From NCBI GenBank assembly GCA_023375675.1, contig JALQBC010000007.1, positions 620,001 to 684,000 on the forward strand: a DNA stretch of 64,000 nt. The letters are read 5' to 3'. Each line of letters starts with the position of its first letter. Within the stretch, counting starts at the first letter, position 1. This DNA is from Cytospora piceicola (lineage: Eukaryota > Ascomycota > Sordariomycetes > Diaporthales > Cytosporaceae). Position numbers and translations under genes: made by a program. Under the pieces are notes generated by a model that saw only the letters and a list, made by a program, of their open reading frames with translations, had not been told where the DNA came from and searched no databases. Positions 1 through 64,000 of the stretch are shown piece after piece.

Positions 1-912
1 CGCGTGCCATCCAGAACCTGAATATCTGGTCCTTGGAGGTCAAGCCGTGGGTTGAACTCTCCTAAAACCTCGAGTATTACTGTTTGCTGAACATCCAAAA
101 GATATGATGGCAAATCTAGGCCGCCCTCTTACAGCCCTCCTGCCCACAAGGGCCCAGAGCCAAGCGTGGAGTTTGAGGGTGGGAAGACCTGTATGTGATA
201 ACCCCAGGACTACTACCCATGGCTTTGGGGCCAGGCTACAACCCAGACCTTGTCCATATGCTGACGCCGAAAAGACCACGGGAGCTGCCACTGCGGAGTC
301 GTGACTGTCGCCGTCAAGCTCAAGAAGCCCCTGGAGGCGATGGACATCTCAGTCCACGAGGAGAGGATCGTTGAGTGCAACTGCAGCATATGTGCCAGGG
401 CAAGTACCTTCATCCGCTCCTGGGTGAAGTCTTCCAGTAGATTCCCTGCTGGCATAGTACCAGTCTAGCTAACTTGTCTTCAAGGGAGGCTACGTGTGGG
501 TTTACCCTCAAAAGCAAGACTCCGTTATCGAGGGCAGAGAGCATCTCTCCAGCAGTGTGTTCAACACTGGAGTCCTGTGCAAGCCCTTCTGCAAGTACTG
601 CGGAGTCCATGTCTGCAACGACCACAATACGCTTACAGGTACGTTACTTTTGTTAGGCCACCATAAATTGTCATTCTGCAGCACCAGCGACATATCGTTT
701 GTGTGCAAAAGATGGAGAAGATGACAGTCCTAACTTTATTTACAGATGAAGAGGTCGAGAACTTGAGTGACGCTGCCAAGGCCTTTCGCGAAAGCATACT
801 TAACTTGCGAGCAATCAACCTGAGAGTCCTGAACGACTTCGACTGCAAGGTTTTGAAGACCAGACAGGTTAATGGGTGGAACGAAATCCCGCCACCATAC
901 GTAAACCCCTGA
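1..912 (+). CDS. Tandem GFA-domain (glutathione-dependent formaldehyde-activating/CENP-V-like) protein, 3' part
   Basis: The gene runs in from the left edge. My exon model is <1-46, 135-190, 275-399, 485-638 and 746-912; reading phase closes at every junction. The first segment (RAIQNLNIWSLEVKP) resembles the C-terminal end of a GFA domain, and exons 2-5 hold a complete second one. Its zinc-binding pattern is visible: GSCHCG after the second intron, CNCSICAR at the end of exon 3, FCKYCGVH in exon 4. The terminal RAINLRVLNDFD segment echoes the sequence at the window edge, so the protein carries two GFA repeats. GFA proteins are Zn-binding carbon-sulfur-lyase-like proteins; the in vivo substrate of fungal members is mostly unknown. 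The intron at 400-484 appears to use a GC-AG donor (AGG|GCAAGT). The 5' part lies outside the window. Confidence 0.85.
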
Positions 913-1331
913 GTCGCCTACGAGCCAATCTGTCAGAGACTCTCCCTTAACACCCCCTCGAAAAAAGAAAATCTGTTTCTGTTCTGTAGCTGCGGGGGGC
1001 AGGAGGAAGACCCGACCAGAATAATTGCCAGATGGACAGGCTTGCTTCATAATATTGATAGCGAGATTCTTGATGGCCTGTGGGACACAGTCGGTCCAGG
1101 AATGACATACGACGACAACGAAACGATTACAAAGGAGGACCTGGACTTCACAATAAAATTGGGTGACCGATTCGTGTCTTCGTGCGCAGGTAGTATCATA
1201 GTCTCGTGTGCAATATGGAAGTGGATGGTACCGAAACCTCAACTACCTGGGTATGTTCCTGCGTGAACCTGAACTCCAAGAATCCTCCCGCCCGAAGAAA
1301 GATCTCGCCTCCACGCCCAGTTTCGTTCGGC
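913..1331. other. Intergenic spacer with an orphan open stretch
   Basis: This 419-bp spacer lies between two converging genes. On the plus strand, about 976-1266 stays open and has a coding-like composition (containing segments such as GLWDTVGPGMTYDD), but it has no convincing start and matches no family I recognise. It may be a gene relic or chance. Confidence 0.4.
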
Positions 1332-2134
1332 TCAGAACTCCGTGCCGCAGCTGGGGCCTCGCTGAGGGTCAGCAGTGACGGCTGCGCCCATGATGTCGCC
1401 TCCGTCGGCGCCCGGGCCGGACAGGAGGTCGAAGATGCCGCCATAGGGGCACTTGTTGATGATCTGCTCCGCAAAGCCGACGCAGACGTCCTGTGGTCGC
1501 CCATTAGTTGGTGAGCTGCTCTTCTAGACAACAAAGACAAGAGCTTGTATTGAAAAGAGGGACAAGGCGGTTGGTTGAATCCGTCATAAGGAAGTGCATT
1601 GCAAGCGTGAGGCCGTTGAGGTATGGCTCTCTGAACATTGCAGAGGACACCACGTACTGCATCCGCGTAGGTCTTGGAAGGGATCGAATGTACTTACGTG
1701 AGAGAGGTTACCCGTGTCCCTGCCGTCAGGGACACTGGTAATGGTCACGGAGAAGTGGAAGCTGTTGTCGCTATTGTAGTCGCCTGTCTTCTCGACACAG
1801 ATGCAGACATTCAGCTGGTAACGGTCAGCTTGAAGCATCTTGGCAAAGGGAAACAGACATAGAGCCACGGGAAAAAGAGCAAGTGTGTGTCGGCTTCGGT
1901 TGAAGTAGCAGAGTGGCTTACCACCTCGCCGACCTCCCAGGCGCCAGTGTCGACGTCGCAGGCATTGGAGTCGAGAGCGTCGTAGATCTGCTCGGTCGTG
2001 CCCAGGTCGGTCCACTTCTCGCCCTTGTCGAAGCAGCCGCGAAAGTCAGCGCTTTCATTGATACCACTACCAGCGAGGGCAGTGGTGGAGAGGAAAGGCA
2101 CCGCGGCTAAGATGGTGTTGAGGCTGAACTGCAT
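1332..2134 (-). CDS. Small secreted Cys-containing protein
   Basis: Three exons, complement(1332-1490, 1698-1814, 1922-2134), give 162 residues; all introns are phase 0. The start at 2134 opens a typical signal peptide (MQFSLNTILAAVPFLSTTALA, cleavage after about residue 21). The mature chain has seven cysteines: two in exon 1 (RGCF, NACD), a CIC pair in exon 2, and three in exon 3 (DVCVG, NKCPYGG, PSCGTEF). The first intron has a GCTGACC branch point just upstream of its acceptor. The overall plan, a small secreted protein with a CPYGG motif near the C-terminus, is seen in many fungal secreted hypothetical and effector-like proteins. I do not recognise a named family, and no function should be assigned beyond secretion. 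Confidence 0.75.
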
Positions 2135-2550
2135 CTTGAATCAAACGGTGTGTAATCCTGGGGATAGAGTGTGAAGGTTGTTAATGAGGTAGACTTTGGT
2201 GATACCAAAGGTTGTTGTTTGTGATGGAAGTGGTTTGCAACAAGGCTGCACTGTGGTCGACGTTAAGGTGAAGTATTGGGACCTACTAATGAACTTGACG
2301 CTGAAGCCCCGAAACATTGAGCTCGCGAGTGATGCACTCGATAGGCAGGGATGAGATCAGATGAAGAAAGACACTGACGCATAGCTGCAAGCACAAGTGT
2401 CCCCGCAGTGAATACGCTTCTTGTGAAGACATCTGTTCTCAACGGAGAGAACGCCAAACAGAAGTACACACGGCGTCTTGGACAACCATTCCATGCTGCT
2501 GATATTGTAACGGGTACTGAGGCCGTGATCGAGTCAATTGTAACCTACAG
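2135..2550. other. Intergenic spacer
   Basis: This 416-bp stretch holds the promoter of the secreted-protein gene and the 3' flank of the CLC gene. I see no gene or repeat in it. Confidence 0.6.
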
Positions 2551-5186
2551 CTAACGGTCCTGTTCTCTATTTTCCAACTCCACCCCATCTTCCTCAACCT
2601 GCTCCGTTCCTTCCATGATGAAGCCATCTTGCTCATCGGCGTTGCTGTCAAGCCGTATCCGCCCACCAGATGCCTTCGTCACCTTGGTCGAGAACCACCC
2701 TGCCACCTGCTGGAACACGCCCCAGAGCTTCTCTTGGCTCTGGGCAATATGCTGGTCGTCCCTCGGGTTCTCAGACGCCTCGGCCTTGAACTGGTACTTG
2801 AGGCAGTCCTTCACCGTCACTAGACCCGTGAGCCGGCCATGGTACTCGATCAGTATGACACGCGGTCCGATCTTACGGAACAGCTCCATGACCGTCTCGA
2901 GAGGTAGGCGGGGGTGGACTGTCACCGGCGTGGAGTCCACGTAGCGGCTGAAGTCAGCTGACGTCGACGAAATCGGGTCCGTGTTCACCGTGATTGATGG
3001 TGTGGCAGGGGTGACGAAGTTGTAGGTAGGCGAGAATTTGCACTTGGCATGTGGGTTCATCGAACGCTCCTTTTCCAGCCGGTCGATAGCATACTGCAGC
3101 TCAGTACGGCCGATATACCCCACGAGTATCTTGTTGTGTTCGTTCTCAACAATCGGAAACCCTTGGTAGTTGTCGTTGGCAAGTAGACGCTTGACCTCCT
3201 GGAAGGTCAAGCCAGACATGGGTATGGACACAACATCCGAAGTCATGGCATGGGAGACAGGCACACCGAAGTTGTGCTCCTCCTTGTTGTCTATAAAAGG
3301 CATTCCGCTGAACCAAATCATGCGGTCTGCAATACCTCCGCCCCCAATCAGGTCGCTGACAGCCTTCGTCGCGCCCACGACAATCATGGTAGGCAGAATG
3401 TAGACGAGAGCTCCGGTGAGCTCGAACATGATGACCACGACAGTGATAGTGATGTTCATGATCCCACTAAGTGCGGCCGCTGCACCGAGGAAAGCGTATG
3501 TGCCAGGCGTAATGCAAGGGACGTCCGGCTCGCAGGACGCGAAGAATACGCTGTTCGGGTTGGCGTCGTGGAGTGCCTGCACTATAATGCCGATTGCACG
3601 ACCGAAGGAAGCGCCCACGGCCATGGACGGTACGAATATACCGGCTGGCACTTTGCAACCGTATGAAATAATGACGAAGCCTATCCGGATGACTGTCGCA
3701 GAGAGCAAGGACATAATGTTCCAAAATCTATTCGGAGCATCGCATAGTCCATGGTAATCCTCCGTGCCTTCACATTCAAGGAAGAGGATCTCCATGCTCT
3801 CCGTCATATCGATTCTCAAGAAGACATTGTGGTAGCACACGATGGCAGTTGCCGTGGCCAGGAGCGTTGCTTCGAGGATTGGGTACTGGGCGAGATACTT
3901 CTTGCGGAAGGCTTGATATCGAAGGTTCCATTTGATGACAAAAGCACCATAGAGACCGCCCATGGCACCGATGAGGACATAAAAGGGCGTCTCGAAGAAA
4001 TGCCACGACCTATCGTAGGTCACCTGGAACATAACGAGTTGACCAGTCCTGAAGGGGTTCATAGCCGCCAGAACGACAGTCGCTACAAGGGCGCAGAAGT
4101 AGCTTCGCCACATGGTCTTCAGGGGGAAATAGCTGCTCATCTCCTCCAAAGAGAACAGCACGCCTCCGATGGGACTTCCAAAGGCAACTGCCACACCTGC
4201 GGCGGCGCATGCGCTCAGAATCTCCCTCGTCTTGGACGCACTGCGCCTGTATTTGTTGAAGAGCCTCGAGATGACGTTGCCCGTGCATACGGCGTAGTGA
4301 ACGCTGGGCCCCTCCTTGCCGACCGAGAGTCCGGATGCGATGGCCAAGGGGAGACAGACAGACTTGATGAGGAGGGTCCAGGAGCCCAGGAAGCCCTTCA
4401 TGACGAAGCCAGCAATAATACACTTGATTTCGGAGATACCCGAGCCGGCTGCATAAGGGGCATAGGACTTGACCAGAGCAGCGGAAACGAAGGCAAAGAA
4501 AGTCTAACAACGTAAGCAAGTGCCAAGCACGATGGACATAGGACTGTACGAACAGCAAATATTATGTAAATCACATAGTTCAGGGGCCCAAAGCCGGTCC
4601 AGCGATGCCAGTGCGGACAGCCGTTGTCTTCCCCCCAGCAACAGAACTTCTCGTTGAGGTAGAACGCGGTTGTACAGTACCCCATCTTGGTGTCGGATAG
4701 CCACTCGGTTATGATGTTCAAGAAGGCGGCGTTGAGGCCGATGGCAGCACCGATGATGGTGATGACGATCCACCCCTGGGCAGCCTCGTATGCGGCATAG
4801 ACCTTGTGTCTCCAGCCCAACTTGCCAACGTCGTAGAGGCCGGCTGTGCGCTTCCGTCGCGCCTTTCGGCGCTGTCGCTCGCGCGCAGCATCTTGAACCC
4901 AATCTGTACCCCCGGCATGAGTATTTCGACGAGAGGAGGTTGCTATGACCTATGGGAGCGTACCTATTGTTGTGAAATCCTATGCGCCGTGTCAGCCATC
5001 TCCTGCAAAGGCCAGGAAGGGGGGATGCAGCTAGGATACCTCATATCTCTTGATCTCTGCGATCTCCTCCTCGATCTGGTGATCAGCAGTGGCAGCTGGC
5101 TCGTCACCAGCCTCACCGCTCTCGACATTACTGATGGCAAACGAAAGTCGCGAGGTCACCGAGGGCCGGCGCCGTAAATCCATCAT
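2551..5186 (-). CDS. CLC-type chloride channel/exchanger (Gef1-like)
   Basis: Four exons, complement(2551-4503, 4554-4903, 4964-4979, 5040-5186), give 821 residues, normal for fungal CLC proteins. Conserved CLC signatures are present: GSGISEIK (about 190), GKEGPSVH (about 232, with the gating glutamate), GSPIGGVLFSLEE (about 279, with the internal proton-glutamate region), and GIFVP later on. Two CBS domains follow at the C-terminus (VSHAMTSDVVSIP... and PVTVHPRLPLETVME...). Because both glutamates are kept, I infer a Cl-/H+ exchanger rather than a pure channel, acting on Golgi/endosomal or vacuolar membranes as yeast Gef1 does. Exon 2 is a 16-nt micro-exon encoding DFTTI plus one base. An in-frame upstream Met at 5306 is possible; I chose 5186 because the conserved RRRPSV N-terminus starts there. 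Confidence 0.93.
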
Positions 5187-5689
5187 CAATATCGCATTGC
5201 ACGGGTCGCGGATGAATGTCGCAGCGGAGGATCGAGAGAAGTTACGTACTATACAATAGGTACAATGGATGACAAGTCGCGGCAGGCACCCCACCCCCCT
5301 ATTCAACTACGAATGCGGCTTAACCCTGACTTCAGGGTTCGGGTATGACCCTGCTTATAACCCCCCCCCCTGGCGCAAACGTCGCGTCGATCTAACGTCT
5401 AACCGCGTCCCAATTAAGCACCACTTATCCGCGAACTACCTTTGATATTTCACTGATATTCTGATTCGAGCACTTGAGAACAAGCCACACTCCAGCCCAT
5501 CAGTTCATATCCAGGCTTACTTGATCAGGATATCACCAATCGACTCTCACTCAAGTATTCGTGTACTTCTGAAACCATCTGGCCTGTCAGCCAGGACCTC
5601 AAAGTGCAATAGGTTCTCACCTCCACTCTTCTCACTCACCAACTCACTCACCAGAGAGGCTCGAGAAGACCTCAAGCCGGGACATAAAG
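5187..5689. other. Divergent promoter region (CLC / histone-fold gene)
   Basis: About 500 bp shared by two divergent genes. It contains a C10 run at 5361-5370 and pyrimidine-rich, TCACTCACC-type leader sequence before the plus-strand gene. No other gene is visible. Confidence 0.55.
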
Positions 5690-6438
5690 ATGCCGTACAA
5701 CACCACACCCATCCGACCTCGAAAGGAGGTGACGGGCACCGTCCAACTACCATGTGAGCAATCATCCACCCACAGAGTCAAAGAACTCATCAATTCAGAC
5801 ACTAACGCGGGACGTTCAGTATCAAGAGTCAAGAAGATCATCGCGGTAGACCCAGATATCAACATCTGTTCAAACAATGCAGCATTCGCCATCACCCTGG
5901 CCACAGTAAGACCACCCGTCTCATGCACGCCTTCGGACCAAACTCCCACTCAGGGACGTCAAGGCTGACATGTTATCCAGGAACTGTTCATCCAGTACCT
6001 AGCAGAGCAGGGCCATAACATGGCCAAGCTCGACCGGAAACCAAGACGGAATGTCCAGTACAAGGATCTCTGTAAGAACGCCCACTCCCTCTCGCCAAGA
6101 CCGGCTCACTCACGTAACGAACTGGACTGACACGCACCCCCCCCTCGGCGCACACAGCGGCGGCTGTTATTGCCAAGGACAACCTGGAGTTCTTGGACGA
6201 CACCATACCCAAGACACAGCCCTACAAGGAGGTAAAACAAAAGGCCACAGAGACCCGGGCCAAGCTGCAGGGCGGGAAGTCTGCGGGCGAACAAGGGGAG
6301 CAGGCGGCCGGCCAGCCCAACGGCAAGAGGCAGAAGAGCATAAACGGCTTCGGTGTCCATGACGTGGTCAAGAAGGGCGATGAGGGGGAGGAGGCGGCCG
6401 TGGACTCGGCGGATGGTGATGTGCAGATGACTGGCTAG
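5690..6438 (+). CDS. Histone-fold protein, CHRAC1/POLE4/Dpb3-like
   Basis: Four exons (5690-5753, 5820-5905, 5981-6071, about 6158-6438) give 173 residues. After a short basic N-terminus the histone fold begins at LSRVKKIIAVDPDI, passes through AFAITLATELFIQYLAEQ, and ends with the LSAAVIAKDNLEFLDDTIP helix. This is the pattern of CHRAC1 and POLE4, and of fungal Dpb3. Such proteins pair with a Dpb4-type partner and sit either in DNA polymerase epsilon, helping parental histone transfer at forks, or in ISW2/CHRAC-type remodellers. Sequence alone does not separate the two. The C-terminal third is charged, rich in Lys, Gly and Glu, and probably disordered. The four-exon structure through the fold makes the ORFs look fragmentary unless spliced. 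Confidence 0.88.
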
Positions 6439-6687
6439 GAGACAATTCCCGAGGAGCAGGTCGGACGCGATCAGGATTATGGTATAAGGGCTAGATGTTG
6501 CTCTTCATTTTGTAACATCAAGGCATTACTTTTGCGCCTTTGCGACTAAGCAGCTAAAGCTGCATTCATTGCCACCCGTCTATGTTGGGCGCAACCCATC
6601 CCTTTTGACAACATTCTGGTCGACGCTATACACCAACCCTTCGCCAACGTCTCGTGAGCTTTCGTCTCGTAGACATAGGCCTCTGCC

Positions 6688-7797
6688 TTACTCCTCCATG
6701 GTATCGTCCCCCAGGATGCCCGCAGGCAGGCGACCCTCCTCCAACTCTTTCTCCAGCCTTATAATCTCCTCCAAGCTGCTGGCCTTCTTGATCCTCTCCT
6801 GCAGTCTCTGCTTCTCCTTGTCCGTAAGCTTCAGGCGCTTCATCCTCGAGCCAGACGCGGCCGAGCCGTTCGCTGAGGGGGCACTGAACGTCTGGGACTT
6901 GATACCCATAATCTGTAGGAACAAGAAGAGTGCACCGTCAGCATACAACAACGCGCCAGCACAGAATCAAAATCCTGGCAGGGGAATCTCAGGGTGTGCA
7001 TACCTGCGACGCCAGCTCCGTCGGCTCCTCGACAGAGCCAAACAGCTCCGCCGCCTTCTCCCGCTCGGCCTGCTTGACCTTCTGGTAGTCCAGGAACCGC
7101 ACCGTGGGACACCTCCACACCACCCAGTACCGGTATTGCTACGACACAGTGTCAGCCGTCGCTTCCCCACGACCCTCCTCCCCGGAATTCGACATGGTCA
7201 CGAGGGGGGGGGGGCAAGAGAAAAACCCACCTCCTTCTTCGTGACCGGGTTGTCCATCAGCACCAGGTGCGTCAGCCGCGCGAACTTGGCCAGCGCGTCC
7301 AGGTCCGACAGCTCCGACAGGCTATTCGAGGCGAGCACCAGGTTCGTCAGGTTGGGGATGGCGTTCGGCAGGTTGGGCTGGATAGTCGCGACGCGGTTGC
7401 GCGCCAGCAGGAGCGTCTGTATCCGCGGTGACAGCGGGAAGTTGCCGAGGTTCTGGATGTCATTGTCGGTGAGGTCTATCGAGTCTTGTGGCTAGAGATG
7501 CACAGAACCACAACGTCAGTTCGGCTGCGCATACAAGTGGTGACAAGACCTTGGAAGAGGAGGGAAGGTATAGGAGAGGAGAGAACGTACACCCGCGACA
7601 CCAAGGTTCTCAATGGTTGGTATTCTGTGTCCTATTTGCCGACAAAGACGGATTCGATATCAACTCTAGCTCTCTCATGATCATAAGTGTAGCATCTGTT
7701 CTTTTCCAAACGCACCTCGGAGGTCAAGCTCCCTCTCCTTGAGCGGGTTGAGGTATGAGAGGGAGTTTTGGATGAGATCCGCCGTCAGCCTTACCAT
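6688..7797 (-). CDS. lea1: U2 small nuclear ribonucleoprotein A' (Lea1)
   Basis: Five exons, complement(6688-6912, 7004-7138, 7231-7484, 7593-7631, 7716-7797), give 244 residues. The start MVRLTADLIQNSLSYLNPL is the canonical U2A' N-terminus. It is followed by leucine-rich repeats (LTDNDIQNLGNF, RIQTLLLARNRV, NLTNLVLASNSL, RLTHLVLMDNPV) and the LRR cap YRYWVVWRCPTVRFLDYQKV. The C-terminal quarter is Lys/Glu-rich. U2A' binds U2B'' and stem-loop IV of U2 snRNA, stabilising U2 snRNP for branch-point recognition. The first intron falls immediately after the N-terminal helix, and the 39-nt exon 2 encodes HRIPTIENLGVA. A G11 run lies in the third intron near 7204-7214. Confidence 0.93.
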
Positions 7798-8249
7798 GTT
7801 GGCGACTGGTGGTAGATTACCTCTTGTTGGACGGTGTTCGGGTCGATTGGATGGAGAAAGGGTTATGCTTCTTGGGATTTCTTAGATTGTCGCCGTTCGC
7901 CTGAGGTCTATTAAGAGTAGTGGTGGTAAAAGGTAGCTCGCAAGGCTGAAGATCATCACTGTCGCGTGAACTGCTAGTTGTTTGGTCAACATTTTTTGAG
8001 AGCTCAGCCGCTTTTAGGGTTATGTAACCCTGGCGCGTGGATGGGGCCGGGGGGGGGGGGTTCAGCATTCCCCAGTACGCGACGGGCTCCCTAAGCATCG
8101 GAGGGATAGATCAAACTGCCAACAATCATATCTATTCTTTCTCGAGTAACACACAGATACGCCTACATCTCATTTCCCGCTTGAAATTCCCATTCCACAA
8201 TGAGCAAGCAGTGCAGCTGTCAAAACCCACTACGCCAATTTCCAACCCG
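7798..8249. other. Intergenic spacer with G-run
   Basis: The promoter of lea1 and the 3' flank of vps15 share this 452-bp stretch. A G12 homopolymer lies at about 8049-8060. I see nothing else. Confidence 0.55.
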
Positions 8250-11200
8250 TTACTGGAACACATAGACCACCCCTGACCGGTCCACCGAGACCGTCATCGT
8301 ATACGGGCTCTCCAGCAGGGCCATGTCCATGATGGAGTCCAGGTGCGCCTTCAGCAACTGCTGCTGCTGCACCGAGATGACCGTCGACCTCGTCGGCCTC
8401 CCCGTTCCGGCACCAGCACCATTGGCCCGGCGGGAGCCGCCACGCCGGCCGTCACCCTCACTGCCGCTCGAAGTCGTCTGCCCCCTGGGCAACCGCTCCG
8501 TGTTCAGCGTCATGGCGGTCGTAGGGTGACTCGCCGAGTACGTCGGGTTGCCCTCATCCGGCTGCAGCCCGCTGAAAACTGTCGAATTCTCAATCCTCGT
8601 AAGATCCCAGAACCTCAGCTTCTTGTCCGACCCGCCAGTCAGTATGAACGCATGCCTCACATCTCGCTGGTCGCTACCCTCAAGCGAGCTACTGCCCACC
8701 ATCATGGCCCTGACCCCTCGGTCGGCGTTGCCCGTGGCGGTGGGCTCGATGTTCGTCGCGAACCGCCCAAGCATGCCTTCGGGCCTGTCCTCGTCTACCT
8801 CCCAAGGGCTGTAACCCTTGGGGCCTTCCTTGTTCCCGCCAACGCGGTAAATTTCTCGACAGAGGGTCTTCTCCAGATCCCAGACTGTGACTTCGCCTTG
8901 GCCAGTGCCGCCGGAGACGCAGACCCATTTGCCCCGGCCCTTGATGGGGTGAATGCAGAGGCGGTAAATCGCGGACTTGCCAGGGACGCCCCAGCCTTTC
9001 AGGCGCATTTTGAAGCGGAGGTCCCACAGATCCAACACGCCGTGTGAGGTTCCGAGACAGAGCCAGTTCCTTTTACGGTCGATGCAGAAACACATCGGTG
9101 TGCCATGATGCACTGGATTCTCCAAGACATATAGAAGCGACATGGTTCTGAGGTCAATACCAAGGATGCGTGATCTATTCGTTGCGATGACCAGGACAGA
9201 GTTTGTCTCCTGTTTGAAATGCTCGCACCAAACAGCAAACTCGTCGTCGGGCAGCTGGTATTCCCTCAGGAGCCTCAACTTTCCGTAGCGTGTGACGCCA
9301 CTGGCAAACGCGGTTTCGACCTTGACGACGTGAACACTGCCATCGCTTGCACAGCTGATGAAGCAGTGCGTGTTCTCGATGAAACACAAGGCAAGTACCT
9401 TAGCTCTAGGTGCGTGTCGATGAGTTTGTCTAGATCTGTGCGCAATGTTGCGCTCCAGCCTCGAGGTATCCCAGACCTTGACGGAGCCATCGTCTCCTCC
9501 TGTGATGAAGAAGACATGGTCAGGTGAGACCACAACGCGGTTGATAGCGCCGACGTGCTCAGAAAACGTCGCCATCATCCTGCCCGTAGGCCTCCAGCCC
9601 TCAGCCACTTGTCCATTGGTGGTCTTGTTGACTTTCCGGCGAGTTATCGGCGTGACTAGGGGGCCAAACTCGGCAATGTCATGGGGATAATTATCCACGT
9701 ACATAGAATCCAGCATCTTCAGGACGTGAGGATCGTTACCAGGATAATTATGGTTGTAATGGAGCCGTCTGAGAGAGTCCAAATCACCAGCTTCGCCTTC
9801 AGTAATGGACATTCTGGAAGGTGATGCCGGAAAGAGGCCTTCAACACGCCCAGTGGCATTTGCGTCCGTCGTCCCGATCTCAGCTATGGCCTTATTGTTG
9901 TCCCTCCGATTAAGGAGGTTGATCGCGCTAGAAGAGTGCCGAAGTGTCCTCTTCGCAGGGCCTGCGGCATCCAATTCGGCTCCATCAGTTGGCCCAGGCA
10001 TTGTCATTTGGTTTCCGTCGTTTGGCGAGCCATTTCTCGTTGGTGTGAGGACGTCTTCCAGGGGCTGCCGATCCTCAGGATTCGGCGAAAGATGCATGTG
10101 GCTACTTAGCCTGCCTCTGTGAGTGTTCATGGCAGCCCGCTTTCGCTTTCCAATGGGATCATCGATGCTCATGGACGCGTCCATCAGAGCATCTGTGATC
10201 GTACGAGGCGCATTGGCATCCACGTCAGCACCCATCGACTTCTTAGGTGTATCCTCGTCGAACATAACAGTTTGTACAGTGGCACCCAGAGTGCGCAGGT
10301 TTATGATGCTGTTTAGTTCCGTGCTCATGTTGTTCGCGGCCGAGTCCCTCGCTTTTAGCTGACTGAGGCGCCATATAAATTCCCGTAAGGCGAGCAGCTT
10401 GAACTCGTCATTTGGTGACAGGCCCAGGTTCCGAAGTCTCCCAAGCCACTGCTCGTCCTCCTCATTCTTTGCAACCTTGCTAAGACTTTGATGATGCAAG
10501 TCCTTCGCCGTGCGATTTGATACCGCCGCTGCTGATGTCCCGAAAGATAGCCTGCGTAGATCGCGCATAGCCTTCCAAAAGAGGCCTCTATCGGACTGTG
10601 CCGCCCACAACAGCGCTTGATCAAATACGGACCGCGACAGTGGCTTCTTCAGCGTGTCGAGTAAGGTCAACTCCGAGAGCTCGGTCGGCATGATAGTCGT
10701 CTTCAGATAAGGGGATACAAGCGGCAGCAGAATACATTTGACATCTGCTGGGGACAGATACTTCCCCGCAGCTGCAATGAAGTCTGCAGCCGATTCTCGG
10801 ATCCAAATATTAGGATGCATCGAAAACCTAGCAACCACGTCGATGAGTTCCCATAAACGTGGTTTCGAGAGCAGACCCAAGTTGGCCAACTGGGCCAGAG
10901 AGTGCAGGGCACCATGAACTACGTGTTCCTCCGTATCCGTGAGCGCTTGTATCATTAAAGGCAGTATGAATTCTTCCAAGCTGACGCTTCCCATGAACGC
11001 AGCGATGCCGAGAATAGTTTCAAAAAAGGCACATTTTAACATCCAGTCGCGGTCATTGAGATATGTGTTGAGGTGTGTGAGGATGATGTCGTTTGACTCA
11101 GCGGTTCCGAAGAAGAGACAAAGCTCTGGGACAGAGCTTAAAAACGCCCTGCGAACGTAAGGATCAGCATCCTCGATGAGGCTTTTGGTGTGCGCTTCGA

Positions 11201-12951
11201 ACAGTTCTACCAATTCTTGCTGAGCCTCGTCAAACAGGCCATCAAAGGTAGCATCTGCTTGACTGCCAGACTCCACATCCGGATCCGTAGTTGATATAGT
11301 CCCCGCGGCCTTAAGACTGGATGACATCTGCAGGAATCGTTGGGCTGTGGTGGCCAAACTGCCAATGCATGACGCGTAGGTCGCCCTGACCAAGGGGCCG
11401 GGTAGGCTATTCGTCCCGTAGAGGGCGGCCTGGATCCGTGGCAGGACGTACTCCAGAAAAACATGTGCATTGACTGGGTTGACTGCCTTGACGATGGCCA
11501 AAAGTTGGGTGATCGTCCGTATCGCCGTGATGACAACAATATCGGCCTTGTCAGTCAGGAGCGCAATCAGGTAAGGGAGGACTCTATCCAGTTTGGCCTC
11601 ATCTGTGAGCCGTTCTGCAAAGGCCAAGAGGACATCACATGCTCGGACTTTCGACGCTGCTCGTGCTGTATTCCGCAGGGACGATACGACGAGGGTCAGA
11701 AAGATCAAGGTGCCATCATCCGCTGCCGGCTTAACATCGGCAGACACTGCATACTCGTTATTTGGAATGTTCAACTGGACGGGGAAATGGCCCAAGCCTA
11801 GGCGTGGCGAGAGCTGCGTCGATGCAGAGCCTCGGGAGTCATTCTGATATCCCAGGAAGTACGAAATCTTATCAAAGTCAAGAAATACTCGATCGATGCG
11901 CTCATCTGCCTCGCCCAGGTTCTTCGTTGCGCCCGAACCATGGTACTGCCCAGAGGAGGGATCCGTAATCACCTCCATATACTGGTGCATAAACGTGTAG
12001 AAGTAGTCCGGGAAGGCTTTCTTCCTCCAGAAGTCCAGGTACTGCTCCGCGGAGTACCTCTTCTGCGGATCGAGCTGGATCATGTGCGATACCAGCTCGC
12101 GGATGTCCTTGTCCGGGATGCGACTCACGTGGGATATGACCGGATCGTACTCGCCCTTGCGATATTTGAACAGCTGACTGAGGCTGAAGATGGGCGACTC
12201 GAGGAATAGCTCTGCAATCACACAACCAGCGCTGAACACGTCCATGGCCCATGTCAGTTTCGCCTCCGAGCCCAGCTCCTCCCCGGGCGCTACGAATCGC
12301 TCAGGAGCAATATAGCACGTTCGTCGGCTGGAGGTGTCGAAGAAGTAGGAGAAATCGGTAGGGTTGTCGTCTGGCAGCGTGATGGGTTTGAAGGAGGAGG
12401 AAAAATCGGTGAGATACAGCCAGTTCCACGAAGTCACTAGAGTGTTCTCCGCCTTGATATCACCGTGGTAGATATCCCTGGCATGGCAGTCGCGCAGAGC
12501 GCAGAGTAGCTGGAACGATATCCATTTCTTTTCTATGTCCTCAAGGAAAGGCCTCGTACTCAAGCGATCGTACAGGGAGTTGTAGAGATATTGTCTGACG
12601 AGGTAGCCGTTGGTCTCGGTTTCGACGATGCGTTGGTACCCAAGGGCGTTAGGAATATCGGAGAGGAGTTTGCGCTCATCTAAGACACCAAGGATCAGTC
12701 ACACAATAGACGAGAGAATCAGCAGGCAGTAGCTTACATATTATCTTTTGCCTGTATTCGTCCAGCGACATGGGTGTGTATGGCTTGATGAACACCTTGA
12801 CCAAAACGACTCCATCATGGTGGCGGGCGCGGATACTCTTCATGAAACGCGCAGACCCGACGGCCTTCTCATAGACGAGGTCCGCGAGCTCGGGAACATC
12901 GATGCCAGCCGCACCGGCCGACGGCGTGGTGACAGAGAATCCCTGACCCAT
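8250..12951 (-). CDS. vps15: Vps15, regulatory serine/threonine kinase of the class III PI3-kinase complex
   Basis: Two exons, complement(8250-12679, 12738-12951), give 1547 residues. I chose the Met at 12951 over the one 9 bp upstream because it yields MGQGFS, a typical N-myristoylation signal as in other Vps15 proteins. The kinase domain follows: HGDIKAEN at about 143 (catalytic Asp 145), LTDFSS in place of DFG, and RRTCYIAPERF. A long HEAT-repeat region comes next (about 400-800), then a Ser/Pro-rich linker with ATM-like TP/SP sites, and a C-terminal WD40 propeller from about 1150 (FITGGDDGSVKVWD, FILTGGSDKKLRFWD). Vps15 anchors and activates Vps34 on endosomes and autophagosomal membranes, together with Atg6/Beclin. 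The intron interrupts the N-terminal lobe of the kinase. Confidence 0.96.
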
Positions 12952-14057
12952 CGTCACCAAGGGAGAGGACTCTCAAAAGGCGATAGGAGCACTTTCGCTT
13001 CCGCTGACAAGAGCTACCGCAAGTCGTAGTTGAGGGAGCACGGTTTTGGGAACATGGTGACCAGCCTGACCCAGAGATAGGCACTGGATGTGGATCTGGA
13101 GGTTTATCGTATTCCACAGAAAGTACAGAGTACGTATCACGAGGCCAGCGACCAGAGATGTTGAGGAAGTAAATGACCATTATAGGAAGCTACCTTCTGG
13201 AGCTCCTTGCCTGCCGAGCGGCAGTGACGACATCGGACGGCTGACAAGGCTAAACCACAGTGTAAGTACAACCCGTGCCCATAAACTCAACAACCGCGAA
13301 GCACGACGTCTGTCACTATTGCATCCTGACTGTTCAGTGAGGCCATGTGGAAGTCTCACATCAAGAACACCAAGATGGAGGTTTCAAGTTCATTTTGGGT
13401 GTAGAATTAGAATTGGTCAGGGCACGTCTCCCACTCGAAAGATGCCCCTAAATATGTCGAGCGTAATGCCATCTATGGCCAAGTATTTAAACATTGGTAT
13501 CTTCCCTCTCCCCGCGATATATCGCAGCTGAAGGTCCCTCGAAGGGCACCGTCCCCCTTTCCTGAATAGTAAACAAAATTACATGACATTTGGCCCTCCC
13601 CTAAGCCCCCATCATCATAAACACCTCTTTTGCAAACCTGGGTATATTCAAACCAAAAACAATGAAATGAAGGGGGAGGGCGCATGCCGTCTCGTCGTGA
13701 TATGAAACAAGCCTCGTCCTGCTCTAGGCCACCATGCCAGACTCGAGCGGACATGGAATGCCCGAGTATTGATCACCGGCAGAGGTGATCGTCTTGAGAA
13801 TGTGAGAAATTAGGTCATCTAAAAGTCAAAGAATCGAGCGTGTCGTAACAATGGGAAGCATGCCTTGGTCTATGATCCAGAGCCACCCGTGTCGCTGAGC
13901 GTCAAGCATATGCAGGCATGTACACTCACGAGTAGTGACAGGACTGTGATCAGTCCTATCCTCGTAAGAAGTCTCGAACGCCTTGGATGCAAACTTAGGT
14001 CTCGTCATGACGGTTGGAAAATTCGTACAGTCGTTATTGGTGGAGCGCGTTTTGGTA
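12952..14057. other. Intergenic spacer, about 1.1 kb
   Basis: This spacer holds the promoter of vps15 and the 3' flank of the SH3 gene. Short ORFs here (for example on the minus strand at 13473-13754) have no recognisable content. No repeats stand out. Confidence 0.5.
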
Positions 14058-15841
14058 TCAATGCTGCTGAGCGCTGGATCCCGCTTCGGTCGAGCTATCG
14101 CCCTCGATTGTTTTCCTCCAGTGTTCTGGAAGACAGACACACACCAGGGGGAAGGCCTTGATCTCGCCGCTAACGGGTGGTGACGCATCCCGGCCACGGC
14201 CAGAAGTGTTGGAGACGCCGCTGTCGCGTTGTTGTTGCCGCCTAACCTCCCACTCCTCGGCTCGCTCGTCTACCATGACACCGGTCGCCCAGCCATCATC
14301 CCATATTCCGACCACTTTGAGCATGTCACCACGCTCGAGGGTGAACTCATCGGCAGCACGGGGTTGGTACGCCCACAGCACTGCCACGCGATCGGCAGGG
14401 TGAATTTCGTCTTGCGAGTAGTAGTCCTTGAAATATGGCAGCTGCTCGGACTGTTGACTGGCCACACCATGTGGCGAGCCCAGTCCGTTACTGCCATTAT
14501 CATCACCGACAAGAAGCACAGAGCCACTGGACAAAGAGCCGGACCTCTTAAGCATCGTCGGCGGAGGTCGCAGAATACCACCTCGAGGTTCTGATACCGG
14601 ACTGTCTTGAAAGTCACTGGAGGAGGATTGGTTGCCCATACGTCTGCTTCTAGCAGCGCCGACGGCAGCGACACTCTCCGAGTGACGAGAGGGAGCTTCT
14701 CTCGAGTGACCCTCCAGAGCCGACATCCTGGCGATCCTACCACCAGGTAGAATTTCATATCCTTGTGGGGTAGTTGCATTCGGGCCGACCTGAGACATCG
14801 CAGGCCCTCTCCTAGCAGGCGCCGGACGGTTGAAGACGCTCCCCTGTTGACTTCCCCTTTTGCGTCGTTTGATGAAAATGCAGCACAAGAGCACCAAGCC
14901 CAATAGAAGAGCAGCTCCAACGACAGAGCCAACGACAATACCAGCTATCGCACCTCCGGAAAGCCCACTTCGGGCGGACGCTGAACTCGAGGGAGATGCG
15001 CTGGACGTCGAAGTCGGTAGTGTTATGCTCTGTGTGATGGAAGGCAGTGTGACATTGGCACAGATATCCTCGGCATTCGAATTGTAGCAGCAAGTGTCGG
15101 TCGAGTTAGTCCCACCAGATGCGCAGTATGAGCAGAGGCCAATGGTACTATTGCCGTATCCGCAGTTGTCCGGCTCGTTGTCGCTTCCTTCGATGCAAAT
15201 ACTGGATGATAGTGAGTCCGCTGGCAACGCACAGTTCGTGAAATCGGCCCTGATCTGTTCACTAGCTTCGCTGCTGGCGTTGGAACATAGTTGGTTGTCG
15301 GAGACGTAGTATGCCTCACTTTCCGCGAATTGTGCCTCAAGGGATGTCAGTAAAGAGCAGTTGATGTGTGGCCATTATAACTTACACAAGTGTCAGCACA
15401 AACAGGCTCGGCTTGCGAAGACGACAATCCGCACGGATCGATCGAGTTCTGTACAATGGAATTACATATTACAGTCGTCGTGAAGCGCGCGTACAGGCTG
15501 GACGTGTTGGTCAGGTCGATATTGTCGCAACCAAGCAAGGTCTGGTATCTGGAACTAATCGTCAGCTCTAGACACTCGCTTCCTTAACAGCGAACCTAAC
15601 TGACTTGTCCTGCACATATGTCGTCTGGACATATGATTCGAGCTGCGTGTCGAAAGAGGCGCGATCTGAGACGTATTGCAAGAAGGAGCTGCGGCGGGAG
15701 GTTAGAAGGTATTGTCACGGAATCCAGAGCCTTAAGAGACACGTACAAGTAGCCAACGAGGGTCGAGTCCGTTGATATTGACGCCGATTGAAATGCCGGG
15801 CAGGTCGTCGACCCAGAGAGAGATATGCAGTCACTAGACAT
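14058..15841 (-). CDS. Single-pass membrane protein with Cys-rich ectodomain and C-terminal SH3 domain
   Basis: Four exons, complement(14058-15335, 15386-15548, 15605-15688, 15747-15841), give at least 539 residues. The N-terminal half is extracellular-looking: many cysteines (GCDNIDLT, DPCGLSSS, CSYCASGG, DTCCYNS) and NxS/T sites. A Ser/Thr stretch leads to one membrane segment (GAIAGIVVGSVVGAALLLG) and a basic stop-transfer (KRRKRG). The cytoplasmic tail is disordered and then carries an SH3 domain (VAVLWAYQPRAADEFTLERGDML, split over ALYDY-like, DELT-like and GIWDDGWATG motifs). Similar proteins occur across Pezizomycotina, and yeast Fus1 has the same topology. A role in polarity or cell-cell signalling is only an analogy. 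A signal peptide is expected upstream of 15841 but I could not place its exon, so the true start may lie further 5'. Confidence 0.8.
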
Positions 15842-18800
15842 GGCTGCGGCTGCGGTTTGGATGCGACAATAACGCCGGTTGAATTCGATCCAGGACCTGT
15901 TCTAGTCCTCCCCGATCCCTCAGACCCAAGGCAAATAAATGATTTCCCTCTTTCGCAGTCGAGAGCTGTTTTTCGAGGCAGGAAAGCCGGGTTCCTTGGC
16001 GATAATGCGGGCGAAACATGAATTGAGTCGGTATTGTATCACAGCAACAGCAGACTCATCGTCGTGCAAGGATTGGCGTGACGGAACAGTGGTGGGTAGT
16101 GACGAGAGTTGATTAAGAGACTTCGAGATGCGGCGATCCTCAGTAAAAGCTCGGACGACGCTATGTGTTGCTCTATTCGGTGGAGAAATGATTCGCTTTA
16201 AAGTAGGTCCCTAACCAAAACAAACCAGACCAAAGAAGGATCGCGAGGGTGGTTGGCAGAGGGTCAATTGAGTCGCGGTGAAGGCCCGTTCCTAGGACAC
16301 GATGGGTTGGTAGTCGTCTTGTTGTTTGGCGTGAGAGAGTGCCAACCAGGCATAAGCGGGAAGCTTAGGAGCTTCTGTAGATAGAGAGAAGAATGAACGA
16401 CAGTAGTAATAGGGAAGGTACGGAGACTTCAATGGGGATGGATGTCCGGGGGTGGGTCGTTGTTGCCGTGGTAGGTTCAGGCAATGCAGGACGGAGGTTG
16501 GTGTTTGCGTTGTGCAGGAACCGTGGTGAGGACTGCCGGCCTCCAGGATAATGCAAGGCAACGTTTGACGGCTGTGGTGGCAGAAAATTCAGGGTACCAA
16601 TACTGTGTACCCAAGTAGGTAGTCCAAATGGGCTGGGTATTGGAGAGCGAGGAGCTCTACAAAGAAAGGCCGGACCAAACAGAGTAAAATTACGGGCCCA
16701 TACGGTAGGTAGGTCGAGACGACTGCAATTGGCTAAATGAGTGTCACTCTCTTCCTTGTATAAGAGACCTGAGACGGCGACAACATGGGGAGAGACTCCA
16801 ATCCAGATCTGGGAATTGGTTGGGCCGGGTCCCGGGTGTCTGGAGGTAGAGAGGGGGCCGAATGATGCTTTCCCAAGCCTAAAGGAAGAGGTAGGTCAGT
16901 CAGTGGAAGAGGAATCTCGACGACAGCGATACAAGTGGTGAGAAGGTCAGGCACAACCGGAAGATAACTGGAGGCACAGCGGTGACCCCAACAGACCCCA
17001 GAGCTGTATCCCAAATAGAGAAAAGCGCCCGAGCTACACTAGCCATATCCAGTAAAGTAAAATCAAGGGCTCAAGGTTCAGGGGTTGTGCATTCTTTCGT
17101 AGCGGCACAATCTTATTTTACAGAGAGAGAGAGAGAAGAGATGCAAATGAAAGGGAGCTGCCCATGGTTCCACTACAGGCTAAATGGTAACGGGGTAGGT
17201 ATAGATACCTACCGGTAGGTACACACTGCGTAGGTAGGCTCTGCATTGACCACATTCACCTTGTTTTCACTCTGTAACTTTATGCCCGCGACCCATCTTG
17301 GTTGACCTGCCGGCTATTAAGTTTTCTGTTTTGATTGCGATAACCACCTGGGCAGCCTTCGAAACCTCCTGGTCGTCTGGCTCCTTCAAAGCCGACTCCA
17401 TCTGATAACCATTAACCTTGTATTCAGGAGAACCCGAGAGCAAGACCAGGCCGAGTAAGTACACAGTAGCAAACGGAAGCCCGACGCCCTCGCACAGATA
17501 TCTGTGCTGCCGTCCCCGTCTCGCACCGTTCCGGCACGGCCACACACAAGTGACAGCCTTAGAACCACTAGTGGCTTTCCCCAGGCGACTACTCGTGTGT
17601 ACCGACCGCCCTTCCATTCTTCGATTTGGTCTAGAAGCAACGGCGATTCTGGCGACAGGATATAATTTTTTTCTCCTCTATTTTTTCCTTCCGTATCTGG
17701 TCCACATATCCTCTGGTCCTGATATATATCTATATCTAAAAGAAAGTGATCTCACCCGCCAGGCCTGCAGATTACCTAGGTACCCTAGGTAGGTAGTCTC
17801 TGGGCCTGTACATGGGCCGCAGCTGTCAACATTGAAGACTCCAAAAGTCGTCTTGGATGCAGACGCTGCGGGGGTCTCCTTTCTTTTCTTCTTTCTGACA
17901 TATTATATACCACTCCGTATCGGACTATTTATGCTAAGCACCCACTAGAAAGAGAGTTGAATTACCTGCCAGCTTGCCTGTCAGGTGATCGGCGCTTTGA
18001 CAGGAAGTACCATACAAAAGCGCAAATGATTAGGTTCCTAGGTAGGTACCTAGGTAGTATAGTATCAGTGGGATGGCATGCAAGGACTGATAAGTTCAAA
18101 GAGGTGAATGCCCTCGAACATAACGAGTAAAGTAGCAAGACCAAGCAACCAAACACCAAACATTCAAAGTTCAAATGCATATCAAACGATTGTTGAAGGC
18201 TAAAACAGCGGGGACTTGTTCTCGCCCAGACCAGTTGACGTCGGAGCTTTGTGCTCCACTTTCACCGACACCCCAGAATTGAGGAGCCGACCGTGCTGAG
18301 CCCAAGCCTAACCTTGGGGCGCTCCCAGCGTTAAAGGCCCCGGCTTTAAATTGACCCACCACAGCGCCGTCTCTCTAGATATCACGACGGGATCAGCCTA
18401 GTGACAAAGACAACACCATATTTCTTCGCCGACAACGTCACCAGACATGACTACCTACTTAAGTACTCAAGTAGGCATGTAAGTCCTGGGCCACTTCACG
18501 TAGCTTGACATATGATCCGACCAGCCGGGAAGTTCTGGTATGTAGAGAGAGGTAAAGTAAGTAGGAGCCTCTCCCTTCCGTTGCACTGGTCATATAAATA
18601 GCCATGACTGTCCTCATGTCTTGTCTCCTGTGTCTCGCTCGGGAGATCTTATGTACTATTATTCGAGGATCTGAATATGACCGCTTTGACTCCTTGAAAT
18701 CTTGTCTTGTCGTTGTTCGAGGTCGAATACTGAGTTACTGGAGGGGACTTAACGGATACGGCACTTGATCACTGGGCAAGTAGACGTCATTGGATGACCA

Positions 18801-18901
18801 CACCGTCCAGCCAATACCATGTCAACCCTCACACGGTAGCACCATCTATCTCTTCCACTGCCTAAGGTTATACTTACACCCACACGGTGCCATCGCCGAA
18901 A
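15842..18901. other. 3-kb gene-poor spacer with AGGTA-type motifs
   Basis: I find no supportable gene here. The DNA has scattered copies of a CCTAGGTA/AGGTAGGTA motif (17213-17236, 17773-17796, 18036-18060), a GA microsatellite near 17120, and a pyrimidine-rich tract near 17670-17700. Part is presumably promoter for the flanking genes. Confidence 0.5.
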
Positions 18902-20087
18902 ATGTCGGCCGAAGCAGGAGGCCCACAGCAGATGGTGCGTATCTCAACAACACACCTCCACCTCCGCCTCCACCTCCGCCTCTATCCCCCAGTATCACCA
19001 TACTGACACTCCCGCCCAGGCACAACCCCAGCCCCCACCCAGGTCCGGGCCACCCTACGCCCCCACGACCGCCTCCCTAGGCGGCCGTCCCACCGTAGCC
19101 CTGGACGACCCCATCTGCGCCTGCCTCCTCCTCCTGTACGTGGCCGCCGCCGCCACCAACATGACCATCTTCCAGATCAACCGCAGGCGGGCCCACAAGT
19201 TCGTCTTCTCGGCCCTCCTCTTCGGCTTCTGCATGGCCCGCATCACCACCCTCGCCCTGCGCATCGCCTGGGCCTCGTACCCCTCCAGCGTCAACGTCGC
19301 CATCGCCGCCGGCATCTTCGTCCAGGCCGGCGTCGTGCTCCTCCTCCTCGTCAACCTCGTCTTCGCCCAGCGCCTCCTCCGCTCCTACCACCCGCGCCTC
19401 GGGTGGTCGCGGGCCGCCGGCCTGGCCTTCCGCCTCCTCTACCTCTGCGTGCCCGCCCTGCTGGTCATGGCCGTCGCGGCGACGGCCGACTCCTTCTTCA
19501 CGCTCGCCCCGCCCGCCCGCCGCGCCGGCCGCGACGTCCAGCTCCTCGCCGGCACCTCCCTCGCCGCCCTGGCCCTCCTCCCCTTCCCCGTCGCCGCCCT
19601 GGCGGCCCGGCTCGCCCGGCGGCCCGAGGCCTTCGGCCGGGGCCGCCGCCGCGCCAGGCTCGGCCTGCTCCTCTCCACGTCCGCCCTCCTGTCCCTCGGC
19701 GCGGGCTTCCGCGCCGGCGTCGGCTTCGCCGCCCCCCGCCCCGCCGCCGACCCCGCCTGGTACCACGGCAGGCCGTGCTTCTACTGCTTCAACTTCGCCA
19801 CCGAGCTGCTCGTCGTGTACGCCTACACCGTCTCGCGGTTCGACAGGCGCTTCCACGTGCCCGATGGGAGCAGCGGGCCGGGTCACTACTCGGGTGTCAG
19901 GGTGGTGAGCAGGGGCAAGGGGAAGAAGGACCGGGGGACGGCCCTGGGTGACTGGGAGGTGAACCAGGAGAGGGATGTGTTTGGAGACGAGGGCAAGGGT
20001 GACGACTCACCTGAAATGAACAAGACGAGGGAGCACGACTGGGAGGCGAGGGCCACGGAGGAGTTGGATAGAGGCACTATAGGATGA
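18902..20087 (+). CDS. DUF3112-type seven-transmembrane protein
   Basis: Two exons (18902-18934, 19020-20087) give 366 residues. The 11-codon first exon (MSAEAGGPQQM) splices to a Pro-rich leader. About seven hydrophobic segments follow, including CACLLLLYVAAAA, FVFSALLFGFCMA, GIFVQAGVVLLLLVNLVF and FNFATELLVVYAYTV. Conserved-looking features are NMTIFQINRRRAHKF after TM1 and the PCFYCFNFATE stretch before the last helix, which fits the fungal DUF3112 family. Its function is unknown; it is an integral membrane protein. The C-terminal tail is hydrophilic. The gene is extremely GC-rich at third positions, which opens a spurious 269-codon frame on the opposite strand. The intron contains a CCTCCACCTCCGCC repeat. 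Confidence 0.82.
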
Positions 20088-20537
20088 ACCTCATGGCTAG
20101 AAAGCTGGAATGACAAAACACCACCCAGATAGGAGTATGGCAAAGGTAACTTGCGTAGTACAGCCAGCGTTTAGTTAAAACCTTTCAACCACTGGATCGA
20201 ATCTTGTTATCATTGCTCCATTTGCCGAAGCTACCTATAAATGTACCAATGGGATGCGGAAAAGAAACGACGACCAGTTTATTCTTCTTTCATTAGGTTC
20301 ATTTCGGCTCAGAGTTGGCATACCTGCAGAACGACGTCTAAAATTTTCCCTCTTGTCTAAACCCTCCCAGGCAGGCAGAATCACCAGCGGAGGAATAGTT
20401 GATTAATCGTACACAAGTTAGGGAGGCACCAGCTATATGTATGCACGCCGGTGCTCAAGGTTTGCTACTCCAACGCTCTTTTCTTCTTCTACGCCGTCTT
20501 TGCAATGCACAACAAACCGCAATGCCAAGATTCGAGC
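20088..20537. other. Convergent 3' region
   Basis: The 3' flanks of the DUF3112 gene and the PP2A gene meet here. No gene or repeat is visible. Confidence 0.55.
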
Positions 20538-21919
20538 CTAGAGGAAGTAGTCCGGTGTCCGTCTTGAAACCATGGGCTCACCAGCCCGGGGGCAGGGGTC
20601 AAATTGCAGGCTGAGATTAACGGTTAGTACGTGGGTTGTCAGGCAGCTGGCGAATTGTGGAGAACTCACAAGGTGTACTTCAGATGCTCGTCGATCTCCA
20701 TTATTGCGGCCTGGTTACCGCACCTGTAACAGTAGTTCGGGGCTGTAATGTATTAGCAATGCTGGTACTGGATAATACACCTCAACGCAAAAAGACCTAC
20801 CAGAGAATATGGTCACCACGTTCCGGTCCTGAGACCAGTTGTAGCCCTCCATGACCAGCTGATGGGCACGGGCAATAAGGGTCAAGCCGTTGTTATGGTT
20901 GAACGCCTCAGAGATGTCCTGGCCGAATGTATAGCCCGCACCGCGGGGCGAGATTCCCCATCCACATCGGTCATCCGGATCGGACCACAGCAGGTCGCAC
21001 ATGGGACCCTCGTGGGGAACCTCCTGGATTCTGTCTAGCGCCCTGATGTTGTCGAGGGTGTCAATGCTGGGGGAGAGGCCTCCGTGGAGGCAGAAGATCT
21101 GGTTGTCGATCAGGGCGGTGAGGGGAAGGTAGTCGAAGAGGTCGGTGAAGTATTTCCAGACGTTGGCGTTGCCGTACTTGCGGAGGCACTCGTCGTAGAA
21201 ACCGTAGACTTGAGTGATCTGGCGCGACTCGTGATTGCCGCGAAGGATGGTGATTCGCTGAGGGTGTCGGATCTTCAGAGCGACGAGAAGCGTCACTGTC
21301 TCGACGGAGTAGTAACCACGGTCAACGTAGTCGCCTGGCATTCACCAGTTAGCACTCCAACAAACGACGAGGACGTCGAATTTTGGGACATTGACTAACC
21401 CATGAACAGATAGTTGGTGTCTGGGTTGGGACCACCGATCTTGAAGAGCTCCATCAAGTCATGGAATTGACCGTGGATGTCGCCGCACACCGTCACGGGG
21501 CATTTCTAACGCGCCCGGTTAGCAGATAAGAAATACAGAAGCGGGCGAATCTGAATACGTACGACTGGTTGAACGTTGGATTCATCCTGGAGAACTTCTC
21601 GCGCCTGCAATCACACCGAGTCAGCTTTGTTAGAGCTCACACAAACAGCTGGCACGCGAGCCATAATGGCTGGAAGCCACGAAGCTCGCCAATACGCTCA
21701 AATGATGGCTGAGCGATGGCCCGGGATCTAAGCTTGGGCGGTCGAGACAGGAGTTCTAACCTTCTCGCACAGCCTCTGAACATCCGACTCTGCCAGTTGT
21801 TTGCAGGTCATCAAGCTCTCGATCCAACCATCCAGTGTTGGGATCGTGGTGGGCTCCAAGGGAGGGGCCGAGGGCAAATCGGTAGGCACACGCCCGACGT
21901 CCTCCATGTTTGTGTCCAT
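20538..21919 (-). CDS. Protein phosphatase 2A catalytic subunit
   Basis: Six exons, complement(20538-20610, 20670-20742, 20801-21334, 21400-21505, 21563-21604, 21761-21919), give 328 residues. All metallophosphatase motifs are present: CGDIHGQ, GDYVDRG, RGNHE, and the histidines in ARAHQL. The C-terminus RRTPDYFL is the PP2A tail, whose Tyr and Leu are phosphorylated and carboxymethylated in other eukaryotes. The [19 protein letters not shown] segment is also PP2A-specific rather than PP4 or PP6. The enzyme removes phosphate from Ser/Thr as part of AC/ABC holoenzymes in cell-cycle and signalling control. The N-terminus is extended by about 20 residues (Pro- and Thr-rich) relative to animal PP2A, as in A. 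nidulans and Neurospora homologues. Exon 2 is only 42 nt. Confidence 0.96.
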
Positions 21920-22616
21920 GCTGAAGGTCTCGATGTCGATGAGGATGTGAGGTTTCTTTGGCTAGTAAGGGAATCTAGGTCGCGGTCTCGTCGATGGTGC
22001 AATCGTTGAGATGTAGGACGCAATGACGTTTTAGGGCCCAAAGGGAAGCGGTCGCCGTTTTTCGCAGCAGGGACGTCGCAGCACGCTCTTGTTGGTCGCA
22101 GTAGAAGTCGTCAGTGACAAGGGAGCTCGCCAAATGCGATGAAGTCCTTCGAAGTCGTGAAGGATGTGGGGAAGGGGGGTATCAAAGCTGTGATGGGGGC
22201 TTTTGAGAAGGTTGATTGATGGTGGGATGTGATATGTGGTATGTGGTATGTGGTATGGGCGGGTGGATTGCCGTTCCAGGCTTGAGGAATGCCCAGGTGT
22301 GGAGTACAGCCTTCGCCTATTTGCACCCAAAACAGCACCGGGGGTAGCCTAACCCCGCAGTGAAGTTAGCTAAAAGGGGCGTCAAATACCCTATCAGCTC
22401 AGATAGTCAGAGCAACCACTCCTCCTTGAATGGTTATACGACACTATTGGACATAGAATAAGGATTCAAATATATGTGGATGATTAATTGATTGTGAAGA
22501 GTATATAATTATATGTATTGTGAGGACCCCAGGCACATATGCCTTGTAACCTAGGTCCTTAATTACGCTGGCTATTCGTCCCCATGATAACGACGCTACT
22601 AACAGCAAAAGCTCTC
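21920..22616. other. PP2A promoter and Exo84 3' flank
   Basis: A 697-bp spacer. It contains a short tandem array of TATGTGG units around 22230-22256 in the PP2A upstream region. No gene is visible. Confidence 0.5.
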
Positions 22617-24766
22617 TTACGACAGACCCAGTCCAACTGGTCCATTGGGTTCGTGCCCATTGACAGCCGGCGGCTCCTGTCCTACAAGGTACCTGAAGTC
22701 CAGTCCAACCTCGGAAAGCACCTGGGCATGGGTCTTAGCCCGTTCCATGCACTTGGTCCACGCCTCGTTCCCATGCTCAGTGCTGCTGAGCTGCCGCGCC
22801 AGGATGATGTTGAAGGCCTCGACCTCGTCCTTGGCCCATTTGACACAGGCACTCATCATCGGCGGCGGGAAGCAGCCTTGGAAGCAGCTGACCGTGTTCT
22901 TGATTATGGTGAAGTAGACAAGTGACAACTGCCAGATGTACAGGTGGAGGTCTCCCTGGAAAATGCATTGGCTGAGTTGATTGTTAGGTTCCGTCCATCT
23001 TCAATTATGCGTGTTGTTGGAGGGGGGGGGGGGGGGGGAGAAGGGGGTTTTACTCACCGAGAGCGTTTCTGAATAATACCACTCCTTGCTTCCAGGAATG
23101 TCTCCCTCGCCTGGTCCTCAAAGCCAAGCCGAGTGAGCCAGCTAACGTTCAGCCTGTTCTTGCTTGCTTCATCGTGCGTGTTTCTGAGCTCGCGTGTGAT
23201 CAGACCGGCCAAGCGCGAGCATCTCTCCTCCACCTTGAACTCGATGAAGTCTTGTGCGACCACGTTGTTTCTGAGACTGCGAGCCAGGCCCTTCAACTGC
23301 TCCACCCTGGCCACAGACGGCTCAATTCGCTGCAGCGCGATATCGATGTCAAGCTCGTCCATCTGACCTTCGACCCAGCGAAGGTTTTGCTGTTTCCCAT
23401 CCACCTCGATGAGCATGTCCTTGATATCGGACAGGGTCTCGAGGAGCTCCGTCTTCTGCAGCAGTCCCGGATCTCTGGATGCAAAGTAGTTGATGGTCTC
23501 CTTGGCCTTATTATTCGCCTCTCTCTCGGACTGGATATTCCTCCGGAGGTCCTCCACTACTTTGCGAACGTTGATGATCAAGCTTCGCTTTTCAGGGTCA
23601 TCGATCTTCTCCGTCCGGTAGATAACAGACTCTTGGCCCACACCGCGGACCATGATAGCGTCTGCAAGCTTGGTCCTGCTGCTGGATGATTCGTGGGTCC
23701 CTGCCATGTCCACGACTTCAATATCAAGCAATGGCCAGCAACGGTCAGCCACAAGCTTGACTGCTGGGCCTCGAGCTTCCGGGTTGTCCGTCTTCCTCTT
23801 CTTGCGGGATGCAATCAGCAGATGGTCGTTCAGGAGGACGATTTTCATGGAGCGTCTGGACTTGTACGTGGCATTGTCTAGCTCAATCCAAGAACCTGCG
23901 TCCTGAACAATGTGACGACCCTGAAAGTTGGGCAAGAACTTCTGAGTACCCTCAATCATCTTGTAGAGAGTCTGCATCTGTGAGTTCCACAGAGCTGCTC
24001 TGTCCACTATGGAGCTGCGCTTGTCCTTTTTGCTCATGCCTTGGTTGAAGGAACCGCCCTTCATCCCCTCAGACTCCTCGTTCCGGAAAGACGCCGACCG
24101 CAGCACCGTTGTGTTCGTCTTGAGCTCTGACATCAGGTTCTTCAGGCTTCGCATCTCCTCCTTGAGCTTCTCCGCCTCTTTGCTGATCTTGATGAACTGG
24201 GTCCTGTTCTGATAGACATTCTGCTGTAGGTCGCTCGCGGCCCGGACCTTCAGCTTCTGCAACTGTTCCTCGAACTCGGGTATCTCGTCCTCGGTAGCAT
24301 TGGCCAATGCATTGGTAACGTACGCATCCGGGTTGATTCTTGGATCCCTCAGGGCCCTGACATCAAGGGTGGGGGCAACACCCGGGATTCCTGCAGGAGG
24401 CTTTGGCAAGTCTGCTGTTTGTTTCCGATAGGGCGCGTACTTGTCAAGTGCTGGCATGGTCGGGATGGGAGGCGCAGCCGTGACATCGAAGTTGTCCGGT
24501 AGGTTGTATCGTGTAGAGTATCGACGCTTCACATAGTCGGACGTCTTGCCTCCTGCCTGAGGGGGCTGCCGAGAGCGAGGAGTCGGTCCACCAGCCGCGG
24601 TCTTCGCCCCTCCAGTGCTTCTTGGGACGGCTGGTGCTCCATCATTGCTGGCGATGTGCTCTAGGATCTGGCGGGGAGCGCTGATGATTGGGCGGGCTTT
24701 CCTCCTGGTGCCAGAACGGAGGGATATCCCCCTCCTCGCTGGCTCTTTCGGTGGCTCTTCCGACAT
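22617..24766 (-). CDS. exo84: Exocyst complex component Exo84
   Basis: Two exons, complement(22617-22971, 23058-24766), give 687 residues. The N-terminus is basic and Pro-rich (about 1-110). A Vps51/Exo84 coiled-coil segment follows (EIPEFEEQLQKLKVRAASDL, SKEAEKLKEEMRSLKNLMSEL), then a PH domain (LNDHLLIASRKK, DRCWPLLDIEVVDM) and a C-terminal helical CATCHR-like region. The last 118 residues lie in exon 2. Exo84 is one of the eight exocyst subunits that tether secretory vesicles to the plasma membrane at the hyphal tip. The intron contains an unusually long G17 run at 23022-23038. The gene is divergent from tom20, from which it is separated by about 450 bp. Confidence 0.93.
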
Positions 24767-25217
24767 CCTTTGATTGCAGAAGGCAAAAGAGCTAACGGTG
24801 GTTGGGGTGTATCACGATGTAGGAACATCAAAAGATGTCTTGAGATGGGATGGAATGGAATGGTTGAGGGGAGGAGTACGCTCCTTGGTGTTCGCAGACG
24901 TGTTTCGAGGCAGGGCACGAACCAGGATGGGCTTACTTACTTTCACTCGGCCCCCTGTCCCTATGATGCGGTACGTACCCGTTGCTAGACCAAAAAAATT
25001 GAAGGCACGGGCTCTTTTTTTAGATACCAAGTCAAGCTGATTCCTAACTGCAAAAGAGGAGCGCATCGCAAGCCACGCCCACCCCTCTACAATACTGTAC
25101 TCTGCTTTGCATCAGACTCGTTGAATTTAGGGCCAGGACACAGCCGTCGTCTTTCCCTCGCGAACTTCCTTCCAGCTGTTCCTTTCCATCCCCCACAATC
25201 CCCCTCGCGCAACGACA
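24767..25217. promoter_or_regulatory. Divergent promoter, exo84/tom20
   Basis: A 451-bp stretch between two start codons on opposite strands must hold both promoters. No specific binding site was recognised. Confidence 0.5.
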
Positions 25218-26001
25218 ATGGCGTCATCACAAACAACCATCATAGCGACTGCAACAGCAGCTGCAGTGGCGACCGGTCTTCTTGGTACGAACATACCCCG
25301 GGGTGCCCGTGGTCTAATATGAGGTCGCGAACGTGGGCAGTAAACTGACCTTGCACTTCCCCTTCCCACCAGCCTACGCCGTCTACTTCGACCAAGCCCG
25401 GCGAAGCAAGCCCGAGTTCCGAAGACAGCTGCGGCGCAACGAGAGGCAGCAGGCGCGCCGGCAGAAGGAGCACGCCGAGGCCGAGACACAGAACAAGCGC
25501 CAGACCATCAAGCAGGTCGTCGACGAGGCGAAGGACGAGGGCTTCCCCACGAGCGTCGAGGAGAAGGAGGCCTACTTCCTTGACCAGGTGACGGTTGGAG
25601 AGCAGCTGGGCGCAGATCGTGAGTACACCACACAAGAAGGGGGGCGGCCGAGGTTTCCGTGAAGGATGATGTGGAACGGGAGTGCTGACAGTGGACGGTG
25701 GTACAGCTTCTCGAACTCTCGAGGCGGCGCTGGCGTTCTACAAGGGCCTCAAGGTCTACCCTACTCCTGGAGACCTTATCAACATCTACGACAAGACCGT
25801 GCCCAAGGTTAGTGTCCATCCTCATCAAACATCACCGTATCAGGCCATTTCGCTGACCATGGTTACCCTCGTGATTAGCCCATCCTTGATATCCTGGCAG
25901 AGATGATCGCATACGACGGCAGCCTTCGACTCGAGAGCATGTCCGGCGGTATTCCCGGTATGCCCAACATGGCCGACATGCCCAACGTTGGTCTGGACTA
26001 G
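25218..26001 (+). CDS. tom20: Mitochondrial import receptor subunit Tom20
   Basis: Four exons (25218-25284, 25373-25618, 25707-25807, 25879-26001) give 178 residues, the usual length. An N-terminal membrane anchor ([21 protein letters not shown]) is followed by a highly basic Arg/Gln/Glu helix. The single TPR-type receptor fold follows: [19 protein letters not shown], then [20 protein letters not shown] and the diagnostic [20 protein letters not shown]. The tail is Gly/Met/Pro-rich. Tom20 sits in the outer mitochondrial membrane and recognises presequences for the TOM complex. The exon 2/3 and 3/4 joins restore this conserved block exactly, which fixes the splice sites. Confidence 0.95.
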
Positions 26002-26687
26002 AGCAACAGTCCGAGGGAAGAACAACGGTTGGACTGGCGTCCGAATGAGATGCCTCCACAACTCACCACTTCTATCTACCTATCCCCCCACTTCTTCAAG
26101 GCAAAACAGCCCATCTTCACAATCGACACAGGGAATCCTGTGGTGCGGGAAGTCTAAGCTGGGTGGATATGGCTGTATCATATCTTCGAACCGGAGCCTA
26201 GGGCTGCGGCGGCGGCGGCGGTGTCTGTAGGATCCTCGTGTACATTTATAAAAAGGCAAGCGAGGGATGGAAAGGCATGCCGGGACGACACTGATAATGA
26301 CCATTAGAAAATTCGCAAATTGCACCGATGATCACTCAAGTGCGAACCGAACATGGAGAACTATGGACTTTTTGCCTCTGGTGATTTCGATCTTGTCACT
26401 TTCCCTGTCAATATCTTGGGTCTGAAATCTTGTTACTTGCTCCTTGTAAAGGTGTTACTTTTGATTCTTGGTCCTATGGTAATCATGGCTGTCACACAAC
26501 CCCCCTCACTCGGCCTGTCAATCATCTATCAACGTCTCCAGCAGTTCTCCTAGTAACCGTTGTATCGCGGGCCGTAAGCGTACTGACCCCAGTGTTGCTG
26601 ATACGGGTACCCCCTCCACCGCCGGTCGTCCTGCTCACACCACTCCTGATGACGAGGAGGGCGAGCTCGGTCCTCCTCCTGATACAC
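26002..26687. other. Convergent 3' region
   Basis: The 3' flanks of tom20 and the aldo/keto reductase gene meet here. A GGCGGCGGCGGCGG tract lies near 26206-26220. No gene is visible. Confidence 0.5.
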
Positions 26688-28024
26688 CTAGTCCTCAGAA
26701 GGTGTGATGGCCTCGGGGATAGGGACGTAGTCGTAAGTACCACCCATGCCCAGCAGCCACACGTCCCCGGGATGGTCGACAGGTCCTCCCCTGTAGAAGA
26801 ACGTGTTGGGGAAGCCCGGGTCGAAAGGCACCGCGCTCTCGATCTCCTTGATGTCCTCCTTGGACAGGCTGACCTTGAGAGCCTCGATGTTGCCCTTGAG
26901 ATGCTCGATCGTCCGCCCGCCCACGATGGGGAAGACGTAGGGGGTCTTGTGCGTGACATAAGCCAGAGCAATGCTCGTGATGGCCGTGTTCTTCCGCTTG
27001 GCAATGGACTCGAGGACCTTGGAGATCTTGATCTGCTCCTCGCTAGCCTCGATCTTGCGGCCTTCCTGTGCCTTTCGTTGCTCCTCCGACTTGAATGCAC
27101 CTCCGCCGAGCGCTCCCCAGGGGGCGAGGCCCATCTAGTTCAGGGTCAGCAAATGTCCAAAGTCGTCAAACAAGAAGGCGACAGTCTAACTCACCCCTTC
27201 CTCACGGCACATGGGGATGATTTCGCGCTCGAAGTCCCGACTGGCAGCACTCCAACGACCCTGGTATACAGAGAAAGTGCGAAGGCCGTGGTCTCTAGCG
27301 TATTGGTTGGCCTTGGCAACAACCCAGGCGGGCGTGTCCGAGATTCCCAGGTACAGGACCTTGCCTTGGGTGACGAGGTGGTTGAGGCTCTGCATGAGCT
27401 CTGGGATAGAGCAAGAGAAGTCCCACCAATGGACGTAAAGAAGGTCGATGTAGTCCGTCTGGAGCTTCTTCAGACTCGCGTTCACCGAGGTGTGCATGCT
27501 CTTGGTACCATTGCCAGTGAAGTTGGCCATCTGGAAACAGTCATCAGTCACCAAACGGCCAAGTTGATCAAGGGCCCGGCCCGTCTGGTCGAGCCTCACT
27601 TACGATATGCTTGTCTCCTTTGCCCGCCTTGAAATTGGTGGTGTATTTGGTGGCAATAACTATCGATGCCACGTTAGAACCCCGTCACTGTACCACAGGT
27701 ATTCGTGAAGCCTTTCTTCATGTACTTACTCATTTCCTCTCGGTTGCCTCGCTTCTTCATCCACTCGCCAATCCAAGCCTCAGACTCCTCAAACTGATAA
27801 TTGTTTGCGGTATCGATGAAGTTGCCACCCTGTTCATAGAAGAAATCCAAGATGGCCTCGGTGGTGTTCTGGTCACAAGCACCCATGTAATCCTTCCAGC
27901 CATTGCCAAAGTTCATGGCGCCCAGGCAGAGAGGGGAGACCCTCAGGGAGGCCGTGGGTGACAGCAGGCGGTACCGGTTGAGGGGCCCCTTGGGAGGCGG
28001 CGCCATTGGGAGTGCGGACGACAT
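26688..28024 (-). CDS. Aldo/keto reductase, norsolorinic-acid-reductase-like
   Basis: Four exons, complement(26688-27134, 27195-27530, 27604-27659, 27730-28024), give 377 residues. The AKR catalytic tetrad is recognisable: Asp and Tyr in FIDTANNYQFEESE, Lys in IIATKYT, His in LLYVHWWD. The TIM-barrel strands LYLGISDTPAWVVAKAN and FPIVGGRTIEHLKGNIEAL (NADP-binding) are typical. The closest pattern I know is the NorA/AflF-like group of fungal AKRs, which is large and mostly not tied to aflatoxin. There is no polyketide or other biosynthetic gene nearby, so I infer a general carbonyl or aryl-alcohol reductase. An upstream in-frame start (28096) is possible; I preferred MSSALPMAPPPKG, the common N-terminus. 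Confidence 0.9.
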
Positions 28025-28837
28025 TATGGTGGTGTGAGGGTATGTATGGATGGATGTAAGTGGGCGAGGGTTTGACAGACGAGTGCTGTGTGTCAAAATC
28101 GAGGTTGTTGGGAATCACACAAGTCAACGACGGCCTGGAAGATGGGAGGAGCTATGAGACTTATATACGTAAGAGGTAGGAATACGGACTACAGCAGATG
28201 CAGCTACACCCGAGAGCTACTACCGACATAAATCAATGATACCTTCAACTGACCTACATAGCTACCCATGTAGGCAGTGGGTACATATTATGTCAACATG
28301 CCGTGTCTCCATTCCGAACACGAACCAATAGCAAAACAACATAGAAGTCTCCATCGCGAGGACGCCCGCATCTTTTGCCCCCCTCCCCTTCTCTCATGAT
28401 GGTCCCAGAGCGATTACCAATCGGCCAGTCGAGCTGTGCTTGTCCCCACGTCACATCGAGCTCAAGTGCCGAAAAAACAATCGGCCATAACTCTTATCGC
28501 CTAGTGTTTGTGCAGATCGCCTCGAGAAGCGCATGGCCCCTCAGCATCGAAACCTCCAGATGCCCGCACTTGAGACAAGTAAACACCGGAGTTACCGGGG
28601 CAGACTGCGATCCCGCCCGCCCCTTAAGGCCGCGCCCTTCGTGCACAAAATCCGGTGCGCATACCTACCGACCTGGGCACTTCCAAGGTCAAGGTTACGG
28701 TACAAATCGCCTTGTGTACTCGCCTCCCGGAGATACAATTGGGGCGGCCTGTTCAGTCTCACGCTCGCGACACCCTCATAAGTCAATACATTCATGTGTA
28801 TATACATATCTTTTTCCCTGGCCCCCTCCAACTCTAT
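28025..28837. other. Intergenic spacer
   Basis: About 810 bp between the AKR start and the mdv1 stop. It contains short ORFs without recognisable content. I see no repeats. Confidence 0.5.
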
Positions 28838-31047
28838 CTAACAGGTCCACACACCAACAATGCCGTCTTGCCGCCCTTCAAGCATATACCCATCTCGTAA
28901 GCGTACACGTTCTACAACGGCCGACGTCTTGCCCTCTTCAGCGGCCTTGACGCCAGCACCGCAGTCCCACTGTCGGGACTCCAGCTTATCGTACACCTTT
29001 ACCACGCCCTCGCCCGCGGCAGAGACTATCCTTCGGTTGTCAAACATCATGCTCGTGACTGGGTGGTCGTAGGCGTAAGCGTCGAAAATGGATCCGGATC
29101 GGAGATCCCATATCTGAGTGGAATTCACAGTTAGCACGAGCCACTCTCAAGTCTGCAGGATTTCAAGGTATGTCTTGGAAAGGTAGCTTACCCGAATACT
29201 CCGGTCCAGGCTGCCCGTAACGAGATGGACATCGTCGAACTGGAGACACGTCACTGGGCCGGTATGTCCGACCAAGCTCCGGTGTACCTGGCCACTCCGC
29301 AGATCCCACAGCCTGACCAAGCCGTCAGCCGTTCCACATGCGAGCGCAGCTTCAAAGACCTGTAATGCGCCTACAAAGTCGGCGTCCTGGACTGGTGTGC
29401 GACTTGTCTGCTGCCATTTGCCCTCTCCCAAGGTCACAGAGGCCTGAGCTGCTGCCCACATCACGTCCAAGGTCTGCACGCATCGGCCCTTCTCCAGATC
29501 CCACTGCCGAATCGTCTTGTCTGCTGAACCAGATACCAATACGTCTCCCCTGAAGTTGAGGGCGGTGATTTCGGCCATATGAGCTTGTAGCGTCTCCAGA
29601 GGGCAATCGTCCATGCTTGAAGCGGGCGGGTCCACAGGTTGGGCGTCGGGGTTCTCAAATGCCATGTCCTCTTCATCTGCCTCCTTGTCGAGCTGCCCGC
29701 CAAGAGGATCGTAGTGAGCCTTGCTGAGGTCCCACAATCGAATTGTAGCATCCACTGATCCCGTAGCGCAAATGTTGTCCTCGACCTGCAGGGTGCGAAC
29801 AGAGGCAGTATGGCCCTCGAGAGCGCCTATACAGCGTCCAGCGTTCAGGTCCCAAACCCGTACAGTGTCGTCCATAGCAGAAGTAACCATTGTTCCAAAG
29901 GGGGCGTCAAAGTCCATTGCGGTAATCGGTTCGTGGTGCGCGCGCATTTCGCGGATCGACGTGCCGGGCTCGATATGCTCATGGAGTATCGGCATGGATT
30001 TCTTTCGCATAGTCCTGGGCTTCTTCGATTTCGTCGGCGTGCTGCTAGCAGATGGCAACTTCTCGTAGATGGACTGAGACATGAACCCTGCGCCCTCCTC
30101 GTCGTCAACATCACTACCCTTTGTGGGCGTGAGCGCTGCGACCGACTCGGCCTCAGCAACCAGCTCTTCTGCCTCCTCTAAGCGGTTCTCCACATCCATG
30201 ACTGTTCCGTGTTAGCGGTGTCCGTTCGGTTCAACGCCTATGTGCAAGTCTTACTGTCGTGTTCCAATACCGCCTCCTCCTGCTCCAGGCCTGCTAAGCG
30301 GTCCAACACGATTCTTCGCATCCCCATGAGGTTTGCTATTTTGTTGTCGATTTCCCGTATCTCACTGCTAGCCATATTTTTCCGTACTCCCAACATCTCA
30401 AAGTCACGCAGCATCGAGCCCTTCTCCTTCTGAAGTTTCTGTACTGCTTGCGGGCTGTCCGGGTCCACCCGACCATCATCGATCAGTTTTCGCCCTCTTG
30501 ATACCCTCCTCCTGTGCTTCTTTCCCTCGTCGGTAAAATCCGGAAAGGTGGCCTGGAAGCCCTGGAACAGCGAGTAGTTGTTATCATCTTCGGGAATATC
30601 GTTCAGCAGGGAGTCTGGCACGTAGGACAGGGCTCTTTGTTGTATCTCTGTCGTGGAGAGCTTCGATCGTACTAGGTCGGTGGGCGTGGTCCGGGCCTTG
30701 GAGAGCATGCTCCGTTGAAGGTGCGGCCTCCGGAGCTGCTTGGACACCTCGCCCATGGCTTGTTGGTAGTGCTGGTGTGCGGTCGGGTCGGACAGAGGGC
30801 CCATTATGTGACTGGCCGTGGTTGTCACCTTGCGGCCAAACGCCTCGAGGCCCCGAGTCTGCATTGGTTACAACTCTCTCGTCAGTAACATAAACACCAG
30901 GTGGATCAGAGAGGAAAACATGGAGGAGAAGATAAGTTGGCTGTTCAAGGGAAGGCCGGTCGACAACATAAAAGCAGCACATACCGAGATGATTGACGAA
31001 TCACCATGGCCGTCATAAAAAGCATTGTGGTCGTCAGAGTTGGCCAT
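28838..31047 (-). CDS. mdv1: Mitochondrial division protein 1 (Mdv1/Caf4-like WD40 adaptor)
   Basis: Four exons, complement(28838-29113, 29192-30201, 30255-30858, 30985-31047), give 650 residues. The 21-codon first exon joins [21 protein letters not shown], the fungal Mdv1 N-terminus that binds Fis1. A coiled coil follows (about 190-250: [21 protein letters not shown]... [16 protein letters not shown]), then a seven-bladed WD40 propeller starting at [17 protein letters not shown], with repeats such as [30 protein letters not shown] and [15 protein letters not shown]. Mdv1 recruits the dynamin Dnm1 to mitochondria for fission. The exon 3/4 join falls inside the RIWDL motif of one repeat, which confirms it. 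Confidence 0.94.
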
Positions 31048-31768
31048 GCGTTAAACAATGGAGCATGAGTGGAGATAGGATGGAGCTGGCAGAGTAAGGA
31101 TCTGTCGTGCAGCTCTTTGCAAGGTCGCGTATCTGGGGGCTGGAGGGGCAGTTGTGTTCCGAAGGCAAAGCTTGAGAGTTCGGAGGTTATAGGTTAGAGG
31201 TTAAGGCCCAAGGGAACTTGTGCGAGTGCAATTGAGGAAGTGTTCTCGAACGCTTTTTTAGTGCAATGGAATGGAGGGGGGGGGGAGCTCTCGAGGATCA
31301 ATGCTACTGATAATATGTACCCGCCGCCCTGCGAACCTTGCGTTGCGTCACTCATAACTGGCTGAAACTTTGCCCAGCCAGTTACTTACTTGCTGAAGTA
31401 CCCAAATAAGTACCTACCCAGTCACAGCAACCCGATACCCCGGAAGCGAGCCGGGCAACGAACCCTCCTCTAATACATACTTAGGTATGTACCAGTAGTA
31501 GTCTACTAACCTACCAGCCGCCGCACCCCCGCATTACATCCTCGTCCGAACTTCCGCTTCCGAGCAGGTCCTACGTGAGATCCGATCCCCTCCCCCTCAT
31601 CTTACTGTAAACGTTACAAACATTACAATAGTCATACACACTCACAGCACACAGTCAGATCACACCCTCAGACTCAGAGTTGAAAGAAAAGGAAGAAATC
31701 AGAGAAAGCCTATCCTTGTACTCCAACTAATGCGGATTACCCCTCCGACCCCTCCAAACCTTTCCAAG
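31048..31768. promoter_or_regulatory. Divergent promoter, mdv1/chorismate mutase
   Basis: This 721-bp stretch separates two divergent genes. It carries a G10 run near 31276-31285 and several TACTTACTTG/ACTTAGGTATG-type motifs between 31380 and 31500. No gene is visible. Confidence 0.5.
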
Positions 31769-32641
31769 ATGGACTCCCTCATCGACCTCTCCGATGCGAC
31801 CAAGGCGCTCGACCTGTCGGCCATACGGTTCCAGTTGATGTGAGTAACTTCCTTGACAAAACCACCGGCCCATACGCGCAACGGGGCATACACTAACAAC
31901 AGTAATAATCGCAGTCGCCTGGAAGACACCATCACCTTCCACCTGATCGAGCGCGTCCAGTTCCCCATCAACAGCAATGTCTACATCCCCGGCGCCGTGC
32001 CCATACCCGATAGCAACCTCTCTCTCATGGACTGGTACCTCCACGAGCAGGAGAAGCTCCAGTCCCTGATCCGCCGCTACGAGTCCCCCGACGAGTACCC
32101 CTTCTTCCCCACGTCGCTCAACCGGCCCATCCTCCCCGCCATCGACTACCCCCGGATCCTCCACCCCAACGACGTCAACGTCAACGACAAGATCAAGCAG
32201 TTCTACATCGAGACCTTCCTGCCCCGCGTGTGCCCCAGCTTCCAACACGGCGACAGGGGCGCCAGCCAGGAGAACTACGGCAGCAGCGCCACCTGCGACA
32301 TCGCCGTGCTGCAGGCGCTGAGCCGCCGCATCCACTTCGGCAAGTTCGTCGCCGAGAGCAAGTTCCAGTCCGACCGGGAGGGCTACACGCGCATGATCAG
32401 GGCCAACGACCGCGACGGCATCGGCGCCTCCATCACCAACGCCGCCGTCGAGAAGCAGGTCCTGGAGCGCCTGAAGCTCAAGGCCCAGACGTACGGGACG
32501 GACCCCTCGGTGGGGGTGGGCCTGGAGCAGAGCAAGATCAATGTCGATGCGGTGGTGGCCATGTACAAGGATTTCGTTATTCCCCTGACCAAGGAGGTGG
32601 AGGTGGAGTACCTCATGCAGAGGCTCGAGCCCGAGGCATGA
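31769..32641 (+). CDS. aro7: Chorismate mutase (AroQ, Aro7-type)
   Basis: Two exons (31769-31839, 31915-32641) give 265 residues, the length of the yeast Aro7 family. The enzyme converts chorismate to prephenate, the branch step to Phe and Tyr. Visible catalytic-site segments are [16 protein letters not shown] (N-terminal Arg), [16 protein letters not shown] (Arg and Lys) and [17 protein letters not shown] (Thr/Glu near the C-terminus). The allosteric loop [13 protein letters not shown] keeps the Gly-Ser pair used for Tyr/Trp control in yeast, so allosteric regulation is likely. The intron falls within the first helix and its removal restores FQLIRLEDT. Confidence 0.96.
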
Positions 32642-32991
32642 TGTGACGTTGGGCGGTAGGGGACCGGGCGTTGACGGGTAGGCTTTCAATACTAAGACGA
32701 AGACGTAGAGTACCCTCGCCTGAGCCTTAGAGCACATGCGCAGGAGCAATGCTACCACGTCGACATTGCTGGTCTCCCCAGAACTAATTTCTCATCATGG
32801 TAGGCGCAGCACCTTCGTAACACTGAAAGTAAATACGTGCTGCTTACACAAGTACGTAATGCCTATCCCTTCCTCTTAGGGTCCCAGTTTACCAGTTGCA
32901 TGCTACAAAGTGGGCGTGGTTCGACAGACTGAGAGTATGAATAGGGAATTTTTTCTGGGGCATGGCCCTCGCGAGATTCAATTGATTGCAT
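32642..32991. other. Convergent 3' region
   Basis: A 350-bp stretch between the stop codons of chorismate mutase and bcp1. Nothing else is visible. Confidence 0.55.
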
Positions 32992-33925
32992 TCATTGGGG
33001 GCTCAAATACTCGGCGACCTTCTTGATCGCCTCGGGGAACTTGGCCGCCTCGATCAGCATCATAGACCCCATGCTCCTGACGCCCATCTCCTGGAAGGCC
33101 CGCTTGCTGTCCGCCACGCTCTCGTCGTCCTTGGTGAACGGGAAGGACCCGTACGCGACCGCGTGTTTCTGCAGCACCTCGTCCTCGGGGTGGAAGTAGA
33201 ACATGGGGGCCTCCCCCTTGGCCTTTTTGCGCTTCTGGGCCTCGCCGTCCAGGATCGACTGCACCTCGTTGTACGACTTGGAGATGACCAGGTAGTGCGT
33301 GAACTCGTACGGCTCCTTGTCCTCCACGGCCGCCTCGACCTCGTCGACCAGCATCGAGTACATGGGCGGCGAGATCTCGGGCGGCATGTTGATGAGGCGC
33401 TCGCCCAGCACCAGGCCGACGTGCCCCTCGGCCAGGGCCTTGGGGACGGCCGCCGCGAGGCCCTCGTCGCCCGACTGCGACGCCTTGGTGGAGATGTACT
33501 CGACGAGGTCCGCCACGGGCTTCTTGTCCTTGTGCTCGTTGAGGTTGAGCGCGGTGAGGAACGCGTAGGCGTCGTTGGCCTTGCTGTCCACCTTGACTGT
33601 GGAGCCGATGGTCTGGTTCTGGGTGATGATGTCTGTGAGGGCGGACATGTCAAACAGCTGCGAGTCCACGTCAAACAGCTGCCTTAGCAGGCCCTTGACG
33701 CCGTGGAAGTCGATCTCGGGGTCGAAGTTGAACCACTCGAAGTCAACATTGACCATGTCAAAGTCCTGAGCGTATGCGTGTAAGTGAGAGCTAAGGGTGA
33801 GATGAAAACTGGGGGGGTGAAGATGTATTTACATCGTCGTCTGAGCTGTCTTCATCCATTTTGTCCACCGAAGCCACCGCCGGCTCGGATTGGCCGTCTG
33901 CTTCTCTTGCGCGCTTCTTTGCCAT
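32992..33925 (-). CDS. bcp1: Bcp1 family protein (BCCIP-like, p21-C-terminal-region-binding)
   Basis: Two exons, complement(32992-33765, 33833-33925), give 288 residues. The short exon 1 encodes a basic nuclear-localisation-like start (MAKKRARE) and an acidic tail (DEDSSDDD). Exon 2 gives the BCIP domain: [50 protein letters not shown] and [14 protein letters not shown] are all diagnostic. Yeast Bcp1 is a nuclear chaperone for ribosomal protein uL14 (Rpl23) and is needed for export of Mss4; a similar ribosome-related role is expected here. Confidence 0.95.
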
Positions 33926-34563
33926 AGTGGATGTGGTTTTGTATAATTGGATTGTTATGTGAAGGCCAAACCGCTGGGAGGACTGGGTGAGGAAGCTTGG
34001 GGTGAGAGTCCGTATGTTACTAAACTTTTTGAGGAGCCCCTCGCTAAACTCTTTCGAGCAAACCTGATAAGCCGATAAGGATTACCACGGGAATGGCTTT
34101 GGGGTCGGTCTTTTGTCCCCTGTCTGAAGAGTTGCAATACTCTCAGAAATGGATCAGGTGAACGCCACGGAATTCATTAATGCACTTCGATTTTCAGGGT
34201 ATCTGTCCGTATCCCTATCTACATTTTCTATCCTTTACAGTCCTTCCTCCCTACCGCAAGTCGTTCTCCAATTCATGATCTTCTGGGTCTGCAACTCCCT
34301 GATCTTTGTGCCCATTAGTACACCCAGTCTGGGTTCTGAAAAGAAGCCACCGAATACGTCCTCATATCAACCGATGCCATGCGACATGTATGCTCCATTG
34401 ACCGGACGAGCTATTCATCTCCTGAGGCAAATCAGCCCAAGGCAAGGGTCATCGCCACCAGAAACCCAGACACTGCCTGCTATCAGGTTGGACAATCCAT
34501 AGCTAGAATGGCATAGCGCTGAGTGTGGCATCTGAAAAAAATATTGTCGTTTTCCCAAATTAC
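33926..34563. other. Intergenic spacer
   Basis: The promoter of bcp1 and the 3' flank of the Acinus-like gene. A 117-codon plus-strand ORF at 34149-34502 has no recognisable features and is probably chance. Confidence 0.5.
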
Positions 34564-36522
34564 CTAGTAGCCTGGACGGTAACGATAAGGATCCTCTCCC
34601 CTGAAGCGGTTTCCACCGCCGCCTCGGAATCCACGGTTTCTTGGGCGTCGATCGCCTCCGAAGCGGCGGTTATCATCGTATGTCGAGTATCGATCCACAT
34701 CGGTAACCATGGGCCGAGCCGGCGGTCGGTAGTCGTCTCTTCGTGATTGTGAGTCCGCCGCGATACTGGGTGCAGCCTCACCGAGCCGCTCGCGGCGAAG
34801 GCGCTCCTGATGCTCCTTCTCTCTGTGCGGAGGCCGGATGCCAACGAAGACCTCCGTGCCTCTGTCGACGAAAGAGTCACCGCCCTCGAAAGTGTACCGG
34901 TTGTAATCTTTGCCAAGATCACGCGGCGGATTCTGCGAGTAAAAGGTACGCATGTTGCGGATGCGACGATCGGCAATATCTTCGCCGAGGGGCTGGTAGA
35001 ACAGAGGAGGATAGGCCTGGGTTTGCAGCGCGGTTGGGTTGTCCAGAGGAGGCCGAGCGGCGCCTCTTCCACGGGGACCTCTGGGTGCTGCTTCAATTCC
35101 AGGATAGACGGTGGTCGCGGCCGGACCAGTAGGAGGGGGCTTCGAGAACTGTCTGGTGTCTGGGCCGGCTTCTCTGTGGATAGCCACCATGCCATCTCCA
35201 TCCTGCTCGTACACCACCTCCCACCGGCCTCTTCCTCCAGACTCCTCCTCGTCAACCCACTCCTTCATCCGGTCAGGGGGAATGAAGTCCACCCACAAAG
35301 GCTTCCGTTCCCGCTCGTCAGGCCAAACTCGATCATGCAGTGCGGCACGTACCCGTTTGGCGGCAGATACCGAGGTAAGCTTAACAAAGGCATGGGTGCG
35401 GATCTGATCGAGGTAGAAGTCTTCGACAAAATTTGGATCAGGATCAGTCCCTGGGGGCGAAACCAAAGAAACGATATGTTCTTCTACCATTTCGGACCTC
35501 AGGGGCCTCATAAGCTCTCTGATGTACAGGGCAGAGGTAGGGGAATGCGACGAAGGAATTGATGGTCCGCTGTCCTCTGCACTGGGCTCTCTGTGCCATT
35601 GCTGCGGCGCATCGAACCGATCTTCTTGCGGGGGTTGCGTGGACTGCGACGTGTGTTGGGGTGCTTCGGATGGCTTCCCTATGGCCACTCTGTTCTCAAA
35701 GGCGTCCTTTCCACTGGTCTCCAGCGATGGGTCTTGCGCCTGTGGGGATGTGGTTGAAAGCGCTTTGGAGGACTCTGCTATAGCCACTCTCTTCAAATAT
35801 GCTTCCTCTCCACTAACCTCTCGCGCCTCTGGTGCGTCATTGACGGCTGGTTCTGCAATGTCGACCTTCTCCAGACCTTGCTCATCTCCTGCGCCATTTG
35901 CGGGTTGCTTCTCCGGGCTTACAGAGATGTCGCCGCCCTCGTAGTCAACGATGTCTTCCTCCATTTCAGTTTGACGCTTGTCCTCCTGTTTGGCTCGTTT
36001 CGCGGAAGGAGGCGGGGTAGAGGATCGGCGTTTGCGCTTCTGGTCGAAGTCGACAACAGCATCAGTGGGAATTGAGGTCTGCATGTCGGTTTGAACGCTG
36101 GTCTCAGGTTGAGCGGCGGGAGTCTCCTCTGCGATAGGTTCTTGTGACGTGGGTTCTGTACTGTTCTCGGCTTGTGTCGTCGCAGGGTTGGATGCCTCCT
36201 CGTTCAATGGCGCATTGGTGTCAACGGCGTCAGCGGGTGGTTGTGACTCCTTGGTGAACTCTTGGGGTTCAGGGATTTCTTCCTGGTTGGGTTGGTCATC
36301 GGTTTGAGCAGGCGCGTCAGGCGCGTCCTCTTCAGGCCCCTCCTCGGCTGCAGGCTCATTGGCTTGGTCGGCGTCGACGTCAGCGTCGGCTTCAGCCTCA
36401 ACCTCAGCTTCTGCCAAACGCTTGACGAGGTCAGCTTTGACACCCTTGGTAGGCAGACCTCTAGTCTGCAGTTCCGCTCTCAGTTCCACAACCTTCAGGC
36501 TGCTCCAATCGGTGGTCGACAT
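34564..36522 (-). CDS. Acinus-like SAP-domain and RRM-type RNA-binding protein
   Basis: A single exon of 652 residues. I took the Met at 36522 because the SAP domain begins directly after it (SLKVVELRAELQTRGLPTKG, about 8-42). A long acidic, Gln/Pro-rich disordered region follows, with a basic KRKRRSSTPPPSAKRAK nuclear signal. A divergent RRM spans about 328-417 (SALYIRELMRPLRSEMV ... RTHAFVKLTS ... PLWVDFIPP). At about 505-516 the stretch PPLFYQPLGEDI resembles the RSB motif by which Acinus and Pinin bind RNPS1-SAP18. The C-terminus is RGG/Arg-Tyr rich. This SAP-RRM-RSB-RGG order matches Acinus, the scaffold of the ASAP complex linked to splicing and exon-junction complexes. The family call rests on motif order, not on an alignment. 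Confidence 0.82.
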   Translation of the reverse strand: MSTTDWSSLKVVELRAELQTRGLPTKGVKADLVKRLAEAEVEAEADADVDADQANEPAAEEGPEEDAPDAPAQTDDQPNQEEIPEPQEFTKESQPPADAVDTNAPLNEEASNPATTQAENSTEPTSQEPIAEETPAAQPETSVQTDMQTSIPTDAVVDFDQKRKRRSSTPPPSAKRAKQEDKRQTEMEEDIVDYEGGDISVSPEKQPANGAGDEQGLEKVDIAEPAVNDAPEAREVSGEEAYLKRVAIAESSKALSTTSPQAQDPSLETSGKDAFENRVAIGKPSEAPQHTSQSTQPPQEDRFDAPQQWHREPSAEDSGPSIPSSHSPTSALYIRELMRPLRSEMVEEHIVSLVSPPGTDPDPNFVEDFYLDQIRTHAFVKLTSVSAAKRVRAALHDRVWPDERERKPLWVDFIPPDRMKEWVDEEESGGRGRWEVVYEQDGDGMVAIHREAGPDTRQFSKPPPTGPAATTVYPGIEAAPRGPRGRGAARPPLDNPTALQTQAYPPLFYQPLGEDIADRRIRNMRTFYSQNPPRDLGKDYNRYTFEGGDSFVDRGTEVFVGIRPPHREKEHQERLRRERLGEAAPSIAADSQSRRDDYRPPARPMVTDVDRYSTYDDNRRFGGDRRPRNRGFRGGGGNRFRGEDPYRYRPGY

Positions 36523-37374
36523 GGTGGCTAGATTTGCTGTGCAGTGTTTAGGAACAAGCTCATTGTTAACCCCTTCAAAGGAGATCAGAAAGACTACTAC
36601 AGCGTATAGTGTGTCTTGATTACGTTTCAATGATATTATTGAAGGGCGTATGTCGGCAATTTGCAGAGTGGGAAACGAATGCGACAGGTCTTTGTGTGTG
36701 AAATGGAGACTTGAAAAGCTGGAAAAGCTGACGTCGTTCCTGGCGCGTCGGGTCGCGACACTACAAAGTTTGGGAGAAGAAGGTTGCAGCTTTTGTTAGT
36801 GCACAGATCATCTTAGCGATAGCTACCCGGGGGTGTATGTAGGGGGGAAATAGTGGGACAGCATGTGCTGAATGCGGCAAGTCCACCTTTTCCACCTTTG
36901 AGCCATGCAGGGAAACTGTTCCTGCACTAACACACTTACACACAAGGCTCCCTCCAACAGCTGTGAACTGCCTCACCTACACATGAGCTACCTAGGCAAG
37001 GGCCCTGAAGAAGGCTGCCTTTCCTTTATTCTCAAGTACATTCTTTGAAGCTGTTTTCGGACGTCCCATCTTCCTGCTTAGTATGCTTCCAGGCTGCCGC
37101 CCACTCCCTCGAGTTCGGACGAGGAGTTGGAATGGGGAGGATTGTTCGAAGCCCGTCGCATAAACAAACCCCTTCCAGTAACGAACAAAGATGCTGCAAT
37201 TCACTTGACCGTTTTGATACTGTTGCAGTGCAACGTCTTCCACTTCCAGTCCGTTCGGTTCTTTTTCTCACGACGACATGAGGTTTTCTTCATTTGCCCC
37301 CAACGCTTACATCTAACGAGCAATTGTTTTTCAATTCTCACACTCCCTCTCCGACCATCACGTTCCTCGCCACA
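36523..37374. promoter_or_regulatory. Divergent promoter region
   Basis: This 852-bp stretch separates the Acinus-like gene from the acidic 474-residue protein gene. A single CCTAGG motif lies near 36990. No gene is visible. Confidence 0.5.
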
Positions 37375-38851
37375 ATGTCTTCATTTTCCCCGTACAATCT
37401 CTCTGCGCAGTTCGCGAGGAGTGCCGCTGGCCGTCTGAACCGAGTCTGGGCTGGACGAGTTTTCAAGCCCGCCTCGCCTCGACACCGACGAACAGAAAGC
37501 CCTGCATTGCGCTCACCTTCGCGGCAGCCAGGCGACAGCGATATTGACGAGCCTCACATCCAATCACATGAGCACCTCACAATTAAGCAGGAAGATGCTG
37601 ACGAGTACCCAACTGCCATGCCCGCAGCCAACCATGATCATGATTTGGACAGCGGGTCGGAGGACAGTTTGAACGAGCCATCGTCTGATGATTTCGAGAC
37701 GCCAGATGGCCAAGACGGCAGAGACGAGCCCATCCGAAGCATAGAAGACGATGGTGAAAGTCAGTTCATCGCTGGTGCCTCACCTACCCTTCGTGGAGGC
37801 AGCCACATTCAAGATCCTGACGTCGCTGGAGAAGACCGAAAAGATGATGTCGACAACGATGACAACGATGATGATGATGACGATGATGATGATGATGATG
37901 ACGATGATGATGATGATGACGACGAAGAGCTCGAGCCTCGAATCAATATGGACGACTATTACGAGTCTGAGGATGACTTTGAGAACGAATATGACGTTGA
38001 CAGTGAGGACTTAACTGGGTACCGTGTTGAGAGGACCAAGGTGCAAGACATCGCAAGCTGGCCACAGGAGGTCGCAAGAGCTCACAAGACCCTGGCGCTG
38101 CGTGGCGCGTATTCTTTGATGCCCTCGTCGTGGGATTGGGATCTCGTTGATCACCCCTTCGTTGATGGCCTGTTTGCACCACCGGGCAGCGACAAGAAGG
38201 TTATGTTTCAAGAGCAGTCGAATCGATTCAGAGGTATATGACATCTGAAAATACCTACCACGGTGCACTCGCTAACTCGTTATAGTTACAAGAGCGCTGC
38301 GAGGCCTGTTTGAGCTGCACATTCGTATCTGCGCCTACCGCCAAGACGGCCTCCACGACAAGATTGCGGACTTGATCGAAAAGGAAATCCGGGCATACAA
38401 CCTCTCGGTCGAGAAGGATGTCAAGCTGCGCGGCTATTACGACTACGTCAGCCCCATTCACATCATCAAGTTCTGCAAGCTCAAAGGAGTGCCCCTTGGG
38501 GAGGGAGAGACACTCAGCCAATGGGTGCACCAGCAGGCCATTCAGGCATGCCAGGAACGTGTGGATCAGTATCATTCTGAATGGTCGGGACGCGAGGTCG
38601 AGAGCTACCCACGATTCATCTACACTTTTGTGATCATTCAGCAGACGGTGCTGATCTGGGCGATTGATACCGCCGTGGACGAGGCGCGGGAGCCGTATGT
38701 GTTGGCGAATGTCGACATGTCGAAGAGGACGGCGTGGCTGGAGACTAGTTTGGCCATTGCGATCACCATCCACCTGGCAAAGGAGGCAATATGCGCACAT
38801 CGTGATGGCTTAACATTGATAGAGGAAAAAGACGATGATCCTGACGCTTAG
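37375..38851 (+). CDS. Acidic protein with poly-Asp tract, unknown function
   Basis: Two exons (37375-38233, 38286-38851) give 474 residues; the intron is 52 nt. The N-terminal 230 residues are low-complexity: basic at first (RLNRVWAGRVFKPASPRHRR), then very acidic, with a run of more than 20 Asp encoded by a GAT/GAC repeat at about 37855-37922. From about residue 235 the sequence is ordered (DLTGYRVERTKVQDIASWPQE, SLMPSSWDWDLVDHPF, GLFAPPGSDKKVMF). It continues after the splice with a helical region (LRGLFELHIRICAYRQDGL, SYPRFIYTFVIIQQTVLIWA). I do not recognise the family; the conserved-looking C-terminal half suggests a real Sordariomycete-type orphan family. A nuclear role would be a guess from the charge pattern. 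Confidence 0.8.
37855..37925 (+). repeat. GAT/GAC trinucleotide repeat in coding sequence
   Basis: A near-perfect GAT repeat interspersed with GAC encodes the aspartate run of the neighbouring acidic protein. Its length is likely to vary between strains. Confidence 0.9.
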
Positions 38852-39926
38852 AATCACGATCTCTTGCGATCTCATGTCTTTGAGGGTGGGAAATAGTCGT
38901 CGTGTTCCTGAAGTCTACTACGAGGAACCCATTCATCAAAATTCGGTATCAATGAGCTGGTTATGTGGACTTGACGTCGTTCTGCTGTAATGGCCATGGT
39001 CGGGAGATGTTTGGGGGGGGGGGGTTACTGACCCCTGGCCTAGGGTGGGTGCTCTAGGTAGCTGGGTAGCTGATTAGATTATCGGTTCGATCAGCCAGGG
39101 ATAATTGATTCCGGCCGAGACCCACCTCTCAGGGGGTGGAGACAAACGGAGATTGTAACTCTTCATTTCGGAGATAACATCGTGGGCTCACTCGGGTGAA
39201 GTGCATGTGACGACGAATTGTTAGAACGATGGACTGAACCTCCTTGAGAACTGGCTTGGGTGGTGACCGTCAATGATCCAAGTGAGGACGGAACAAGACT
39301 TATATATATGCCAAGGTGCTGTGCTACCAATATTCTGTGATCTACAAGTATGAGAGGAAGGAAGCTCTTTTCCTCACCAACAATGCTAACCGCAACCAGG
39401 CGGCCTTAATAGGGGAACCAACATGCACGTTCGCATTTACCCGGAGGTTGTAACGAACCGGTGGGTACGGTACGGTACGGTACTGCCTGACTGGCCAGGT
39501 GCCTGCCTAGGTAAGTATGGTACATGAGAGGCCACCGAGGGAAAGGTGCTCCGGCTGGCCAGGCTTTCAAATAGCGTGCCACTAGAGAGGATCCTGTCGG
39601 ATGGGATTTCAGAAGGATGGTTCTAGATACGGCACCGGTGTGTAATATCAAGCGCTAACCAAGGCAGGTTCCCAGCCAGCCGATGCAGCCAGCGCTAGGC
39701 AGACGTTCCTTATGTGATAAGACCCTCGGATCGGAAGAGGGTTCCAAGATTTGTTGGAGTACCAGATCTTGCGAGATACCTGAATATCTGCGTAGCCTCC
39801 CTTCCCGTGACGCATGATGACCAGGTACTCAAGTACTTGACCCTTTCAAGGTTGTGCCTTGGAAACCCTGGACTTTACTGCCTACTAACGTAAGGTCGAT
39901 ATCACTTGACTTGACTACCTAGGTAA

Positions 39927-39956
39927 GTAGGTAGGTAGGTAGGTAGGTAGGTAGGT
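39927..39956. repeat. AGGT tetranucleotide microsatellite
   Basis: About seven tandem copies of TAGG/AGGT, flanked on both sides by the dispersed CCTAGGTA motif. Confidence 0.9.
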
Positions 39957-40105
39957 TCTGGTGTACCTAGGTAGATGGTAGACGTTCAGATGGGCTCGGC
40001 TGGTGGTTATTGTTCTCCCACTGCATAAAGATATACATAGGTACCTAGGTAGTTAGGGGAGCCAGATCGAGAACCGTTTGTTGCATCACGCATTGTTAAT
40101 AATGC

Positions 40106-40185
40106 GGGATAACATGGGATGATACGGGACAACATGAGATAATATAGGATAATATGGGATCAAATAGGATAATATGGGATAATAT
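40106..40185. repeat. 10-bp tandem repeat (GGGATAATAT-type), eight units
   Basis: Eight consecutive 10-bp units of the type GGGATAATAT, with variants such as GGGATAACAT, GGGATGATAC and AGGATAATAT. The period stays exactly 10 bp throughout. Confidence 0.9.
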
Positions 40186-41586
40186 CGGAAGAACTGCCAT
40201 ATCACTTTCGTAATTTGGCGGTGAAGGGAAAATAAGGGCTGGAAGGCAGGAACAGTGTGGCAGGGATCAAGACGGCCAGCAGCAGAGACTAAATACATAG
40301 TACAGATTAGATCCAGCTAGGCCTGGCATGGCCCACCCACTGAAGGTACCAACTGAGTAATCCGGCGCGCTTGATTCGTCGGTTCCTCCTCATACGCCCT
40401 AGGCTGGGGACAAATGTAACGAATGAACAAAAACCAGAAGACGAAGTGGTTGTTTTCAAAGGATCACCAAACAGCCCACCTGGGCACGTTGAGAGCAAGT
40501 GACGTGACAAAGCTGCCACCCACACGAGCTAAGGTGCAAGAAAATATCATCAGTGCACCTAACCATACTGCTTAGTACTACATACAGTACATATACAATT
40601 ACAGCCAATAACCGAGGCTGGCACCGAGTCTGGTTCTAGACTACTGCAACGGCTGTCGTCCCCGGTACGCCTCCTTGCTCTCTATTAGTATTCCACATAT
40701 CATACTCCCTTGTTGTGGCCCCCGTACTCTTCCCATGAAACACAGTCATCCAATAACGAACACCTACATACTGTTCAGTTCCTCCACCACTATTCCAGTC
40801 CACCTCTGCCTCGCTGCTGCTAAAGCCAATCGCCGATAGACTTTCCACGCTATCCAGATGCAAGGACATAACGACGTTGTCGATCGGATTTTCCACCTGC
40901 CTGTCTTCTTTACTGTTTTCATGAATCAATAATCATTCTCTGTCCCGGAACACATTTAACACAACGTCGGTTGACCCTCTTCTAGCACCTTTGGCCTCCT
41001 GGGTTCATTCTTAGACGCCTGGAATTTTGTCAGTGCGCAGCTAGTGGTGGCTTCAGGGACTCTTTGATACTGGGCTGCTTCTACCCTCTCAAAAGGAATC
41101 TAGACTCTTCGTAGTCGAGGCTTGCGTCAGAATCGATTCGATTGAACATTCCCCCTGCTTTGCGTCTCGTCTTCATTGCCATCTTTCCCCCTCACACTCT
41201 CTCCCAGACTTGGCTTAACGTCTCGAGTGTATCTCGTGATCGTCTTGCCACCATCTCGGCCGAGTCACCCGGAGCAGCGTTCGCACCTCGAGTACAAAAG
41301 ACCACGCACCACGCACCGCACCGGAGTAAAGCACAGCAGGATTCGACTTTCCAAACCCTGACGGCGTTGGCACAGCGTCTCAAGTTGTTCGATCGGCTGA
41401 ATCATCGAACTCATGACCTCCTAGCGCAGCTGAGACGACGGATCCTTGTGCAACGCCCGTGTAGACAACTGTCAGCAGACCTCGGGATTCTCACGACACG
41501 CAACACGGCCTTCCCTCCGCACAAGCTGACGAATCTTCTCCGCCACCGCCGATTTTCAGGGGAAAGTTGTCCGCCCGGTGGTCAAC

Positions 41587-43429
41587 ATGGCTTTGAGCGA
41601 AGAAGCAAATGCAGCCGCAAGGCATGTTCAGAAGGACGAAACCATTGCTCCTCGCACCGCTCTCCCTTCTAGGCCCTTGTCGTCCAAGGCCGATACCAAC
41701 AGCCTCAGGGCTCGATCACCCCCAACGACAGAAGATGGGAGCCAGCATGGCACTTCTCCAAGCCCGTTGAAACCGAGGTTTTCCGACAGGAGTCCGTCTA
41801 TGGCTCACGCCCAAACCTCCCACCCTATCAGTCCTGTATCGTCTGCCCACGAACCACCACAGTCAGAAATGGTGATAGATGTGCCGGCCATCGGGACACC
41901 CCCGCAGAGTGGCCAGGTTTGCAGGTAAGAATGTCACTTTCTAGATGGAAACGAAGCCTCCTGACATTGTCGATTAGCAACTGCGGAACGAGTCGAACTC
42001 CTCTCTGGCGAAGGTCCCCCCAAGGGGCCACTATCTGCAACGCCTGCGGCTTGTACCTGAAAGCCAGAAACGCTGCTCGTCCGACCAACCTGAAGCGGCC
42101 CCCAACAGTTGTGCCCAGCGGGTCGCAATCCGCACGTGGCTCGACATCGCCACAAGCAGCAAGCGCCCAGGTTGCACAGAATACCGCTGGCGCAAGGTAC
42201 GTGGCTGAAGATCACGTGCCAAGGGGGACCTGCCCTGGCGGAGGACGCTGCAACGGCACCGGTGGTGCGGACGGATGCAGTGGCTGCCCAGCATACAACA
42301 ACCGCGTTGCCAAGAGTGCCAATCTGAGTGTCCTTCAGAACCAGAGGACTACCCCGACCAAGGCAGAGGAAAGCGCCGGCGAGGATCCCAACGCTGTCGA
42401 TATCGGGGCATTGCAGAGCCAGGGGCAGAATACAACCGTGGTAATTGCTTGCCAAAATTGTGGAACTACCATCACGCCCTTGTGGAGGAGAGATGAGCAA
42501 GGTCACACTATCTGCAATGCGTGTGGTAAGTTGTACCGAACAGAGGATCCGTTGACAGGAAGCGGCTAACGAACTTAGGTCTCTATTACAAACTCCACGG
42601 TGTTCATCGGCCGGTAACAATGAAGAAGTCGGTCATCAAAAGGAGGAAACGCGTCATACCGGCTTCTCACGACGGAACCCAAGAGGGTAGCGTCCCTATC
42701 GAGTCCATCGAGTCGACAACGCCTCCGCCGGACACGTCTGGGGAGCGCGGCTCTATGAACCCTGACGGCTCGGTCAACCTCGGACTGCGACGGCAACAGG
42801 GCCAGCAACATCTTCAACTGGTCCCTGAGAGCGTCCTCCGACAACATCGACCATCACCGCCCTTGCCCTCAGGAGATCTTACCCAATATCAGTCATCCAA
42901 TTCGCGTCATCACCGTGACATAGCTCCCGAATCTCTCACGGACGACAATAGACTCGCACCTATTACCTCCTTCGCAGCGACTTCAGGAGGCCGACCGACG
43001 TCGCTCTCGCCCGCCTCGTTCCTGTCACCAATGAGGAAACGGTCGTTCGGCGAGACGGAGTACCCGAGCTCGTCCGAGACGGAAAGCAACAAGAGGCTGT
43101 CATCGATCAAGTCGATCCTGAACCCAGCCGTGGGTTCACGACAGCCGAGCGTGTCGCCGAGGATGGCGGGCGCCGAAGAGTCAGCGCACCTGCGGATGTA
43201 CCAAGGATCACCGGCCGGCACGATCCCGTCGGCACCTAGCCCCAGCCCCTATCCGGCGGCGAGCCCGCTGCCGCATGATTACGAACAGCAGTATGCGGAC
43301 GCGAGGTGGGCAGGCGGCGAGGGCGAGGCGGTCAGGGCCGAGAGGCGCGTGGCCCTGCAGAGGGAAGCAGAGAGGATGAGGGAGCTCCTGGCAGCCAAGG
43401 AAAAAGAGCTCGCGGACCTTGGGAATTGA
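41587..43429 (+). CDS. sreA: GATA-type iron-responsive repressor, SreA/Urbs1/SRE family
   Basis: Three exons (41587-41924, 41978-42525, 42579-43429) give 578 residues. There are two GATA zinc fingers: Cys112, 115, 133 and 136 (CSNCGTSRTPLWRR...CNAC) and Cys271, 274, 292 and 295 (CQNCGTTITPLWRR...CNAC). Between them lies the cysteine-rich region that defines this family, Cys198, 204, 213 and 216, with the exact spacing C-X5-C-X8-C-X2-C. SreA-type proteins repress siderophore synthesis and high-affinity iron uptake when iron is sufficient; the central cysteines are thought to sense iron, probably through an Fe-S cluster. Both introns interrupt finger coding sequence, the first in finger 1 and the second in finger 2 before GLYYKLHGVHRP. 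A short coiled coil ends the protein (RVALQREAERMRELLAAKE). Confidence 0.95.
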
Positions 43430-44577
43430 GGGTGGTGGTTTTGTGGTGGTGTGTGTTTGTTTTTTTAAAGGGATCGCCCCAAGGGCTGGGGTAGCTGGGA
43501 AAGGCGCTTTACTATTTTGGAGTTGAACCGCAGGGTATATTTTGGCGCCTAGATTCAAAGGGGATTGGGAGGAAAACGAGCAGAGGGTGGCAACACTACT
43601 CCCTCGGCGCTTCGGTACTGTTTCGGCACAACATGTGCAGGCGGTCGGTCGGTCTTTGAGAGTCCGCGTATAAAGGGAGCAGTCCGGGGTGGGTTTTTTT
43701 TTACATCACGGCTGTTGGCGACAGAGAGGGATCGAACTGGAGGCGGTTTTCTCCCAAGTCTGCTAGGGCTGTTGTGGGACCAACAGATTCGTGGGCGTTA
43801 TTTTTTTCCTGGCAACTATGGGAACGGGTTACGGGCTACGGGAACCCCCATGAAAGACAAAGTCTGGGTACTGATTAAAGCCGAAGATTCAAAGACCTCA
43901 GGGTCAATAAAGAGAGATAATACCCACTCTGCACTATTACGAATACCAAAACCAAAATCCAAACAAGTAAAAGAAGTTCACGTTTATGTCTGTCGGCTCC
44001 AGCGAAAACTATACCCCTCATGGATAAACATGTATGCAAAGCACTCATTTGGTCTATGGACAAGGACGTTGTACATATGCTCCTGTCCGCCTCTTTGCGC
44101 CGCCGACCTTATATCTCGCATGCGATCTGACCCTCGAACGTGATGATGTCCATCATAAAACTCATACAGACAGACAAGCAACAGTCCAGCCATATCGCCG
44201 TGTCGCACGTCAATAAATACCCGTTACAACATCTTATAAAAGCCCAACCTCCCGCCATATCAAACCACGCACGCCCCTTTTTATGTATCACTGGCCCCGT
44301 TTGCCCGTTTCCCAATATCCGTCCGATACGCCCGGAACCATTGTGCTTCCCCCCCCCCCCCGTCTCTCTGTTCATCTTTCCCCTCATACTGCCCCCCAAT
44401 CACGAAACCACACACATTGCCCCGTACCGTCCGAAGCATGTCTCGCGTGGGCGGCAACAGCAGCAGCAGCAACAGCAGCAGCAGCAACAGCAGCAGCGCC
44501 CCTCCCACCCAACCTACCTCCCCTCCCGAGGGCGGGCCCGGCCCGGCCCGGCCCAAACCCTCTCACCACCCACCCAC
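43430..44577. other. Convergent 3' region between sreA and tvp15
   Basis: A 1.1-kb stretch with no supportable gene. It has a C-run at about 44349-44361 and a CAG/CAA microsatellite close to the tvp15 stop, probably inside its 3' UTR. Confidence 0.5.
44454..44497. repeat. CAG/CAA trinucleotide repeat
   Basis: About 14 tandem CAG/CAA units lie 80 bp downstream of the tvp15 stop, probably in its 3' UTR. They open spurious Gln-rich and Leu-rich frames on either strand. Confidence 0.85.
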
Positions 44578-45505
44578 CTAGACCTGCTCGGCGCCCCAGC
44601 CGGCGTCGGCCTCGCGCATGTTGGCGGGGGGCTCGATGGAGGGGATGAACTCGAGGACGGCGTAGCAGACGCCGACGAGGGCGACGGCGGAGCCGGCGAC
44701 GATGCGCAGGACGTGGCCGTCGAGGAGGATGCAGCCGACAAAGATGTAGAAGGCGCCGCGGCCGGCGAAGGAGAAGAGGAAGGAGGCGTAGCGGGAGACC
44801 TGGGGCGGGATCTGGAACTCGAGGAGGCCGGTGGCTGTTTTGCGCGCGCGGGGGGCGGGCCGCGGTTAGTTTGTTTTTTTATTATTTTCCATTAGATGAC
44901 GGGGGGGGGGGGGGAGAAAGAGAGAGAGAGAGAACAGGCACAGGGTGTGTGCTTCTTGCTGGGCTTCCCTTGGGAGGGAGGGAGGGAGGTGAGAAAGAGA
45001 AGGCGAACGTACCGGCACCGAAGAGTATGACGTAGCAGCCGATGATGATGGATTGGCTATCGAATGGGGAGGGAGAGGGTTAGAATCGAACTTGGAATCG
45101 AAATCGCGCAGGGTTTCTTTTCACCAGTGGTTCCTCTCTCGTCCCGGACACTGCATCAACCATGATGATGCCAGGAGAGAGAGAGACCCGGTGGTGGTGG
45201 AGGAGGATCGAAGGCGGTGGGGGGGATGGACAGGAAGGTAGGTGACGCACAAGCCGAGCGGGAAGAACTGCGAGACGCCGCCAAGGATCATGATCACGGC
45301 GACCACGAGGTTGACGATACGGCTGCGGGCGGAAGGTTAGCCTTGGGAGGGTTTTGCCCGACGACGACGGGCAAGGAGGCGGCGACGGGGCAGGGTAGCA
45401 GTCAGTTGCTGATGAGAGCTTGTAGGAAGCTCCTCGAGCTCTCTCTCCCCCTGCGCATGCCATTGCCGTGGATTGCGATACTCACAAACTGTCGGAGAAG
45501 TCCAT
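44578..45505 (-). CDS. tvp15: Golgi membrane protein Tvp15 (COPI-associated family)
   Basis: Four exons, complement(44578-44834, 45013-45056, 45251-45322, 45486-45505), give 130 residues. The start MDFSDSF and the conserved blocks RIVNLVVAVIMILGGVSQFF, FQSIIIGCYVILFG, LLEFQIPPQVSRYASFLFSF, GRGAFYIFVGCILL and FIPSIEPPANMREADAGWG identify the COPI_assoc/Tvp15 family. Four membrane helices are expected. In yeast Tvp15 resides in late Golgi (Tlg2-containing) vesicles; its exact job is unclear. The gene is cut into a 20-nt and a 44-nt exon plus two larger ones, so no continuous ORF shows it, but every splice closes in phase. The last intron contains a G14 run near 44901-44914. Confidence 0.93.
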
Positions 45506-45741
45506 CTTGACGGGCGGGACGGACTTGGGGTTCTGAGGACGGTGGGTGCGATATAGCTGGGGGGCTTTGTTTTTTGTCTTGATAGCTTTGGTGGTGGTTA
45601 ATGAAAGTAGTGGTAGGGGCAGGAATAAAGCTCTTAGGTTAATGAAGAAGAGTGCGAGTGCGCGTGCGTTGCGTTGCGTGCGTGCGTGTTACTGACTGGG
45701 GTAAGGATTGTCTGATTGTCTGATTGACAGATTGATCATAC
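45506..45741. promoter_or_regulatory. tvp15 promoter, interrupted upstream by a retrotransposon
   Basis: Only about 240 bp separate the tvp15 start codon from the target-site duplication of the LTR element. It includes a GTGCGTGCG repeat near 45660-45690. A similar GCGTGCGTGC motif lies just beyond the element at about 52150, consistent with one original upstream region split by the insertion. Confidence 0.6.
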
Positions 45742-45746
45742 ACTTC

Positions 45747-45912
45747 TGTCACACGTAATATATACTCGATTAATGTGTTAATGTATTATCTCGTACCCCG
45801 CTTACTCGGGTACGCTAATTTCTATATTAAATATATCCCGAAGTTAATTATATAACTTACTTATTTATACGGACCGAGGTATTTCCGTAAGCACCCCTGC
45901 TACCGTCTAACA
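45747..45912 (-). repeat. LTR (left copy)
   Basis: 166 bp, starting TGTCACACG and ending GTCTAACA on the plus strand. It differs from the right copy at 12 positions by my count, all of them C/T or G/A transitions. For the minus-strand element this is the 3' LTR. Confidence 0.93.
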
Positions 45913-46354
45913 CACCCCTTAAGGAAAGCTATCTACAGATAGGTTTCTCTACGTAAGCCCCTTTTCTTAAAATATTAACCCTTATAAAGGAGTAAGGTAA
46001 GTAAGGCCTATTATAGCTATATAGCTAACTATATTTAGTAGTATCGCTTACGAAACACGTTTCTTTTCCTTTTATTTACTATCACGTAGTTATTACTATT
46101 ACTACTATTACCGTAGTAGTAGTAGTAATAATAACTAGTAAGGCCTTAGTAGTTCTCTTTACGCGTTCCTTCTTAATCGTCTATATAATACCTTTTTATT
46201 TTAAAAATAAAGTAGCCGAAATAGTTAACGATATATTTTAAACTAAACTAAGCCTTATTTTAAAATAAGCTACCCTTATATATCTTTTTATATCTTTATC
46301 CCTTACGTCTTTTCTAATTAGTATATAGCCTAACGCTACTATCGTCTGTTTAAA

Positions 46355-46490
46355 CGATAACGACGACGATAAAGATAAGGATAAAAACGAGGATATAAAC
46401 GAAGATAAAGATAAGGTCGAAAACGAAAACGAAAACGAAGACGAGGAAAAGGACGAGGATAAAGGTAAAGGTAAGGCCGACGTAAAGCCT
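46355..46490. repeat. Purine-rich low-complexity tract inside the retroelement
   Basis: The plus strand is a long run of GATAAAGATAAGG/GAAAACGAAAACG-like units, almost purely purine apart from a C or T at regular three-base spacing. Read on the plus strand it would encode a Lys/Asp/Glu repeat. It lies in the 3' part of the element and is not explained by standard Copia genes. Confidence 0.6.
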
Positions 46491-49400
46491 ACCGTAAGTG
46501 CTTTTTCCGTAGTTCCTTTTACTAAGTTATCTGCTAATACTTTTATTCTAAAAAGATAAAAAGGTCGAAAGCTAGCTATAGCCTTTAACTACTTTTCGTA
46601 CTCTATATATAGTACGATCTGCCGGAATTTATACTATACCTTACTAACGCTATACTTATTAGCAGACGTATTAAAGGTTTATAGACTCTTATTACAACTA
46701 AGCTAAAAGTCGCGTAAAGGCATATACGTAGTACGTATAGGTTAGCTATACGTGCCTTTCTATACCGGTTAATATAAAGCTTAAAGTCTATACTTTCGAT
46801 TCCTTTTATAAAGGAATTCGAAAAGGCGTTTAAACCGATAAGGGTAAGGTAGAAAAGGTACGTCGTTACGTATATACCTCCTTTACTAGTGTTATAGCCG
46901 TTAAAGCTACGTAAAAGCAGGAGGCTTTTTTAAACCTTTACCTTTAATCGGTAATCTAGCTGTAAAAGAAAGCTACCGACCTTAAATATAATAGTCTGCT
47001 TAAAAATAATATAATATAATCTAAGCGCTTTTATACGCGGGCCGGTATACCTTATAACTCTCTTTTTCTCTTTAATTCTATAATATATACTTTTATATAT
47101 TTATATTAGATTAGTAAGTCCTTTAGCTTATTAATTATATCGTCTTTTAAGTCTTTTACTTTTCGTTTTCGAATCTTATCCTCGATATTAACTAGCTTAA
47201 GTTAAGTAATAAACTTTTAATAGCTAATAATAAAAAGTACCTTAGTTAGTCTATTAGTAACTATATTTAAAGTATTAACGTAATTAATATATAAGTATCC
47301 TTATTAAACTTTTTACTATAGCTAATAATTATATATATTTATATAACGAAGTTTTATATTAAGCTAAGTAATTTTTTTATTTACTAGCTTAATTGTCTAT
47401 ATATTATCGTATTACAGTTAAATAGTTTACTAGTTAAACTAAACCTTTAATTCTTATATAAGCCGATACTAGAAAAAGGCTTCTTTTAATACCTAAGTAA
47501 AAAAAAGTAACTTAGCTTTTATAGTAAAGGTAGTTATAGTATTTTACTTATTCGCTTTTTATCCGATATATCTACTAAACAATCTTATTATATATACCTA
47601 TAAACTTCGACGGTTTAAGCTATTATCGGTAAAAGACGAGTCGCTTTATACTTTAAAAAAGTCTACTCTTTTTAATTCGAAAGTAAGGGCTAATATTTAA
47701 GTAAGATATATTAAAACCCGGTCGGCTATTTTATAATACTATAACCCGGGATTAATATTAAACTACGTAAGCCTAAATATTATAAAAGCTATATTTAGCC
47801 TTATAATTACTACTATATATAAAATTAATCCGATTTTACGTTAATATAAACAGGCTAATATAATAAATACCCGGTCCGGATATAGTAATAGTTCTGCTAA
47901 AGCTATTAATATTTTATATAAAGCCTGCTACTATATTTACGTAAAGGACGATATTTTATTTATATAGTTTACTTAAAAAAGCTAGATCTTCTATATAGCT
48001 TTATCCCGAAGTATCGTAATACTTAAAAACTATTAAAGATTATCTCCGCCTATAATTCTATATTATAACTTTAGCTACTTAATAGCTTTTTTAGTTAGTT
48101 TCTTATCTTTACTTTAATACGTAATAATAATATTATTTACGTAAAAGAAAATTAGTATATTACTTCGTATAAAATAACAGGGCTTATAAAAAACTAAAGT
48201 AAAACCGATCTCTTTAAATATATAAGTAAGTTCTTTTTACTATAATAATAAAGATTCTTTAAGTCTATAAAAGGCCTTTTTTAATAGAAGGACTTACTTT
48301 AGCTTTCGATATCCTTATAGTATACGTATATAGATCTCTTTATTAAGTAATACGTTAACGAAAGTATTAACTGTATTATATTAAATAAGTTTAAAATCGA
48401 ACTTAGCTATAATCGTTATTACTATTCTAAATAACTTTCTAGTAAAAGTAGCTATATAAGTTTTTTTTATATCGCCTTTTTATTGTTAATCCTTTCGGAT
48501 AACTAGCCGGGCTTTATATTTAGTAAAAAACCCGTACTTATTATATTTATAGATATATACCTATATATAGTTTAGTAAAGTCTTTTTAGCTACTATACCT
48601 ACTACCTTTTCTTCTTATAACCGTATTTCTTTATAGCTTTAAAGATAGTCCCTCTCTACTTATTTAAATAAGTCTTTATAAATATATCTGTAGCGTTTAT
48701 AAAACGTCTTTAGAGCTAAAGGTAGCTCTTATTTATATATCTTCTGTCTTTTTTATAAGCGGTATAATATCGTACCCGGATTTACGCTTTTTATCCTTCG
48801 GGATAACCTTTTTATCTCTCTTTATACTATACCCTTTATAATAATCTTTCCGTCTTACTATCTTAACTAGTTTTATAGTTTTCTTATATTAAACGCTAAG
48901 ATTTATAAATATACCTTATTAGTTTAAAGTGCTATCTTATCTCTTAAGCACTTTTCGTCTATTCTTATTATAAAGGCCGTAAAAATAAAGCTATATAGCG
49001 GAAAAAGAGATACCTTTAAAGTTAGCGGGTATATATACGTCTTACTTAAAAGGTAATTAGTTTCCTTAATATACTCTTTTACTATTTTATTCTTGTTTTT
49101 ATATACTTCTGCTTTTATATTAACTTTAACGTAAACGGTACTACTTTCGAAATCTTTTACTTCTTCCTTTTTAAGTAAAGCACTTATTAGGTTTTCTTAT
49201 AAGATTATCCGTTAATATAAGTATTCTTATAATATATCGGTATCTACTTTTCGGATATTATCTTATAGATAGTTTATCTAGTTACTAAATATTATCTTTT
49301 TATCGAAAATAACATTTTTTAAAGTATATATCTTATTAGTTTAAAGGTTTTATATCTTATAGATATTAGTTAATTTATATTTTATAAGGTAGCTTATTTA

Positions 49401-51945
49401 AGCTTAAAGGTTTATCTTCTTTAGTTATTCTATTTTACTTTATACCGTAAATATTATTATATATATTTTATAGCTAAATACCTACAGATAGTATACTTAA
49501 AGGCGGAAATTAGTAAAGAACTTAGCTATAAGTTTATTCTATTTCTTTAACGAAGTCTTCTATCGCCTTTAAATATACTTCGAAAGCCGGTTATACAGAT
49601 ATATAGCTACTTTAATTACTTCTCTCTAAAAGAAATTTAAAAGTTTCGTATAAATTATTATATACTTCGCCTTTATAATAACTATACCCTTTAAACGTTC
49701 GGTAGTACCGTTCTATACTTATATCTAAAGTACTAAAGGCTCGATTTTAACGTTATTATCGTTTTTTAGCTAGTCTTTTAGCTACTATAGTTTAATAATT
49801 TCCCTATCGTATTCGAAGGTTTTAAGTATTACTCTTTTATTCTTTATAGTTTTTATAAAGGATTTTAGTAGACGTTTTAACGTAGTTTAGTCCCGGTTTC
49901 GAAGGTAATAGTCGTATATTACCTTTATTTTATAGTAGGTAAAGAAGGCTACTACTTTATATCTTTTAAAGTCTTTTATAATATCGGTAAAATTTAAGGC
50001 GAAACGTTAAATTTCCTATAGTTCTTCTCGAAAGACTTAAAACACTTATCTTTTTATCTTCCCTATAATATATCCGTTATATTCGTATATATAAAGCTTC
50101 TACCTTATTTAAATACCTCGATATAAGCTAGTAACCTTGTTAAGTCTTTTTAGCCCCGGATATCTTAGCCGTAGGTATTAAAATTTATCCGAAACCTATT
50201 ATCTTATTTTCTGTAACGTTATATTAAATAGAGCTATTCTTTTCTTAAACGTAACCTTAGTTATAGTATTTAAAAGCCTTTTTAGTATATTTTATCTATA
50301 TTTTATAAAGAAAGTATATAAGAGGGAGTTATCGTAGTTCTGTTTAATAGTATTTTAGTCCCTTTTATTATCTTAATAGTATCCTTTCTCTTAAAACTAG
50401 TTAAATAGTATTAGGTTATATACGAATCCCTTATAAAAAGCTACGTTTTTAACTCTAAATACCTTTAAGCCGTTATCTTTTTATACTTTAATATCGACGT
50501 CTCTCTATATAAAAATAAGTACTTTTTTATTTCTAGCGATTATATACTTAAAAAGGTCTACTACTTTAACGTTTATAAACCGATAAATATTATTAAAGAT
50601 AGGTATAGTTATACTTAAGTTTAGTAAGGTTAACTATATAAGTAGGTAAATAAATTCGATCTTTATATTTTAAAACGCTATTTATATTTTAACTAAAAAA
50701 GCGGCTAACGTATACCCTTATACTAGTTATTATTTATCTGCCTTTTAGATTTTAAGCCTTTCGATCCGACAGGCTAAGTCTTTATTCTACTAAATCCTTT
50801 ACTTCGTTATTAAAACGTTAAGATAATATAGTTTAAACTATAAAACGGCTTCTTTAAAAAATACTACCTAACAGTCCTATAAACAGTACGGTTTCTTATA
50901 TACTTCGTATAACGTTTTACTACGTTTAAGTAAAGATTCCTTTTTACTTTCTTTCCGTTTTAAGCCGTTTTAGGCTCGTTTTTTTCTTAGCCTACCTTTA
51001 CCTTATTCCGCCGATCCCTTTATTAAGGTTTCCTCCTAACTATATTAAACACTATATACTATGTATACGTTATATCTTATCCGGTTATATAAAGCGACCG
51101 CCTTTACTATTAAATATAGTTTTTAACGAAGGTCTGTTATTGTATAAATATAACTAAAACTACCGTTATTTATTCTCGACTAGTTAATAATTCTGTAACT
51201 AGTTACTTAGCCTTTAAGATAATCTATACGGCTAAATACTATAAACAAATAATCTGTTTAGCTATAGGCTTTAAAGACTTAAGAGATTTAATATCTATTA
51301 CCTATAGCTATCGCCTTTTCCTACTTCTTAATCTAAGTTATAAGTTATTTTTACGTTATTTTATAGTTTAAAGCCGTTAATATTATATCGTAATTATCCG
51401 AAGTATCGGCTTCTTTATTTTATATTTTTAGCTACGTTATCGCTAATAAATTAACGTATTAGTTATTTAAATCTCCGGTATAATAGTATATTAAAGTATA
51501 GGTTTTTATAACCGAATTTAACACTTAGCTCTATACCGCTACCTTTCGAGTCTTATATATATCTTACCTTTTTATACTAAACTTATAATCCCTTTATACC
51601 TATAGATAGTTTATATAGCTAGCTATAAATAGTTCCGAAACCTTAATAGCCGGGCTTAAAGCTTTACGCTATACCGCTGTTTAACGTATTAAAGTAGCCT
51701 GTTCGAACTCCTTTAATAGTAGTACTTATAAGGAAGATAGCTAAGCTTTCTCTTATATTACAGTTAGTTAAATATTTACCTATTCTACTTTAATTTTAAG
51801 CTAATTCTCGAAGGTGTTTTAATCTTTAAGGGTTTTATAAATAACCGTAGTATTAGCTAAGGTATTATAAGTTATTATTTCTTTTTCGAGCAGGTATACG
51901 TATAGTATAACGCGATTAACTCTTATAGCGTATAAAACTCTTAAT

Positions 51946-52111
51946 TATTATATATAATATATACTCGATTAATATATTAATATATTATCTCGTACCCCGC
52001 TTACTCGGGTACGCTAATTTCTATATTAAATATATCCCGAAGTTAATTGTATAACTTACTTATTCATACGGACCGAGGTATTTCCGCAGGCACCCCTGCT
52101 ACCGTCTAACA
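51946..52111 (-). repeat. LTR (right copy)
   Basis: 166 bp, aligned without gaps to the left copy. Its first nine bases read TATTATATA where the left copy has TGTCACACG. For the minus-strand element this is the 5' LTR. Confidence 0.93.
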
Positions 52112-52344
52112 ACTTCCCCTTTAGCCTTTCTTTTCCTTTCCTTAGCGAGTGCGTGCGTGCCCACCTTTCAAACCCCCTATCGACGTTGATCTCGCGCAAC
52201 CCAATTCAGTTCTGTTCAATCCAATACAGTTCAAACTCAATTCTAATTTTAATTCTAATTCTAATTCAGGCAGTCAGTCACTTGCATTTGAAACTTCCGC
52301 ACCATATCAAACGACGTTGAACCTTTCAACAGATACGTGCTGTC

Positions 52345-52490
52345 CACCGTCCACCGTCGGTCGAAATGATGCCTCTGTTGGTATGCTTTTTATGAGAAGT
52401 AATTCATATTGGAAACCATTGCACCATTTGGTAACTTACTTACTCTCATCCATTATACTGTCTCTTAGCTCTCGGGTTATGGGAGGGGGT
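52345..52490 (+). repeat. Diverged direct repeat, copy A
   Basis: Shares two well-conserved blocks with copy B: TCCACCGTCCACCGT-GGTCGAA at one end, and at the other a block of about 33 bp running CATCC..TATACTGTCTCT..GCTCTCGGGT.ATGG. The sequence between them is diverged. Confidence 0.7.
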
Positions 52491-54624
52491 GTTTGTGCAC
52501 GTAACCCTCCCCCGACAGTGGTGACAATCATGGAGGCTCTCGTCAACCAGACTATAATTCCTGTTCATAGACATGCAGATTATGATTGAGTAGGGCGTGT
52601 CGTGTCCTAGTACGTACAAGATATCAAAGTATCAGGCTATCTCTATCTCCAACCAACTCCGAAAAACTAAACTTAGAAGGAACCCATTTGATCCTTCTCA
52701 TTCCCTATCGCCTCCGCCTCCGCCTCCTTTGGTCGTCGCCCAACCCATCGGCCTCAGACAACCTATCGCATTCGACCATCTTCTTGCCCTTCGACGTCGC
52801 TAGTATTTCCGATATTGTCTCCTTCCTCATATCCTTCTCGGCCTGCTTCTGCGCAGCGTCCTGTACGATCTCCATGATCTCTTTTTACAGGGACGAGCAC
52901 AGGCACATTTCTGGGCAGGTCGCTATGCAGGTCTGACAGCCGGAGCTCTAGATGGCAGTTGTCGTCCTTGGTGAACGTGCGGTTTATGGCGTGGTACTGG
53001 CCCAATTGTTTTCGTGGTTCCGAAATAAACGGTATAAGTCCATAGTGATGGACTAGATGGGTGTTGGTGCCGGGAGCAGCTAGCATCAGCTTTTCCTCGC
53101 CGTATAAGGGATCGTAAGCACGAAGACCGAGCTTACATGTCCTTTAGAACGTGGGATCCAGTCTGTATTATTAAGATGATAATGTGAGTCTAGATCTAGT
53201 TGGTGCTGACCGGATAGATGGGAGGTAGCAATCGGGAGGGAGGTATTGAGTATGATATATGAGGAGAGGGGAGGTGGAGGAGAGATAAATCACTTCTAGC
53301 TCGCCCTCCGTCGAAGTTGTAGTCCCAGGAGAGTTATCAGCCTCGTAGTCACCAAGGCCAAGCAGGTCAGCACGGTCGAAGACGGCATGGTGTGTCGTGT
53401 TGTTCACCTTGACCTTTTTGACCTTTTTCGTATTCTGCTGGGCAGGGCGCCCACGTGAACTGAGCTGAGCGTGTGAACAAAGGTCCGTTGCGTCTTATAC
53501 GGTGCTTCTATCGTTATCTGTGTCGGAAACGACAGCAACCCCGTAATATTCTCTGAAGTTTAGGCAAGCCGCTACCATCCCAAACTCGAAGAGTGACAAG
53601 GGCAAGACGCAACCCTCAGAGTGATATAGGGAGCCGTCTCTATGTTGGAAAAGGAGGGAAACTACATCAGCAGCCCGCCGGGGGAGGGAGATTTGGTCAT
53701 TGTCGAGGTCATCGTCAAGGTCATTGTCGAGGTCTTCAGGTAGTCCCTGTTTGCTCATTTGTCTACTGGCATGAGCAACTCCAGCTTGGTCCTGTCGAGA
53801 GCCATCACCTTGTCCATCTTGTCCACCTTGCTGATCCTCATCTTCATCTTGGCCAACTGAGCTAACATTTTGAAGGGCAAGAACGTCCAGAGTCCGCCGG
53901 TGCTGGCGAGTATGGCCAAGCATCTTCCCTTGTCTTATGCGGTCCTGGGTTTATTGACCATATGTGTGCATACAGGGAGGCGCAGCCATTCTTTACTTCA
54001 AAGTCCCCATGCCACAGGTTAGGTGGAATATGGTAGTGTCATGAACTTTGTGTATGGTGTAGCATTTCGTAGTCCAGTGTCTATTTATTTGTGATTCTTA
54101 TTGTGCCTCTACGTATACCACAGTAGTAGAGTTATCAACTAGTTGTGCTCCTGGACGTTATCGATTAGCTGCACTTGCTGACGTCATGGCAGAGAGTAAA
54201 CATTCACATGTGATACTGCCCGCGCAGGCGGGCACAATACAAAGGGAAGGGCATTTGTTCGAGGAATAGTGTTCTCCCCTGCTCCTTGCGTCCTGGAAGT
54301 GCCCAGGTGGTTGTTATACTCAACTGGTCGTCAAGGATGAGAGGCATAGTTCCACGAAGAACAAGCCAGCAATGGGTGGGTGGTGGTGATGACTACGTGT
54401 GGAACTGCCACGAGAACGAGCACAATATGACTTCAACTGTCTAGCCACGTAAATTGCCAACCTCCAGGACAAACCATCCACCAGATATCAGCAGCTAAAG
54501 CAGACATCTTGCCAGCTTGAACTTCTGGGCGCGGTCCCGCAGCACCCACAAACGCAAATGTGCTGGACACCACAATAAGGCAGTAAACCCCATTTTGAAC
54601 TGCCGCCTCCCAATACATACATCC

Positions 54625-54790
54625 ACCGTCCACCGTAGGTCGAACAATAACGGGTTACTTCTTATGGAGAGTAAAATGAGCTTAATTATTCAGGAGTGGC
54701 ACGGCTTATGGTACATAATATTTCGAAATGCATCTTCATTATCTGATACTTACCTCCATCCGTATACTGTCTCTCAGCTCTCGGGTCATG
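54625..54790 (+). repeat. Diverged direct repeat, copy B
   Basis: The partner of the segment at 52345-52490, about 2.3 kb away. It ends a few bases before the stop codon of the oxygenase gene, so it lies in that gene's 3' flank. Confidence 0.7.
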
Positions 54791-54793
54791 GCT

Positions 54794-55963
54794 TCAGTCT
54801 GCTGGCTGCTTCCTTCTGCTGCCCTGCTCGAACCTCAACTGACACCACTGGTTAAACAAATCAGCCATAGTCTTACCCCATGGAATCAAGCCAAGTGGAC
54901 AGTCCAGGCTACTCACCTCTCCGCACGTGATGGGCTCGTACTTGGGCGGGTTTTCCTCGCTCGTGCAGCTGGGCAGCACACTGCACTTCTCGTTGAAGTT
55001 GAAGCCGAAGAAGATGGGCATCGAGTATCTAGCGACCGGCGCGTGGTTGTATACCCGGTGGACAGTCGACCTGAACCGGTCGTTCGACAACCTCATCAGG
55101 AAGTCCCCAATGTTGACCACAAACGTGTCCGCCACCGGGGGGACCTTGATCCACTCGCCCTCCTCGGTAAGAACCTGCAAGCCCCCCACGGAGTCCTGCC
55201 ACAGGAGGGTGAAGCACTGCAAGTCCGTATGGGCACCGAGGCCGACGTCGACCGGGGCACCGCCCGCCTCCTCGTTCGCGGGGTAGTAGTTCAGCACCCC
55301 GTCGGCGCCAGGATACGTCACGACGCCGTCGAAGTACGTCTCGGGCAGGTCCAGGGCGAGGGCAAAGATCCGGATCATGCGCCGCGCGAGCCTGAGGCAC
55401 CCCTGCCAGTACGCAATCACGTCCCTCTTGAAGCCGGGGAGATGGCTCGTGCCGTCCCAGACGAACTCCTCCCCGCGGATCCAGGGCTTGACCCCCTCCG
55501 GGACGGCGCCGGGGTCCTTGGGGTCCGGGTCGTACCGCGGGTCATACCGCCAGCCAAACGCCTCGCGGCGGTCGCGGGTCTCTGATGGTGAGGCCTGGGT
55601 CCCATGCTTCTCGATCCACCCGTTGAACCACTGCGACTTGGCTTTGGATACCGCACGCTTCTTGTCTGCCCCCTGGGCGAAGAACTCCTTGGTCTGTGTG
55701 AACGCAGCCTCGATGACTTCCTTGGGAATGCCGTGGTTCCTGATGTAAAAGAAACCGGTGTTCTCGGCAGCCCGGCGGACCGACTCAGCCAGTGCCTTGC
55801 GAGACCCGGAGTCTCCCCATATGCCTGACAGGTCGATTATAGGGACTTCAGATGGGTCACAGTCCCTCGGAGGCTTTCTCAGGACGTCTCTGAAGACAGG
55901 TCCGTACGCCGTCATGAGCTCCAGCTTGTACGGGGCTGACGTGGTCTCGGTCGTCGACGCCAT
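54794..55963 (-). CDS. 2-oxoglutarate/Fe(II) oxygenase, isopenicillin-N-synthase-like superfamily
   Basis: Two exons, complement(54794-54847, 54917-55963), give 366 residues. The 69-nt intron has no in-frame stop and is a multiple of three, so unspliced reading also looks open; splicing gives the family-typical YEPITCGEWCQLRF ending. An N-terminal DIOX_N domain (VPIIDLSGIWGD, TGFFYIRNHGIP) precedes the jelly-roll core with iron ligands His245, Asp247 (AHTDLQCFTLL) and His302 (STVHRVYNH), and the 2-oxoglutarate Arg312 in RYSMPIFF. Such enzymes hydroxylate or desaturate small molecules; the substrate cannot be read from the sequence. No biosynthetic cluster surrounds it. It is the first gene on the far side of the degenerate spacer. 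Confidence 0.92.
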   Translation of the reverse strand: MASTTETTSAPYKLELMTAYGPVFRDVLRKPPRDCDPSEVPIIDLSGIWGDSGSRKALAESVRRAAENTGFFYIRNHGIPKEVIEAAFTQTKEFFAQGADKKRAVSKAKSQWFNGWIEKHGTQASPSETRDRREAFGWRYDPRYDPDPKDPGAVPEGVKPWIRGEEFVWDGTSHLPGFKRDVIAYWQGCLRLARRMIRIFALALDLPETYFDGVVTYPGADGVLNYYPANEEAGGAPVDVGLGAHTDLQCFTLLWQDSVGGLQVLTEEGEWIKVPPVADTFVVNIGDFLMRLSNDRFRSTVHRVYNHAPVARYSMPIFFGFNFNEKCSVLPSCTSEENPPKYEPITCGEVSSLDCPLGLIPWGKTMADLFNQWCQLRFEQGSRRKQPAD

Positions 55964-56673
55964 ACTGGATCAAGATTTGCTGTTATTGTCAAGTCAGCAG
56001 AGCGGCGGGCTCTCGGGACTGCGTGTGGGGAGCAGGTGTCAGATGAAGACGCCCTTGGTTGCGCCCAGTATGTCCGAAGCAATGGTTACCTAGGTATATA
56101 GTACGTACGGTCGCGGTTGGAGGCGGGGATCGACCAAACCCTTAGTAAGTTAGATCTCAGCACTCTCCTACTCAGCAGTATTTCACCATCCCGCTACTAC
56201 TTTACACTATGCAAACAAAACCACTTGATACATTTCAGTAAATCCTTTCTCGATGCAATTTTAGGAAATCAGCAATCGACGACGCTCGTCAGTAATATCT
56301 GAGGGCAGCCTCAATCAGCCACGATTGTGTCCTTTACTTTTCACACAGCTCCTTTGCCCACCTGATGAACAATTGTGCGGACTCGACTTGCTCGAGATAG
56401 GTACATCTAACCCGAGATGATATCAACAGCAATATTAAGCTGGAAAGCCCAAGACACTGGTGATCAATCATGAACCGTATTATCATTGGCGACAGACCTT
56501 AGACGCAGCAGTAAAAGGCGCTATGGAAAGAGCAAGGCTATGTTTGTAAGGAGACCGTCGCTGCTGTCAGCATCTACTACCTGATATCTAGTCAATGCCG
56601 TACAAAACAACCCGTGTCCAATACCTCCGCTGCAGAGAACCTCGAGGTGCAAATCCTACGTTCGTGCGTCTCG
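55964..56673. other. Intergenic spacer
   Basis: The promoter of the oxygenase gene and the 3' flank of the kinase-like gene. One CCTAGGTA motif lies at 56088-56098. No gene is visible. Confidence 0.5.
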
Positions 56674-58452
56674 CTACTCGTCATCCCGCTTGCCCATCCG
56701 GTAGTCCTCCTCAAGCCCGGCCATCAGCCTCAGGATCTCCCCGACAGCCCACGCCACCACGTCCTCCACCCCCACGTCGTCCATCATCAGGACTTGAACG
56801 CCGTCGACGCCGCCGCCAAGGCGCCCGTGGTGCGCCCTGTAGCCGCGCCGCTCGACGTCCTCGGAGCACCCCCGCGTCCGCCTCGCCCGGGCGGCGAGGA
56901 AGAGCCGGGCGCCCATGCGCCGCAGCATCGCGTCCCGCGGCGTCGCGCGCGGCCCGGACAACGACCCCGCCACGGCGGCCTGCTCCCCACCGGCGCCGAG
57001 GACCTTCTCCTGGCTGGTGGAGTTCGGGCCCGCCTCCTTCGGCAGGGGGAGGTCGCCCGCGTGGCGGACACGCTTCCTGGCGTTCTCGCCCCCGCCACCT
57101 CGGCGGCCGCCCCGCGTGACGTCTCCGTCCTCGTCTGGTGCCCGGCACGGTGACTGCTCGCCCCGGCCCTCGACCGCCTTGCCCTTGCAGGAGCCGCATG
57201 TCGACTTGTCGCAGTAGACGCGGCGCCCGTGCCGCTCACCGCCCGGCCGGGCCGGGGCCTGGCCGTCTCGTCCCGGCCCCGCGGCGGCGGGCTCCCCGCG
57301 GCTGTCGGCGCCCTCCCGGTTCTCCGGCAGCTCAAGCTCAGGCCCAGGCCCCGCCACGGTGAACTGCTCGTCGTCCACCACCAGGCCCGGCGGGCTGTTG
57401 CCGCCACCGCTCTCGGCCGAGTCTCGCCGCCGGCGTCGTTTCGGGCCCCTCGCGAACAGGGCGCCCCTCTGGACGCGCCGCCCCAGGCCCCGCAGGGTCC
57501 AGCTGTCCGCCCTGGGCTGGCCACGCGTGTCGTCGTTGCCGTGGGGGTCTCGGCTGCCTTGGGCGTGCTCGTCTGTATGGTGCTGGTCGTCTCCTGGATC
57601 CTTTTGGGGATGCAATGAACTCTTTATGCACTGCATGGTCTTCTTCCATAGACTCGTTGCGCGCTGGTCAGGGCGGTCGGTTTGGGTTTCGCAGGACCGT
57701 TCGCCAGCAGCGCCAGTGACACCTTCGTGGGCCCCATCTTCTCGTCCTTGTGAGTCGCTCAACGGTGACTGGCTAGGCCGCTCGCCCTGGCTAGCATCAA
57801 CAGCTTCGTTCTTACGTGATTGTCGCTCCGTATCCATAGCGAACAACAAGGACCCCTCCACGATTACCAGGCGGCGCTTCAACATTGGAAAACTCCCGTC
57901 GGCTCCTGTGAAATACTTTCCCTCGAACCCGCCTTCAGCATTCTCCAGCATTTGGGCCGTAGCACACGCCTCGATGGCATCCATTTGCTGGTCTGGGCCC
58001 TCGCCTCCATAAAGCTGATCTGGCACCCTCTGGCGTCCGGCCGGGCGCACATTCACCCCCCGCTCGCCCTTCAGCAACCCCTGGACGTCCTTCCATAGCA
58101 GCTCCCAGTCCACAGCCTCCAGACGATCTGCATCAGCAGTCGCCACCCTCCCGCCACCTTGGATCTCCCCGGCCACGACAGTCTCGTCCTGGGGCAGGCG
58201 CGGGCGGAAGGACGCGCGGGGGCATTGGCCCGTTGGGAGGCGATAATCGTCTTGGTGAATGACAGCGACCCGGTCAGGCGGTCGTGGCGCTGTTGGCTCG
58301 GCTTCGGCTTGCCCGTTCACGAAGGGTGCGAATATTTCGGCCAAGGTGTTGGCGAGCGTTGTCTTTCCGCTCGAAGGACACCCGGCGATGCCTATCAAGA
58401 ACGCCGGGGACGCAGCACCCATGGTCGGTGGGGAAACGTCGCTATCCATCAT
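56674..58452 (-). CDS. Nicotinamide-riboside-kinase-like P-loop protein with large disordered insert
   Basis: A single open frame of 592 residues. The N-terminal part matches NRK/uridine-kinase-like enzymes: Walker A GCPSSGKT at 24-31, HQDDY at 66-70, a segment DRLEAVDWELLWKDV that parallels DxPEALDW in NRK, and VIVEGSLLFAMD. After this come about 300 residues of Arg/Gly/Pro/Ser-rich low-complexity sequence where known enzymes have only a short loop. The C-terminus then resumes NRK-like sequence: GARLFLAARARRTRG, CSEDVERRGYRAHHGRL and GVEDVVAWAVGEILRLM. The lid segment with its usual DPP motif appears missing between the first two. It could be an active NRK with introns I failed to see, or a degenerate kinase. 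NRK phosphorylates nicotinamide riboside for NAD salvage. A CDKSTCGSCKGK motif within the insert is unexplained. Confidence 0.65.
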   Translation of the reverse strand: MMDSDVSPPTMGAASPAFLIGIAGCPSSGKTTLANTLAEIFAPFVNGQAEAEPTAPRPPDRVAVIHQDDYRLPTGQCPRASFRPRLPQDETVVAGEIQGGGRVATADADRLEAVDWELLWKDVQGLLKGERGVNVRPAGRQRVPDQLYGGEGPDQQMDAIEACATAQMLENAEGGFEGKYFTGADGSFPMLKRRLVIVEGSLLFAMDTERQSRKNEAVDASQGERPSQSPLSDSQGREDGAHEGVTGAAGERSCETQTDRPDQRATSLWKKTMQCIKSSLHPQKDPGDDQHHTDEHAQGSRDPHGNDDTRGQPRADSWTLRGLGRRVQRGALFARGPKRRRRRDSAESGGGNSPPGLVVDDEQFTVAGPGPELELPENREGADSRGEPAAAGPGRDGQAPARPGGERHGRRVYCDKSTCGSCKGKAVEGRGEQSPCRAPDEDGDVTRGGRRGGGGENARKRVRHAGDLPLPKEAGPNSTSQEKVLGAGGEQAAVAGSLSGPRATPRDAMLRRMGARLFLAARARRTRGCSEDVERRGYRAHHGRLGGGVDGVQVLMMDDVGVEDVVAWAVGEILRLMAGLEEDYRMGKRDDE

Positions 58453-58927
58453 ATCAGTTCTGGTGAAATAGTAATGAGTGTGTCGAATAAGTGTAATATG
58501 TTGCTGTAATGTCGGTTATGTCGAGATTGGATGTCGTGGGTAGACCAGAAAAGACACAACATCGCAAAACTAAATGTTGAAGAGGGGCCTTCGCTGTCGG
58601 TTTCAAAATAAACAAGAGAGACGTGCCTACCTAAGTAAATCAACGGTGATTGACTCGGAGGCAAGAGTGACACAACAGCAATCAAAACGAGTCACATCGG
58701 ACGACAACCTGAATGGAAGCTTCAACGTTGCTGCGCGTCAGGGGAATTTGAAAACCAGCTCTCATATGTTCACTTGTTCAACGCCGATTATACAATAGGG
58801 AGTGCCCAGAAAATTGTGAAGTGAAATATGTAACCCCTTTTTGTATCATTAAACCCAGATACCGCCCGTGAAGCCCATTTGCTAGAGAAATTCGCTCAAA
58901 CAAGAAAATGGAGAGTAATCGCCGCTT
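58453..58927. other. Intergenic spacer
   Basis: A 475-bp stretch between the kinase-like gene start and the carbamoyl-phosphate synthase stop. Nothing recognised. Confidence 0.55.
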
Positions 58928-60445
58928 TAAGCCTGTGCGGCAGCCAGAGGGGTTGGCTCACTATAACACCAATTGTCAGCAATGAGAACATCTTTCGACC
59001 AGTCAAGGTTTCACTTACACTCCAACACGCTCCTTCGCCAGAAGGTCAATCATGAGCTGAGAAGGTCGGTTGTCCTTGTACACATTCTGGCTCTCCTTGA
59101 ACAGCTTCACGCTGGCCAAGTACCGGTCAAACAGGAAGGAGCTGTCCATGGGGCCGCCCTTGGCCTCAGGGTGGAACTGCGTAGAGAAGATAGGGCGAGT
59201 CTTGTGCATCATTCCCTCGTTGCTTCCGTCGTTGAGGTTGACGAAGTACTCCTTGAAGTCGGGGTGGAGAGTGCTGGCATCAACAGCGTAACCGTGGTTC
59301 TGGCTCGTGATGTGGCACTGGCCAGTGGTCAAGTCCAGGGCAGGGATGTTGTGAGCACGGTTGCCGTACTTCATCTTGATGGTGCTCGCACCAGTCGCCA
59401 GGGCCAGCAGCTGGTGGCCAAGGCAAATGCCCATAACTGGGACCGGGGAGGTCTCGATCAGACGGGCGAGGTTGTAGATGGTGTCCTGGCAGTGGGTCGG
59501 GTCACCAGGGCCGTTGGAGATGAAGACACCGTCGAAGTCGGCGGCAACCTTGTGGACCGGGAAGTCGTAAGGGAGCACCGTCACAGCCGCTCCTCGGCTG
59601 ATCAAGCTTCGAAGGATGTTCTCCTTGACTCCGCAGTCAAGCAGGGCAACGTGGAAGGTCGCGTTGGGCGCCGAGACAACGAAAGGAGCCTTGGTGCTCA
59701 CTTTCTTGACGAGGTTGATCTGGGCAGGGTCCAAGAAGCTCTCATCTTCGTCGGCATCGTACTCGTCGCCAATGGAGATCCTAGCCAAAGAGGAACCCTG
59801 CTCGCGGAGGTGGGTGACGATAGCACGGGTGTCAACGCCAGAGATGGCGGGCACACCCTCACGAGCACACCACTCTCCCAGGCCCTCGACAGCAGTCCAG
59901 TGGCTGTACTGCTTGGCGAAGTCGGACACGACAATTCCGGCACACTGAATGTGGGGAGACTCGAAGTATTTCAGGAGCTTGTACTCGTCACGGACGTTGG
60001 AGGGGACGCCGTAGTTTCCGATCAGAGGCTGGGTGAAGACCAGGATCTGGCCACGGTAGGAGGGATCGGTCATGGACTCGGGGTATCCAACCAGGGAGGT
60101 GGTGAAGACGGCCTCTCCTGAGATGTTGGAGTTGGCACCGAAGGCGGTACCGTGGAAAACGGGACCATCCTAGCTGAAGGTTAGCACGCATGATCTGACT
60201 TGGAACCTTTCCAGCTCAGCTGTGGAGGAGGACAAGCATACCCGGATGGTGAAGGTGGCATCAAGGTTGTCCACGGGAGCAGTAGCCCTCGACCTCTGGA
60301 CGGGCATTGCCCTTCCCTTGCTGCCATCAAAAGCCTGCTTGCTCACGAATCGCGCCTGGCCAGCCAAAGGCCGGAACCGGGAGGCCATGCCTGCGGCACC
60401 AGTGGCCGAGGACTTAGAGGCTGCAACGAAAACGCGAGAAAACAT
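58928..60445 (-). CDS. arg-2: Carbamoyl-phosphate synthase, arginine-specific small subunit (glutaminase)
   Basis: Three exons, complement(58928-58961, 59019-60169, 60242-60445), give 462 residues. The first about 60 residues are rich in Arg, Ser and Ala and lack acids: a mitochondrial presequence, as in Neurospora ARG-2. The CPSase small-chain domain follows ([21 protein letters not shown]), then a class I glutamine amidotransferase domain with the nucleophile Cys in [14 protein letters not shown] and the His/Glu pair in [13 protein letters not shown]. It supplies ammonia from glutamine to the large subunit for arginine synthesis. The leader carries a 24-codon arginine attenuator uORF, so translation should fall when arginine is abundant, and Gcn4/CPC-1-type sites nearby suggest general amino-acid control. 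The last 11 codons sit in their own exon. Confidence 0.96.
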
Positions 60446-60503
60446 ATTTGTTGGGGGTTGTTTGAGTTTCAGATAGTATGGCGGTTAGTTGGCGGGATGC
60501 TTT

Positions 60504-60815
60504 TTAGGCTTGAAGGGACCTCCAGAGGTGGTCTGGCAGTGGCATGTCATGGTTAGTATAGGAGCGATGAGTCAAGCATCATTTTTTTTTCTGTGGTGGC
60601 AACCAACCTGAGAGATAGTCCTGTAACGCGGGTTTGTCAGCTATAGCTCCCATCGATTGTGAAGAAGGCAATGTGAAGGCGTATATGGGCATTGACACGG
60701 AGTAGTAGTCATTGCGTGTGATTGATCTGCACAAGCAGGCCGGGTGGTACCAGTGGAGGTAACAGGAAAGTAGGTAACGTACCTGAGAGGTAAACTCGGA
60801 TGAATGCCCGTTCAT
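60504..60815 (-). promoter_or_regulatory. Arginine attenuator peptide uORF, split over three exons
   Basis: The spliced uORF, complement(60504-60532, 60608-60620, 60783-60815), encodes 24 residues. It starts MNGHSSEFTSQ, passes through DYLS in a 13-nt exon, and ends DHLWRSLQA. This matches the Neurospora arg-2 AAP in length, in FTSQDYLSDHLWR, and in Asp12 and Trp19; Asp12 is required for function in Neurospora. The AAP stalls ribosomes in the exit tunnel when arginine is high, blocking access to the main start, which lies about 58 nt beyond the uORF stop. Both introns (75 and 162 nt) have GT-AG ends and phase-consistent junctions. No unspliced frame shows the peptide. Confidence 0.94.
60568..60574. 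promoter_or_regulatory. Gcn4/CPC-1-type site TGAGTCA
   Basis: A perfect palindromic TGA(C/G)TCA element, located in the second leader intron of the arg-2 gene. A further half-type site, TGACTC on the minus strand, lies at 61003-61008, upstream of the uORF. CPC-1/Gcn4 proteins bind such sites in genes of amino-acid synthesis. Binding here is inferred. Confidence 0.5.
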
Positions 60816-62181
60816 AAGGGCTGTTGTCTGGGGTACAATGGTAGATGAAAAGAGAAGTCCAGAGGCGATGCTGTGGATGAGATAGATATCTGGATAGTTC
60901 CGAATTGAGGCGGGATTTCCGTTGGCAATGGTGATGTGTTTGGGCCAAAGGTGAAAAGGTGAAGGGGTTGTGTAGTGTGCGAAGGAGGCACCAGCATAAT
61001 AAGAGTCAGTCAGCGCCTGGCGTTCCGCGTTCCGTTCCGGGGTCCGGAGTAGCAAAATTTGCTGACTACGATTGGGCGACCGGAATATTGAGTTTTTTTC
61101 TATCGACGGCAGCAATCAGACAGTCAGATGAATCTGGAAGCAAGCCGCATGTGGGGTCATTTTGACACAGTGAAGCCGGAGACATTACGCACCAAGCAGC
61201 CAAGCAGCCAAGTAGTCCTGGCGCGGCGTGCGCTACTGAGGTACATATCGATCTAGATAACTACCCAGCCTGCCCAGGTACCCTATCAGCGAAACCTATC
61301 AGCCTAATGTACATAGCTGTGTAGGTCAGCAATAAGACCCCAGTTTATTGCATCATCGACCCAGAGAGCACATGGAGACCTTGGAATACCGAAGCTTGGC
61401 CATTCAACCCTCCTCCGGAAAGCGGAGCCTAACCACGCCATGGCCACCGAAGACACCAACAATCCCGTAAAGCAATCCTGTAAATCAATCCCGTAACTCT
61501 TTGCATGACATGTCCCTGTTAGGAACAGAAGCATATGCACCTAGGTATCTCTACAAGTCAAGCCATCAGCAGCTGCAATACCTAGGTATCAAGCTGAGCG
61601 TGCCTGGCGTGGTTCCAGATCTGATATTCGCGCTGGAAACCAACCCACCCACCCAAGGCAAACGGGACCGTCGACTATAAGACCTTGAGATAATAACTGT
61701 GTAGCGTCCCCCTCCCCGGGCAACAGCATAATTCGGCTGTCATTTACTGTAATAAGTCGTGCAAGCTCTGTATCCGACCGTCAAGCCAACATTGGCAACA
61801 CATGATCCACAGGAACATGTACTACCACAAGGAGGAACACAAGAAAGAGAGGGACTCTGAAGGACCTCGTAGCACATACTCCATCCCGGCCTGATGCCAA
61901 GGATGATTAGCAACGGACATTGCACAACTGTTGGCCCAGAAAGTCGACGTTGAGCCTGTCCGAGATGGGGCACCCGAAACCTTCAATGCAAAAGCTAGAA
62001 CCACTGCCCACCATCTGTAGCCACTATATTCTTCGGCCATTAACCACCTGCAGGGGTGTAATAAAAAGGCCTGATACCACAGTAGAACGCTCCATCACGG
62101 GCCCCACGAAACCATCCAGAGCTGTGGCATGTTTCCACTACAAGTACTAACATGTTGAACTACAGTAAAGGCATAAAATTT
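60816..62181. other. arg-2 promoter and long spacer
   Basis: About 1.4 kb without a supportable gene. It includes the TGACTC element at 61003-61008 and CCTAGGTA motifs at 61539-61548 and 61579-61589. Confidence 0.5.
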
Positions 62182-62189
62182 AAAAAAAA
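62182..62189 (-). terminator. RNA polymerase III T-run terminator of U6
   Basis: Eight consecutive T on the minus strand directly follow the conserved U6 3' end. Confidence 0.8.
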
Positions 62190-62397
62190 TTGGTAGCTTC
62201 TCTTTGATTGAGCGTGTCATCCTTAGTGCAGGGGCCATGCTACTGTGAGATTTGTCAGTATTCGGACTGACTTGAACTCTCGACCTTGGTAGCGGAACCT
62301 ACATCTTCTCTGTATCGTTTCAAATTGACCCTTGTAGAATATTAGTAATTGTAACCAGACGCGTTACGGTTGAGCCAACTTACAAATGCCCGAAGGC
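62182..62397 (-). ncRNA. U6 spliceosomal snRNA gene with two introns
   Basis: Read on the minus strand, three pieces join into a canonical fungal U6. Piece 1 (62397-62384) is the 5' stem-loop GCCTTCGGGC plus ATTT. Piece 2 (62330-62303) carries GGTCAATTTGAAACG and the ACAGAGA box followed by AGAT. Piece 3 (62242 to about 62190) starts TAGCATGGCCCCTGC, contains the AGC triad and internal stem-loop, and runs into a T8 terminator at 62189-62182. The pieces are separated by GT-AG introns of 53 nt (62383-62331; donor GTAAGT, branch TACTAAT) and 60 nt (62302-62243; donor GTAGGT, branch TACTGAC). Joined, the sequence across both junctions matches S. pombe U6 (TTTGGTCAA and GAAGATTAGCATGG). A TATA-like GGTATAAG lies about 27 bp upstream. 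Confidence 0.94.
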
Positions 62398-62420
62398 AAA
62401 GTAGATTGGCAAACACCCGC

Positions 62421-62428
62421 TTATACCT
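62421..62428 (-). promoter_or_regulatory. TATA-like element of the U6 gene
   Basis: GGTATAAG on the minus strand begins about 27-30 bp before the predicted first U6 nucleotide, the usual position for Pol III U6 TATA boxes. A B-box-like GAGTTCAAGTC lies within the second intron at about 62268-62278, which is compatible with internal promoter use. Confidence 0.6.
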
Positions 62429-63130
62429 TCAACACTGAATGGTGCTTTGCCTGCCACCTGCACCAAGTTCCTTCTCTTGCTCGTCAATTGACAAATGTTG
62501 ATGCTATGCTTCAGATGTTGCTGCCTTCGGCGACGGCGACCATTAGTTAGCCTTTGTAGAATCTAATACTGAGGAGGCCGGCTTACATTAATCTCATTTC
62601 TTCAGTTCTGCTTTTTCCCGTGACTTGGTAGACGATAGGTGATGTACCTCTCCCATGTCTCGAGATCGCAGGGCAGCCCACAGTACCTTATATACTGGTG
62701 CCATTCGATTCTTCTCCATCGGCCACGGGGCGCGCCCCTCCTGACATGCACCATGCACCTGTGCTCAGGAGCCCACTGCCCCATCTTGGTCTGCCGACGC
62801 GCTAGGGAACCAAAATACCTTACCAGACCTACTGATCTCAATAGAGGTTGACCCTTTCTTTGCTGAGAGTTCTACAATTGATGATGGGCATGAATGAACC
62901 AAAAGCGCTGCTTGAATCCGCCCAACCTCCACTCCGGAGTTGTCAGCTTCCTCTCCTTCGAGTGCTTACTGGACTGCATGCATCACCGTGAAATATCGAG
63001 ATTTCAAGTGTTTGTTGATTGAGGGACTATAGTGCATGTCCCCTCCATGCTGATGCGATGCGCCGTATAATATTCATGGTACACTGTAGCATATCAATGA
63101 CATGCACCGCCTGTTAGACGACGGTGCCAC
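62429..63130. other. Intergenic spacer
   Basis: About 700 bp between U6 and the ETF beta stop codon. Short ORFs only; no recognisable gene. Confidence 0.5.
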
Positions 63131-64000
63131 TTAGATAGCACCCAGCTCCTTGAGCTTCGACACGAGGCCGCCCACATCCTCGACCTTGCCACCGCCCTGT
63201 CGTGGTGCCGGCTCTGTTGACAAAAACGTCAGTATCATCGCCATCATCTCTCTCTTTTCAAAGGCAACTTTGACCGTTCCTCCAGGAGGAAATATTATAG
63301 TAGAAGGCATGGGGGGGGGGGAGGTCGAAATGAGGCCAAGAAATGTGCCGGGCAGACCTACCAGTAACCTTCAGCACCTTCAGCCTCCTCTCGGCCGTGA
63401 CCCCAAAGTCGGCCAGCGTCTTCTTGCTCATGGGCTTCTTCTTCGCCTTCATGATGTTGGGCAGGCTGGCGTACCGGGGCTCGTTCAGCCGCAGGTCCGT
63501 CGTCACCACCATGGGCAGCCGCGCCCGCACCGTCTCCACGCCCCCGTCCACCTCCTTGGTGACGCTGACGAGGTCCCCCTCGCCGAACTCGACCCGGCTC
63601 GCCTGCGTCGCCTGCGCCCACCCCAGCAGCCCCGCCAGCATCTGGCCCGTCTGGTTCGCGTCGTCGTCGATGCTCTGCTTGCCCAGGATCACCAGGTTGC
63701 TCCCCTCCTCCTCCACCGCCCGCCGCAGCAGCTTGGCCACCGCCAGCGGCTCCAGGTCCTCCCCCTCCTTGACGTCCACGTGGATCGCCCGGTCCGCGCC
63801 CATGGCCATGGCCGTCCGGAGCACGTCCTGCGCCTTGGGCGGGCCCGCGCTGATGACGCAGATGTCCTCCACCCCGCCGGGCGCCCTCTTCTTGTCGCGG
63901 ATCCGCACCGACTCCTCCACCGAGAGCTCGTCGAACGGGTTCATGCTGTGCTTGACGCCGGCCGTCTCGACGCCCGTCTGGGCCTTGTTGACGCGGGGTT
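63131..64000 (-). CDS. Electron transfer flavoprotein beta subunit, C-terminal part
   Basis: The gene continues beyond the right edge. Visible exons are complement(63131-63213) and complement(63362->64000). The protein shows the ETF-beta signature [16 protein letters not shown], the AMP/FAD-binding region [18 protein letters not shown], and [17 protein letters not shown]. It also has the diagnostic [27 protein letters not shown] recognition region (here in two parts, [13 protein letters not shown] and [10 protein letters not shown]). The spliced tail is [20 protein letters not shown]. With ETF alpha it forms a mitochondrial matrix heterodimer that passes electrons from acyl-CoA dehydrogenases to ETF-ubiquinone oxidoreductase; yeast Cir1 is the counterpart. 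A G11 run lies in the intron at about 63311-63321. The N-terminus is outside the window. Confidence 0.94.

Follow-up and report, generated by a model that had tools for sequence, protein, structure and literature searches.

A U6 snRNA gene with two introns that carry candidate Pol III promoter boxes, and an uninterrupted second U6 copy, in the genome of Cytospora piceicola

The 64-kb stretch of Cytospora piceicola DNA analysed here (hereafter the window) contains near its end a gene for U6 snRNA, which is read from the minus strand between 62398 and 62182 and is divided into three exons of 15, 28 and 53 nt by two introns of 53 and 60 nt. A U6 gene interrupted by two spliceosomal introns had been proposed for this place in a preliminary description, and the sequence bears this out with respect to the covariance model match, the GT-AG ends and the branch sites; the end at 62182 has remained the same, while the start has moved by one base from 62397 to 62398. 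Even in its unspliced form, the locus passes the gathering cut-off of the Rfam U6 model RF00026 (44 bits), with a match at 62353-62185 on the minus strand covering model positions 1-105 (55.9 bits, E 2.2e-11), which is the sole above-gathering match in the window. The alignment treats intron 2 as an insertion and puts the 5' stem of the model onto sequence of intron 1; the true U6 5' stem-loop, TGCC-TTCG-GGCA, is located at 62398-62387. The features of the locus, all on the minus strand, are as follows.

62420..62425, minus strand: TATA element TATAAG, its first base at -27 from exon 1
62384..62398, minus strand: U6 exon 1, the 5' stem-loop TGCC-TTCG-GGCA followed by TTT, with a junction that matches the uninterrupted paralog
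62331..62383, minus strand: intron 1, 53 nt, GTAAGT...ACAAG, delimited by splice signals
62366..62377, minus strand: A box TGGCTCAACCGT in intron 1, at +22, 11.6 bits with the own-genome tRNA weight matrix
62341..62347, minus strand: branch site TACTAAT of intron 1, position derived from the intron sequence
62303..62330, minus strand: U6 exon 2, GGTCAATTTGAAACGATACAGAGAAGAT, within the RF00026 match
62243..62302, minus strand: intron 2, 60 nt, GTAGGT...CACAG, separating AGAGAAGAT from TAGC, delimited by splice signals
62268..62278, minus strand: B box AGTTCAAGTCA in intron 2, at +121, 8.9 bits with the own-genome tRNA weight matrix
62254..62260, minus strand: branch site TACTGAC of intron 2, position derived from the intron sequence
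62190..62242, minus strand: U6 exon 3 with the AGC triad, the internal stem-loop and the 3' tail, within the RF00026 match
62182..62189, minus strand: terminator T8, preceded in the transcribed part by T runs of at most 3

The joined exons contain the 5' stem-loop, the ACAGAGA, the AGC triad and the internal stem-loop sequence, they read ...GGGCATTTGGTCAATTTGAAACGATACAGAGAAGATTAGCATGGCC... with the conserved core restored, and AGAGAAGATTAGC is kept exactly. Moreover, both exon junctions align without gaps with the uninterrupted U6 paralog of the same genome, in agreement with the earlier statement that removal of the introns restores U6. The intron positions are likewise those given before, and the exact exon pieces agree with them: the first intron sits after the 5' stem-loop and the second divides AGAGAAGAT from TAGC, in the segment that pairs with U2 and U4. 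Both introns combine a GTRNGT 5' end with a CTRAY branch motif, from whose last base it is 10 or 11 nt to the end of the intron, in agreement with the two branch points proposed earlier, TACTAAT and TACTGAC. Among the 7838 GT..AG stretches of 50-65 nt on both strands of the window, only 44 (0.56%) show GTRNGT together with a YTRAY motif near the end. The two introns have the marks of the U2 type, namely GT-AG ends, a fungal branch site and a mature RNA that is restored by their removal.

The comparisons of U6 loci reported below were made within the own genome; four scans of viral and prokaryote contigs with exact U6 patterns gave no matches. Regarding the neighbourhood, an arginine-specific carbamoyl-phosphate synthase small chain is encoded at 59018-60445 on the minus strand, in a gene that has one intron. 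A piece of 352 residues of this protein is, among the best 120 of 7998 matches, 96% identical to proteins of Cytospora mali and C. leucostoma, 93-94% to Diaporthe proteins and 98% to one protein of the source 'lgn', which marks the host as Cytospora-like within the Diaporthales. The open reading frame at 63258-63944 on the minus strand resembles, by eye, the beta subunit of an electron-transfer flavoprotein.

The two introns contain candidate internal boxes of a tRNA-type Pol III promoter, one half in each. The weight matrices for the A and B boxes were built from 13 distinct tRNA sequences of the same genome, which come from 22 loci judged nuclear among 30 fetched out of 58 tRNA matches; eight loci on contig C65 were excluded as probably mitochondrial, a judgement made by AT-rich flanks and density only. 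With 11.6 bits, the A box of intron 1 scores like the own tRNAs (11.0-17.0 bits) and is equalled or exceeded at 10 positions on the two strands of the window; the B box of intron 2 has 8.9 bits, lies slightly under all 13 tRNAs (9.4-17.4 bits) and is equalled or exceeded at 21 window positions. An A box followed by a B box at these scores and 30-150 bp apart occurs only once on both strands of the 64 kb, in the right order, on the right strand and with one box in each intron. Among 5000 single-base shuffles of each intron, 0.12% reached the observed score for the A box and 0.96% that for the B box. Splicing removes both boxes, and the best scores left in the joined sequence are 3.3 bits for A and -0.6 bits for B. 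As controls, seven U1/U2/U4 loci reached at best 1.5-7.6 bits for A and 0.8-3.6 bits for B, the U5 locus 3.4 and 4.1 bits, and the intron of a U1 paralog -3.0 and 3.4 bits. In the U6 gene, the start of the A box and the GTTC of the B box are 100 bp apart, versus 43-58 bp in the 13 tRNAs.

The TATA element at -27 fits that of the 5S genes, of which 15 of 47 loci were inspected: 13 of the 15 have it at -28 to -31, while it is absent in two. The TATA of the SRP RNA gene, which is a Pol III gene elsewhere, was counted by eye at -28; here the A box scores 8.4 bits and the best B box only 5.7 bits at +428. Hence, with no strong B box at the SRP RNA gene, such boxes are not a constant feature of the small Pol III RNA genes of this genome. 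The TATA-like positions 5' of tRNAs are variable and were not used for comparison. An intronic B box, a TATA near -27 and a T-run terminator, the marks of a promoter of the S. pombe type, are all present at the split U6 gene.

These features point to a mechanism in which TFIIIC would bind to the A box of intron 1 and the B box of intron 2 and, together with TFIIIB positioned on the TATA at -27, would recruit Pol III, which would read through both introns and stop at T8. The precursor would then be spliced by pre-existing spliceosomes, whereby the boxes would disappear and a mature U6 would be released in which the conserved core is exact. Such a gene would keep its introns because transcription needs them, and its mature RNA need not encode promoter boxes. 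Since the loss of either intron would mean the loss of one promoter half, the arrangement can explain why the introns are retained. With a probability of roughly three in four, the split locus appears to be a working Pol III U6 gene, in which the introns are needed for transcription and splicing is needed for function. We infer on sequence grounds that it is transcribed, that it depends on TFIIIC, that its RNA is spliced and that it supplies most of the U6.

The genome search gave one other U6 match, at 24720-24818 on the minus strand of contig C63 (L001/L003), which is uninterrupted, full length, scores 84.8 bits and has a T9. The count of two U6 copies refers to 47 of 2118 candidates that were scored, and a search with exons 2-3 also gave two loci, although a more interrupted copy could escape. 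The existence of this copy bears on two earlier statements. That the RNA must itself be spliced may hold for the split copy, but the genome also has an uninterrupted U6. It had further been said that a second, uninterrupted and expressed U6 gene, with no spliced transcript from the split locus, would make the latter a pseudogene; of this, the uninterrupted gene has been found. The C63 copy reads AAACAATACAGAGAAAATTAGC at the place of AAACGATACAGAGAAGATTAGC in the split gene, and its second change is a G>A in the conserved AAGAUUAGC core segment at a strongly conserved (capital) letter of the Rfam consensus. All four U2 copies retain GAUCAAG, with no change matching the G>A.

Between -400 and +700 of the C63 copy no strict A or B pattern is found; three loose A-pattern matches, one on the own strand at +299 and two on the opposite strand at +51 and +333, were set aside. 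The best B-like site by weight matrix within 600 bp lies at +309 (8.5 bits) and lacks the TTC core, and the third best is GGTTCAAGTGG at +406 (6.9 bits). In budding yeast the U6 gene has a downstream B box, and a distant one may also serve the C63 copy. Upstream, a TATA is found at -61, counted from the A after the pyrimidine tract, all 25 letters before the start are pyrimidines, and GCGGAAGGCGGCC is present in exact form at -138, as it is at U1 and at one U2. Moreover, TTTT and TTTTT lie between the TATA and the RNA, which is awkward for Pol III. The upstream region suggests a Pol II promoter of the snRNA type, and by eye there is no clear Sm site. As to marks of a retro-insertion at the C63 copy, a direct-repeat search gave no convincing target-site duplication.

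A similar arrangement characterizes other snRNA genes of this genome. At each of the eight U1/U2/U4 loci, a TATA-like element lies between -52 and -61 and 20-25 of the 25 letters before the start are pyrimidines, and the C63 copy shares the TATA position and the tract with this class. The rule is weakened by exceptions. The only U5 locus found (L013, G000:C5:513104-513215, minus strand) lacks the pyrimidine tract and has its TATA at -28, and at the RNase P RNA gene (L071, G000:C56:58353-58740, minus strand), which is a Pol III gene elsewhere, a pyrimidine tract resembling that of the U1/U2/U4 genes ends by eye 37 nt above the model start. Another U5 gene, perhaps interrupted by introns, may have escaped detection.

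The motif GCGGAAGGCGGCC has seven exact copies in the genome, versus two for the pattern read backwards as a control. Three of the seven are found at U1, at one U2 and at the C63 U6, and of the other four, by eye, three look coding and one is ambiguous. Of 11 small-RNA loci, four match at least 11 of its 13 letters, and two others, one of which is the split U6 gene (shuffle P 0.017), match 10 of 13, with nothing above chance at five. With copies outside snRNA genes and five loci that do not have it, the motif supports the class and does not define it, and its role as an snRNA-only element was rejected. A further stretch, AAGGCGGCC, is common to the region upstream of the TATA of U1, two U2 and one U3 gene (L014, L007, L009 and L055); it is possibly a fungal snRNA upstream element.

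Besides U6, an intron was seen among the snRNA genes here only in a U1 paralog (L015, G000:C16:47152-47309, minus strand), which scores 28.4 bits versus 52.6 bits for the main U1, both under the cut-off of 69.5 bits. It reads ATACTT, a 61-nt GTATGT..CTAAC..TAG stretch and then ACCTTGTC. The candidate intron lies between ATACTT and ACCTTG, and the joined flanks equal the 5' end of the main U1; hence, judged by these signals, a spliceosomal-type intron is predicted inside the sequence of the U1 paralog that recognises 5' splice sites. The paralog differs from the main U1 in 19 of 134 columns. Among 40 pairs of the predicted structure, 36 are unchanged, two are changed on one side, two on both sides and none is broken; the absence of broken pairs is partly built in, because RNAalifold predicted the structure from the same two sequences, and hence it is the two changes on both sides that give real support. 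Divergent copies are also found for U2 (one of four loci) and U4 (one of two, 43.7 bits and under the cut-off), in addition to U1 (one of two, both under the cut-off) and U6. The divergent U2 and U4 copies (L010 and L012) keep the TATA-like element and the pyrimidine tract. By eye, the divergent U4 copy is altered in the stretch that pairs with U6. A parallel divergent spliceosome was considered and is not supported, since by eye the U6 variant has no changes matching those of the U2 or U4 variants.

How the two U6 copies relate to each other can be read in different ways. It is possible, though rather doubtful, that both work, the split gene being transcribed by Pol III and the C63 copy giving a minor U6 variant from a Pol II promoter of the snRNA type; this is compatible with the split locus being the working Pol III gene, and the odds of the two overlap. 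Such a division would fit the TATA at -61, the 25/25 pyrimidines and the exact GCGGAAGGCGGCC at -138, the similar TATA position and tract at the eight U1/U2/U4 loci and the two T runs between the C63 TATA and the RNA. However, the C63 copy has a T9, no clear Sm site by eye and the B-like GGTTCAAGTGG at +406; moreover, the U5 locus breaks the class rule, the RNase P RNA gene shows a pyrimidine tract too, and the split U6 itself matches the upstream motif at 10/13 letters. The B-like site at +406 lowers the odds both for a Pol II-type C63 copy and for the view that the genome holds two U6 genes whose transcription follows different principles, which we regard as unlikely; in that view, the split gene, read by Pol III, would have its whole internal promoter in the two introns, one box in each, and the other would be an uninterrupted, core-altered variant of the Pol II type. 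Intron loss would silence a split-type U6 unless an outside promoter was gained, and hence a C63-type copy could be a spliced-out survivor, rescued by capturing a promoter of the U1/U2 type.

The introns might also be ordinary ones, with A and B boxes present by chance and transcription depending on the TATA or on an unseen element. The boxes are indeed short and the B box is weak, and U6 upstream stretches have reportedly served for guide-RNA expression in T. reesei, in Nodulisporium and in A. niger. Nevertheless, this explanation is improbable, because no other A-B pair of such strength and spacing exists in the 64 kb, because this pair is in order, on the right strand and divided over the introns, and because the shuffled introns so seldom match its scores; furthermore, according to a table in PMC9518982, the U6 promoter that one group employed in T. 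reesei came 'with 1st intron'. It is more improbable still that the C63 copy serves as the working U6 while the split gene is silent or a decaying relic: full length, 84.8 bits, T9, an upstream region ordered as in the U1/U2/U4 genes and the B-like site at +406 (6.9 bits) speak for the C63 copy, but in the split gene the core is exact, the splice signals are intact and the boxes, the TATA and the T8 are in place, while C63 carries the G>A in AAGAUUAGC to which none of the four U2 copies, all with GAUCAAG, has a matching change. The split gene, with AGAGAAGATTAGC exact and with TATA, A box, B box and T8 in place, is thus favoured as the main U6 over the C63 copy with its G>A and no strict boxes.

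The persistence of introns in the RNA of the spliceosome itself is an old puzzle. If the introns hold the promoter, their loss stops transcription, which would be a direct and testable reason for their retention. Should a U6 variant of the Pol II type prove to be expressed, it would be an exception to the rule that Pol III makes U6. Furthermore, U6-based guide-RNA cassettes in such fungi might need the introns.

Among known systems, the SNR6 gene of S. cerevisiae has a TATA at about -30, an A box at about +21 and a B box that is needed, and the split gene resembles it in the TATA and A-box positions and in having a B box; however, the A box lies within the RNA and the B box past the terminator in SNR6, whereas both are intronic here. 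Basidiomycetes of Rhodotorula/Rhodosporidium have introns in the U6, U1, U2 and U5 genes, and thus share with the present case several introns per snRNA gene and introns in snRNAs other than U6, but the host here is an ascomycete, in which besides U6 only a U1 paralog shows an intron. U6 is by rule a Pol III RNA, as stated in the abstract of PMC10484740. According to a passage of the same paper, which also cites Tani & Ohshima 1989, the U6 gene of S. pombe is interrupted by an mRNA-type intron close to its catalytic nucleotides, and a reference title listed there (Frendewey 1990) names a B-box match within Schizosaccharomyces U6 introns. C. piceicola resembles S. pombe in both respects, but has two introns, the A box in the 5' one and, hence, both internal boxes in introns. 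The fungal U6 gene often has multiple introns according to a statement in PMC7827515 citing Canzler 2016 (RNA Biol 13:119), so that spliceosomal introns in U6, sometimes several per gene, are already in print; the preliminary description had noted U6 introns in S. pombe and several other fungi. The entry in the table of PMC9518982, 'U6 snRNA promoter with 1st intron', which refers to guide-RNA work by Bodie et al. (2021), shows that the U6 gene of a further sordariomycete has one intron or more, carried along as part of the promoter; hence, a promoter element in the first U6 intron may already have been recognised in the T. reesei work. A literature search of limited coverage, over titles and abstract openings, gave no A box in a U6 intron and no fungal U6 of the Pol II type, which is weak evidence for the novelty of both. 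Collectively, the introns of the C. piceicola U6 gene are of a kind known from fungi, while the sharing of a candidate internal promoter between the two introns, and the promoter style of the second copy, may be new.
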